Source: Halichondria panicea
Lineage: Eukaryota; Porifera; Demospongiae; Suberitida; Halichondriidae
Length of the DNA stretch: 64,000 nt
Direction of reading: 5' to 3'
Assembly: GCF_963675165.1 (NCBI RefSeq)
Contig: NC_087386.1
Span: 794,931 to 858,930, forward strand
Position 1 is the stretch's first letter, and each line of letters begins with the position of its first letter. The notes beneath the pieces were generated by a model. That model had not been told where the DNA came from. It was given only the letters and a program-made list of their open reading frames with translations, and did no database searches. Positions 1-64,000 of this stretch are shown here, one piece after another. The position numbers were made by a program, and so were the translations under genes.

Positions 1-22
1 ATACTAGAACATGCATGCATAC

Positions 23-1954
23 CTTTACACGTTTAACAGGATCCGACAAGATTGACTTTGAATCACTCTTTTTCATTCCGCGAGTAGTTTGTGTAGTTGG
101 AGTCACCACTGACTTACTCTCTGGTTCACTGGCATATTCGGTATTTGTCACTTTGTAGCCCATAACGACTATACCACCTTTGTCAATCCCGCTATCTTCA
201 TCAGATAAATCATCAATGTTTGTGAGCGTTACGTCTTCTAGATCTGAGTCACTGTCTTCAGATTCGCTTCCTGCATCAAGAGTTCGATGTTTCCCTTTCT
301 TGCTAAATGAGAACGAGAACATTGGTTCTTCCTCCTCTGGTGGAGGAGGGGTAGGTGGAGTAGGGGTTGGTGCAGGCCGCGCTGGGGCTTTTCTAATGGG
401 CTGTATGTTACTTCCAAGTTGCTTGTTTGAACCGTGGGATGTATTCGTTTTCTTGGGTTCAGTTTTCCACGAGGAGGTATCATTATCGGTTTGTTTTTTG
501 CTCCCATAGCTCGAGGTTGAGGAATTTTGTTGCTTAGCTGATGAAGGTGCTTTAGGTGCCGCGCTTCTTTTTGCATAGTCACTTCGTCTTCTCTTGATCA
601 AGGCTTGCTTCCACAGTGGCAACTTCTTGAATTGTGGATCATTTTCGCTAACATTAGCCCATTCATCCACCACTTTATAAGCAGGAGGCCTGTGTACTAC
701 TCCTTCTTGCTCGACTAGCTTAGTTGGAACATCGCTATCAGGTTTGGGCCGGTTGACTACTTCTGGTTGACGTTTGCTGTTTGCGCTGGGCCGAGATGGA
801 GCTTTCTTTGTGGCTATTGGTTTTGCAGAAGGTGACTTTGACGCAGACGTTGGTTGTGACGCCGTTTTTGGCTTTGCTTCTTTTGATTTTCGAGGAGCTT
901 CGTTACCTTTGCTAGCTCTCGCAGGCTTTGCATTTCTTACAACAGACGGCTGTACTGGTGTACGTTCAACATGTTCATCTCTCTTTGGAGCCTCAATAGT
1001 GGGTTCGTGGGGTAAATCAACTTCGTCAGTTCCTTCAGTTACATTCAGTTCTGTTTCGACAGGTGGTTCATATGTATCAACCTCAGGCGTGTTTCTTGTA
1101 ATTGTTATCTTGGTACTTTCAGGCTCCTTTTTGGAAACAGTTGCAGTATGTCTTGTTGACCGCAGACTATTCTGTGGAGCTGTTGCTGATCGTTCTCTCA
1201 GGGGTTGAGGCCTGGGCTCCTTGCTCGGCTGTGAAGCAGCTGCTCTTCGTCTCAAGATAATAGCTTTCTTCCATGCTGGCATTGCCGCTAGCTTGGCATC
1301 TTCGTCATCATCTCCTTCAAAAGATCTTCTCTTGTCAGATATGACTGTAGCAGGAGTGTTCTTGTTATGCCTCAATGACACTTCTTTTAAGGAGGGTGGA
1401 CTAGTACTCAAAGTGTCAGAGGAGTTCGGAGTAGTAACAGATCTTCGAGTTGCAGGAGAGGAAGCCGCAGTTACCTTTGTAGTTGCTGCAGGCCTGAAAT
1501 TGCTTGTTGGTTTTACAGTACTTGTTGGTGATGTTGTTTTATTGCTGCTGAAAGCTGACAGAGCACCACTAAAACTGTTTGTCGTTGGTCTTGTTGCTGG
1601 CTTGCTACTACGACCACTGTAGCTCAATGGTGTCTCTTTAGTAGAGGAAACAGGACTAGGTGATTGCTTAGCCCAGGTTTGTCTGTGCGGTAACTTAGGA
1701 GATTCTTTGGCTTTTTCGTGTTGGACAGCAGCCATCCATTTGTTGCTAGGATCAGAAGCATTGGTACTGGTTGGTTTTCCAGTCTCTTTTTTCTCCAAAG
1801 TAGATCCAGGCGATCGCTGTTTCTTGACTAGCGCTCGCTTCCATGGTGGCAGTGAGGCAATAAAAGAAGCCTCTTCTTCTTCCTTTTTTCTTTGCTCTTC
1901 CTCAGCTTTCTTTTTCCTATCAAGGATTGCTTGCTTCCATGCTGGAACTGACAT
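23..1954 (-). CDS. WK-motif low-complexity protein (3' end beyond window)
   Basis: One 644-codon exon from ATG 1954 down to a GTATGC donor at 22; later exons lie outside the window. The protein is Ser/Thr/Pro/Lys-rich and probably mostly disordered. A motif P-x-W-K-x-A-(I/L)-x-x-(K/R)3 occurs four times, near residues 5, 36, 226 and 446 (PAWKQAI, PPWKRAL, PAWKKAI, PLWKQAL), each followed by a basic stretch. A Pro-rich/acidic segment (PTPPTPPPPEEEE) lies near residue 540. The same kind of W-K motif opens vertebrate phostensin (PPP1R18) and resembles one in taperin, PP1/actin-associated proteins, so a cytoskeletal adaptor is a reasonable guess. Outside the motifs I recognise no domain, and orthology is not shown. 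ATG 1954 is chosen because it starts right before the first motif. Confidence 0.75.
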
Positions 1955-2361
1955 TTTTGATTTAATTCGTGTGATTCACACACTCCAAAGAACTTTGTTA
2001 GTTGGTATAAATATTTACAGACTCAGGTTTTCAATGTAAACTTTTGCAAAGGAATACCTTTCTGCGGCAACAACAGGACTAGATAGATGCCAGCTCCAGC
2101 ATTGAGACATGCAATAGCTAGCTTTAGCTGCAAATCTTCTGTCATGCCAGCCCCTCCCCCGTTTTCAACAGCTTAGAGACCATTACCATACATGGAATAA
2201 AAGGGGGGTGGATCTAACATTAACAAATTCATGATGAACATAAGATACCAGTAAACAGCCTTGTCTATAGAAGGCTGCAGATGTTTAACACAAAAAACAT
2301 ATTCATGTATGGAGGACACAAACAGTTATGCAATGAATGATAAAGTGTGTAATTAAGCTAG
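1955..2361. other. Intergenic, WK-motif gene / POLE3
   Basis: About 400 bp between the 5' end of the WK-motif gene and the 3' end of POLE3, both on the minus strand. It should hold the promoter and 5' UTR of the first and the 3' UTR of the second. I see no clear TATA box or other element. Confidence 0.5.
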
Positions 2362-3693
2362 CTAGATGCCACCATTGCTGACAATGTCCATAGGTTCTGA
2401 ATCAAGAGTTGGGAGTTCATTCTGACTGCCTGGTTGGGTGTCTGCCGGTATTACCACGGCTGTGGCAGCAGCCTGTTGCTTCTTCTTGCGATCGGCAGCT
2501 GCTTCTTTTCTTCCTTTCTGCTCCACTTTATACACTGCACAAGATGAGAGGGTATCAATAAATACATTACCAAAGTCAAGGTCGTGATTGTAGATCTCTG
2601 TATATATGGGGTGCCGTTTGTGTCAAAATATTGATGACAAAAACACAAGGTTTTGGTGGTATTTACTAAACATTTGAGGGTATTTAGCAAAGGACTGAGG
2701 GTTTTTAGCAAAGAACTGAGGGTATTTAGCAAAGGACTGAGGGTATTTACTAAACAACTGAGGGTATTTAGCAAAGGACTGAGGGTATTTACTAAACAAC
2801 TGAGGGTATTTAGTAAATGTCTGAGGGTATTTAGCAAATGACAGAGAGTATTTAGTGTAATCTGCTCCTGGTATTAGGGAGATGTGCAGGGCACAAGGTT
2901 GTGCGCATGCACAGTGTGTACGACTTCTTCTAGAATTCTGTAGCTGTAGCTATAGCTAGAGCTCTATTGTGCCCAGATGAATTCACACTCTGTTAAGAGG
3001 AGTAGACAAACGCCTAGTGTTGACCTTGACTCGCTGAAGAGAATACCCTCAGTCGTTTACTAAATCCCCTCAGCCATTTGCTAAAGTACTCTCAGTCTTT
3101 GCTAAATGCCCTCAGTTGTTTGTTAAATCCCCTCAGTTGTTCAGTAAATACTAGAGTATCAATGGGGTGCATACAAACATTACTCAGGTAAAATGGGGGT
3201 GGGTGTGTATGTGCATAATTATGCATCATAGAAAAATTATTACCATCTAAAAAGTTTTTCAACTCTGGGGCAAAGTGCTCAAATTCCATATCCTCCAAAG
3301 CAGAGAACACGTCAGCTGCATTCAGTGTCTTCCTTTTAGACTTCAACGCAAAATTGTTTGCACTAAATTGCCAAAACAAAAAAAATGTTACTGTTTTACA
3401 TGGGAAACTACTACAGTTGTGAACATACCATGCTGTCGAATACAAGATGAATACACTAGCTGCCTTTCCAATTGCTGTTCGAGCTTCTTTAGAGATATTG
3501 ACACCTTCCGGGAGCTGAATGAAGATGACAATGACGTAAGTGCATACATTAATTATACGCAATGGCATTGAAAGCGAGCATGCAAAGAATGATCAATCTC
3601 TGTACTTGCATTACTGCTATTTATTACCGCCTCTTTGACTATTCTTGTCACAACTGAGGCAGGCAAACTCAAGTCTTCAGGTCTTTCAGCCAT
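2362..3693 (-). CDS. POLE3: DNA polymerase epsilon subunit 3 (histone-fold)
   Basis: Four exons: 3628-3693, 3429-3514, 3244-3362, 2362-2534, joining to 147 aa, the human POLE3 length. The start [11 protein letters not shown] is nearly identical to human, and the histone fold follows ([29 protein letters not shown]). A Lys/Gln-rich then acidic tail ends in SNGGI. POLE3 (CHRAC17/Dpb4) pairs with POLE4 in DNA polymerase epsilon and with CHRAC15 in CHRAC chromatin remodelling, acting in the nucleus as an H3-H4 binding dimer. All junctions are GT-AG and phase consistent. Intron 2 (66 nt) has no stop in frame, so its retention would insert 22 residues. Intron 3 holds two inverted minisatellites. 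The gene is divergent from CSNK2B with about 220 bp between start codons. Confidence 0.95.
2650..2850. repeat. 21-bp minisatellite, left arm of inverted pair
   Basis: About nine tandem copies of a unit near gagggtatttagcaaagga, with tagc/tact variants, inside intron 3 of POLE3. The same unit recurs in reverse complement at 3045-3150, so the two arrays can fold on each other. Confidence 0.85.
3045..3150. repeat. Same minisatellite, inverted right arm
   Basis: About five copies reading tttgctaaatgccctcag, the reverse complement of the array at 2650-2850. It lies in the same POLE3 intron, with about 195 bp between the arms. Confidence 0.8.
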
Positions 3694-3914
3694 TGTGCAT
3701 GTGAAGGCAACCGTATGATTCTTATTAATGCCCACCAGGCCAAGGCTTATTGGGCGTGGGCTATAAATTTATGTCACGCCCACCGATCATCTTTTTCTAA
3801 CTTGAGGCTTTGTTGATCTTTGGACGTGTTTTGCCATCCTCTCTTACATTGAAAAGGTTAGCGTGACGTTTTGTAGGCCGTTGAAAGTGTTGGTCTTACA
3901 CAATCTTCATACAG
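3694..3914. promoter_or_regulatory. Divergent promoter POLE3 / CSNK2B
   Basis: The 221 bp between two divergent start codons must contain both promoters. Visible motifs are a CCAAT box in reverse (attgg, about 3750), GC/KLF-type gggcgtggg (about 3753), ctataaat (about 3761) and cacgccca (about 3775). Assignment of each motif to a direction is inference. Confidence 0.55.
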
Positions 3915-5318
3915 ATGTCTAGTTCTGAGGAGGTGTCCTGGATCTCCTGGTTCAGCTCCCTGAGGGGAAATGAGTTCTTTTGTGAGGTAACAGATCAATC
4001 CAGTATCACCCCATTTAAGGTGTTAATTAAGGTGTCCTTGGGCATAAATAAATGTAGCCCATAATATTTAGTTCTGTGTACGTGTGCGTACGTATACATG
4101 TCTCATGAACGTAGTTAGTTTTGATATAGCTGTGTATAATACCCTAGCTACCTACTACCCCCCCCCCCCCTTCAGGTGGACGAAGACTACATTCAGGACA
4201 AGTTCAATTTGACGGGTCTCAACGAGCAGGTTCCCCACTACCGACAAGCACTCGATACCATCCTGGATCTGGAACCAGACGATGAGTTGGAGGATAATCA
4301 AAGTGATCTGGTGGAACAGGCGGCGGAGATGCTGTATGGGCTCATCCACGCCAGATACATACTCACCAACAGGGGACTCGCGCAAATGGTAGGTTGGCTG
4401 CGTAGAAACATTTTTTGACCACTTAAGTACATCATGATATCATTTTAATTATATGTACATGACTGTCACTTGGTCGGCCATAACTTGAGTTCTTTAATAA
4501 TATATAATTAATTTTTCAGAATGCTTAGAAGGAGCGTTTTAAATAGTGTGTGTGTGTGATTGGGGCAGATTATTAATTGTTGTTTCTGTTACTTTGTCTC
4601 TGTGTATGTGTGTAGATTGAGAAGTACCAGCAGGGAGACTTTGGCCACTGCTCCAGAGTCTTCTGTGAGAACCAGACCGTGCTGCCTATAGGTGAGTGGA
4701 TGCCTTTACCTTTTCAATTTCCCTATTTTTGCCGTTACAATAACGCATTGACCCTGGTCCCAGATCCACGTTGTAAAAAGCACTGTTACTGTAATCACTC
4801 TGATTGAGGTTACATGATTGTATATATCTGACCCCTGTGCAGGATTGTCCGATGTGCCTGGTGAGTCGATGGTGAAACTGTACTGCCCCAAGTGCTGTGA
4901 TGTATACACACCCAAGTCCTCCCGTCATCATCACATCGATGGTGTCTACTTTGGCACTGGATTCCCTCACATGCTCTTCATGGTCCACCCAGAGCTACGC
5001 CCACCTAAACCAACCAACCAGTTTGTGCCAAGGTAAGCATTTTACTTGGTTAGGAAGAAATATAGACGTGTTTTAAGGTCTCGGTACTGATGTGTTATTA
5101 TTGTGTAAGCTTTTGTACATGGTAGCCTTCAATAGTACCATCTCTTTAGACCACATTTAAAACATTACATCATTTGCTCGTGTTACCCCCATCCCCTCCC
5201 TCCCAGGTTGTATGGGTTCAAGATCCACTCTCTGGCGTACAACCTTCAGCAACAAGCAGCCACCAAGAGTCGGTCCTCAGGGTCACGACCTCGCTCCCAG
5301 AAACAGCCCTACAAATAG
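3915..5318 (+). CDS. CSNK2B: Casein kinase 2 regulatory subunit beta
   Basis: Five exons: 3915-3986, 4176-4388, 4616-4691, 4843-5032, 5207-5318, giving 220 aa (human 215). The protein begins [13 protein letters not shown], keeping the N-terminal Ser-Ser-Ser-Glu-Glu autophosphorylation site, followed by the acidic loop and the Cys4 zinc ribbon (C-S-R-V-F-C and C-P-K-C) that makes the beta-beta dimer. Only the last 25 residues differ, with a Ser/Arg-rich tail in place of the human end. CK2 beta tethers two catalytic alpha subunits into the tetrameric kinase and directs substrate choice. The exon 2 acceptor is preceded by a run of twelve C. Convergent with SET. Confidence 0.97.
4468..4545. repeat. 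Fragment of the foldback repeat family
   Basis: CSNK2B intron 2 holds cggccataacttgagt followed by a cagaatgcttagaa segment, resembling one arm of the palindromic repeat found at 17100-18200. The copy is short and diverged. Confidence 0.4.
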
Positions 5319-5891
5319 ACAATATGTACCTGTACACTGTGAAACACTCCGAGTCATTGGGTGTATTATAATTATGAATGTTGTGATCTCTATAATTATG
5401 CTTGTTTCTGTAACGCTTAAAAATACATGTACATGCAAGATATGATACAGTAATAATTATTATGTATTATACTCTTGATACAGTCATGTTGTGGACTGCA
5501 TCCAAATTGGCTATTGCACGTTTTTCATACCTTCCAGCAAAGAGGGGATGGGAGCGAGGCTTTTATAATACAAAATAATGGTAGCAATTAATGCTAGATA
5601 CTAAAATACTACACTTCGAAAGCTATAATATTGATGCAAGAAGTTACTTCAGAGTGTTGAGAGCGTACCCAGTTACGTAATTACTTAATACAACCTGTAC
5701 CTGTATACAACCTTGATATAATACACTGAATCACAATTACAAACATTCAAAAAGATGCAACCTGTATGCATGGCATGTCTCCACAAAAAATAGTAAAAGA
5801 GAGAAAAATGGACAGCAAGTATAATTATGATTTAGGATTAAGTGTGTGTAGGTCAGTTGGTACTAATTGGCTGCGATGCTCAGTGGGTGTG
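5319..5891. other. Convergent intergenic, CSNK2B / SET
   Basis: AT-rich 573 bp between two stop codons, holding both 3' UTRs. Several ataattat palindromes are present. I see no ORF worth calling, and no canonical AATAAA near either stop. Confidence 0.5.
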
Positions 5892-7812
5892 TCATACATC
5901 GTCATCATCGTCTCCTTCCTCATCGCTAAGTACCACCTCGTCTCCCTGGAGAGGCAACAAAGAACAACACTCACACCATAATTATACATTTTCTATAATC
6001 GTGACCTAGTGAGCACACAGACAGATGAATCAATTTCAAGAGCGGTTTATATCACTCTTGTCAAGCTACAGTAAAACTAATCATAACAGCCATCACTGAA
6101 GAAGAAAGGCCAACACTAAGATAGCCCAGGCATCCCAAATGAACAAATTGGTGTACAAATTAACAAAGGCATAAAAAATTTATTCCCCAAATAATTATGT
6201 CCAGCTATAAAGTGGTGCATATCTTACACTGTCGTCCTCATCCAGACCATCTACATCATCGTCATCGTCCTCTTCTTCGTACTCTAACTCATCGTCTAGT
6301 GATACCTCCAGCTGCCCCGCTCCGTCATTACCCTATGAGGAGAGGGGGAGGGGGGGGTGGGGTGACAATGGAACAAATAATAATTGGAACCTTTAAGTTT
6401 TGCTCTCACATGATAAACGCACCATTAACAGAGGGTGCTAAAACTTAATTATTATGACTGCTTACTACATGTACAGAGCACAATTTTAAATCTGGATCGC
6501 CCCGACAGTATGTACGTTAAGAATAAGTGCTCAGGATATAGCCAAGCTTCCCACACCGTACTGCTCTTCTGCCCTCCTCAACCACACACACTCACAAAAT
6601 AGTACTGTAGGGGGTTAGGCCAGATGTCGTCCTTGATTACGTCCGCTGCATCGTCAGCAGATTCAGTCTCGGAGAACCAACAGAAGAAGCTGGGTATATC
6701 CTCCAGCGGTCTCTTTCTACTCTCTCCCACCACCTCCTCTGGCAATGGTCGACTAGTTAGGTCCTGGGGAGGGGGTGGGTGGGTTGGGATAAATATACAT
6801 CAGAAAAACAACTCAGAATGGAACACGGTTAAACATTGTATGGGAATATAAACGTACAGGCATGCTTGAGACCTGTACGGTGTACCAATACTACCACTGG
6901 CAACACCCACACACAAAGCTGAGGCTTATAAAATAGTTGGTGCTATGCCCTATAAAAGTCTGAAGGCAGGCTCACCATTCCAGACTTCCATTCAATATCT
7001 GTCCCTACAACTGTGGTCTCCCCCGTGCTCTCCAGGGTGTACTCTTTGACCAGACTCTCATTTGTGAAGTACGGATTTGGTCTGAAATACTAGAGTGTGT
7101 GTGTGTGTGCAACCAAGTCAATCGTAACATTCTCATTCTAACAGAGCTATATAATTATAATGATGGTCATGCAAACGTTACATGCATCCCTTCAACTTAC
7201 AAGAGCACAATCAATTTTCGCAAATTATATTTTAACAACTCTTAAGTACAATTGACACAGACGTAACCTATACTGTTAGTTACCATGGTGATAGTGCAGC
7301 CTGATCGGACGTCTTCGTACTCCTCCACTGTGACATTCTCCAGATACTGTAGTGCAGTCTCATCCTCATCTGATAGCAGCTCTGCAAACTGAATGTTGTT
7401 CACCAGCTATGCACGTCGTTAAGGGTTACACAGGGACAGTTGAACGGTGAGCATACTAGTATACGCTAATACACAGCATGCAGCCGTACAGTGACTGACT
7501 ACCTATACCGTACACACAATATTCGTGAGGGGCATGGATTTGTGTGTTTTAGGATACAGCAGTTGGCCAGAAGTCAGGTAGCTCTTTGATCAAATCAGAC
7601 CTCTTCTTGAAGTGAGGGGTCCGCAGCTTGTTATACTTTTGCTCCACGTGCAAGATCTCTTCAGAAGCGCGCTCGTTTAGCTGATCAATTTCCCGTTGTA
7701 TAGACACTACTTTCTCCAGTATCTGTTGCTGCTCCTCCGTAATACCCTCTGGCACGCCTTCGTCCTCTCCTGAATCAATTTTGGGTATCTTTGTAGCCTT
7801 TTTAGTCGCCAT
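5892..7812 (-). CDS. SET: SET/TAF-I nucleosome assembly protein
   Basis: Six exons: 7558-7812, 7284-7406, 6976-7089, 6596-6763, 6228-6332, 5892-5945, giving 272 aa (human SET about 290). The NAP-fold core is plain: long dimerisation helix ([26 protein letters not shown]), the earmuff domain with YFRPNPYF and EWKSG, FFCWFSE, and [12 protein letters not shown]. The last two exons encode the acidic tail typical of SET. SET is a histone chaperone, an INHAT subunit and a PP2A inhibitor, in nucleus and cytoplasm. An in-frame ATG at 7860 would add 16 residues; ATG 7812 is preferred because it gives a short basic N-terminus like other SET proteins. Its 5' end lies about 170 bp from the divergent START-domain gene. 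Confidence 0.95.
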
Positions 7813-7981
7813 AACTTCTCCTTCGCTTTCACAGCTAGCTACAGCTTTTTCAAAAAGCAACGTGTTGGGGGTGTGGCTGGGCTATAAAAATGGGCGTGTA
7901 CTAAAGCAAGTGGGCGTAGCCTATATAAGGCTAAAGAAAATTGAACTTTTGATGGTTGTTGAGCAGCTGTAAAGCATTAAA
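7813..7981. promoter_or_regulatory. Divergent promoter SET / START-domain gene
   Basis: Only 169 bp separate the two start codons. Motifs are gggcgtgt (about 7890), gtgggcgtagcc (about 7909) and ctatataagg (about 7920), the last placed as a TATA box about 60 bp upstream of the START-gene ATG. If SET starts at 7860 the shared promoter is shorter still. Confidence 0.55.
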
Positions 7982-10900
7982 ATGCAGTGGCTTTGGTTTC
8001 TGTTGACACCTGTGTTCTGGCTGACTAGCCTCCTGCTGAACCCGTGGGTAGCTGCATCTCTACTGGGAACACTCACTACTGCAGGACTCGCATTCAGACG
8101 TTGGAGACCTTCCACACCCTCACAAGTGTGTAGTCATGTGTCTGATTCCAGATATAATTATAGCTGCAAGAATGTATGGTAGTACCTTGCATAAAATTTA
8201 TCACCTCATAAAGTATGCGTAGTAGATCTATAAATACGATACTTACGGTCTAGGTCACCCTTGCATGTGTGCATGCTCCGCTCGCTCATTGTATAAGACT
8301 AATAATATAATTTTATTTTTGCAGATTTAAGATAAGATTGTGGTGGGATGAGCATAATAGTCTAAGGCATAAGGCATAAGGCACTGAGGTAGCCGGCCCC
8401 CTATGAATAATGTGTGTACCATGGGCAATTGCTGAGTGTGGTACTTTGTTTCTGCAGTCCTCTCGTCCCAAGACATCAGGAGTTACCGTGGTGACTGATC
8501 AACAAGAAGTGGTCAAGACTATTCTTCAAGTGAGTCATAATTATGCTGCGGATGAGACAACTATGTAGTGACGGTTACAAGTCGTTAATTTCATCTCGCC
8601 CACATCCCAAAAAAATGGGCTGCATTTGCATCTTTCTGTATAGTACCTTGTCTGTTTTATAATTATAATTATAAGCAATACGTTACATAGTTACATAGTC
8701 ACATAGTTACATAGTTATATAGTTGTGTTACATGATACTGGTACTTGTCTGTGTAGGTGTTTCCTATTCATCCTTCCCATGGTTGGGCTCTGAGCAATGT
8801 CAGTAATTCTGTCCGAGTGTTCTCTCGTGTGTGGGACCTCCACTCCGCCCACTCCACCCACCCCACCACTCACACCCTAGCATGGAATGTGTATGCCTCA
8901 TCCATTGTCATAGAGTGTCCACCAGATGTGAGTTACTGGCGTGTACTCACACACACACAATCATAAAGTTAAGGGCATTGTACCTGATCGACATTCAGTG
9001 GAATTGAAACAAAAAGTTGTTGTTATTGAAAATAAAGCTTTGTAGTGTGAAAATTAATTGTGCACTTGATAAATTGATGTTAGTACACAACTTTAAGTTA
9101 ATGTTTTTTTTACGCAGCGTGATTCACCATAATTATTTCAATCCCACCACACACACTCACCCACCCACACACACACACACACACTCACCCACCCCCCCCC
9201 CACACACACACATACACACACCCACACACACCCACACACACACACACACACAGGTAGCCCTCCTTCGAGCCACCAGCCACTCGGACCTACCTCTGTGGGT
9301 GGAAGGACTTTCCCTAACTGGCCTACAACTCATTCGAATGTCACCTGAAAAAGATGGCGACTTGATTCGTCTCACGCTCACCAAGGACGAGCCCCTCCCA
9401 TCTAAAAGGGTGTGGCTAGTGGGTGTGGTCATGCTACTGCTGGAGATGATCGTATCTACAATAGGTGGTTTATTTGGTAGAGAAACGTCTGCTACAGAAC
9501 AGCCAAGTATGGAAACTCTTAGCAGGTATGAATGTTGTACTTGGCAATTAGCTTGATGGATGGGCTGATGCTGTTTGTTCTGTATTCTGTGGGTATAATT
9601 ATAGACTGTCTGTATTGTTAAAAATGTGGACTAGGCCTAAGAGGTGGTTAGTTTGTCTTGAGACACCACCACAGACCAGTGTGGGACATTCCCGAGTTTT
9701 GGCTTGATTACCCATTAGTAAACTGGGGATGCTAACACTATATGGACAGTCTATGAGTAACGTTCCCCCTCTGCAGATCTTGGTACAGCAAGCCTGGCCT
9801 GCACTACTTGCACACTGTGCCCCAGGAGCCCTCGTCCCTACCCTACCACTGGAGTGCCCTTCTCTTCACTCGAGCAGCCAGGGACTCCAGGAGTGAGTGT
9901 TGACTATAGCTACCATACTGTAGTATAACACATGTGTGTGTGCTTGGAAAGAAGTTGTTGTTTCGTGCCTTCATTGCATGCCCAGAGTTCAATAGCAATG
10001 TTGTAGCTATAATTATTATGTAATTGGTGTGTGTGTAAGGTTACTTACATCATAGCATGCTAATATTTCAACCGATGAATTTACATAACTCTTGAAGCCA
10101 CATCCATTGTCTACATAATGGTAACCACATAATTACCTAGTAATATTCATAAGATTCCTAATGTGAATTGTGGTTTTGGTTTTGTCCAGATGTCTGTATG
10201 GCCACTCTTGTCATGTTACCACGACAAAGCCGCCAAAGTGAGGTCAAAGCGCTCATCACCAGTCAGCTGTCATCTCTTCGAGGGCACGTTATTATGAAAA
10301 ACTTGAGACTCTATCCGTCCACCCATCACACCCAACGTACATCACGCACCTCACATACCTCACACACCTCACACCTACCCCCCTCAATGGAAGTACAAGC
10401 TCCACTCACTCGAACATCTTCGACCACGCCCCCTGTACAATCAAGCCCAGCTCAAAATGAAGGCAACACCAGATATTATCGTCGAAACACTGAACCAGCG
10501 ATTTTGTCAAGCACCAGCCGTCTGGATTCGAACCGATCAGCTCAGAGCTTGGTTAGGGAAGTTCCCTCTTCTACAATTGCCACGCCCCCTCCTCCTATAG
10601 ACAGTCGAGATGCTGCATACCTGCAAATGGCCAAAGAGAAATCGGACAAACTAATCAGCTCAGCACTGGGTACAGAAGAAGATGGTTGGACTCTAATCGG
10701 CAATAAAAACAGAATACGTGCAATGAAACTTGCACCAAAACCTGGAGAAGGTTCTGTGAACTGCGTGAGAGGTACAGGAATCGTGAACGTTCCTCCGAAG
10801 TTCATCATGCACTTTTTAAAAGACCCCACCTACAATTCTCGACTAGATGGTATGCTTAAAGAGGTTCGAGTTGTGCAAAAAATCTCACCAGCAGTGCAAC

Positions 10901-12186
10901 TCGTACACATGCTCTACAAGGCGGTGTGGCCAACTGCCCCCAGGGATTTCGCCGTTCTCAACATCTCAGGAATCAGAGACTCGCAGACTTTAGTTTCAGC
11001 AGCGGTTTCGGTGACAGACGATCGTATTTCAGACGAGAAAGGTCACGTACGAGGTCACTTAGACGCGGGAGGATACGTGATACGGGCAGTACCCGGGAAT
11101 CCAAATATATCTGAAGTTGTGTACGTGGCACAGGTCGATTTAAAGGGATCTTTACCAGCCATGGTGACTAACAAGATAGCGGACTTGCAGCCACAGTGTG
11201 TGAACACTCTGCGAGGATTTGTGGAAACCCTGTACACTGAACTGGGTCAATCACCTCAAGCTGTGACAGAGTATGAGGAAAAGTTTCCAATCGCTGTCAT
11301 TGTAGAGGAGGAGGGCGCCTCCACACCCTCACAGGTACGCCCCCACACTCCTCACAACACACACAGCAGGCTGTATTCCATTTTCACTGACACTGCATGT
11401 GTACTGATGATGCTCTACTTAGTCGTGTGTGTTTTTGAACTTTGCCTACACATGTGTATAACTATCTCCCAGCTTTACATTACACACTCCCCCCACCCAC
11501 ACACACACACACAGCAGCTACCAGTCACAAACGAGGCACACCAAAACGTTACGGACGGTTTGGTAGAGGTCAGAGATCAGGGGGAGACAGAGTACACAGA
11601 CAGACTGCTGGAGAATGGTCACTTTATTTCACCCCCAGTCCAACAAGAGGAGTCTATATTGTCAGGTGAGTCTACATGCAACTGTAATTATAATGTTTGC
11701 TCTGCTGGTGGTACAGTACGTAGGACTAATAGCTGAAAATAACTCTTTTAAATGGGTTGAGCGTCTGGCTAAAAAGTTTTGGATGCTGCCATCTAGTGTG
11801 CACGTATTAACAAGAGTCTCCATGCCCTGTGTAGAGATACGTCCTGTCGATCTCACTGGTCCAGTTGCCACAAGAACGGAGGATGTTCAGGTTATGGATG
11901 AGCTCCAGTTCGAGTCCCCTCAGCTTGATGCTGGTATGACCCCTCACCCCCAACTCATACACAGTACTGATCAGAGTGAGTTGTTGTACATACCTTCTTA
12001 GCTAGCACTGGGGCCAGTTGCCATATCCTTAAAACTGCATGGTGCATTGTACGCACGTATACTCGTGACTTTTTGTCAACATTGTATACAGCCAAATTCG
12101 TATCGTGTTTTGTGTACATATTGCTATGTAACTGCCTAGCAACCGCACACTCCCCCCCCACACACACTCCCCTACACACACCACCT

Positions 12187-12262
<76 letters not shown>

Positions 12263-14075
12263 TTTGCAGTGAATACTGATTTCGCTACTCCAACCAATCG
12301 AGACATCGAGTTTCTAGAAACGTACACACCCGAGGAGATTTCCTCTGACGTCGAGAACTATGCTGAGCTTGGTGAGGGACGCAACGATGGTGGGAGGCGT
12401 CGTGAGGATGGTGTAGGGAGTGTGGACAGTGGAGAGCGTGAGGATGGTGTAGAGCGTGTGGGCGGTGTGGAGGGACGAGATAACGTATTCATGTATAGTC
12501 CGAGTCCAAGGCTGGAGCTCAAGTTGCCACGGTACAGGAGCGGGTCAGAGAATGCCTCCAGTGAGGACTCTGTCTCTAGACAGGTGAGCCATCCAGCCCC
12601 TTACCTTACCCCAGCTGTATTGAACAATTTCTAAGTCCTCATGTACATGTCAAATTGTACATTTGATGCTCTGGAGATGTACTGTTTTACAAGTATGTAC
12701 TGACTGTAGGTTACCGTTGAGGCCGCTTTAAACTTCTGTGTTGGTGTATTTTATTATTTCGTCTAACTGGCTTGAATTTGTTTTGATGGTCGTTCTCTCA
12801 TCGCAGAGCTTTATGACTCAGAGCCTCACCATGGAAACCATAGGCTACCCTCGACAAGAGACAGGGAGCGTTGACTTTAAGACAATGGCCAATCACACGG
12901 CAGCACGGGTCCTGGAGGAGGTGGGTGGGTGTGACCTTTGAACCACAAAACGCTCTATAAAGCATCTTACACTGCCACTAATAACTTGTACATACATATT
13001 TATATTGTGCGTCATGGATTTTGCGTGTGCAGGCATTTCATGTGACTGGGATTGATCTGAATGACTCCATGACCTTTGAAGACCAAACTGGAGGGTGGAC
13101 GTGAGCATCTGTAGACATGATCTCTCACTCAGTTTACTGTAATTTACAAAATTGTAAAGTGAAAGTCCACCACTTCGCAACTAGTACATACATAAACTAA
13201 TTCCTAGGCCAATTTTAGACGATAATGATTATTGTTTTAAATTTGTAGTTTAGCTCCATTTTTTGCTGTACATATATAGGTTCTCTGGGTTTGAGAAAGA
13301 CGTGGTGATGCTGATCAAGAAGTCAACTGACACTCCGTTCAACTCCTTCATAGGGAAGGGAGTGATTGACCTCCCCCCACAGGAGGTGTACGACTCCATA
13401 AGGAACCCCCAGCTGAGATTCATCTACGACAACATGCTCAAGGTGGGGGGTCTGGGGTTAGGGGGGGTCTACTTGATAAGAAATAGAAAAAAGTTGAAGT
13501 AGGCTGAGGTATGCATGTACGTGCATTGTTTTTAAGACTTAGTGTGTAGCTGTTTCGACCTATGTCTGATGTTACCTGTTTCTTCTGACTGTTATACATG
13601 TTTTCACTGTAGGAGCTCCACATTGTGAAGCAGATTGATGAGGGCCTCTACATATGTGAGTTCACTTATGTATTGTAGGCATTGTAGTACCAAATGTATT
13701 TGTGGTAAGGAGCAATGATATGTCTCATATGACGTACAGGATGGTGTAAGACTGTTGACTAATAATGCCTGTTAGAGTTACTGTGTTCATCCAACCCATA
13801 CATTGCTTACTTATTTTTACCTTCATATGTTCACACCTGCAGTGCACATGCATCATGAGACTACCCAGTGTTTTGTGAAGCAATCACGTGACTTCTGTCT
13901 ACTGGTCAGCGAGAGATCAGAGGTGTGTGTGTGATGGCCGGGTGCACTAGCTGGTCGTAACTCTCACTAGTTAGTTAGTGAAGTATAATTTATATGTAGC
14001 TAATCCTCTGCCTCTTGGGTCCAAGGCACATAAAATTATATAGATTGCGATTGTACACACACACGCCCACACACA

Positions 14076-14112
<37 letters not shown>

Positions 14113-14537
14113 CCAAACAAGAAGCTGCTGATAGGGACGTCCATTGAAGTTCCCGAGTGTCCACCAAAACCAGACATTCACAGAGGAAAGGTTAGTAGTA
14201 AGATTAAATATAAGAGATTGGCGGATTAAATACTTCGGTTATATAGTTGTCTGGCATTTGTTGTAAGTTCTACTGTCCTGTCCACCGTGTCTGTGTGTGA
14301 CTGTCCCCCATGCAGGTTGTGTACAGTGGGTGGGTGGTAGAGCCGTACAGAGCACGGGGCAAACTACAGACTGAGGTCACCTACCTACTGCAAGTGGACA
14401 TGGGAGGAATACCGGCCAGTATCGTCAACTTTATATCCAAGAGGCAACCACTAGCCGTGGCTTATTTGCGTGACTACCTTATCTCCACATCTCTAGACCT
14501 CAGCCTGAGAGAGGACGTGACTTTAACACCACAATAG
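7982..14537 (+). CDS. Membrane-anchored tandem START-domain protein
   Basis: Sixteen exons, 1083 aa: 7982-8125, 8458-8529, 8757-8927, 9254-9525, 9777-9892, 10190-11334, 11515-11665, 11835-11933, 12270-12583, 12807-12920, 13033-13100, 13280-13442, 13613-13655, 13843-13922, 14113-14190, 14316-14537. Residues 1-40 form a hydrophobic hairpin-like anchor (MQWLWFLLTPVF...). Residues about 73-310 look like a diverged START unit (GWALSN, IECPPDV) interrupted by a hydrophobic stretch (VWLVGVVMLLLEMIV). Residues about 400-626 are a good START domain (GWTLIG, GIVNVPPKF, VWPTAPRDFAV, DLKGSLPAMV). A disordered acidic linker leads to a second clear START at about 829-1083 (GKGVIDLPPQEVYD, KQSRDFCLLVSE, QVDMGGIPASIVN). 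START domains hold one lipid in a closed cavity, so transfer between membranes from an anchored protein is the likely role; the lipid is unknown. No known human START protein has this layout. All junctions are phase consistent. Confidence 0.85.
9160..9253. repeat. (CA)n tract at 3' splice site
   Basis: Interrupted CA repeat, with a run of nine C, ending at the acceptor AG of exon 4 of the START-domain gene. Confidence 0.9.
12152..12256. repeat. (CA)n tract before exon 9 of START gene
   Basis: About 70 bp of uninterrupted CA repeat plus imperfect flanks, ending some 13 bp before the acceptor AG at 12268-12269. Confidence 0.95.
14054..14112. repeat. (CA)n tract at exon 15 acceptor
   Basis: CA repeat running directly into the acceptor AG at 14112 of the START-domain gene. 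Confidence 0.95.
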
Positions 14538-15002
14538 AACTTGTGCTGGTTTTTTTGTAGTACCCATTTTAAGTATAATATAGTGTGTGTGTGTGTGCGT
14601 GTGTGTGAGAGTGATTTGTGCACCTTGTTGTGTCTATAATTATGTCACGATATGATTTTTATAGCATGTCTGTATTAAAAATAATGATTGTCTCTTTTAC
14701 GAGCACGAATACATACTGTATAGATAGAGTTATGTTGTAAGGTGTAGATAAAATCCTAAATAGAATGGTGAACACCATTTCACTGCCAAAAAACGTAGCA
14801 ACCCAGGCCAGTTTGTTCTAACGACAAACTTTCTCCCCATATAAAATTAAAATGGCTAATTACCAACCTTTCCACTTATATTCAAACAACAAGTGAATAG
14901 TGCTTTATAGTGCTTTATACAAAAATAAATTATAATAATAAAATTCATCCAAAAGTGTGCCAAAAAAATAATAGCTAATTATTATAAGTCCGACTAGCTA
15001 TA
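14538..15002. other. Convergent intergenic, START gene / TBC1D13
   Basis: AT-rich 465 bp with a short (TG)n at about 14584-14606 and several aataat/attat stretches. It must carry both 3' UTRs; an ATTAAA-like signal (tattaaaaataatg) lies near 14675. No gene seen. Confidence 0.5.
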
Positions 15003-18000
15003 CTACCACAAAACTAAGTGACACTTTGCCAATAGTGTTTGTGCAGTGAGCAAGAGTTTGTGGGTGTCCATTGGAGGGTAGTTCTGTGGGGGAGTGAAGT
15101 AGGCAGTGATGGACTGGTAATAACACAAAGAGATCGAGATCTACTACAATACAATCAACTATTTGCATGAACAGCGCTATTACTTACTTGGGTTCGAGGT
15201 TCTAACTAGAGGTACAATTTCAAATCTATTATTAAATCAAAAAGTACATAGGAGTTCCATTGCATAGTTTAGATCATGTTTGTCATAAATACTGCAATCT
15301 GATTGGTTAGAGGAAATGTTCTATCCAATTTAGAAAATCATGTACTTCAATAGAAAATCATGTACTTCATAGAAAATCATGTACTTCACTTAGAAAATCA
15401 TGTAGCAAAGATTAGATAAGAACATTCAAATCTGATTGGCTAAATACTCATTGTTGCTATGATCTAAAATGCTTAGACACTGTTTAGGAAGTTTCCACAT
15501 GATTTAGAAGTCCTCAGGGCTAGTAGAACCCTCACTGCGTTCGGGATACTACAACCAGCCCTTTGGGCTTCTAAATCATGTAGAAACTTCCTAAACAGTG
15601 TCTAACTATTATATAGCTTATAATGGGCTCTCAATATTTAAATTAGACTGAGTGTTGCACAGTTCTGTACGCATACGGGACATGTATATTGGTTTTCGAA
15701 TGTGATACTCTTTGGATTGCAAAGTGCGAGTTTTCGCATAAATCACAAGAGAGAAACGCAATCAATGCTTGTACCGTGTCATTCACAATCCATTAATCTC
15801 GCATTCTAAACCAGATATACGGTACTATGTGTGTACCTGTAGAAGCTTCATACAGGCACTGAAGTCACTCTTCAGGAGGTCTGTTCTGATCAACCTGCAT
15901 GGATGGAATCAGGACAGTAAATGGAATCAGGACAAACAGTAAGCCTATAGTAACATGACACTAATGGTACTCACAGTATCATAGCTCCACACACATAAAT
16001 TAAAAAGTTAAATCGTTTCTCGTCAGCGAATAAAGAGTCCCAGATACGAATAACCTCTGTGTGTGGGTGGAGTGGGTGGGTGGGTGGGTGGAGTGCAATA
16101 GTTTCAAGTACAGTGGTAATTCTAAGATTACACCTTACTGAAAAATCTGAACAAAATTACAGGCCCAAAGATAGCTGCCAAAATATCTGAATTATAGAAA
16201 ACCAACGTAAGGCCATAATATTATAGCCTTGATAGATTTGTACTCTCCATTGTATCTAAGCACTATGAGAGCTACGTCATAATAGGTTTTGACATTAAGT
16301 TTCACAGAAACCGGGCGACGCCCCATTTTTGAATCACACCCACCTGGTAATAGGAACTCCTGTGAGAGCATAAGAGTGATCCACCGGAAACTGAAGTATG
16401 TCGGGTCCATACCAACACCCGTCTGGGGGGAGTGGCTTAATTAAGATAACTATTGTAACAGATTACATACGCACAGTGTGAGACATTCAGTATATAGCTC
16501 AAAAAGGGCAACCTAAAAAAACACATTTCAGTATCCAACATGTTACTGGGTCTACCTCTCACCAGATGTGCATGCAGTGGGGGGTCCTCTCGCTGAATCA
16601 GCTTCATGAGGTTCCCCATGGCCCCTCCTATCCCTGCCCTCGAGGCATCTAGCTTCTTGGTGAATAGAGCTCCAATCTCCGTCATGAGGGTCGTGAAACA
16701 GAAGAAGGTGTCAGCCTCAGCATGCTCTGTGAGTGTATGTGAGGTGTGTGTGTGGGTGTGGGTGTGTGTGTGTGTGTGTGTGTGGTGGGGGAGTAGCACA
16801 TGTCAGATGAGAGGTGGGGAAGAGTGAGGGAGAAGTAAAAAGACACTAGTGTAAAGGACCCTTGTAATGTACTTCGAAATTATAGACGTATATAATTATC
16901 CAATTTCCTCACCCCTCCACTTGGAGTCAGGGTGCTGGGCAAACACATAGTAGATGGGTCCAATGATCTCGTTCATGCCCTGCATGTACACAAGGAATCA
17001 ATCACGCACACATTTGCAGTGATCGATGCATGTAAGCAGAAACCCACTGTAAGTACGTATTGGACTAATTTTTTTCCAGTCTGAATGCACCAATTATTAT
17101 CTCTCAAATATCAACTTGATGACATCATTTTAAAGATCTTTTTCTAAGCTCTGACTTTCGATCTACAGAATTCAAGTTATGGCAGCTGAAAGATTCCTCA
17201 AATCATTAATTAAACGGAGGGGGAGGGGGGGGGGTGTCTTTCAACAGCCATAACTTCAGTACAGTTGATCCAATGTCAACATTTTTATGATTTTCTGAAA
17301 GCTTAGAAAATTTCCTTTCAAATGATGTGTTTCAATCAAAAATTTCGTCCGGGTGCTAATTTGTCATTTTTCGGCCTCGGACCATGGTAATTGGTAAATA
17401 CTTTTATCTTTCAAATATCAACTTTGATGATATCATTTTAAAGATCTTTTTCTAAGCTCTCAGAAAACCATAAAATGTTTGACTTTCGATCTACAGAATT
17501 CAAGTTATGGCAGCTGAAAGATTCCTCAAATCATTAATTAAACGGAGGGGGAGGGGGGGTGTCTTTCAACAGCCATAACTTCAGTACAGTTGATCCAATG
17601 TCAACATTTTTATGATTTTCTGAAAGCTTAGAAAATTTCCTTTCAAATGATGTGTTTCAATCAAAAATTTCGTCCGGGTGCTAATTTGTCATTTTTCGGC
17701 CTCGGACCATGGGCTATATATGGTATCGGCAAATTGGTAAATACTTTATCTTTCAAATATCAACTTTGATGATATCATTTTAAAGATCTTTTTCAGAAAA
17801 CCAGAACATTTTTGACTTTCGATCTACAGAATTCAAGTTATGGCAGCTGAAAGATTCCTCAAATCATTAATTAAACGGAGGGGGAGGGGGGTGTCTTTCA
17901 ACAGCCATAACTTTAGTACAGTTGATCCAATGTCAAAGCTTAGAAATCCTTTCAAATGATGTGTTTCAATCAAAAATTTCGTCAGGGCCTTAATTTGTTA

Positions 18001-20232
18001 TTTTTCGGCCTCGGACCATGGGCTATTTATTATCCACGGTGCGTGGCCAAATTGGCAAATACTTTTATCTCTTAAATATCAACTTTGATGACATCATTTT
18101 AAAGATCTTTTTCTAAGCTCTCAGAAAATTAAAATTTTTGACTTTCGATCTACAGAATTCAGCTGAAAGATTCCCCAAATCATTAATTAAACAGAGATTA
18201 AGAGAGAGAAATTTGCTGGGGAGTCGTTCCAAAGGTGTGAGGTACGACATGCAGGAGAAATTAGGCTCGATTTTCTAATTAAAAGACTTGATTAGCTGAC
18301 TCAGCATTAATAAACCTAGGCCTATATGTGAATGGAATGTGCTCTCAATCAGCCTATTTGCTCCTGCCTGTCATACCTCCTCTGATAAATACTGTACTAC
18401 ACAGGCGCACTCACTTGTACGTAGGCGATTCCCTTGTTGGTCTTGGCGTACAAGAACAGGATGCGTTCCACCACCTACATATACAGGAAATGATGTCACA
18501 TGTCAGTGGGTGTGGCCTACCTCCCAGTGAGCCTCGTCCCCCTCCTTGAGAGGAGAGTAGGGATCGAATCTCTTCTTGGCTGTCGATGACATCTAATGAA
18601 CAGTTAGTATTAATATACACGTACAGAAAAATGATAGTCTTTGTTAATTAAAAAGTGCTACAATTGAAGGATCCATTGATCTTGCTTCATGTAGTCTGAA
18701 ATGAACTCCCTCCTCAGGCCCAAATATGTTCAGCTAAACTACAATGTACATTTTTACTCACATTCTTAATTCCAAGTCGCGAGGTTGCCACTTGCTGAGA
18801 TGGAAGTGACCGCTTGTCTATTCTCTGCTTGAGGGCATCTGTTAGGGCACCTATAGGGGGTGGGCAAAAATGTATACGAGAAATTAATATTGTTATGCTA
18901 ATCAAAACAGCCATATCTTTAGTACTGTTGATCCATTTACTGTCAAATATTTCAGAAAGCTTAGTACTTTAATCTCTAAGGCATCATTTGGAAGGTCTTA
19001 TTCTAAGCTTTCAGAAAATTGTAAAATCGTTGAAATTGGTCGCACAGTTATGGCCGTTCGAAGACACTATTACTAGACATAATTATTAACTAGAGCTCTG
19101 TGTTGGACTCACTGGTGTTGAACTGTGCCTGGGGGTAGGGAGTGGCCAGTTGGAAGAATGACATGTCCGGATACAAGCGTCTAGAGAGGGATGAAGGAGT
19201 AGTTAGAGTGCAAAGTTCATCGGCATAGTTATAGGGAAATATACCTAGTATCGTGATCTATTTGAATGATAATCTCGTTATCTTTGAAATAGCGATTCCA
19301 ACTGCTCTCAGGATTTGGGTTCAGCGGCTGTGGAGGTCAGAGTTCAGTAAGTCAGACGTATTGTATACACACACATCACATGATGCTCACATGATCCACA
19401 ACGTCTGTTGCATCCTCTCCTGCATGTGGTTTTACGAGCACTTCACTCATCAGCTGTACATAGAACAACCTGTGGAAAAAAATGCAAAATTATACACTAA
19501 AATAATTATAATTATTCTCCGACACTAATCAATAATACGAAATAGGACGATTTTCTTACCTCTGTTCTGCTAGTGCCTTCTCCCAGTCCCCAGGTGTGGG
19601 TGGGAGGTAACCTAGCAACAACTGAAAGCAATGATGATTAGCATACAATTATTATTATTCATAAGAGCAGACCTTCCAACAAGTCGCTCTGATCCCTTCT
19701 TCATCAGGGCAACCTATACAAATACAATCTTTAAATACTAGTACTGCAAATAAGTAAATAAATAAATAAAAATGTAAATAGTAAATACCAGGAATGCACT
19801 CCTGATGCATCAGCTATATATAATAATGAAACAAGCTTCTCAATGCAGCAAGGCTGTAGTTATATGTACTATGCAATGAGGTAATACAGACATGCACATT
19901 GGTTAGCTCCATAAGAAACCTGTGGCCATGTTATTAAACCCTTCAACCATGCAGGGCCGGCAGTATTAATGATTATTGGTGTAGATCTATATAATTATAA
20001 AACCTTCAAAACAGAGCTGCCCTAATTTCGTCACATCAATCCTCTCAGACGCCAGTAACTCTCGGAACTCTGCTAACCTGCAGGTCACAAAATAAACAAT
20101 ATAAAGCAGCCAACTAGTGTTAGTATACGCAACCAGCCAAAACATCAAGCCATTGAAAATGAATACTATAAAGATCAAAGTGTGATACAGTACAGCAAGG
20201 GGTCTGTCTTACCTAGCCTTTCTTAGTGCCAT
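15003..20232 (-). CDS. TBC1D13: TBC1 domain family member 13 (Rab GAP)
   Basis: Sixteen exons, 392 aa (human about 400): 20213-20232, 20004-20077, 19673-19713, 19560-19621, 19391-19469, 19245-19327, 19113-19180, 18762-18850, 18521-18592, 18415-18474, 16913-16979, 16563-16726, 16344-16422, 15975-16056, 15837-15894, 15003-15083. Matches to the family include PLNPNPESSWNRYFKDNE, the arginine-finger motif (QIDHDTRR), the glutamine-finger motif split by an intron (AYVQ then GMNEI), EHAEADTFFCF, SFRWITLMLSQEFLLP and EVIRIWDSLF. TBC proteins speed GTP hydrolysis on Rabs using these Arg and Gln fingers; mammalian TBC1D13 acts on Rab35 in GLUT4 traffic. Exon 1 is only 20 nt. Intron 10 (1.4 kb) carries the foldback tandem array and intron 15 a palindromic element. 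Confidence 0.95.
15335..15406. repeat. 19-21 bp tandem repeat
   Basis: Four copies of tagaaaatcatgtacttca, slightly variable, in the last TBC1D13 intron. Flanking CCAAT/ATTGG-containing segments (about 15300 and 15435) face each other, hinting at a larger decayed foldback. Confidence 0.7.
15474..15604. mobile_element. 131-bp foldback element (MITE-like)
   Basis: Outer arms of 37 bp begin tagacactgtttaggaag and return as cttcctaaacagtgtcta with one or two mismatches. The centre is also partly self-complementary (agggctagtag / ctacaaccagccct), so the unit forms one long hairpin. It lies in the last TBC1D13 intron. No target duplication could be fixed, so assignment to a transposon family is open. 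Confidence 0.7.
16740..16785. repeat. (TG)n, sense CA, at TBC1D13 exon 12 acceptor
   Basis: TG repeat on the plus strand. In the TBC1D13 transcript it reads CA and lies just upstream of the acceptor of exon 12 (exon begins 16726). Confidence 0.9.
17100..18205. repeat. Tandem array of about 320-bp self-palindromic units
   Basis: Between three and four copies, with equivalent points at about 17112, 17428, 17761 and 18080 (periods about 316-333 bp), in TBC1D13 intron 10. Each unit has two facing arms: atcattttaaagatcttttt...aagttatggcagctg, and cagccataacttcagtac...ctttcaaatgat, which are reverse complements apart from scattered changes. A G-rich spacer (ggagggggagggggg) and a tttttcggcctcggaccatg segment separate arms. 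Related copies occur at 18903-19072, 33240-33905 and, as a fragment, 4468-4545. Confidence 0.85.
18903..19072. repeat. Isolated diverged copy of the foldback repeat
   Basis: TBC1D13 intron 7 holds both arms: agccatatctttagtac...tttcagaaagctta, then taagctttcagaaaattg...cacagttatggccgtt. The unit is shorter than the array copies and lacks the G-rich spacer. Confidence 0.7.
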
Positions 20233-20476
20233 CTTACTGCTTTGCTAGGCCGGTGTGTGGGTGCGCGGTGCCGGCTAAGCCAACACTCTGCCTTCTGTAC
20301 TGTACTGTGACTGTATGCACTGTTCTATTGTACACACCCCTCTCGTAATGTTGTACATATGAAAAAGATCATCAAAATAATTCATGAAACTTGATATTCA
20401 AGAAAGTTGCAATTATTACTTTGATGATCGTTACCCACGGCCACATGGCTTTTTTGTTGTGAATATTAATACTACC
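20233..20476. promoter_or_regulatory. Divergent promoter TBC1D13 / F-box gene
   Basis: 244 bp between start codons. I see no TATA box in a convincing position; the segment near 20240-20290 is GC-rich. If the F-box gene used the in-frame ATG at 20384 the gap would be about 150 bp. Confidence 0.45.
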
Positions 20477-22249
20477 ATGGAAGTCTCGATGCTGCTCTCA
20501 CTCCCTACTGAAGTACTGCTCCAGATCACTGACTACCTGCCTGCCTATGACAAGCTATGTCTCCGTATCTCCTGCAAGAGGTTCTACTCACTCCTCAGCG
20601 ACCCTTGTGCCTGGAGTTCCCTGGTGTGGAAGAATTGTCGCAGAAGAGAACGAGACTTCAAAGCTCTCAGACTGGCACTGAAACTATCTCGCTCGTATGT
20701 CCAATATGTGCACATATCGTATATGCCCAAAGCAAGGAGATTTCCTAATGCAAAGTTTTTCCCTCAACTTGGTAAATGCAAGCAAATACGCTACCTGTCA
20801 TTAACTGGAACATTTTTCAAATATGTCGTAAAGCAGAACACACTTGAACAGTTACTGTCTGAATTACCATCCCTGTACTGCCTTAGTGTGACAGGAAATG
20901 ATTCTTATGAATGTTGTGCTATCAAAGCTGCAAAAGCATCGAAAAGTCTAGAGGTTATCTGTATTAATACTGGGTGTGACCACGGCGGCATGATTGATGC
21001 TGTGAGTGTTTGGAAAAGTTGTGGCTATATGCCTCCAAATCTGAAAGTACTTTGCTCTGATTTAATAGTCAATCATTTTTATATGATTATACCCCAACTA
21101 ACGAGCAGCGACCACCCTGCACAGTTGTCTATCTATCCAAACTGTTCCCCAATAGCTGGAAACATGGTCAACAAGTACCCTATTCTTAGTTTGTCATTGT
21201 ACCCAAATGTTGAGCTGGTGGCGACTTGCCCGACTGCATCGGTTTGTTCCTCAGCTCCACACTTTTCAAATCTGATCCTCTCTTGTAGCAACTCCTCCAG
21301 TCAAGATCCTCTCAGTGCTACACTGTACAACAGTTATAATAATATGCTTTCACATACATGTATTGCTGTCTCATTTTTTCCATCAAGCATTGAATCACTC
21401 TATTTGAGAACATTAAAAAAGTTAGCTTCTGCTGAGCTTACGCTGATCTCTGAATTGTGTCCAAAGCTAATTTGTCTTGATATTCAAGACTGTGCAGACG
21501 CTTTATCGAGTCTACTAGGATTGGCTGATATCAGTTCAAATTGTATGGGTTTGGCTGCTCTGAACATTAAAGGAATTCGTAACATTGAGAGTGTTTCTTC
21601 TCTCTGGGAAGTTCTATCAAGCATGAGGAAACTGCGTTACTTGTCATTGGGTTATTCATTCCTAGCTGAAAGAAATTTTGATCGTTGGGAGGATACTTAT
21701 TTGGCAAAAATGAATTTGTTTGCGATCAATATCACTTCTGCGCCTGTGTCTGGTGACAATGTAGCTCTCCAAGTCGAAAGGCTCCTGCCCGCTCTTCAAC
21801 AGTTGCAACACTTAAAGATCACAATCCTAGGCAAGCCATTGGCTCCACTCGACCTAACGAATATCCTCCCCAACCTGCCTTGCCTCACACAGATATTTAT
21901 TGAAGAGTTTTCATCATATGGTGGGTTGTTAACGTTACCCACTGATACAAATTGCTACTCATCTCTAAAAAGGCTTTATATTAATTATCCAGACTTAGAT
22001 TTTTCTGATGATCTGGCCCGAGCTCTCTCTCTGTCTCCATCACTGACATATTTGCACCTCAAAGTCAAACGGTTAAGTCCACTTTTTCGTGAGGTAGTAT
22101 GCAATTGCCGTCGTCTCTGTGAATGTCATATTCGGGAGGGAGGACATATAGGTTGTGAAGTTCAAGGACTGTCAACAGTGCTCGACAAACTGGGAATATG
22201 TGGGCGTAATACAACAAAAGAAACATCTTTGTTTATTAAGAATTTTTAG
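20477..22249 (+). CDS. Intronless F-box / LRR-like protein
   Basis: Single open frame of 590 aa. An F-box sits at residues about 5-50 (LLSLPTEVLLQITDYLP, CAWSSLVWKN), the module that binds SKP1 in SCF ubiquitin ligases. The rest shows irregular leucine-rich units (LRYLSLGYSFL, LQHLKITILG, LPCLTQIFIEEF, LKRLYINYPDLDF), the usual substrate-binding solenoid of FBXL proteins. ATG 20477 is chosen because it has a good Kozak context (accATGg) and starts just before the F-box; an in-frame ATG at 20384 would add 31 residues. AATAAA lies at about 22297, 50 bp after the stop. The single exon contrasts with most neighbours and suggests a retrocopy or member of an expanded single-exon family. Substrate unknown. 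Confidence 0.85.
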   Translation: MEVSMLLSLPTEVLLQITDYLPAYDKLCLRISCKRFYSLLSDPCAWSSLVWKNCRRRERDFKALRLALKLSRSYVQYVHISYMPKARRFPNAKFFPQLGKCKQIRYLSLTGTFFKYVVKQNTLEQLLSELPSLYCLSVTGNDSYECCAIKAAKASKSLEVICINTGCDHGGMIDAVSVWKSCGYMPPNLKVLCSDLIVNHFYMIIPQLTSSDHPAQLSIYPNCSPIAGNMVNKYPILSLSLYPNVELVATCPTASVCSSAPHFSNLILSCSNSSSQDPLSATLYNSYNNMLSHTCIAVSFFPSSIESLYLRTLKKLASAELTLISELCPKLICLDIQDCADALSSLLGLADISSNCMGLAALNIKGIRNIESVSSLWEVLSSMRKLRYLSLGYSFLAERNFDRWEDTYLAKMNLFAINITSAPVSGDNVALQVERLLPALQQLQHLKITILGKPLAPLDLTNILPNLPCLTQIFIEEFSSYGGLLTLPTDTNCYSSLKRLYINYPDLDFSDDLARALSLSPSLTYLHLKVKRLSPLFREVVCNCRRLCECHIREGGHIGCEVQGLSTVLDKLGICGRNTTKETSLFIKNF

Positions 22250-22377
22250 TTTGTTGCTGTGCTGTATTCAATTAGAGTCTATTGATTTCTGTGTTAATAA
22301 TAAAATTTTTTTTATTATTGTTGCTCTTATTACTTATTGACCAAGTTTGCTGAGGTTAAAGATCGTTACCTTTACAA

Positions 22378-22531
22378 ATCTTAAATTGGTCCTTGGAATA
22401 AAGACACCTAGGGGCGCTCCATACATGATGAAGGTGTATCTTGTGTATGTGTTCATCTTAAATTGGTCCTTGGAATAAAGACACCTAGGGGCGCTCCATA
22501 CATGATGAAGGTGTATCTTGTGTACGTGTTC
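22378..22531. repeat. 77-bp tandem duplication covering PIGK start codon
   Basis: Two copies (22378-22454 and 22455-22531), differing at one or two bases. Each includes the leader, the ATGATG start and the first codons of PIGK. Copy 1 opens an 18-codon upstream ORF (22425-22478). Confidence 0.95.
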
Positions 22532-25500
22532 AGTCTCCTCTGGTTGTCAGCTGTTGAGAGCCACTCTGAGAGCAGTAGCCATACCAACAACTGGGCTGTG
22601 CTTGTAAGTTACCAGGTCGATCGTTATCTCTAAATCATAAAAAGCATGTAACGTTAGGTCATGTGATCAGTTTGCACCCACACACTTGTACAGTGCAGTA
22701 TGGCATATATATTTTTTAAGTCTTCGATTTAAGGTGATCCTCTAAATATACGACATTTCGGGAATATGCATCATTTGCCCAAATACCATTTTTGTGTGTA
22801 CACAGTTTTGCAACAACGCAAGTATACGACGTTACATTTTTTAACGTACTGTGTAGCCATACATTTAGAACTTAGAAGTAATAGAACTAGAATTAATAAT
22901 TAGTATAATTTTGAATTAATGAGGGTCATTATTATTAGGCTGTAGCTATATGTACCATTGTAAATTATCTGTATTTATCTTCCCATGATGTGTCCTCCCT
23001 CCCTCCCTCCCTCCCTCCCTCCCTCCCTCCCTCCCTCCCTCCCTCCCAGGTGTGCTCCTCTCGGTATTGGTTCAACTACCGTCATGTAGCCAACGTGCTC
23101 TCCATGTATCGCAGTGTCAAACGTCTGGGCATCCCGGACAGGTGAGGGTGTGTCATGTGTGTTTACCATGACAACAAACAGGAGTCAGTTCTGGAGAGAG
23201 TGGTCTATATATAGTAGTGCCTCTGCTTGTAATGCAGTGGATTGTAGAAATGCATAATTATAGTAATACAACTTCTTACAAGCCCTGGTACCATCTCTAG
23301 CTGAGGGTACTTTAATGAATGCTTTTACTGGTAACATCTAGCTGAGGGTACTTTAACAAACGCTTTTACTGGTAACATCTCTAGCTGAGGGTACTTTAAC
23401 GAACGCTTTTACTGGTAACATCTAGCTGAGGGTACTTTAACAAACGCTTTTACTGGTAACATCTCTAGCTGAGGGTACTTTAACGAACGCTTTTACTGGT
23501 AACATCTCTAGCTGAGGGTACTTTAACGAACGCTTTTACTAGTAACATCTCTAGCTGAGGGCACTTTAACGAACGCTTTTACTGGTAACATCTAGCTGAG
23601 GGTACTTTAACAAACGCTTTTACTGGTAACATCTCTAGCTGAGGGTACTTTAACGAACGCTTTTACTGGTAACATCTCTAACTGAGGGTACTTTAACGAA
23701 CGCTTTTACTGGTAACATCTCTAACTGAGGGTACTTTAACGAACGCTTTTACTGGTAACATCTCTAGCTGAGGTCTATCTTGTATAAGCTTTTATAAACT
23801 CTTGTAGTATAGTTGAGCATTAACTGAATTGCTGATTCTCCTTGCAGTAACATAATTATGATGCTGGCTGATGACATGGCCTGCAACCCTCGAAACCCAA
23901 GACCAGGTATAAATAATTCATTTCTGAGTGCTCACAAAATGTGGCTCAAAGTCTAGTGCAATTTACTTGTGTTGTTGCTTTCTCTATAACCATAGCGACG
24001 GTGTTCAACAATGCCAACCAGCAGATCAATGTGTATGGAGATGAGGTGGAGGTGGACTACAGAGGCTACGAGGTGAGCGTGGGATAGGGGTGGGGCTACG
24101 AGGTGAGCGTGGGATAGGGGTGTGGGATAGGGGTGGGGCTACGAGGTGAGCGTGGGATAGGGGTGGGGCTACGAGGTGAGCGTGGGATAGGGGGGGCTAC
24201 GAGGTGAGCGTGGGATAGGGGGGGCTACGAGGTGAGCGTGGGATAGGGGGGGCTACGAGGTGAGCGTGGGATAGGGGGGTGGGGCTACGAGGTGAGCGTG
24301 GGATAGGTAAACTGTCTGTACTGACAGTGTACGTGGAGTCAGTCCTTGTGTACAGTATAATTATGAATACTGTTAACAGTGTGTTCTCATTGCTTCAGGT
24401 CACAGTGGAGAACTTCCTTCGAGTGCTCACTGGTAAGACCCCCCACACAGTGCTGCTGCTCGTTATCAATCGTTAATTACCCCCCAGGCAGACTGGACGC
24501 CAGCATACCACGATCAAAACGTCTCCTTAGCGACGATCGAAGTAACATACTCGTGTACATGACAGGTGAGTGGGTATCCTTGATCACATGACCTAACTGT
24601 ATTGTCACATGACTACGTGCAGGTCACGGAGGGGACGGTTTTCTCAAGTTCCAGGACTCGGAGGAGATCTCAAACTTCGAGCTGGGAGACGCGTTTGAGC
24701 AGATGTGGCAGAAGCGACGTTACAACGAGTTATTGTTTCTTATTGACACCTGTCAAGCTGGCAGCATGTTGAGGACCTTCTACTCCCCCAACATTGTGGG
24801 CTGTGGAAGCAGCGCCGTCAATGAAGACTCACTCTCGGTAAGCAAGTCTGGTAATGGTCAACACTTTTAGAATAGCTATTTTGATGAATTTGTAAGGTAT
24901 TGGAACTAGTTCTGGTAGATTGGGCACGAACCTCTCTCACTAGTATGTTTTTCGTTTCCTCTTTGGGGACATTTTTTTCTACAACGGTGCATTTTTGCAC
25001 TAATGTGTCAGCTATATTATATAGTTCAATGTTTTGGTTGTGGCGGTCTCGTGGTTGTGGCAGTCTCGGTGCTATACTCTTTGATCTTCTCTCTGTGATT
25101 GAAATACCTCACTGTAATAGAATAGTAGATTGTGTTTCAGTGACTGTTTTTCCTTTGATGGCCGTGTTGTTATGTACTCCTCTTGTGACCTCAGGCTATG
25201 ATTATCACCAGAGTTCGTATCTACAGACTAACTCACACAATAGGAGGCTTATAGGGCGCCTAATTATGATAATTCAGTAACTAAACGGTCACTCAAGCTT
25301 GTCCCCCTCCCCCCAAATGTGCGTGGATTAACGACAACACTGTTTGTTTTAAGTCAGACCAACCTCCACTCAAATAGCTGTAACTACCTAAGGACGTCAT
25401 ATTGGGGTTCTAGAAGTGAGCCAATCCATTATTTTTCTGGCGCTGTAATTACATCATAGCCTAAAGAAGCACTTGGTAGATCCCTGTGTCTGATTGTATC

Positions 25501-26535
25501 TGCTTGACTCCCCCCCCCCCCCCCCCCTATCCTGTAGCATCACATGGACAGCAGTATTGGAGTGCACGTGATAGACAGGTGGACGTACTACGCTCTGGAG
25601 TTTCTGGAGAGAGTCAACTCTGGCAGTAAATCCACTCTCAAACAGTTTGTGAGTCGATATAATTATAGTCACTCTCTCTGAGTGTGTATGTAGTGCATAG
25701 CTTGCATTATAAGTCATTAAAGGAGCTCTGTCATTTGTGGTGTACATGTACGTACTTAGAACTACAACAAAATTACATTACACGGATATCTATAAATGTG
25801 AATCGTCTGATGCACAAGTCGTACCTTTAAAAACTCCCCCCCCCCCACACACACACACACACACACACTGCAGTTCGACTCGTTTGACCCCAGTCTAGTT
25901 CGCTCCACACCTCAAGTTCGGACCGATCTCTTTCGGAGGCCTCTCAACAAAGTCCTGGTGACAGATTTCTTTGGTAGTGTTCGGAGTATCGAGTTACAGA
26001 ACACCTCACTGGGTGAAGAGGAGACGGATGTTCCCCCGGCTAGTGGGCGTGGCTCTGATAATGAGTGGGCGGGACACGACACACCTGTGTACATGATGAG
26101 CCCTAGAGATGTACTGGTGAGTCTGAAGTGCACCCCGTACGTGTACACACAGCTTGGTGTTACGGTATGAGGTCTTCGATGTATTTCATTTCTCACTAGA
26201 GAGACTGTATGTAATTGTAATTGTACATACCAGATCTTGTGTTAACAAAGCCTTAGAGACGCTATTCATTTTTGCTACAAATTAGTGATCCAATACTTTG
26301 GTTCTCTTTATGATTCAAATACATGTACATTGAAATTCCAGGCTTCATGATCACATGCACTATCATATAATGTGTCTCTAACGTCTCTCTCCTCCCCTGC
26401 ATACAGGCTAACGTGCCAGACCGTGTGGGGTCAGAGTTCAGCAAGTTCAACTATCAACAGGCGCTAGGAACCTTGTTATTAGTATTAGTAACCGTAGCAA
26501 CTGTTGTAGGAACGTACAATCTAATTTCAGTCTAG
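22502..26535 (+). CDS. PIGK: GPI-anchor transamidase catalytic subunit
   Basis: Ten exons, 379 aa (human 395): 22502-22603, 23050-23141, 23848-23906, 23996-24072, 24399-24432, 24488-24565, 24623-24837, 25538-25648, 25874-26116, 26407-26535. A signal peptide ([18 protein letters not shown]) leads into the caspase-like fold: [62 protein letters not shown] with catalytic His149, and FLIDTCQAG with catalytic Cys191. A C-terminal membrane segment ([18 protein letters not shown]) follows. The enzyme cuts the C-terminal signal of precursor proteins in the ER and joins them to the GPI lipid, within the PIGK/PIGT/PIGS/GPAA1/PIGU complex. Tandem duplications affect its start region and exon 4 donor. 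ATTAAA lies at 26575. Confidence 0.96.
22993..23047. repeat. (CCCT)n tract at PIGK exon 2 acceptor
   Basis: About fourteen CCCT units end at the cag of the exon 2 acceptor and act as an extreme polypyrimidine tract. Confidence 0.95.
23285..23775. repeat. 39/43-bp minisatellite, about 11.5 copies
   Basis: PIGK intron 2 holds copies of aacatctctagctgagggta followed by ctttaacgaacgctttta and ctggt. A 39-bp form lacking one ctct and carrying aacaaacg alternates with the 43-bp form in parts, a trace of higher-order expansion. Confidence 0.95.
24066..24307. repeat. Tandem array of duplicated 5' splice sites
   Basis: Eight copies of gctacgaggtgagcgtggga, spaced 28-43 bp, starting with the true end of PIGK exon 4 (gctacGAG|GTGAGC). 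Every copy keeps the exon end and the donor intact. A tag stop follows in frame in each copy. Confidence 0.95.
25839..25869. repeat. C-run and (CA)n at PIGK exon 9 acceptor
   Basis: cccccccc followed by about ten CA units immediately upstream of ctgcag. Confidence 0.9.
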
Positions 26536-26750
26536 AGTTCTTTGCTATAATAATTCATAATTCATAAAATCACAATTAAATGTATTTCATTAAAAAATTA
26601 TATGTACGTAAATATATATAAATTATAATTATATAAATTATACAAAAAAAGGGTTAAAAACATTGCAAGTGATATACATGTAATTAGTATATTTACAAAA
26701 GTATTGTTGTAGATAATGAGATTAGATAAGTGTTACTGATTATGTGCACA

Positions 26751-28958
26751 TTATAATTGGTTAAGGTCAAAGTCTGAACCATCGGAAGGAGTCCTCGCAT
26801 ACTCAATAACCTCTGTGTTCCAAGACACTCTAGTACGAGACGCAGTAGACAAGTCCGAGGCATCCGACATAACGGACCGACGTTTATCATGTTCCGCTTG
26901 TTCGTACTCTCGCCTGGAATTGTAATGTGGGCGTAGGTGGGGGAAATCCCCTGGAGCCTGCTCGTAGCTACCCTGCTGTGGGTGGTAAGGATCCGCGTGT
27001 GTTCGGTCATAACTGCCTCTCCCCTCGTGAAATGTTCCCATTTGGTCCAAGCCACGATTATAGCCGTGCTGCTCCAGACTGTTTCGTCTCCTATCGTCAA
27101 AATACTCCCCGCGTGGTGGGGGAATAGGATAGCCATTGGGCATGCCCCCAGGGTACAGCAAAGGTGGAGGAGGGTACATGTGTGCACCACCCTCCATGAA
27201 AAACTCCGGGTGATCTCCTCCAGGTGGCGGCGGTGGTCTCCTGCTGGGGCTTGTGAAACTGTCAATATACGGAGGGAACATATCCGGACTTGGAATGTCG
27301 TCAAACTTGTAGCGCTCGTGGACGGTTGGGAGTGGCTTCCCAGGAGCATGGTGGGTGGGGCTACGTGAGCGGTGGTAGGGTTCAGAGGTCGGGGGAAAGT
27401 GATCGGGACTTGTACTACGTTCTTCGTTTGATGTGTAGCTTATTGACGGACTAACTGCTCGTCGTGCATCACTCGAACTCGTGCTCTGTGGGGGGTATTG
27501 GTCGTGTGGGGGGTACTGATCGTGTGGGGGGTACTCGTCAGAAGTGGAGCCATCATGTTGCAAGTACTGTTCGGGTGTGACCACTCCGTCCTGGTTACCA
27601 TAGCGACCATGATCAGGGGTGGTGAGGTCCGAGTAGTCGGGTGTGATCATTCCAGCGTATCGCGTCGTAAATTCCGGAGGTGGTCGAGGAACGCCATGCC
27701 CAAACGGATCATCAATTGGCACTTGTACCGGCGGATAGGGGAAACCATACGACTGACTCAGCTGTTGATAGTTGTTGGGATGGTGATAGTTCGAGTGAGG
27801 AGCCATCGGAGGATAGTAGAGATTGGGTTGACTCAGTTGAGCAGCAAAGTCAGTGTAAGCTCTTGAACGCCCTGCCCCCCTCACGTCACCAGGGGAGGGC
27901 TCGGAATTGTCAGAGGGACGACGAAGGGGGTTGTCTTTAGTGGGTGTGGTCTCCTGGTCGGAGAGGGCAGAGTCGTTAGTAAGCACGACGTTTTCTTTCT
28001 GTTTTTTGCCTTTAGTGAAACTGACTTTCTTTGCTGCCTTCCTCATACTAGCTCGTAATGAAGTGAGCATCTCCAATCGTGACATTCTTGAGCGCAACTT
28101 CTTTGGTGTTCCAGTCTCCTCCTCCTTCTTTGGTGCCTCCTTTAGTTCTTTTGATTTCTTTGCCTCTGATTTCGGTTTGTCATCACTGATAGTAGTTAAG
28201 GCACTCAGATCGTGGTTAATTAGAGACAAACGTCGACTGCTCACACTCTCCGACTTGGATTCAGGTTTGGGGTCAAGGTCCATCGGTACCCTGACTGTAC
28301 CCAATTCTGGTGACAATATATTTGGAATACTTGTCATACTTGCAAAATCTTTACCGCTGGCTCCCAGGCTATGTGACGCTACGAGGAACGGGGCGGCACG
28401 TCCCGAGGGCTCGTCTCGTGTAGGGGCTTCAAAGGACGAATTCAGACTAAGGAGTGGGCTTGTAGTGCGGCCAGATAGAGGAAGACTTAGCGTGTCGTCC
28501 TCGCGGTGTTTGTTTGCCCCTGAGGAAATCGGCTCGTTAGAGAGAGCTGAACTGAACATTTGCGAGCGAGATCCACTCTGCATAAACGATGTTTGGGAAC
28601 TGAATACGGATGGACGCGAGCCTTGCATCGAATTTTTGGAACCGGGCATGGAAATACGAGAGCCTTGAGCCGATTTTGTATCCTCACTTTCAATACTTTT
28701 CAACATTCTGGTTGGGTGTCGTAGTGAGGGGGATCCCCCTGGTATCCGCTGCATGTACTCCCCACTGAGAGAGAGCTTACGCACACCACCGTGCATGGGA
28801 TCATCGTCCACAGAGAGACCCTGATGGAGAGAAGAGGAGTTGAAGATTTGTGAGGAATAAGTCATCGGGGTTAGCTCGGGTAGGGGGGCCTCTAGGAACA
28901 CATCGTCTCCAGGGATGGACAGCTGACTGCGATGAGGCTGACTTGGGCCTGTGCCTGC

Positions 28959-28995
<37 letters not shown>

Positions 28996-31900
28996 TGTGC
29001 GTGTGTGTGTGTGTGTGTGTGGGTGTGCGTGAGGGGGGCAAATAATAACTAATGGCAAAAATTGTACACTCACTCAGTCACTTGGATTTTACCGTAAAGT
29101 ACTAAGTCAGGAAACATAATAATTATAGCACAAATGGTAAAGCGATTCGTAAAGTTTTTCCTACCATTAGTAACATCATTCTCCACTGAGGCATCTCCGA
29201 TGAGTCGTTCATTTTCATGAGGTGTATCCCAGGTACGCTGTTCATAGCGAGTGGCGTCCACGCCCGACCCGTCAAACTGGTTTTGGTTCAGCTCAAAGTG
29301 TGCAGTGTCTCGGAAAGAGGAGTCACTGTTGAGGGGAGGTCTTAAACGAGTGGTGGTCCCGTTGGAATACATTGAGGAGACTCCCTGATTGGTCACCGTC
29401 ATACTATGAGGGGGCGGGGGGAGTAATCAACATACATACTCTATAACATTGTCCTGCACAAGTAATTGTACACTCGCTATTATGCTTTTATTATACATGT
29501 ATTCATCGATTTATAGGAAGGGGAATTTTGTTTCTTAAAACTTAACCATACGCATTAAACTTCCATGCACGTACAGGTTCAACCAATGATCTGATTACAT
29601 TAATTAGTAGCTACCCATATCACTCTCACTCTCTCTCACCTGGTATCGATGTTGTACTTTCTCTGTTTTCGTCTTTTCCTCACGCGTTTGCAGATATAAC
29701 AGCAGCAGCACAGACACACTATCACACTCAGGATCAGCACCACCACCCCTCCAGCGATGAATCCAGACAGCTCATTAATATTTAACGTTGTAAAAAATTC
29801 CCGAATCTCTGTAGAAAGAGAGAGCATTAAGAATGCTTGCTGGAAATAGTTTCGTACAAAAACTAATATATGCTAATAGGACATAATTACAATGAAGATT
29901 TCTTTAATGGTATACCTGTGTTGTATACATGTACTTTGACAATATCTATATAATTAGAGTCTAACTCACGGTCCCAAATTGACGGAGTAGCAGGAGGTGA
30001 GGTGGTGATGGGCGGTGGTGTCACAGAGGGCAGTGGGGTGGCAGCTGTGGTTACTGAAGGGGCAACAGTACTGACTGGTGTAATCACTCGAGAGCTAACG
30101 GGAGAAGTTGAGCTGCTCATTTCACGAGTTGCTGTAGACACACTCTCTTCTCTGGTGGAGCTTGCTGACTCTGAAGTTAGTTGTACAAAGAAGGACGAAG
30201 TAGTTGCGCTAAGTTGAATTGGTATACTTGGTGCAATGCTGGGGCTTGGTACAATGATGCTAGAGGTAGCATCGGTACTCGTTGAACTTGCTGCAATGCT
30301 GGGGCTTGGTACAATGATGGCAGAGGTAGCATCGATACTCGTTGAACTACTTGCTGCAATGCTGGGGCTCGGTACAATGATGGCAGAGGTAGCATCGATA
30401 CTCGTTGAACTTGCTGCAATGCTGGGGCTTGGTACACTGATGCTAGAGGTAGCATCGATACTCGTTGAACTTGCTGCAATGCTGGAGCTCGGTACAATGA
30501 TGGCAGAGGTAGCATCGATACTCGTTGAACTTGCTGCAATGCTGGAGCTCGGTGAAATGGTTTCAATAATAGATGTTGGTACAATAATGCCTGAGGTTGC
30601 AGCAACTGATGCTCCTGGTACAATAGTTGAGACCACACTTAAACTCTGAACCGTGGAAGTCGCAATCGAACTTTGAGCAAAGGTTGAGGGAGCAAGCATT
30701 AGCAGATTGGTAGAAACAGCGATTACTGAAAACATTTGGCTTGTCGACGGAGATACTGGCACACTGGTAGGCTCAGAGGAAACCTGCGTGGAATTGGGAC
30801 AGAGCATACAATCCATCTCCATTCCACTTCCACTTCCACTGGACATTCCAGAAACTCCTAAGAATGGTGTGCGTGCGGTGTGTGCGTGTGTGTGTGTGTG
30901 TGTGTGTTGTGTTGTGTGTGTGTGTGTGTGGGTGTGTGTGTGGGTGTGTGCATGCGTGTGTGTAATGAATTGACTAACTTATACCCACTCAATCAACTCA
31001 ACATGAATGAATGGTAAAACCAATATTCTTCCTCAACACACAATTCACTTTGCAATCATAGAATGTCATGATTACAGCTATGTACAGCTATGTACGGTTG
31101 TGCAACATTCAATGGACCCAAACACTGTCTGTCTAGCATTCCAAGCTAATCGCTGCATTGGGAAGACTAATGTGTACAATAGCAGTGTGATGTCAACTTC
31201 AATTACCAAAGTAATCATGCTCAATGAGCTAGATCAAAACCAGCCAAGTATACAATCCTGTACTAGTCGCCCAACTGGCACAGATGTTAATCCCATTTCC
31301 ACTTTGTATCAAAACTTTGGTATGGCTAAAACAAACTTGGAGCTAGTATCCGTGTCTAAATATCACCTTTGTGTGGGAAAAGGTACTCCCACCTCTCATG
31401 TTATTGGTGCACCGCAGCTGGTGTATAGCCTTAGGCTACAAACGTACAGTCTACTTAATCTTGCAGTATTATTAATAAAGAGGGCTTGCACGAAGAAGTG
31501 AGAAGAAGTTATTATTGTACTTGGCCTGTACCTTTAAGTGCATGGTCATCAATGCAGGTACTCAATATTAATCAATAGCTAAATAACACACCTAAATTAT
31601 TTTGCTAAAAGGTGTGCCATAAAACACAGAGAGCCCCATTTCTGTTGACGGAAACAAGAGAAGGGATTTCCATTACATCAAACATTTCGCTCTATTAGTC
31701 GGTAAGAACTATCAGTATCCAGAACCACTTGATATTACTAATCCGTTACAGTCAATACAAACTGTGACACTAGATACCAACTTTCACAGGTGTCAGACTG
31801 CGTCACTAAATCTCTAACTCCAGGGTGGTCTTCAGCTCTGATATTAGATCCACTCGAATGGGACTTAATTAATACAAATCATTCTGTACAACAATTATTG

Positions 31901-32073
31901 TCTTTGTACGTACACTCAGTGGATTCAGTGGTGCACGTAAATATGCTAATAATTAGATAGGGCAAGGCTCTGAAACATTGCACAAAATGAAAACATACAA
32001 ACACTGCACAATGATACTCACCATGTTCATGGCTGGTGAAACCTAACAAGAGCAGGACTAACCACAACTTCAT
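26751..32073 (-). CDS. Mucin-like single-pass receptor with long cytoplasmic tail
   Basis: Five exons, 1183 aa: 32022-32073, 29970-30857, 29640-29808, 29165-29403, 26751-28954. Exon 1 is a signal peptide (MKLWLVLLLLGFTS). Exon 2 encodes about 295 Ser/Thr/Pro/Ala-rich residues including about six copies of a 20-residue repeat (SIAASSTSIDATSAIIVPSP), likely heavily O-glycosylated. Exon 3 carries the membrane segment (residues about 329-354, GFIAGGVVVLILSVIVCL) followed by CCCC and a basic stop-transfer (KRVRKRRKQRK). About 830 cytoplasmic residues are Ser/Pro/Tyr-rich, with YPPHDQ repeats, PPPPPGG, a basic segment, and two PP1-docking-like motifs: KKVSFT (about 757) and RVSW (about 1157). A second phase-compatible acceptor for exon 5 lies 6 nt further in (exon start 28948). 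A type I mucin/adhesion receptor is inferred; I recognise no ortholog. The 5' end is divergent from FAM20B. Confidence 0.8.
28964..29032. repeat. (TG)n, sense CA, at exon 5 acceptor of mucin gene
   Basis: Long TG repeat on the plus strand; in the transcript it is CA and adjoins the exon 5 acceptor at 28955-28956. Confidence 0.95.
30235..30560. repeat. Coding minisatellite (60-bp unit) in mucin exon 2
   Basis: About five to six copies of a 60/63-bp unit (ttgctgcaatgctggggctt...) in the coding region of the mucin-like gene. The unit is a multiple of three, so copy number could vary without a frameshift. Copies are over 90% alike, so the array looks young. Confidence 0.95.
30870..30963. repeat. 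(TG)n, sense CA, at exon 2 acceptor of mucin gene
   Basis: Interrupted TG repeat, CA in the transcript, close upstream of the exon 2 acceptor (exon starts 30857). Confidence 0.95.
30964..32021. other. Intron 1 of mucin gene
   Basis: About 1.05 kb of unique AT-rich sequence. A 164-codon open frame on the plus strand (31007-31501) has no domain or codon signature I recognise and is not called. Confidence 0.5.
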
Positions 32074-32372
32074 TGTTTAGATCAGAGTAATAGCACACAC
32101 GTGAGCATAGTACAGTTAACAGTTCTTCCTTGAGATTGCTCGCTTTCTTGGGCTCTATCTTGAGTGCTTCTTAGCTGAATGTTGTTTTAGTATGTGTTGC
32201 ATTTCTTTGCCAACTCCCACGAGCAGACACGCCCCCCTTCTCCCACTGCACAGATACCACCCTTGATTAGATTACAAATGAGGCGATCCTTTACCTATTC
32301 TCTCTTTTATGGAGAATCAAGTTGAAGTGGGAAACTGTAGAGAATGTATGGATAGACAAGCTAGCTCGAGAG
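32074..32372. promoter_or_regulatory. Divergent promoter mucin gene / FAM20B
   Basis: 299 bp between start codons. A cacgcccccc box lies at about 32229. An in-frame FAM20B ATG at 32322 would shorten the gap. No TATA box is convincing. Confidence 0.45.
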
Positions 32373-35306
32373 ATGAAGCTGAAGCAAAGAGTAATAATGA
32401 TGTCCTCTCTGTTCCTGACAATGGCGACACTGTTCTTGATTGGTATCCAACTCACATGGACACTGACTGACCCACAGTCACAACACCCGAATCAAGAGAA
32501 AAGTAATGAATCGATAGAGAAGAAACTCAGCCCAGCAGTGCCAAGCTCAAATCAACCTCCATCAGATGCTATAAATAGATTCCGAGAACGATTTAATAAT
32601 CACAAGAGACCACCACCACCATTACCTGTGCCTCGTGATGAACTCATGAAAGACATTCTACAGAAACGGTTTGGGAAATTCCCTCACATAGGGAAACCCC
32701 CTTCATTAGATCTTACAACAGTTCCGTTTGTTAAAATCAACCCATGGAGTGTGTGGGAGAGATGGGTGACTCAAGATCATTTTTATCCCGAAGGAGCGTT
32801 TTATTCATCGGAGATGAATCAGATTTTGGAAACCCTAGCAACGTCACAGGTCACTGAGTTGGGCCTCGGATACAAGGGCACACAACTGAAGGCCACGATG
32901 ATGCTGGGAGGACAGAAAACTGTATTTAAGCCAAAGAGGTGAGTTAGATCTGAATTTGGCATTTACTGTAATGGCACAAAAATTATGTTAGTTTTTGTGG
33001 ACTTTTGTTTCAAAATTTGGTGATGTGTTTTCACAGATATAGCAGAGATGAGGTGATTGAAGGAAATCCATACGCTGGCTTTGATAGACACAACGGAGAG
33101 ATAGCTGGATTCCATCTGGATGGGTAGGTGGTGATAGCAATCTGCGTACTGTACGTACGTCATCTTAACCAGCAATGGCACGTAGGCTTGACTACACACA
33201 CACTATACATTATTATATTATACATGTAGAAAGCATTCCTCCATTTAAAATTTTTATTTTCAGCTGCCATAATTTGAATTCCATGCATCCAATTTCAACG
33301 ATAATATAATTTTCTGAAAGCTTAGAGAGACACCTTTCAAATGGTGTCATCAAAATTCTTATTTGAGCGATAAAAGTATTCGCTGATTTGGCCACACCAT
33401 GGATTATTGCCCATGGTCCAAGGCCGAAAAATGACAAATTAAGGTCGCAACGAAATTTTGGATTGAAACACATCATTTGAAAGGAAATTTTCTAAGCTTT
33501 CAGAAAATCATAAAATGTTGGACAATCGATCAACAGCACTAAAGTTAATAGCTGTTGAAATAACCCCCCCCCTCCATTTAAATTATTATTTTCAGCTGCC
33601 TATAACTTGAATTCCGTGCATCCAATTTCAACGATAATATAATTTTCTGAAAGCTTAGAAAGACACCTTTCAAATGGTGTCATCAAAATTCTTATTTAAG
33701 CAATAAAAGTATTCGCCAATTTGGCCATACCATGGATAATAAATAGCCCATGGTCCAAGGCCGAAAAATGACAAATTATAGCCCTGACAAATTTTTGGAT
33801 TGAAACACATTATTTGAAAGGAAAATTTCTAAGCTTTCAGAAAATCATAAAATTTTTGACATTCGATCAAAGGTAGTAAAGTTAATGGCTGTTGAAGTAA
33901 ACTGCAAATACCCCTCACACACTCTGACGTTTTTAACTTGATGCTCTAATCCCCCCCGCATAGTATTCTTGGGTTCCGACTGGCTCCCCCAGTGGTGGGT
34001 CGGAAGATAAATCTAACAGCGCTAGGACCAATCATCACTGAGAAGCTTAAGGCCACATTCTTGAAGAGAGGTAAGAGTCAATGCATGTAGACTTTGTGTT
34101 GCAATTTTAGTACAAAACTTGTAATAATAGTGCTCTGCTGATTTCTTTATTAGTTCAGTGTGTCATCCAAACCATTCACTTGTCCTCAGGCAATAACATT
34201 TGTTTCTATGGTAAGTGCTACTATTGCAAGCCAGCTGAGGCAGCCTGTGCTGATGGAGAGGTCATGGAGGGGTCGGTCACTCTCTGGCTACCTTCCTGGT
34301 ATAAGCTCAAGACACGCAGACATCCCTATCAGAGAACTTACAGGGCTGAAACATCTGCCAGGTATATTTACTTGTGTTTCTTTATGTATAATACGTACAA
34401 GCAGTATATACAAGCAACTGAAGACATGCGTACATGTACACTATAAGTTACTGGCCTCTTGCTTAGTGCTGTCTCAAACCTACAGGTGGGAGAAGGACAG
34501 CAGCTATTGCAAGACAACTGTCCTGGACCAGTCCTCTGAATTCTACTCTGGTGTACTGGAGTATACTGACACAGCTGTCTATGATTTTCTAATGGGTGAG
34601 TGTTTGTATATGATTTTATCGAGCTGTGGTGGCTGAGTGGACTTGAACGGGTTTCAAGGCACAGGTTTGTTTAGTATGCTTCTTCCTACCCTTCAAAATG
34701 TTGTTATCCCAGCGTATATACATGTACATTATACATTGTGTACCTTTTTCCGTTAATTATTAGGGCCATGCATGCACATGTCTGTCTTATGGTGGTGACA
34801 TGTGCCTTTACTGCAGGTAATGCAGACAGACATCACTATGAGGTGTACTCACTCGCCAAACCGCATGGAAAACTGATCCACATTGATAATGGAAAGACGT
34901 TTGGTAACCCTCACCATGACGAGGTGTCCATCCTCGCCCCACTCACACAGTGCTGCAGGTAAGGGCCAGTGTCTTACAATACTGTTGAGTGAGTAGTTAT
35001 CAACACTCAGAGCATGTAGACCTGTCCTTTATACCCTTTTAAAACGGAAATAAATCATCAATTCAATTCAATTGTCATTACAGGTTTCGCTCTTCAACTT
35101 GGGACAAGCTCCAATCAATAGAAAGCTCTCCTGACAAACTGTCTGAGATCCTCGATAAAAGTTTGCAAAGGGATCCACTCTATCCCATCCTCTCTCAAGA
35201 CCACCTAGCAGCCATCGACAGACGATTAGAAATAATAATGACAGCTATAAGACATTGTATAGACACTGAGGGTAGAAAAGACACTATCGTAGATAGTTGG
35301 GGGTGA
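32373..35306 (+). CDS. FAM20B: Glycosaminoglycan xylosylkinase-like (FAM20B)
   Basis: Seven exons, 468 aa (human 409): 32373-32938, 33037-33123, 33964-34070, 34190-34361, 34486-34595, 34817-34958, 35084-35306. MKLKQRV at the start matches human FAM20B and decides the start over the in-frame ATG at 32322. A type II Golgi anchor ([18 protein letters not shown]) and a Pro-rich stem precede the kinase: [34 protein letters not shown], the Cys-rich [18 protein letters not shown], catalytic GNADRHHYE, and the metal-binding [11 protein letters not shown]20B phosphorylates xylose in the proteoglycan linker tetrasaccharide in the Golgi, allowing glycosaminoglycan growth. The stem is longer than in human. 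A perfect-looking donor inside exon 4 is coding (YGKC) and not used in this model. Intron 2 holds an inverted copy of the foldback array. Confidence 0.93.
33240..33905. repeat. Foldback repeat array, two units, opposite orientation
   Basis: FAM20B intron 2 holds two units (equivalent points about 33261 and 33589, period about 328 bp) of the family at 17100-18205, here as the reverse complement. Shared segments include catggtccaaggccgaaaaa and ttctaagctttcagaaaatc. Confidence 0.85.
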
Positions 35307-35614
35307 TTTTATTTTTGGCTTTGTGTGTTTTGTGTTTGTGTGTGTTGTGACAAAATGAGTGTGTGAATTATAAACCCACTTGGTTTTGCCCCCGACTAGT
35401 TCTGGCCCCGAGACTACAATGGGAAAACTTTCTGTTAGCCTCGAAACATTGCTCAATTCCTGCGGCTTGAAATCGAGGCTAACGCGGCGTTCAATCGTTT
35501 GCGCATGCGCATATCGTTGACATTAGCAACGTCCCAGCATTGACTCCACTGCTTCTCTTGTCAAGATTTTTGCAAGTGTGCTACGTTTACTCTCTCTGTA
35601 TCGAGGAATTAACA
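35307..35614. promoter_or_regulatory. Intergenic and promoter of PTB-domain gene
   Basis: 308 bp containing the FAM20B 3' end and the next promoter. A perfect NRF1-type site (TGCGCATGCGCA) lies at 35500-35511, about 105 bp before the ATG. An 11-bp stem (gttagcctcga / tcgaggctaac, 35434-35444 and 35473-35483) could form a hairpin. No TATA box. Confidence 0.55.
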
Positions 35615-37691
35615 ATGGCTGTCTTTTCAAAGCTTTTCAAATCTGCAAAGAAGTTCTCTATCAAGACTTTAAATCAAACTCCTCCATCATCAAGTTGTGA
35701 TCATCCTCTCAAAAACTTGAGAGTGAAAGCTAAGGTTTGCTAGTAATTTATTTTTGGTGAAGCAATAATGATCATTAATTTTGCTTTGCAGTTGCTGCTT
35801 CCCCTGGTCTCTCTGCCAGATGTGCAACCAGCCTTGGCTCTGTTCAAGGCAGGAATTTGCGAAAAGAGGAAGAGAAAACCCACTGTCACTATGACACTGT
35901 CTCATGACTGTATTAGCCTGAGAAATCACAAGGATTGGGCAGTAACAGAGGTATACATAATAATTATTGTATGCTATAAACTACAATGAGATTATTTTCA
36001 GGCAGTGGTAATTAGATCAAAAGTTTATGTGTTGCACTATTATCTATATATAGGCTGGTGATGCCCTCCTCAAGTTTCCCTATGAGAACATTGTGACTGT
36101 TGTGCTAACTGAGCGAAAGAGTGAGGTGGCCATTGTCTGCAAGAGACCAGACAACCACTACTGGTGTGCGTGTCTCAATCTCAAAACTGCCAGAACAAAG
36201 GGACTTATCTCAAGAACCAGGAAGATCACTGTAAGTCAGATAGCAAACGTTAGGTAGAATACCTTTTATCACATTATATGTATGTATAGGGCAAAGAGGT
36301 GCAGCGAGTTATTGAGAGGCTGCAATCTAATGATGACTTCTCAGGTTTGTCCAAGGTATGTTTGTAAACATTAATTTTACTGACATGCCGATTTATAGTG
36401 ACTCTCTTTTGTACAGGAGCTACCGCCACTGATCTCTCAGAGCAACAGCTTCTTTTACATTGACTGTAGCAATGATCATTTGCGATCACGTTCTGATGAG
36501 ACAGTTGGAGAATTGTTAAAAGTAAGTACAGGATAGAATTCATTTAGTGAATAGTTAATTACCTTTTCTTTTGTACAGGAGTCGTCGATGTTATCGATTG
36601 TATCGAGCGACAGCTTTTACTACATTGACTATAGCAAAGACAATTCGCAACCTGAACTAAACTATGTTGACAATGATACCCTCGAGAAGTCCATCACTCC
36701 TCCACTTAGTGTGTCTTGTTCCAGCATCCTCCCTGCAATCTCTGAGCAAACTAACGATGTGTGTAACAACTCGATATCTGACCAATCTGAACAAGAGGAG
36801 GAGACAATCGATTTTGATGAACTTTTCTACCAGCATTGTGAATGTTGCATCAAACCCTGTGGTGAAGACTGTCCGATGTTCCCCGTTGCAACTGCTGCGC
36901 CAGCAAGCAATCAGCGCCAGCAGTTCAGAAAGCCAACACTCTCAACTCCCCTCAGCTTCTACAATCCCCAGCAACAGCCTGCACCTTACAGCTACTACTG
37001 GGATCACAACACTGGTTCCTACCAATTACTGCCTGCAGTACAGCCTCAGCCATACAGGTACTCACCTGCCGATGGACAATACACCGACTCACCACTCATT
37101 CTGAGCACTGGCTATCTCAACGTTCAAGTTCACAACAGTATTTACGCACACGATTACTACAATGCCTATGTGGCCAACATGTACCGACTATACTCCTCTG
37201 CTGGCTATAAAGTCTCTTCAACTCCAGACCAAGGCCTTGAAATGCCAAACGACTACTACAATGCCTACGTGGCCAACATGTACCAGCTCTACTCCTCTGC
37301 TGGCTATGAAGTCCCCTCGACTCCAGACCAAGGTCTTGAAATGCCAATGAGCGACAGGAAGAAGAGAAAGATGCTTCGAGAGCAGGAAAGAAGCAAGGCT
37401 GCACTTCAGGAAATCCTCGCCACCTTAGCCGCAAGTATTCAGCCAACCTACACACCGGACACTAACTCCTACTATCAAGGCAATGGCTATCAGCAGTCTA
37501 TGGTCAACTTGACTGGACAGGTAGCCTACAATCCCTACCACTACAGTGCTCCTGCCCAATATCAAGGAAGTCCAAGCCAGCCACCAACAGTTCAACACGA
37601 TCAGTGCAGTGCGAATGCAAACAGTGCAAAGTATGACACATCAATGATTGGTTTGCTAAAATATGCTGCTAACTTCAAGGCTCCGTTTTAG
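35615..37691 (+). CDS. PTB-domain protein with Tyr/Gln/Pro-rich tail
   Basis: Six exons, 579 aa: 35615-35734, 35792-35950, 36054-36230, 36290-36355, 36417-36521, 36579-37691. A basic N-terminus (MAVFSKLFKSAKKF) precedes a PTB/PID-like fold at residues about 40-175: KRKPTVTMTLSHDCISL, LLKFPYENIVTVVL, AIVCKRPDNHYWCACL and a C-terminal helix around EVQRVIERLQ. PTB domains bind NPxY-type tails or phosphoinositides in receptor signalling and trafficking. Exons 5 and 6 start with related segments (SNSFFYIDCS and SDSFYYIDYS), an internal duplication. The tail is rich in Tyr, Gln, Pro and Ser, with a 32-residue unit repeated twice at 37157-37348 (DYYNAYVANMY...LEMP) and a basic helix (SDRKKRKMLREQERSK). 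No ortholog recognised. ATG 35615 is chosen for its Kozak context (acaATGG). Confidence 0.8.
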
Positions 37692-37950
37692 AATTGAACT
37701 TTAATGGACTTTTTGCCAATTAATTTTTTAACACATCATAATTATTTTCAGTATGTTTTGCATAAATATATTTTTTTGAAGTGTTAGCAAGAGCGGATGA
37801 GGGGAACTTCAAAATCCTCTCTGATAGGCCCATTTTTCCAACAGTAATGTGTTAGTTCTACCGATGACCTTTCCCTGCAAATGGCTGCTAAATGGGCGTG
37901 TCAGTGATCCTGTCACACCCACTATCAGTAATTAAAAAACTTTGCAAAAG

Positions 37951-40900
37951 ATGGCAACTGATGGTGGAGCAGCAAGAAGCTTTAGAGAACATGAATTCAA
38001 GGTCCCTGAGCGACTGGTTAAAAAGAATGAAGACATGCAGAGATGGGAAAGTTCTCAGGTACGTTAGCAAACGGCTTCTACATGACAAATGCACTAGCTA
38101 CAGCTAGCTGCTTGCTGACTCTTGCTGGGTGCCACATTTACTGATTTTATGAATGCAGGCTTACAGTGAGTTCATGGGGTTCGTGACTATAGTGAATGGT
38201 GCTGTTCGAGGATTGAATATGAAGGAGGACGTGCCCTGCTCCCCGGTGAGTGTGTGTGTGGGCGTGGAGGTGTTGCAATTAGGGTATTTCCGTCAGCCTA
38301 ATGTTGCTCATTATGATAGCTTTCACTGTATGCAATAGTGATTCCTATGTGTTGACTAATGACTGCTATAAATAGTATCAGGAGTCATACACTCGAGTTA
38401 TGATACACTCCTGATAGTTAATGCACTGAGTTGTCTATTGTGACGTCTGCTAAGATTCCTATGTGCTCTGTTACTCCGAGGGGAGAACAGACCTCCCCCC
38501 ACATACCTCCCCCCCCCACACACACACACACCACACACACACCACACAGGCTGTGGACAAGTTGCTGTCCCTTATCTCCAAACTGTCTCATTGGGCAAAG
38601 GAGATCCCACTGAGTGAGGAGTCCCACCAGAGATTCGGAAACAAAGCCTTTAAAACATGGTGGGAGAAAGTTGGAGATGTAAGTTGCTTTTAAGTACAGT
38701 GATCTTTACCTATTAATTCATGTCCTTTTGTATACACATAATAGTATAGCCTACACTTAAAACAGTAGTTACACTGTAGACCTCAGAATACGTGTTGTGA
38801 ATTGTGGGGGGGGGGGGCGTATAAACCTTCGGACCCCTCAATTTGAATCCTGTTCAAAATTTTAGAGAGCAATATGTAAATGGTTTTACTGCATGTTTGT
38901 GATTAGATCGATCATTGTAATAATAGCCTCTATGGGTAATGACTACTGTTACAGTAGCCATCTCCTTGCCTCTACAGAATGCATCTGTTCTGATTGGAGA
39001 CCTTCTCCCTGAAGATGTAAAGGGAGCTGTCGTGGAACTTGAAGTGTACTTCAGACGTGAGTACAACTGAAGATTGTGTATAATAATAGTCCCTGTGCAT
39101 GTGTGCAGTCTACGATGTAGATACAGTAGAGCTTTTAGTTAGGTCGAAAGGCCAAGGCCCTCGATGTTGACTGTCGTTTTTTTCTTCCTCACAGAGAGCT
39201 TTGGAAACTCGACCAGAATCGACTATGGTACTGGACATGAGTTCAAGTTCTGTGCCTTCCTCTGTTGTCTGGTGAAGCTGGGTGTACTCTGTGAGGCTGA
39301 CGCTCCCGCCATTGCACTAAGAGTGCTCAGAGAGTGAGTACAGAATGAAGAATGAATAACTCCTAGAGGCCATGTTGGCGTGTTACCTTGTAGCTTGGTA
39401 ACAGTTACCCACTATAAAACTTACTACAGGTGGCCTCAGTGTTTTTTGAGAATTGCACTAAAAGAGGATATCCTATAAATTATCATATTATGACGATGTT
39501 GAGGTTAATAAGTTCATGTTTGCTGTTTTAGGTAGTTCATAGCTCACCATCCAATTAGACCTATTATAGGGAATGCCAGGGTTACGCAGCATTGCCTTCT
39601 TACATAACAAGTTGTGTACGTACTTCTGACGTACTTCTGATCCAATATGGAGAATTGCCTGTACTGTACATTACATGTATGTGTACTGTGTGTGTGGTCT
39701 TGTCTACTCCCCACCAGTGATATCATAATTATATGCCCTGAGGGCTGGTGGTATGTTAACTTCCCATAGTTAATGTCAGTGCATGTCAGCTGTTTCTCTT
39801 CTCAAGAACCGGGTGATATATATAATCATATTCATCAACCTCTAACCCTATGACCTCACTGCTATCTCTGTCCCACTTGTTTCCCATTCCATTGTCACAC
39901 TCAACACAGCACCTACACTGAATTGTTCCCATACTACAATACAACCTCTTAGTGAATATTCTGGGATATTGCCTACTTCCTATATCACGTAATAGGACTT
40001 CATTATTCACTGGCACACTTTCCCTTAAGTTCCCATAGCAATCACCTTTCATGTACTCAATACTGTGACATGTTTACTTCCTTTATATTGTCTGTTTACA
40101 GCAGTTTTTTGCTGGCTGCCCAATTAGTTATACATGTACATGCATGTTGCTATGCTTTAATCTCTCACTCCACTGGTATGTGCGTACGCCCACTCATCTC
40201 TAGATAGGTCAACGAACGTCATTGAAACTATGTTGGCCCAGGAAATATGTATGTCATGTACTCTGTACTGTACATTCAATTATACTAATCTGCGAGGATC
40301 TAGTCAAGTGTGGTTATGACGAACATGAGTATACGATGAGGTGTTATGTAATCTGTACATGTTTCTCAGTCAACACCGAACACTTTCACTTACCATTGAT
40401 CTATGGCAAGTGTCTGTTTCCTACTGACAACCGCGAATAGAATAACATGTTTTGTTTCGTTAGCTTGAGAAAGAAAACATTTGCGGAAACGGTTTTCCTT
40501 AATACATTCCCAACGGTGTATTGTTCTTGGTGGTCTCTGTATACGCAAACTTAGTATATACATACTTATTGGGTACCTAGAAACTATGTTGGCTATAATT
40601 ATAATTATTCTAACAACTGTGCGTGCTTATTGGTCACAACTGTATCATGGCCCCTCTCCTCTACAGCTACCTTGAGCTGATGCGTGCGATGCAGCTACGG
40701 TTCCAGATGGAGCCAGCTGGCAGCCACGGTGTCTGGGGCCTCGATGACTTCCAGTTCATCCCGTACATCTGGGGCTCCTCACAGCTAATTGGTGAGACAC
40801 CCTTCCCAGCATGATGTCATATGTAGTAATAACACATGTTCTTGAGAATAGAACCAGCTGAAAGTTAACCATAGGAAGTTAAATTAACATACCACCAGCC

Positions 40901-43401
40901 CTCAGGGCATATAATGATGATATCACTGGTGGGGAGTAGACAAGACCACACACACACACAGCAATACCAGGCAATATTGGATTAGGAACACCACATTAGT
41001 TGTGTAAGCTGTGTTTTAGTAGGCTACTTAATTTTTACACTTCCCCCCTGGTCATCCCCTACATGGCAAGGCTGCTTTACTACAATGGGTTGCTTAATAC
41101 ATTGTGTGTGTATTTGGGGAGGGAAATGTCCCCTATAACTATAGGTAAAGCGATGTCAAATGTTGCAACCACTGTACATGTACATGTACATGTACATGTA
41201 CATGTATCTGCTCTTTACGAATGCTACACTGCTAAAGACCTAAATAAATAGCTTCCCTGGGTAACAAGAATATAAGATGACCTTCTGCTACCTTCCTGAG
41301 GATATAACTGTTCCTGCCTTAGTATTATATTCCTAGAGACCATTATAAACATCCTGGAATTGTGCGTATGTGTGTGTGTGCGTACCCACCCTTGCTTTGT
41401 ACTCTCTACTGGCTGAAGTAAAGTGCTGGCTGAAGTAAAGTAAATATTGAGTCATAATTTGTTTTGAAACTTTGGAAGTCACTGTGTTCATACAGTTGGC
41501 AATCGAAGACCTATCATCTGTTTCAAGTTGGACCCAATTCCCTAGTGTCAACTCTTTAAGGTCGCACTTAGGTCTAGTGAAAACATTCTGTTTTGTTTAT
41601 GAATTAAATGAAACTGCCAACACTGCAGTTGGTGTGTTTTGGAACAGAAAACTTACTCAAAACTCAATGCTGCTATTCCTTTAGCCAGGAGTACATTCTG
41701 CTTTAGTATTGTTGTAGAGTTTGTGATTACGTGGGATCAAAGTTTTGCATGTACAGGGCATACCGTAGCCATGGTCACAGCTCGTAATCATAGCTGGCGT
41801 ACTTTGAACTAGACAACATGCCGCCATGCAACACCTTGGTATGTAGTTGCTATCCAATGTCCTGTGCCCACCGTATAACACGTCACAATCGTGTTTTGTA
41901 GTGGTCTTGTATGTATGTATGTTGTCTACATTTATGCAGAGGAGGCGTATATACTTAGGGTAGTAAAGACACAGCACTGGTCATGCATTGTGACGTAAAT
42001 ATCTGTAAGTGAGATTCAGTGCCATCGTAATCATCACATTGTAAGCAATAGACCATCACTTGAATTAAGTCTTTATACAAGATCTAATATACGTAGGAAT
42101 GGAATGGTTGCTTTTTTCCAATCTCAAATACCTGTTGTCCTTGTTATGATCAACAAAGGCCATTGTGTGGGATGGCAATATTGTTGAGTCAAATATCCTC
42201 TGAGCTGTGTCTCCTATAGCTGTGTTTGTTTGCACCTGGTAGTGTGTGTGTGTCTGTGTGTGGAATCTAGGTATAGGTGTTGGTTAATGAGCTTTGGATA
42301 AGAAGCCAATTGATATGCTATTTCCTGAGTGCCCACTGCATCCTTAGAGGTGTCCTTAATACAATCTTAAATGTGGTCATGAGCTATTAGAGAGTGAATG
42401 TGTGTGGTTGGCTGCCATATAGGGTTTCAAGCACTTGATTTTAAGTTGTCTGGCGCCAAAATATATCAAGTGTAACCTAAGATACCAACTACTGCATATA
42501 TTGTACTAGGACATGTAGTCTGTGTAATGTGCCTAATTGGTGTCCATGACTTGGTTTTCTTGTGGGGGATTTATTATCCTACGCTTTTTGTCTAGATTGT
42601 TATGTACACTGTATAGCCCTCTCTCTGCTGCACTATACTCACAGGTTAAGGAATACAGTTTTAGTCTGCAGCATAGCATTCACTGTATTGATTAAACTGC
42701 CTCAAGGTGTTTTGCCAGCAGCCTTGTTTCTGTGTGTACACTGTATGTATACTGTGTGTACATGTACAGTACATACTATAACTATAAAGGTAATATTGTG
42801 CCCACTGTCAACATGTCAACATGTAGTAATCATTCCATTGGGAGACTGTGCATTTCCTGTTGGGTGGGCGGTTATGACACTGGTGCTTACTGTGGGTTTT
42901 GCCTATAGACTTCAGGGCACCAGACTATTGTGCTCCCTGCTTGCCCCTAATAGAATTACAGTGGATTAAGTTAAAGCACTACAACTTAATAGAAGCCTAT
43001 ATACAATGTATAGGATTACAATTACTGACAAGTTCCCAGTTCCAATAATGTGTTAATCAGATTATGAACTGTATCATTTAGCACATAATTAAGGTATCCC
43101 AAGTTGTGGTGGGGCATTTATCTATTCAGGTGTTTAATTGGCTGCCCACAATATTTTCAGCTAACAATCCACAGCTCATTGGCTGGTAGTGATAAGTTAC
43201 TATGGTGATGTCACATTACATGCTTAGTCTATGGCAAGTGTAAATTGGCACCAATTATTGAACTTTCTGCCTTTGTGATCTAACCTCATGTATGTTGAAA
43301 ATCACAATTTTAGTTTTAGTTACATTTCTTGGCAGTTGCTGTGAACTCACAGGTTAATGTAGCATGCTTGAACTGAACACACCCACCCACCCCACACACC
43401 T

Positions 43402-43452
<51 letters not shown>

Positions 43453-46400
43453 AACCCCAACTTGCAGCCAATAAACTTTGTGGATAAAGCAATTGCAGAA
43501 AACACTGCAGATGAGTACTTATTCATGGCCTGCGTCACTTTCATCAATACAGTGAGTAATCTATTGTACGTTTTGCGAGCCAAAAAATCTAGTAAGGATG
43601 TGATGTCATACAAGTACTTGGATATGTGTTAAGCGATATTAATTTTACAAAGCCATTAGCACTCGGCAAGGTTGGCATAATTATGTTTGATTTTGGCCAA
43701 ACATTGTAGTAATAATATGGCATATATTTTACACACAAGTGTATCATAATTATCTTATGATGCCATTTGTGGTTTATTATGCTATTGATGTTGCACTTAA
43801 TAGACCTACTTTCCTTAGCTCTTATTAACTAGCATTATAATTGTTTGGTTTCTGCTTTTAATTGTGTATCATTTCTCCCTGTCTCTGACTCACGTATTTG
43901 TCTGTGTGTGTGAGATTTTTTACATTGTTAGAATTCTTCCCATTAATTTCAGCCATTGTGTAGTCCATTTGATGATGGTTCATGTTTAAACTAAGGCTTC
44001 TCTTGGGACTATGTAGTGCCTGGGGTGTGTGTGATTACATTGCTGAGATTTCAAGTTAGTATAAGAATGACAACAGTGCCACCCTGTGTCTTGTAACATG
44101 CATGTAGAGTGTTTGCATCTGAAGTGGGTTACTCATTGCATGTTGGTCTTTAATTTTAATTTGAAATGAGGGCCCCAGATACTGTAGTGATGCTTATTGC
44201 TTTAATAAAGCTTAATTTTAGTTTGAAATGAGGTCCAGATAACAGTATACTGAGTAGTAGTGTCAAGTCTGTTCCTGCTCTTGTTGTGGTAATGTGTTTA
44301 CTCTGGGTCTGCATGTGCTGCACAATGATGTCACTGATAACCTTATCTGTGGTCTGGTGGAGTGATCACTTGAATGGCTACCACCAGTACACCTGTCTCT
44401 GATTTTAATGGCCTCTGAATGACTTTGAAAACTAGCTCCTTTATTGAAACCTTAGCTTAATAACAATTTAATGTATGCTTGTGCATACAGCTGCTTACAT
44501 GTGCATTTGTACGCAAGCTGGAGAAGCTGAAATTGCTCAAAGGAAAGATTCAGTAATTATTTTACTGTATACTTGAGTGTATGTATACTGTATCAATGTT
44601 AGGCTATAAGGTGTTCACAGTGTTTATATTGAACTATTTTCAGTTATGCTATGTCACAATAACGTAAAAAAATAACAGGTGGCTGTTTGTTTTTCCCATA
44701 ATAATTATAATATGTGTACTATACATGTACAATGTATGTCAGATATGATCAACTGGTGTTACTAGGAGATCAGGTCTTCATCTTGTGTAGGGCTCCCCCC
44801 TGTATGATGTACAATAATGGTATGTATTGATGGGATGACAGTAATGCATCCACATAGTTTGTACTGTAATGCACAGAAAGCAGCCTCATTTCCTCTCTAG
44901 AAGCCATGTGTTAGTTCTTCTAATGGCAGTTGGCTGGAGACACACTGCTGTAGTTATGCTTTTGGACTAGAGCCAGTAGAGCATTCACTAAAAGCAACAC
45001 TCCTCCACTGTACCCACTATACAGCTGTTGTGTAGCAATACAGTGTACAGTTAGGAGGCTGCCAGCCCACTGTGTAAGGGCTCTGTATACATGTACAGTA
45101 TGTGGCATTGTCATATGATCTGCTGACCTGACAGTGGAAGCAGGTAGTTAGTTTGATCACCCTAGCTGTGTACTAATATAGGCATTGGCTGTTATTACAG
45201 TACTCAGTTGTACTAGAGTTGGCACTAGCTACTCTATAGTATAGGTTGGCGATATTCTATTTCATTCTGATACATATGTGACAGGGCCTAGGAAAACAAC
45301 CCTTATGGAGCAAACTAATTAATTGTATTTTATTGCTTAATTAAATAAAGCAGTGCTTAAGCTTCAAATTGATTACAATATCACTCACTTTGCACCTTCC
45401 TACCCCAAAATATTTTCGGGTGAAAGGGGGACAGTATTGACCTACCGTTTTGAGAAACTAATGTTCGAAGTTCTATCCGCATACAAGAACAGCATGAAAA
45501 AATTCAATGGCTGCCTTGTAACGGCTATACAAAAAAATTTTCGGATAAAAAAATTTTTTTTTAGTTAGAGGAGATATTGAAGTTACTTCTTACGAAAGAA
45601 AACCAAAATCCTAAAATAGCTCTAAATATTTTACTTTGTAGTGTACTGAACATTATTAGTTTGCTCCATAAGGGTTGTTTTCCTAGGCCCTGTCACATAT
45701 AATGATGCTGATACATAGTGAGCTTAAAACCCCACCCTAGCTTACCTATAGCAGTACAGTACAGTACATGCCTCCTCTGAGCACGCAGGCATTACTAGTG
45801 TGGGAGACATACTTTATCATTAGCATTAGTTTGTTTTCATCTGTATAATTATAGCCCCTTTTAGGATAGGTAATCACCGTGAACTCGTTAATTATGTTGA
45901 ACGAATTCCTTATCTAGTTTTGTGATATGGGTAAATTTGCTTCAGTCCTTACATGTTACACACCCAGCATAGCTTACATTCTTAGCCCACTAGAAGTGTT
46001 ACGTCCTTCGCAAGAGATGGGGGGAGCCTGGGTGATTGCGCAACACTGGAAATATGTTCCTCCACTTGTTATATCGAGTAACCTAGCTACTAACATTACT
46101 GTATTTTACAAGGAGTGTATAAATTTGTGTACTCATGATTACACCTATAGCTATTCTTAGGGCTTGAGTCTAGCTTTATCATTTATTATCAGGGACCTGT
46201 GGTCAGGTATATCAGTGTGGTTATGTACAGGTACCTTCCAGTTATTCCAGGAATATTTAGCTGACCATCTACTATTTATAGCCACTAGCTCATTATTTTC
46301 TGTGCCTGTTTTTGGTGATAGAGTTTGTTTCTAGTGATGTCCTCCATAGACTGCTTCAGCCGATTTGTGGCTTCATCAGGTCTCACTGGGGAGACACAGT

Positions 46401-49400
46401 TTCTCATTGGCTCTTTCCTTCACTCGTTGGCTACTTCGCCTACTCTATAGTATGAGCCTACTTCACACTTAAAGACATTGGTCCATGGAAGAGCCACGCC
46501 ACTAGGATCAACAAAGACGAAAGGTATTGGCGACAAACTCGAGAGATTGTCAGGATTGCGGGTGTTCAGATGGGCATTTTCTCGATAGCGAATGTTCTAT
46601 TGTGGAATTTGTTAAGTATCAAGTTGAGGTACCTGTCCTTGCTCCAACATTATATGAGTTTGTACACGATTTCGTTGTATCGTTTCTGATTGGAGATTTT
46701 GTTATGATGAGCACTTGGCTCATCATAAAATATCGTTCTTATACAGTCTTGTTCACTATGTCCACCATCGTTATAAGAAGGACTGCTTCTCTTGGTGTGC
46801 TGGTTGGGTTCATCCGACTGAATGGATCACGTTATGATATTCTATCCAACGTTCGTTCGTACTATCCACCCTCTTTCGCTCTGGGCTTATTACTTCCTTT
46901 TTGTGGCACTGCTTCTTGAAGAACACTCAAATCATAACGTCTGGTGGTCCCCTGGTAAATGGATTCCGGCCATTTTCGGAGGAGCTGTGCCTCACGACGT
47001 GCATCACGTCAAAGTTAATACCAACTTTGGATTTGTGTTTACCATATGGGACAGAATGTTTGGGACTTATACGTCGCCATCAAGTCTCAAAGATTAAGAT
47101 TGTGACTATCGTTTACTTAGTGGAATACGTAGTTGTTATGAATATGTTTTCATGTATAAATCAAAACTCAGAAGTTTCCCCTCTTTTGTACTAAAAATGA
47201 TGCTTTAGTCCCTAAATTTGTTTTGTATCACATGCCGTATAGTTTGTGTTAGGTGTACATATTTGACACTCTACTGAATTAGAAGCTGCTAATGGTTGTT
47301 TGCGTATTACTAATATTCACAGTATGCCACTAAACTTTGTACCGTTGCACTTGTACATAGATAAGTGTTGGTGTCATAATGCTATACAGTGTATTCATTC
47401 TCTCCTAGTATTATTCAACACTTCAATATTTGACCCTTGGACATACCTGGCCACAGATATGTAGGAAGCTAGCTAGATAAGGAGTTGGCTTCCCTTTAGA
47501 ACATTAAAGGTCTAGGCAATTTGAAACAGAAATCCGGTAGAGCTACCCACAGAGTAAAACAAGTATCACTTGTTTTGGGAATAGGGATGTGGCCAAGACA
47601 AATTAATTACTGCACACAGTCCCTTGTACAGTACTAGTCACATATGTAGCCTAAGGAAATTTGTATACTGTAGCCTAAGGAAATTTAAGTACATGTATGT
47701 AGCCTAAGAACTTTTAAACACTCCCAAATACAGGACTGGTACAGTAGAACCTCGATTATCCAGCCCTCGATTATCCGGAACCTCGATTATCCGGCTTGAC
47801 TTTTTTTAATTTTATCAGATTACATAATTCATAAAATGGGCGTGTCCCTAAAATGCGCATGCGCGTTGCAGTTGTTACCATGGAGACATGCCTGCTTTTC
47901 TTTTGCGCATGCGCAGACAACCATGTGACACTGCTGTTCATCAATAAAGTGGGTGGATCAAGGCGTGGTTTATCTATTCGATTATCCGGCATATTCACTT
48001 ATCCGGCCTGCTTCTGGAACCAAGGTGTCCGGATAATCGAGGTTCTACTGTACATGTACATCATTTCTACTGGGTGTAATCTTATCTTGTTTTCAGTTTT
48101 CCCATGTTTTGGCAATTGAGCTGTGTCATGTGAGGCATTATTTCACAATCGCTGCACTAGTGACCTTGAATGTTGACAGACAACACACACTGAGGTCAAT
48201 GGTGGTTTCTTAGGGAAGCTGTCACCAATGGCTTCATGATTTGATTGTGTGCAGAATACATAATGAGTCACCCACTAAATAAACCCCTTCCTACAAGTCA
48301 GCGGTGTACACGTATTTCTTCATTCAGTATTGTTTTAACATTTTCTGTGTGTATTTTGGCTTTCCCTGTTTTATGTGTATTTGTCACAAAAGATATATCC
48401 TAAAAACGGTTGTAAAACAAGTGTTTGTTGACAATCTACACTTCATTGTTGTTCTAACACCTTGTGTAATGCATGTTAACTTACATGTATGTAATATTAG
48501 ACTGCTACTTTAGGTGAAGACTGGGCCGTTTGCCGAACACTCAAACACACTGTGGGGAATCAGTGGTCTGGAGGAGTGGACCAAAGTCAACTCTGGCCTT
48601 ATTAAAATGTACAAGGCAGAGGTAAGCCTACTTGCACACCACACACATTTGGACAATGATCTAGTGCTAGTTCTCAAGCTCAATAGAGCAACTCAATGTA
48701 CCATGCTACTAAATTGCTACTAATATATAACCTTGTATCTGTACAGCTAGAAGCTAGGTCGTAATATTATCGTGTGTTCCTCTACTCTGTACACACATGT
48801 ATGGGCAATAAAGAAATAGTTGGTCCAAAACATGTGTACACTTGCCATGCATATTAATCATGTATTGTGTGTGTGTACATGCTTTAAGGATACCTAGGGG
48901 AAACAAGCACTTCATGAATATACTGTATTTCATCTGTTAGCTGGCGTTGTCAAGGATGTTAGTGTGCAGTATTGTTGACCTCATGTCAATTGGATGCAAT
49001 ATTCATAACTAGGGAATACAAAAATTAAGGGGCAGCTCCCATATCAGGTATCATCCACCCACTTTAATTCTACAATTAGCATTGTGTGTCAGCAGTATGA
49101 ATAACTTTGTCTGCCCACCAAGGGCCATCTGTTGCCCACAAGCATTAGTCATTGTATTCTCTCTAACCAGCAGCATGACTCCTGAATGGGAAGTGTGTAT
49201 TGTATCTTGTCACTATAGGTCATTGTTTGTGTGGAGTAGATATTTCATGTGACACCTTCCATGGTGATCTAAATGCTAGCACTATAATGATTGTGAAGAG
49301 GCAAATGTCACATGTTGTGTTTCACTGTCTTTGCTGCAGGTTTTGGGAAAGTTCCCTGTGATCCAACATTTTCCATTTGGGACAATTCTTACCATGGACC

Positions 49401-49414
49401 CACCATCAGGTTGA
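37951..49414 (+). CDS. PTPA: Serine/threonine phosphatase 2A activator
   Basis: Nine exons, 316 aa (human about 323): 37951-38058, 38159-38245, 38550-38678, 38978-39056, 39195-39333, 40667-40791, 43451-43551, 48514-48621, 49340-49414. Family hallmarks in order: [117 protein letters not shown] is an ATP-using chaperone (prolyl isomerase activity also reported) that loads metals into and activates the PP2A catalytic subunit. Introns 5, 6 and 7 are 1.3, 2.7 and 5.0 kb, far longer than elsewhere in the window, and carry an inverted repeat around exon 6, foldback elements and a dead retrocopy. ATG 37951 gives the only in-frame N-terminus found. Confidence 0.96.
38505..38549. repeat. C-run and (CA)n at PTPA exon 3 acceptor
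   Basis: Poly-C then interrupted CA repeat ending in the acceptor AG at 38549. Confidence 0.9.
39680..39812. repeat. Left arm of inverted repeat flanking PTPA exon 6
   Basis: Segment with ggtcttgtctactccccacc, tgatatcataattatatgcc and ctgagggctggtggtatg. Its reverse complement lies at 40836-40965, beyond exon 6. The arms match over about 110-130 bp with small gaps. Confidence 0.85.
40836..40985. repeat. Right arm of inverted repeat flanking PTPA exon 6
   Basis: Carries catgttcttgagaatagaa, ccaccagccctcagggcata and tcactggtggggagtagaca, the complement of 39680-39812. About 1.0 kb separates the arms, with exon 6 near the right end of the loop. Confidence 0.85.
41000..43385. other. Bulk of PTPA intron 6
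   Basis: About 2.4 kb AT-rich intron without a recognisable gene. It holds a (TGTACA)n palindromic simple repeat at about 41175-41207 and a short repeat of aagtaaagtgctggctgaag near 41415. Open frames here are short and unsupported. Confidence 0.5.
43386..43450. repeat. (CA)n tract at PTPA exon 7 acceptor
   Basis: Pure CA repeat of about 45 bp, with interrupted flank, ending at the acceptor AG 43449-43450. Confidence 0.95.
43552..45270. other. First part of PTPA intron 7
   Basis: 1.7 kb of AT-rich intron. A short direct repeat (taattttagtttgaaatgag, copies near 44153 and 44212) is the only structure noted. Confidence 0.5.
45274..45700. mobile_element. 427-bp element with 46-bp terminal inverted repeats
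   Basis: Termini are perfect or nearly perfect inverted repeats: atatgtgacagggcctagga at 45274 and its complement ending at 45700, each 46 bp. The interior (45320-45654) is AT-rich and has only short open frames, so it is non-autonomous (MITE-like). I could not fix a target-site duplication; a cagggcc-type end is seen in some hAT elements but that is weak. Confidence 0.8.
46337..47097 (+). pseudogene. Fatty acid/sterol hydroxylase-like retrocopy
   Basis: About 760 bp, intronless, in PTPA intron 7. Fragments in different frames together resemble the fatty acid hydroxylase superfamily (di-iron, histidine-box enzymes of the ER membrane): [29 protein letters not shown], a box EHLAHH, the box [10 protein letters not shown] followed by GWVHPTEW, and the C-terminal box [13 protein letters not shown] followed by [11 protein letters not shown]. 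The reading frame shifts at least three times and an early stop interrupts it, so it is dead. Lack of introns suggests an mRNA-derived copy; no clear poly(A) tail or target duplication is left. It is on the same strand as PTPA. Confidence 0.75.
47742..48050. mobile_element. 309-bp pogo/Tigger-like MITE
   Basis: Ends cagtagaacctcgattatcc and its complement ggataatcgaggttctactg, flanked by TA on both sides (47740-47741, 48051-48052), as expected for Tc1/mariner-pogo elements. The motif cctcgattatccgg is present three times at the left end and partly again at the right (attatccggca, cttatccggcc), possibly several transposase-binding sites. The interior holds gggcgtgt and two NRF1-type sites (47854-47865, 47904-47915). 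No transposase frame, so non-autonomous. Confidence 0.85.
48053..48510. other. End of PTPA intron 7
   Basis: AT-rich intron, no element recognised. Confidence 0.4.
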
Positions 49415-49898
49415 AGAGGACAAACTCTCTAGCTTCATTTTATGAGTGTGGTTGTTTCAAATTAAGGCTTTAGTTTCTATTTACGATCATGTATTATGCC
49501 AAGAAATTATGCTTCTATATTATAACCTACAGTTGTGTAAAGGAAACGTAAATTTATTAATAGTCAGAAACAATTTGTTGTACCTGTGATAGATATCTCA
49601 GGAGTATAGATTTGCTGGCTTATGATCAGTAATAATATGCATGAGAGGACTAGCTAGCTGTAATTATAATTATAGGTCATAATTATTATGTCCCCATATA
49701 ATATAGCTAGTTTGCAGTGTATTGACCAGTCACTTTTCAATATTATTATGTCAGAATAGCACACGAGCAAGATACAGAATTCTAGGTACCTGTATTTTCA
49801 ATGATAGAATGAAGTTGAAAACGAAATAATAAAAAGCTTATGACATTAGCAGAACAAAGTGATTATGAAGGATCTGACAAATAGTATAGAAAATTAAA
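49415..49898. other. Convergent intergenic, PTPA / IER-like
   Basis: 484 bp of AT-rich sequence with both 3' UTRs. Multiple ataattat motifs. No gene seen. Confidence 0.5.
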
Positions 49899-50819
49899 CT
49901 AACATGCTAAGATTGGTTGGTACTGTGGGGAATGAGAAAAGGAAAAGTGATTTTCAATTTGATCACAGTCTCTGTCTGTTTGGGGCCATCCGTTATCGGA
50001 TGATGAGCTTTGTTGTGAAAAGGCACTTCCGAGCATGTACGTTAACAGAGGAGCGGATTGTAGGTTCCTTGGAGATAGGTAGCCATCAAATCCAGGTAAC
50101 GCCTCGAGCTGACATCCTTCTACGGTAGAAGGCTTGAATCTCTTGGGTTCCTCTGACCACACTTTATCCCAGGGTAGAAAGTTCTCTTTGTCACTTGAAG
50201 GAAAGGCTACCTTGTGGTTTCGTTTTCCAGGAGACTTGATTGATGAGTCACTGTCTTGTGATGATTGGTCATTCCAACTGTTTCTCATACTGCTCAAATT
50301 GCACTGCCAGGTAGACCAGGGCTCGTTTTGTGTATTTGCGAAGGATGGGGTTTTTCTTAGTTTCTTTGTATCGCTTGATAGTAGTGACCGTGCCGACGAC
50401 TCTTTTGAATGAGTAGTCATTGTCTCACATAGAACATTATTCAAAACTGAATTGACACAATCCATAGGCTCTTCTGCGACTATATTATGTTCTTGCCTTG
50501 CAAAAGCTGCCGACGCGATAGGGCTGGTTTGTCTCCATAGAGTTCTCACAGGCCGAAGGGGGCCAACGGATGTCTCGTTACTTGTTAGTATTTCATTATC
50601 TTGATTTATACTGGCCAGCAGCTTAGATGAACTTGTCAGATTCGAGGGGGGACTTCTTATGAATGAGAGATGGGCCGATGTGGCTACTTCTTGGGCTTTG
50701 TTGAGTATTTTAGACACAAGTAGAGTTCTTCTTAGTGGCAAATCTCCAGACTTATGTATACTCTTGAGTTTAGTGAGGGATACCTCTACAATCCTGTTCG
50801 CTTCCAAAAAGCCTTCCAT
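49899..50819 (-). CDS. IER2/IER5-type immediate early response protein
   Basis: Single exon, 306 aa. The first 50 residues fit the IER2/IER5 family N-terminus: MEGFLEANRIVEVSLTKL, then LPLRRTLLVSKILNKAQEV, against human IER5 MEFKLEAHRIVSISLGKI and LHKNLLVSLVLRSARQV. The middle is Ser-rich with a basic segment (GKRNHKVAF, KRFKPS). A C-terminal YMLGSAFSQQ may match the family's IFGSSFSGL box. IER2 and IER5 are growth-factor and stress-induced nuclear proteins; IER5 works with PP2A on HSF1. Vertebrate family genes are also intronless. The upstream region has a TATA box, CArG/ETS and CRE-like motifs, fitting rapid induction. Which vertebrate member is closest cannot be told. Confidence 0.8.
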   Translation of the reverse strand: MEGFLEANRIVEVSLTKLKSIHKSGDLPLRRTLLVSKILNKAQEVATSAHLSFIRSPPSNLTSSSKLLASINQDNEILTSNETSVGPLRPVRTLWRQTSPIASAAFARQEHNIVAEEPMDCVNSVLNNVLCETMTTHSKESSARSLLSSDTKKLRKTPSFANTQNEPWSTWQCNLSSMRNSWNDQSSQDSDSSIKSPGKRNHKVAFPSSDKENFLPWDKVWSEEPKRFKPSTVEGCQLEALPGFDGYLSPRNLQSAPLLTYMLGSAFSQQSSSSDNGWPQTDRDCDQIENHFSFSHSPQYQPILAC

Positions 50820-51075
50820 TTCTCTTTCTTCGTGTCCGACAACAAACTTTGACTTGACAAAATGCAGTTTTCTTTTGGCGCCGAAAATTGGGTGCTTTAT
50901 ACCCAGCGCTGCTGGCCCTTAGCAACAGTGACCTAAGGAATTTGAGATATCACCCTCAAACCACACACTTCCAAATAAGGCCCTTGTAAACAAGTTCACA
51001 CAGGAAATTACAGTTTGCATAACGCCCCAGAGGTCCCTTTGAAGCTTACGTAATGAAAAGGTAATTATGACGTAA
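50820..51075 (-). promoter_or_regulatory. SRE/CRE/TATA promoter of the IER-like gene
   Basis: Read on the minus strand: GTATAAAG at 50895-50902; CCTTATTTGG, a perfect CArG box, at 50971-50980 with an abutting GGAAGT ETS half-site (50967-50972); and CRE-like ttacgtaa (51046-51053) and tgacgtaa (51068-51075). This matches the logic of vertebrate immediate-early promoters (SRF plus ternary complex factor plus CREB). Motifs are seen; function is inference. Confidence 0.65.
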
Positions 51076-51366
51076 TGAGGCGGCACTTTGGTGGGTGTGC
51101 CGACACACCCATTATTTTCTTGCAGAAAAAGAGGGGTGGAGCTCATTCATACTTGCCATGCGCAGTACTTGCAGAGATTGCAGCCAGTAACTTGGGATTT
51201 ACCCAAAGTTCTTAGACGGGATGTTGAATCACATGTTTCTCTACTTGAACTTCAGTTCTTGTCTGAAAAGACTGTCATTATATCCAGCTGTCAGTTGAAT
51301 TGAAACAAAGACCTGGGGACTTGATCATCAAGAGTTAGTTCAATACTTGATGGTTCACACCCAACA

Positions 51367-53688
51367 ATGGCATTGGATCCTGCTGACTGCTCCCTGTACG
51401 AGGCTCCTGCTTGCTTCAGGTATGCTCTAACACGAGCACTAGAAGGAGCATATTCAGAATACACACCAACTAACTGGAAGGGTTTCGCAGAATACTTCAT
51501 GATGAAGCTGACATCTTGTACATCCACCCCCGAAGAGCTTGTCAACTACTGGACAGACCACCATCCTTGTAAGCATTCTCACAATATCAACTCGATAATG
51601 AAGTTTGCTCGACACAGTCATCACAAGATACTCCTTCAGAAAATGCAGTGTCTACTATCAGGTAATAATTGTGATCTATATTGAAATAGAGTGAATAATT
51701 AGTTCAGATATACATAATGTGGTTATTTTCCCCACTTACACAGTTCCAATTGTCTTTGTTCGGTATTTCCCTCAACTTCATTGTTAATGTAAATGTTCTT
51801 AGGCATTAGTGACTGCTTTATAAAAATTCAGAACACCTTTACTTGCTGTTTTTAGTTTAATAGCAGGAGTGTATGAAGTGTCTTCATACAATAGTAATAG
51901 TTAGAATAAACTGAAAATAGTCATACTCACCCTCCTGGGAAGTGTGTGTTTGTAATGAACCATTATATTAAACAATCGTCTCAGTATGTCATGTGCTACC
52001 TCATTGCAGATCACCTGGTAGCTAACTACAAGCAAAAGACTACATCTCGCGAGTGTCTCACCCACTGCGAACTTTGTGCTGGCTGGGACAGTACCGATCG
52101 TCCACTCGAAAAAACAAAGTGTGAGGCTCAAGATGAACAAACCAGTGAGAAGAGCTCCTGTAAACATCAGTGCATTAATTACAATGGACCAGTAACTAAC
52201 CATATCTACAACTTGAGAAAAGAAGACTTGAAGATGATCGATTCAGATAAACCTGAAGCTACGCTATCGCACGCCCACACCACAACGTGTTTGCAATCTC
52301 TGAAATCTGAGGAAAGTCCATTACTAGAAACATCACTTAAGTCAAACACTGAAAGACAATGTACGAGAAAATCGAACTCAAAGGAAAATTTAAAGTGTGA
52401 AAATCAAGCAGACATTATCCAAGATACGGGTAATCGATTATTTAATGTTTTCCCATACCGTCAATTTAGAACATTTTATCGCGGCAAAACAAAGGAATTG
52501 ATACGAATTATCGTTGTAATCTATCTTCTCTATCAAGGCCTGGCTGTTATCATAATGAGCCTCTGTGAAAATGGAGGACTTTTAGTCGTTTTCAAAGCAA
52601 ATGAAACCGATCAGTACGCTGCTCTTGTGTGTCGGTTGATTTCCTTCACGCTTCGTTTTCTCCTAAGAGTTGTAAACCCTCTCTGCTTCTCTCTACACAT
52701 ACCGATAATAGCCTCCAAACCTAACATTCCTAAAGTAGGCCTATCTCAAGTACAAGCACTTCCACAAATGTTTAAAGTACACGAGAAATTCTCATCTGAA
52801 GAAGAGATTGCTGAACTTCGAAAAAGCCCTGAAACTGTTTTCAAACGATCAGAAGAAATGACAAAACGTCGAATTAAAGCGATCTGGATCCCAATGACAA
52901 ATGCAGCTTTCATTGTAGCTCTGTTGCTGTACCTCGGGGCATTTCTGCTGTGTGAGAGCCACACCATACAAGGAGGAGTATGCAACAGTCTTGGTCGAAC
53001 TATTCTCACCGTACCTCTCGTGAACGTTCGTATTCATTTCCTCATTATCATGGAGAGCTTCTCTGTATTTGTCTCATTGCTGCTAGCTGGAATAGCCGCA
53101 AACTGTTACTACTACGAGAACGCAATTGCTAAATATGCCACCACAATTGGTGCAAATGCCGAGAGTCTTCACTGTAATGTACGCCGTCGATGGGCCATAA
53201 TGGACTTCTATACGATACTAGTGCCACTGGTACTAACAGCAGTTGCTCTGCTTTCGTTCAGCACTGGTCAACCTTTCACCCCCATGCCTACACACCAACT
53301 GGAGGCCAACAAACTAGTGGATTGGTATTTTTGGATAATTAACTTGACTGTTTTACAGTTCCTTGGATTTTCATGTAATCGAATGATGAAATCGGCATGT
53401 CTTTGCGGTTATGTTCTGTCTGCTGTGTTTGTGTATTGGCTGGAAGTGGAGGTATCTATGGCACCGTATGGAAGTATCCTGCTTCTAGTGTACTGTGTAC
53501 TTTCTGCAATTTGTTTCAACCTGTTGTATAGTTTGTGTATGTGTAATTTATGTCATGCTCTAAAGACTGGATCTTTGTGCAGCTATGTGTGGTTTGTTTA
53601 CTGTGTTTTTAGCCTTTTTCTGTTAACTGTGAGTCTTATAGTTACTGTCTACAGAGAAGTAGCTCATATTTCTCTGCATATATTATAG
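51367..53688 (+). CDS. Polytopic membrane protein with possible death-fold N-terminus
   Basis: Two exons, 51367-51661 and 52010-53688, giving 657 aa. Residues about 20-95 resemble a death-fold helical bundle: NWKGFAEYFMMKL, TPEELVNYWTDHH, INSIMKFARHSHHKIL. Residues about 96-260 are polar and Ser/Lys/Cys-rich. From about 262 to the end there are eight or nine hydrophobic segments (IIVVIYLLYQGLAVII, FIVALLLYLGAFLLC, FSVFVSLLLAGIAANC, YTILVPLVLTAVALLS, LTVLQFLGFSC, LLLVYCVLSAICFNLL, FSLFLLTVSLIVTVY). No family recognised; the membrane part could be a receptor or transporter of a sponge-expanded type. The start has a fair context (acaATGG) and is the first ATG in frame. Divergent from the IER-like gene with 547 bp between start codons. 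Confidence 0.75.
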
Positions 53689-53849
53689 TGTGCAACTTTG
53701 TTTGATATTCAAAACATCATTAAATTAATAATTATTTTCAACAACAAATTAAGTCACATGAGAGATTTACAGGATTGATATAATATATGCAAAAGTGTGT
53801 GTTGATCGTATTAAACAAACATATAAATTATGCTATAATTATAGGATGT

Positions 53850-56800
53850 TTATTTATTGACCAAAGATGGAGTGAGCGGTGGAGGGAGACTTCCAAACCA
53901 TGACATCTGAAAGGTGTGTGTGTATAAAGTCAATCGTCAGTTTATATATGGAATGTATTGATTGGTACATAGCACAAGAGTATATACAATGGTAGTAGAG
54001 TTGTCCCCCCCCCCTGGGCCCTTGAGCAGTGGCTGTAGTAAAGCGGTGGTCTATGAACGCAGGATGAAACACATATATGGAGACTTTGGGGTTTAATTAT
54101 TTGCAGGTGACTGTTTTATAAGAGACGGTAACATGCCTGCTAATAACTTGACCACAACACATAAGATTCAAGTATATTGTAGTGCACACCTTGTATTCGA
54201 GGTAGTCTTTCACGTATTTCTCCTCCTGTGGACTAAACTCCAGCAGAGTGGAGAGGGCTCTCACCAACTGAGAGGACTCATCCTCACGGCTACTGATGAA
54301 CTTCAACACAACATACTTGAGATATCTGACACACAGTAAAGGAACAAACCTGAATAAAAATCAAAGCATGCACAGTACAGTACAACCACATAATTTTACA
54401 AGTATGATACATGTCCAGGGAAGCCATAGCTCAAAGAGCCAGTGGATGAAAATGTGCAACCATCTTCCATTAATATAATGTACACACTCAAAATAAGTGG
54501 AAAATCACAACCCAGCCTCAAACACCACTAATCAAAACACTCGATGTGTTTAGAAAACTACCCAGTTGTTATTCAATGAAATCATCCGCCCTAGTAGTCA
54601 CATTGTCGCCATCTGACATTTACCCCAAAGATCAGCCATGGCTGATAAGCTTTGGACAGGTTTCCACACAACATTGTCATGTGCTTCCCACTAAGTGCAT
54701 TTCAAGGGTAGATGGAAAGGATACTGAAAATTAACGTCTGCTGCTACTCTGGGAGGGGGAGGTGAGGGTGAGTGGTCAGATCGACCAGCCATCTCGGGTA
54801 TGCTCTGTGTTCTTTGCTGTGTGAGAGGAATGAGATCATTATAGCGCCATTCTGGTGCACTCTTATAAGCTAGCAAGTACACCTTTACAGGTAAGCCGTT
54901 CATGTACATGTATATTTGCGCTCACTAGTTCCTTGGTAAGTGTTTTCTTCATGTCTAGAATCTTTTGCTGCTGAAGTTTGATTATCTGTATACGTGAAAG
55001 ACATTCAACGTAAGTAATTATACACTCCAGCTATTTATATCACAATAATCATGCAGCTTTAGCCAATCGGTTGCTCACTTTGTTTTTCCCGGCAACCTCG
55101 TCCTCCAGCCTCAACTGATCTTCTCTCAACAACGTCAGCTGTGGACAGAAACAATTGTAACTATAGTTAACTTATTACTGCATAAAGTATGTTTGCATGT
55201 TATGACAATTATGACTTAATTACGCTTTCTATTGACAATGGGACACAAAAAATCTACATAAACAGACCTCTTCATTAGGTCCAAGTGACATCATAGTAGC
55301 TCTCTCCCCATTGGTCAGTAGTGGACGGACCACACCCACAGATTCGTCGACCTGTAAAATAGCTGGCTCGGAATTGTCAATAAGTAATTCGTCGCTTGTT
55401 TGCACTCCTATGGTAGCAGTACGTCTAGCCAGACCAGGTGGGCGCAACCCTCCAACCGAGGCCACAATAGAGCCGTCCGGGAGTTGGGCGGAGCCAATGT
55501 CACCACGTAGCTGCTTGAGGTTGGTGAGTAGCTCTGTGATTCGTTCCTCCTTCTCTTGAAGCAGTTGGTCATTTACAAGAACCTGTCTCTCGTGATTAGA
55601 CCGCATCTCCTCCAACTGTGCGAGAGACGTAACCATAGTGAATTTTGTACTGGGCTTACACGTATAGAGTCTGTATTCAATCAATATAATTCAGAAAACA
55701 CAGTTTTAGGTGGCTGCTATATCAGCGAGGTTTAATGTCCTATATACAGACATCAGGGTAAGGGTACTTTTTAGTTTTTAGTAGGTTATAAAGGATCGCT
55801 AGTACATGTGCACCTGGAGAGCACAGCTGAGTTAAGAGCTTGGTGTTACATACGTACATGACATGTACTTCTACTATAATTAAAATATTAGAGGAATATC
55901 AAGAAATTTAGCAACATGGTGGTTGTTGGAATAGACGTGAGTATCTACACAGCTGCTCCCACCTGTACCTTCTCAACAAGCAGCTTGTGTTTGTTCTCCT
56001 GCAGTGAGAGCTGACTCTGCAGTTGTTCTAACTCCCTCGTCCTCTCCCCCACCGTCCCTCGCTCACTCTCTAGCTTTCTCATCAGCTCTCTGTTCTCTTG
56101 CTTCCTCTGTTCCAGCTGACCGCTCACGTCCTTGTTCGTGCTCTCCAGTGAGAACTGCTTGTCCACCACAGCACCGACTTCCTCTTGATTTCCCTTGGCT
56201 TGGTGGGCTAGCTGCAGGAAAACTATTAATTAATTAGCATTGAGGTGGGGAATTTCTAAGATGCTTAAAAACCTTTTTCAATGCTTATATAAACCATTTT
56301 TAAAAGAGAAAATAAAAACACTCAATTCCTAAACAGTCCACACAAACTCAGAGAATTACTATAACTATGAACTCACCCTTCTCTCTAAGATTTGAATATC
56401 AAAGTTTCTCGATCTCAGCGTCTTCTCCATATCAGCTACCTCTGATCGCAGTCTCTTGGCCACCTCGCTCTCAGAGGACTCCTCAAAGGCTGACAGTCGA
56501 GAGAGGAGGTGAGTGTTCTTGCTCTCTAGCTCACCCAGGGCAGAGCCGCGGTCCAACAGCTCCTGGTTCTTCTACAGAAGGGGGAGGGAGAGGGTGATTG
56601 TTTGAGGTGTGTTGCCAAGATACCGGAGTATAATTAACCGATTTCCCTTAGGCTCTTTAAAGTCTATTTCCGCATTAGTGGACATGTGCTAACTTAGTTA
56701 TCATAACTGAGGTCTACCGTGGCGTGTGCAATGTGTGTATGTGCAACATCCTCTGAAAGTTGGAGGAAAACTTTTTGGGAATGTATATTTGGAAACCCCA

Positions 56801-58553
56801 ACTTTTGATTACTTTGAACCATACACACATTACCTACAAGAAGCCACTTTATCTCTGAAAACAACAGGCAAATGAAGGAAGTAAGTTCATGAGTCATTTC
56901 TTATACGTCTAGGGATAAATTATGTAGTGAGGAAAAGCATGTATCAGACTTCTGTAGTAAGCTACTTGTATGGCCTCAGTTGTCGGTCACGAGTGAGCTT
57001 TTATGCTTTGATGGTAGAGGGTACGTCAGCCATGGGAATGTGTGTGTGTATGGTTAGAAGGGACTCTTATGACACAAGGAAACGGCGCCCACCATCTTAT
57101 CACCTCAGGGGATATTGACACATGTGCGGAACCCAATGGTATCTATTATTATTATTTATTTCACACAACTTGGAAATTGCTATTACATATACCAATATTC
57201 CATGACATCATACCTCTGTACCAATATTCCATGACATCATACCTCTGTAATGGTCTCCTCAAGGGAGTGCAGCCTATCCTCTAGCTCTTTCTTTGCTGCC
57301 TCCATTTTCTCGTTCATCTGTCTCTCAAGCCCCGCCCACTCCCTATCTCTCTCGGACAGCTGGCTCTCACAGTCTCCCTTCTCCAACTGGAGCTCTACTA
57401 CCTGTAGTTTAAGCTCTGTTCTCTCATCGTCCAGCTTCTCCACTTGTCCCCTCAGTCTCTCCACCTCTTGATGGTGCTCTAACTCTCTCTCACTGCTCTC
57501 GTCTCTCAGAGAGGTCACCTCTACACAGGAGAAGTGATGGATAGCGTCATTCACTGTACATATACACCTACACTCACGTGTACGTTAGAGCCTCCTAATG
57601 AACAATCCAGGCTGCTATGGTTATTATAAGGCTACATTGTTAATAGGTTAAATTTCTAGATCTATTTGAACACAGAGGAACCATTTTAAAATGGACACCT
57701 TAGGGTAGCAAAGTTTTGGCCATATATAACAGAGGGGGCCTTGTTGATTGCTACACAAACTGTTTATTTAGGACCTGAGCTATATTATCACAGCTGGCCA
57801 TTCTGGTGGTTGCACTATACATGCAGAGTATGATTAATCCCAGAATGCACATACATATACAAACTGTGTTCCTCCAACCAATAGCCCCAATAATAACATA
57901 CCCTCTTCAAGCTGCTTTATCCTAGCTTCCAGGAGTGCCTCATACTTCGAGGTGGGCTTGGAGGTGATGTGCATGGGAAGAACCTCAGTTGCCTGGAGTG
58001 GGGTGACCAGAAGGATAATGGAGTAAAAAGTGACCTATGTACCCTACAACATTTGCTTTATTACTGTCACGTAAGCACAGTGTTTACAAACGCATTGATA
58101 TAAACCTACTATAATCGTCTGAAATAAAACACCACTAAATTCTATTTGCGATACTGTGTGTACGAAAACAATAATCCTATGTGGATGATGTCACTGCAAG
58201 TGGTGTACTTATATAATTAATTAATTCAGCCGATTACGATATTAATGTTTAGTATTGTAGAGTCCACGACATCAACTAACTGAGTTGATTGAAACGTTCC
58301 TCTCATACTCAATCGAGGGAACTGCCACGCCCTCATCATCCACGTCCTCGTCAGCTGACAACAAGGGGCTGGGTGACCTACTAGAGGTAACGAGAGAGTG
58401 TGGTGGGGGACTAGCACGCAGGGGCCGGGGGGTGGTGGGTTGGTCTGATGTTGTCCTCACTGCTGACCCTGGGAGCCTCCTCTCACTAAAGGACACATTG
58501 TCTATACCACCTTCTCCTCCCTCCTCTATCTTAGCCTTCAGTTTCTTGAACAT
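53850..58553 (-). CDS. GOLGA1: GRIP-domain golgin, golgin-97 type
   Basis: Eleven exons, 627 aa (human golgin-97 767): 58281-58553, 57902-57992, 57243-57520, 56377-56571, 55963-56211, 55268-55615, 55079-55138, 54926-54985, 54725-54861, 54190-54325, 53850-53906. The start MFKKLKAKIEEG matches the N-terminal vesicle-capturing motif shared by golgin-97 and golgin-245. Residues about 95-480 are predominantly coiled coil (EVERLRGQVEKL, EKMEAAKKELEDRL). The C-terminus is a GRIP domain (YLKYVVLKFISS, ALSTLLEFSPQEEKYV, YLEYKMSWFGS), which binds Arl1-GTP on the trans-Golgi. The protein tethers endosome-to-Golgi carriers. Exon 5 has two possible donors 6 nt apart (ends 55963 or 55969). Exon 6 uses GTCTGT, a weaker donor. 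AATAAA overlaps the stop codon. Confidence 0.92.
57190..57247. repeat. 29-bp tandem duplication copying golgin exon 3 donor
   Basis: Two identical copies of accaatattccatgacatca plus tacctctgt. In the transcript each holds CAGAG|GTATGA; the upstream one is the exon 3 donor (exon ends 57243), and the second lies 29 nt downstream. Confidence 0.9.
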
Positions 58554-58992
58554 CTCAGCTCCTCAGCTAATTAATTAGCTAATTTCAATTTTACTGAGGG
58601 TAGATAATCTTCCTTGATTTGGAACACATAAAGTCCTCATGGCAGAGCTAGAACTAGAGGTCACTGCACTGTAACAAGGTCATATAATTCTTCTCCTTCT
58701 AAAGGTACGTAACACATTTTTATATACCAATATTTATGTGCACTACACAGGTAGACTATAGCTAGCTTCAGGTTTATGCAAAAAGCCATTTTGCAGCCTG
58801 AAAAAATAATGTGGAGCTCCCAGCAATACATGCCCCACCCCCCTTTTGCTAGATTATGTACAGTAAGCTAGTAGGGATCACAATCACCCTACAGTTACCC
58901 CTAGCAGTCAGTGTCCCTCTCTCTCTCTACACACACAGAGCAGTGATATAGAGTCAGAGCTACGTCACTGTGTGTGCGTGCTTGTGTGCAAG
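58554..58992. promoter_or_regulatory. Divergent promoter golgin / threonine aldolase
   Basis: 439 bp between start codons. No clear TATA box; a (CT)n stretch lies at 58915-58928 just before the aldolase 5' end. Confidence 0.4.
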
Positions 58993-60453
58993 ATGAGCAG
59001 TGTCCCAGACCCACCTCCGGAGATCCCTGGTCTGCAGTGCGTGGCTATTGGGAAAGACTCGCTACTCTATAGGAAACCCAGAGACCCGCCCACTAACCCA
59101 CCTGGTGAGGACCATCACTGTCTCTACTCCATATTTAGTTCCGCCATTATAGTATTCCTGATATGCACATCGTGAATGCAATTACCATTCATTGTCACCT
59201 GCAAAGACACTGAGTACATGTGGTCCCTAAACATGTCAGGTGATAGACCTCCCTCTGAGCGCTACAGAATGCATGTTGTTGCTTTTGAAATTAGTTGATC
59301 CATTCTATTCAGTCTTCTGTCAGTCTGTCATTGAGCTATTTGTTTCAAATGATCAAAATTTAGGGCAGAGCATTTTTATGAAGTTTTACTGATTTTCCCT
59401 ACTGCAGTTGTGGACATGCGCAGTGACACTGTCACCAAGCCATCAGATGAAATGAGACTAGCCATGTTGGAAGCTGAAGTGGGAGACGATGTTTATTGTG
59501 ACGACCCAACCGCAAACAAATTAGAAACCAGAGCAGCAGAAATTCTCGGAAAAGAAGCTGCCCTGTTCGTCCCCTCTGGCACTATGGGTAATCTTATCTC
59601 TGTAATGATACATTGCAGTGGTCGTGGTGACGAAATGCTTTTGGGAGATGAATCACATATTTCATTTCACGAGCAAGGAGGGTCTGCCTATCTGGGCGGT
59701 GTGTATTCGAAAATTGTTAAAACTCTTCCAAATGGACAACTAGACTTGGACGATGTACGACGCAGAATTCAAACAATCGATGATCCACATTTTGCAACAA
59801 CAAAGTTGCTTTGTATCGAAAACACTCACAATCGAAAGGGAGGCCGTGTCCTAACTCCAGAGTACATGGAGCAAGTGGCCGCACTCGTGAAGGGAAGAGG
59901 AATCAAGATTCATCTTGATGGGGCGAGGCTCTTCAACGCTGCAACAGCTCTCAAACTGCCGGCCTCCAAACTCACAGAGTGTGTGGACAGTGTCAATGTG
60001 TGTTTGTCTAAAGGCCTCGGTGCTCCAGTTGGCTCTGTGATCGCTGGGAGTAAGGATTTCATCGCAAAGGCACGAAAATTGCGGAAAGCTCTCGGTGGGG
60101 GAATGAGACAAATCGGTGTGATCGCTGCCCCTGGGTTGATTGCTCTGGAGAAAGGCAGCAAACGACTGCAAGAAGATCACGACAATGCCCAGCTTCTTGC
60201 AACAGGCCTGGCTAAAATGAGTGAACTTGGCGTTCAAATTGACATATCAACAGTTGAGACTAATATCGTAAATTTCTATGTAATTCGAGACGATATGAAA
60301 GCCATTGATTTTGTGGGTAGTCTGGAGAAGAGAGGGATTAAGATGCTCGTCTGTGGTGACGTTTGGGTTCGAAGTGTAATAAGCTGTGAGGTGACAAAGC
60401 AAGGAGTGGAGTTTGTCCTAGAGAATATTAGAGCATTACTCGCTGGAAAATAA
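58993..60453 (+). CDS. L-threonine aldolase (PLP enzyme)
   Basis: Two exons, 58993-59104 and 59408-60453, giving 385 aa; an in-frame ATG at 58972 would add seven residues. Family signatures: VDMRSDTVTKPSDEMR, EVGDDVYCDDPTANKLE, ALFVPSGTMGNLI, ENTHNRKGGRV, the PLP-binding HLDGARLFNA, and VCLSKGLGAPVGS with the Schiff-base lysine. This fold-type I enzyme splits L-threonine or L-allo-threonine into glycine and acetaldehyde. It is similar to bacterial LtaE and yeast GLY1; the human gene is a pseudogene (THA1P). The extra 40-residue N-terminal exon shows no targeting signal I can name. One large second exon holds the whole catalytic domain. Confidence 0.95.
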
Positions 60454-60863
60454 TACTAATTTATTGTAATCGTTGTCGTTGTTTATTTCTGTGTGTATTG
60501 ATTTCTGGACTGAGTTGTTTTTATGCATGCCATTCTGGCAAATGAACACTAACCAATTGACAATGATTGTTTTTGTTCGTTGAATAGGGCTCAAGTTGTG
60601 TTGATATTCAGGCATTTGTAAACTACATAATTATGGTTTCATGATCCTATAATACTCTGTAATACTCCATATCCCGCAAAGCAACCATTTTTCATGTAGT
60701 CCCACCATAGGTATTGAGCGCATGCATTCTCAGTATAGTCAAGAGTCATTATTAAAAAATGCATAATTAAATTAATTTCGTGGTGATGTATATAGTGAGA
60801 AATAGTATAATCATAGTTAAAAACTTCAATGATAATATAATAATGACGATAGGTGTGCAGTGA
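60454..60863. other. Convergent intergenic, aldolase / WDR31
   Basis: 410 bp AT-rich 3' UTR space for both genes; no structure recognised. Confidence 0.45.
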
Positions 60864-63800
60864 TCAATACTTGGCTTTCATTGAGAGACAGAGGGACTTG
60901 CTACCTGAATGTTCAGAGATGATGGACCACACTGAGATGCCGGCCTTGAACGAACTACATGCAATTCTGTGTGTGTGGGCGTGTGTGTGGGCGTGGGTGT
61001 GCAGTTAATTGCAGCCAAAACACGATTACCTGACACGCACTACAATAAGCCTACCTCTACATGTACATGCATGGAATGGTGCAATACTTAAAAAACCTAG
61101 CCATAACAACAGCGAGTGACCAGCTTTAATGGTACGTTGAAGAGACTGGCAACTTACAATCCAGGCGAGGGTGATACAAGAGCGGTGATTGGACCAGCAT
61201 CAGATATGAACTCAGTGTGTAAGCAATCTACAGAGGCAGATAACAACCATAGTGAATTGTGTGTGTACTGTGCACGAATACGACATGGACAATACTCAAA
61301 CTGTACATGAAAGACTTCGGGTACTGAGAAACTTACACATAGCACAGTGACATTAACACACACAGGAGAGTCTGTGACTTAAAGGGGTCTTATATACAGT
61401 ACACACAGAGGGGAAGGGGACTCATCCAGATTATACATTTGATCTTTACATGTATCAATTTGGCATGAGTCATAGTTTAGTTAAGAGGAGGGGGGGGGGG
61501 GGGTGAGTCTTGTAACCTTCTCCCTTGTATACACACACACACAGTGGACCTACCTCCAGTGTCTTTGTCCCACAGTCTAACTGTTGAGTCACAACCCGAT
61601 GACGCAATCCTAGGGTGTGGTGGGGTGGGGAATAACACAGTGTGAACAATAGAAACAACATAAATTAGTTCCCAGGGGAAGAGTATGCACATACGGTATA
61701 ATTATATACACTACAAAAGAATTTACATAGCCAAAGCAATTGCTACAAAGCATACTATTATGTAAGATTGGCCAAGGAAGCACCAATTAGCATAGAAGCA
61801 AGTAACCCCTTTTGTTTAATTATTGTACATCTACACGTAGTTGCTTCTAAAGATACATGAGATGATTCACTCATCCTTGTCTTGTAGGTACCACCTACTC
61901 ACAATTCTTTGTCATCCATTGTAATAAAGATGCAATCTTTCACGCCTTCTGAGTGACCCTTGAACTCTTTGATTGGCCTTCTTTCGTTCCGTCGATCCCA
62001 GAGAGTAAGCTCAGCTCCCAAATTTCCACTACCGCTTGATCCCGCCACAAACTGCTGTCTTGAAGATGACACAGCACAGCAAGTCTGCACGGAACAAGCA
62101 AATGCGTGTACACGTGTGTACAAACTGCATAAAATACAAAATTGTTATGAAATTCAATATTATTATGGTGAAATTCATTATGGTTTCGGTCAAGACAAAA
62201 CTTGTGATGTTGATTTCCAAAAAACAAAGCAAAGTGATACTGCAGTACAAGTGAACTGTTTATAATAGTGGTCACCGTTTGACGGACCAACAGAAGCTGT
62301 AATAGAGAGGTGGGCCTGCAAGTACAAGTCAAAACACGTGTTATGGAGACTTTGGGGCCCATTAACCAGGCTGTATTATAGAGGGTGGCCTGCTAACACA
62401 GATCCTATGGAGACTTTGGGGCCCATTAACCAGGCTGTATTATAGAGGGTGGCCTGCTAACACAGATCCTATGGAGACTTTGGGGCCCATTAACCTGGCT
62501 GAGAGTGACTGATTATTAGACATAGTTCATGGCACTGGATCTATCAAACTTTAATAACTACCGTCCATTCATCGTTAAATCTCAAAATTGATTGGAATTT
62601 AATCAGGCCCTCTCTGTAAGACCTACACGTATGTAATGGTCTACACTCCATGCACAGTACCTGCAGATCATTCCGTGCCCTGAACTGCTGGACAGTGCTG
62701 CAGCTGGTGAGGTCCCAGAGTCTCAGCGTCTTGTCCTCACTGGACTGTAGTACTCCCCTCTCCCCCTCCACCCACTCCAGCCCTGTCACAATGTTACGGG
62801 TAGAGTACATTGAGGAGATGGACTTGCTCGTGTTGGTATCCCACAGACACACGGAGTTGTCACGTGACCCAGAGCACAGTAATTGAGGGAAATCTGTGTG
62901 CGTGTGTGCATGTGTGTGTGTGTGTGTGTGTGTGTGTGGGGGGGGGGGGCATATTCAAATCACGCATGTGTGCATGTTATAACGTAGTTTTTATGCCAAA
63001 TACTTAGTCGTATGCAGAAAGGAAAACAAATAAATATTGCACCAATAGATAAGGCTAGGGAGTATACATTTCAGCACATGTAGTGTGTGAGTGGGTGTTT
63101 TAAGTTTGTGCAATCAAACAGGCAACATGTATAGGGAGGTTGTAGAGATTCTTGTGTTTACGTTCAATTCAAGGGCTAAGCTTCTACACCAACACCCTTG
63201 TGTACATGTAGCTCCAAACTTTCAGTTGAAGAGTTTCCCCTAATCCTGTGTAACAAGCTGACAAGGTTTAAAGTGGCCCTAACCGTTTAACTAAGTAAAA
63301 CCCATGCTTCCAACTTAATTATACCACTGGAATGCGAGAGCCAGCTCTTCCAGTGAAGTCGTTAATCTTTAATGGTATTACAAACTGCAGCTTGTAAGAT
63401 AACAAATAAGCCTTGTACACACAGTCGAGATAAAAACTCTTAACAGTCAAGGTACAAGCAATGAAAAAGTGTGAATTCCGTGTACTCCTAAAGGACAGTA
63501 GCTAGCTGTGTGGGCGGGGCATATTTGTTAACCAACACATTAACCTGTTAGAATTGTATCCCTGTAACTGTAAACACTTTGAAATTGAGCTACATAACAT
63601 ACATACTCCGCCAAACATCACTCCATTAATCAAGCACTCCACAACACACACACGCACACACACCACACACACACCTTCGCTGTGAGCCAGTGCAGTGACT
63701 CCTAGAGAGTGGGCCTGGAGAGTAGTGGTTGCCTCTGGGACAAGCGCATTATGATCATCAGACACAACAGTAGTTTCAGCGGCTTCTTCCGCTTTTTCCC

Positions 63801-64000
63801 GGGGCCAATTCCAGGCATAAATGGTGCGATCCCTCGATCCAGCATAAATCATTCCTCGTTTTTTACTGTAGATCACCTAGGAAAAACAAAGCGGGGATAT
63901 TAGTCAACTTGCGTGGTGTTATTTAACAATTGAGATGTATTATTTTCACTTTGGGACTGCATCCTTAGTGCCAACCAATCATACCTTGGTGATGTCTTTA
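60864..64000 (-). CDS. WDR31: WD repeat protein, WDR31 type (5' end beyond window)
   Basis: Seven exons visible: 63985-64000 (partial), 63675-63876, 62661-62893, 61903-62084, 61554-61609, 61158-61227, 60864-60966. Encoded blocks match WDR31 in order: DITK/VIYSKKRGMIYAGSRDRTIYAW; LQAHSLGVTALAHSE; LLCSGSRDNSVCLWDTNT; SEDKTLRLWDLTS; ELTLWDRRNERRPIKEF; SSGCDSTVRLWDKDTG; AGPITALVSP; and LIACSSFKAGISVW near the end. At least five WD40 blades are visible, each with the S-x-D...LW signature. WDR31 is reported as a ciliary protein acting with ELMOD GAPs, which would suit choanocyte or larval cilia. One insertion (about 25 residues, EEAAETTVVSDDHNALV) lies between two blades. Phase is consistent across all junctions. 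Confidence 0.9.
60969..61003. repeat. (TG)n, sense CA, at last WDR31 acceptor
   Basis: Interrupted TG repeat, CA in the transcript, directly upstream of the acceptor for the last exon (starts 60966). Confidence 0.85.
61228..61553. other. WDR31 intron
   Basis: Intron with a run of 14 G at about 61490-61503 and a short CA stretch. Nothing else seen. Confidence 0.5.
62338..62503. repeat. 66-bp minisatellite, about 2.5 copies
   Basis: Unit begins tatggagactttggggccca and continues ttaaccaggctgtattatag. It lies in a WDR31 intron. A short match (tatggagactttgggg) is also present in the last golgin intron near 54077. Confidence 0.9.
62898..62950. repeat. (TG)n-(G)n, sense CA, at WDR31 exon acceptor
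   Basis: TG repeat followed by 12 G on the plus strand; in the transcript C-run then CA, adjoining the acceptor for the exon starting at 62893. Confidence 0.95.
62951..63660. other. WDR31 intron
   Basis: About 0.7 kb of unique intron. A CA-rich stretch (63641-63673) sits directly after the donor, so the transcript reads a GT repeat there. Confidence 0.5.

Follow-up and report, generated by a model that had tools for sequence, protein, structure and literature searches.

In the c-fos promoter an SRE is followed by a CRE and then by the TATA box, and the mouse gene Ier2, also known as pip92, encodes one of the IER-type proteins, which act on the mitotic phosphatase PP2A-B55. Serum induction of pip92, like that of c-fos and egr1, depends on the SRE (PMC516031, in the part of the paper available). 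The contacts of IER2 with B55 involve K17, L30, L34 and the stretch S33-S37 (available part of PMC11446282). In a ctenophore, Fos, Jun and ETS genes are induced within minutes of injury, by a control given as unknown in the accessible text of PMC10876535. When MRTF is activated in the sponge Ephydatia, the genes that rise include SRF (PMC9287330, from the sections available). A literature search brought up no account of CArG promoters at IER, Jun or actin genes of sponges, which is not proof of absence.

Here we analyse an IER-like gene in a 64-kb stretch of the genome of the sponge Halichondria panicea (hereafter the window). This gene has an on-switch of the same kind as the actin, SRF and Jun genes of the sponge itself. 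Such sharing suggests a very old switch; part of its mammalian version seems to be missing.

The IER-like gene and its upstream region

The genome searched comprises 131 Mb in 39 contigs, and its SRF, Jun, Egr-like and ETS genes are of animal type. The features of the locus are the following (window coordinates; negative positions are relative to the ATG).

49553..49558, minus strand: AATAAA, beginning at base 341 past the stop codon of the IER-like gene
49899..50819, minus strand: IER-like coding sequence, 306 aa in one uninterrupted frame, single-copy in the genome
50682..50819, minus strand: N-terminal 46 residues, IER5-like, predicted helix-loop-helix (low confidence)
50873..50887, no strand assigned: TTTTGGCGCCGAAAA, 15-base E2F-like near-palindrome
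50895..50902, minus strand: TATA box GTATAAAG, its TATAAA starting 82 b before the ATG (-82)
50966..50972, minus strand: GGAAGTG, the ETS half-site of the initial annotation, its GG common to the CArG box
50971..50980, no strand assigned: perfect CArG box CCTTATTTGG, candidate SRF site, starting at -161, 79 b before TATAAA
50986..50992, minus strand: TGTTTAC, forkhead-like, beside the CArG box
51015..51022, minus strand: TTATGCAA, third C/EBP-like site
51046..51053, no strand assigned: TTACGTAA, bZIP-type palindrome, at -234
51068..51075, minus strand: TTACGTCA, half-CRE bZIP-type site, at -256

On the strand of the gene the order from 5' to 3' is TTACGTCA, TTACGTAA, CCTTATTTGG, GTATAAAG and the ATG at 50819. 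The C/EBP-like, forkhead-like and E2F-like labels of TTATGCAA, TGTTTAC and TTTTGGCGCCGAAAA follow consensus sequences that we assumed, and TTACGTAA is presumably of the C/EBP/PAR type and not a full CRE. The near-palindrome TTTTGGCGCCGAAAA would lie at the transcription start if transcription begins about 30 b past the TATA box. The two bZIP-type sites each adjoin a 9-base direct repeat, ACGTAATGA on the plus strand, with a spacing of 22 bases. Just upstream of this pair lies a perfect 8-b inverted repeat (TGGGTGTG/CACACCCA, 4-b loop, 51092-51111).

All motifs named in the initial annotation are present inside 50820..51075, among them the perfect CArG box and the TATA motif, and the gene appears intronless as proposed, in that its frame is uninterrupted. 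The observation thus stands, subject to two corrections, which concern the overlap of the ETS half-site with the CArG box (see below) and the number of palindromes. Two CRE-like palindromes had been reported; there are indeed two bZIP-type sites, of which only TTACGTAA is palindromic, TTACGTCA being a half-CRE, and the full CRE, TGACGTCA, is absent. The interpretation is partly supported, as set out in the sections that follow.

A genome search with the IER-like gene returned its own locus as the only match, with no paralogue in the 39 contigs. Its promoter DNA is also unique (one match), which rules out a repeat origin. Past the stop codon, the listed AATAAA is the only AATAAA or ATTAAA in the 700 b read, and an AU-rich decay element is not apparent, as the single ATTTA in the first 350 b (0.5 expected) is not beyond chance. 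Rfam and tRNA searches of the window found nothing.

Taken one by one, the motifs hardly exceed chance in the window. CArG boxes are fewer than expected by chance (2 against 4.3 in shuffles) and TKACGTMA is near chance (5 against 3.1), while GTATAAAG is a somewhat common octamer there anyway (6 against 2.4, a count reached by 1 of 100 shuffles). Their joint clustering in about 260 b is unusual: 3 Mb of Markov sequence yielded 213 CArG boxes, and in the 120 b on a side of these boxes we found one TKACGTMA at a single box and two at none. Because the motif set was chosen after the sequence had been read, we do not rest the case on this cluster.

Similarity of the N-terminus to IER5

The gene had been described as of IER2/5 type, and this description holds for the N-terminus of the protein. 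When its first 52 aa were compared with the PDB, a single chain matched, human IER5 in its complex with PP2A-B55 (8uo5_D, E=0.0013; E=0.035 with the full-length protein). Residues 1-46, of which the first ~45 are recognisable, align to human IER5 from Met1 to Met1 with a score of 78, which none of 20,000 shuffles reached (maximum 55). In this alignment the sponge protein keeps the residues corresponding to K17, L30, L34 and S37 of IER2, which contact B55 there, and has T in place of S33.

In Pfam the N-terminal 52 aa have IER (PF05760) as their best match (E=0.024, 15.3 bits, below the cut-off of 22.6) and SERTA as the second-best (E=0.034, 14.3 bits, below the cut-off of 25). The full-length protein gave no Pfam match, its C-terminal 84 aa matched no family, and no similarity was found beyond the first ~45 residues. 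A search of the whole genome with Pfam IER returned nothing, and is uninformative because its 14 controls returned nothing either. The structure predicted without an alignment has a mean pLDDT of 39, with a helix-loop-helix at the N-terminus at ~60; a PDB fold search with it found nothing below E=5 and is not counted as support. Relatives were sought in two further collections, where none of the pattern matches could be confirmed (13 in genome contigs, 1 in viral contigs). By its putative docking module the protein is IER-like; by Pfam score it is not a formal member of the family.

CArG and TATA boxes at expected SRF targets

We examined CArG usage within the Halichondria genome, at genes where the SRF system is expected; actin promoters with a CArG box are natural targets of the MRTF-SRF programme. 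Six of eight genes have a CArG box no farther than 300 b from the ATG (or first Met): all three conventional actins with a located 5' exon (at -160, -195 and -188, with CCAAT boxes), one of two SRF genes, Jun and the IER-like gene, with none at the Egr-like gene. The SRF gene on contig C15 has the CArG box CCTTATAAGG at -243 and TATAAA at -132. In the Jun gene the CArG box is CCTTTTATGG, located at -267, and TATAAA follows at -153; this gene is identified by a Pfam Jun-like match and was chosen for its long open frame among ten bZIP matches, the other nine of which the CArG count leaves out. TATAAA is also present in two of the three actins, actin A having none in 600 b. The distance from the start of the CArG box to TATAAA is thereby 79 b in the IER-like gene, 92 and 87 b in the actins, 111 b in SRF and 114 b in Jun, that is, in five of the six CArG genes. 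The pair of bZIP sites is absent from the actin, SRF and Jun promoters.

No CArG box was found in the stretch read upstream of the SRF gene on C13, whose first exon is uncertain, in the 3.2 kb upstream of the first Met of the Egr-like gene, upstream of either of two divergent actin-like genes (L028, L031), or at the Arp-like loci L021 and L022 and the MEF2-like locus L006, where the 5' ends are not fixed. The Egr-like gene itself (L084/L091, C2:5857400-5861850) has 80% identity to human EGR1 zinc fingers. The MEF2-like MADS gene (L002/L006, on C7) contains two similar MADS-box pieces split by a very long CACACA repeat.

The background density is 17 CArG boxes in 274 kb (pooled from 21 loci, the window and the sequence flanking 40 CArG+AAGTG sites, not counting the focal site itself), or p ~0.018 per 300 b. 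Six of eight then corresponds to a binomial probability of 1e-9, a value to be read loosely, given that paralogues are not independent (two of the three conventional actins share a contig and may be paralogues) and that inclusion of the two divergent actin-like genes brings the count to 6/10. None of five tubulin upstream stretches (~430 b each) has a CArG box, a control weakened because three of the five end, by eye, in an apparent splice acceptor just before the ATG and so seem to begin behind a 5'-UTR intron. Since the CArG box recurs at actin, SRF and Jun genes and is found in 0/5 tubulins, and since SRF and MRTF are encoded, the CArG box of the IER-like gene is very probably a real SRF site.

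Candidate partners of SRF

SRF is encoded twice (L003/L076 on C13 and L004/L077 on C15), and the exon on C15 matches human SRF with E=3e-15. An MRTF gene on C17 has three RPEL matches, two of them above the cut-off, and one frame there combines a SAP domain (E=9e-11) with the stretch QKYRKLRYHEYVPPTK, which we take to resemble the SRF-binding B1 region of MRTF. The genome has 8 ETS domains, a count from which introns could hide another gene, and 10 bZIP domains. Six of the ETS domains were compared with the PDB and had ETV1 (three times), ERG, ETV6 and FLI1 as best matches; none is nearest to ELK, with ELK-4 (2e-22) close behind ETV6 (4e-24) for L013. The other two, L007 and L008, are ETS1/2-like by eye. 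In about 1.5 kb read on each side of the ETS loci, where introns could hide a B-box, a strict B-box-like expression had no match and a looser one matched a single stretch, MHSGVF at L011, which we judged unlike a B-box.

The ETS half-site said to abut the CArG box is present as GGAAGTG, yet it is not separate from that box: on the gene strand CCTTATTTGG continues directly into AAGTG, and the two bases GG belong to both. The genome contains the composite CArG+AAGTG 43 times, where CArG density predicts 14-30, and the reversed pattern 8 times. We rejected it as an enriched composite on account of this expectation and because some matches are near-identical copies. Among the 41 of 43 sites read (the IER-like gene and 40 others), TATAAA lies 60-100 b downstream only at the IER-like gene and at three tandem paralogues. 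These three (L041, L042, L043; C1:16.66-16.68 Mb) have a secreted-looking 222-aa ORF, and each carries CCATAAAAGGAAGTG or CCATTAAAGGAAGTG about 600 b upstream with TATAAA 85 b after.

An early gene driven by MRTF-SRF is favoured over one driven by TCF-SRF, as judged from the genes and sites found: MRTF is encoded, six ETS domains are not ELK-nearest, GGAAGTG shares the GG of the CArG box, and the composite is near its expected number. The rise of SRF with MRTF activation in Ephydatia fits the CArG box in the SRF promoter on C15.

A CArG-TATA promoter class and its alternatives

We think it probable that the core promoter of the IER-type gene belongs to one CArG-TATA class with those of the actins, one SRF gene and Jun, and is driven by MRTF-SRF. 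The CArG box would be bound by an SRF dimer some 80 b ahead of the TATA box, most likely together with MRTF, which responds to actin dynamics and to signals of the Rho type; an ELK-type ternary complex factor is the less likely partner. On the TTACGTMA pair, bZIP proteins may supply stress or cAMP input. The gene would then be transcribed rapidly and under the control of SRF, and the small protein that it encodes is predicted to dock on PP2A-B55 by its N-terminal helix-loop-helix. SRF occupancy, MRTF as the partner, fast induction and B55 binding are what we infer from sequence.

The initial annotation had read into these motifs the control logic of vertebrate immediate-early genes. In its full form, this would have SRF and an ETS ternary complex factor on CArG/GGAAGTG and CREB on the CRE-like sites, with ERK and cAMP as the driving inputs. 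The CArG box, GGAAGTG, half-CRE and TATA box do lie together in 260 b, ETS and bZIP genes are at hand, the ctenophore genes respond to injury in minutes, and in the SRF promoter on C15 a GGAAG stands apart from the CArG box, at 33 b from the start of that box. We nevertheless regard such a promoter as unlikely: the ETS domains compared and the B-box searches gave no clear ELK-type factor, the ETS and CArG sites overlap by two bases, the full CRE is missing and the Egr-like gene has no CArG box. That CArG and TATA boxes recur at the genes for actin, SRF and Jun supports the SRF half of the proposed logic. Neither the ETS/CRE half nor the dating of the whole to the earliest animals yet has such internal support. 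A cell-cycle promoter, in which E2F at the start site drives the gene in proliferating cells and the CArG box is incidental, would explain the 15-base TTTTGGCGCCGAAAA where transcription should start, and would suit a protein that acts on a mitotic phosphatase. It is improbable too, since TTTTGGCGCC occurs twice in the window, the site at 50873-50887 included, the E2F consensus is an assumed one, and the CArG-TATA spacing common to actin, SRF and Jun would be left unexplained.

The sites could also serve the neighbouring gene, which stands head-to-head with the IER-like gene (ATG at 51367, plus strand), in which case both genes would share as promoter the 547 b that separate their start codons. 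The TATA box, and its spacing from the CArG box, are directed at the IER-like gene, which makes this very unlikely. The neighbour (51367-53688, plus strand) encodes a protein that looks to span the membrane several times, apparently in two exons, and a Pfam search with it had no match. A chance cluster of motifs without function would accord with the window counts of CArG and TKACGTMA and with a motif set selected after reading, and is just as hard to credit, given that CArG and TATAAA recur independently at expected SRF targets.

Beyond the class of promoters favoured above, we put forward more tentatively, as a possibility short of even chances, that the CArG-TATA module (CArG 80-115 b before TATA) joins actin, SRF, Jun and an IER-type regulator of PP2A-B55 in one SRF regulon of an early-branching animal, which would have been run by actin and MRTF at first, with the ERK-TCF arm and Egr genes joining later. 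If so, wounding or contraction would be the original 'serum'. The link of SRF to fast-response genes (Jun, IER), beyond the cytoskeleton, would be as old as the split of the sponge and vertebrate lineages, and one could then test, at defined sites of a single animal, which of the partners of SRF was the earliest.

Comparison with known systems

Like vertebrate IER2, IER5 and IER5L, the sponge gene has an uninterrupted frame, an IER N-terminus from Met1 and a CArG box and TATA box near the gene; unlike in these, only the first ~45 residues of its protein are recognisable. SERTA-domain proteins (CDCA4, SERTAD) have the same kind of B55-binding helix-loop-helix (PMC11446282, as far as available), and the sponge protein scores slightly higher with IER, to which it aligns from Met1, than with SERTA. 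The motifs had been said to stand in the order of vertebrate immediate-early promoters, which the comparison with c-fos contradicts: here the bZIP sites are outermost, the placement of the ETS site differs, and no TCF partner was found among the six ETS domains compared. The presence of SRF and MRTF genes is shared with the contractile and actin programme of Ephydatia muelleri, in the report of which (PMC9287330) the main text contains no occurrence of 'CArG', 'motif', 'binding sites', 'Fos' or 'Egr'. Unlike in that report, so far as its available text goes, in Halichondria the IER-like and Jun genes use a promoter design of the actin type.
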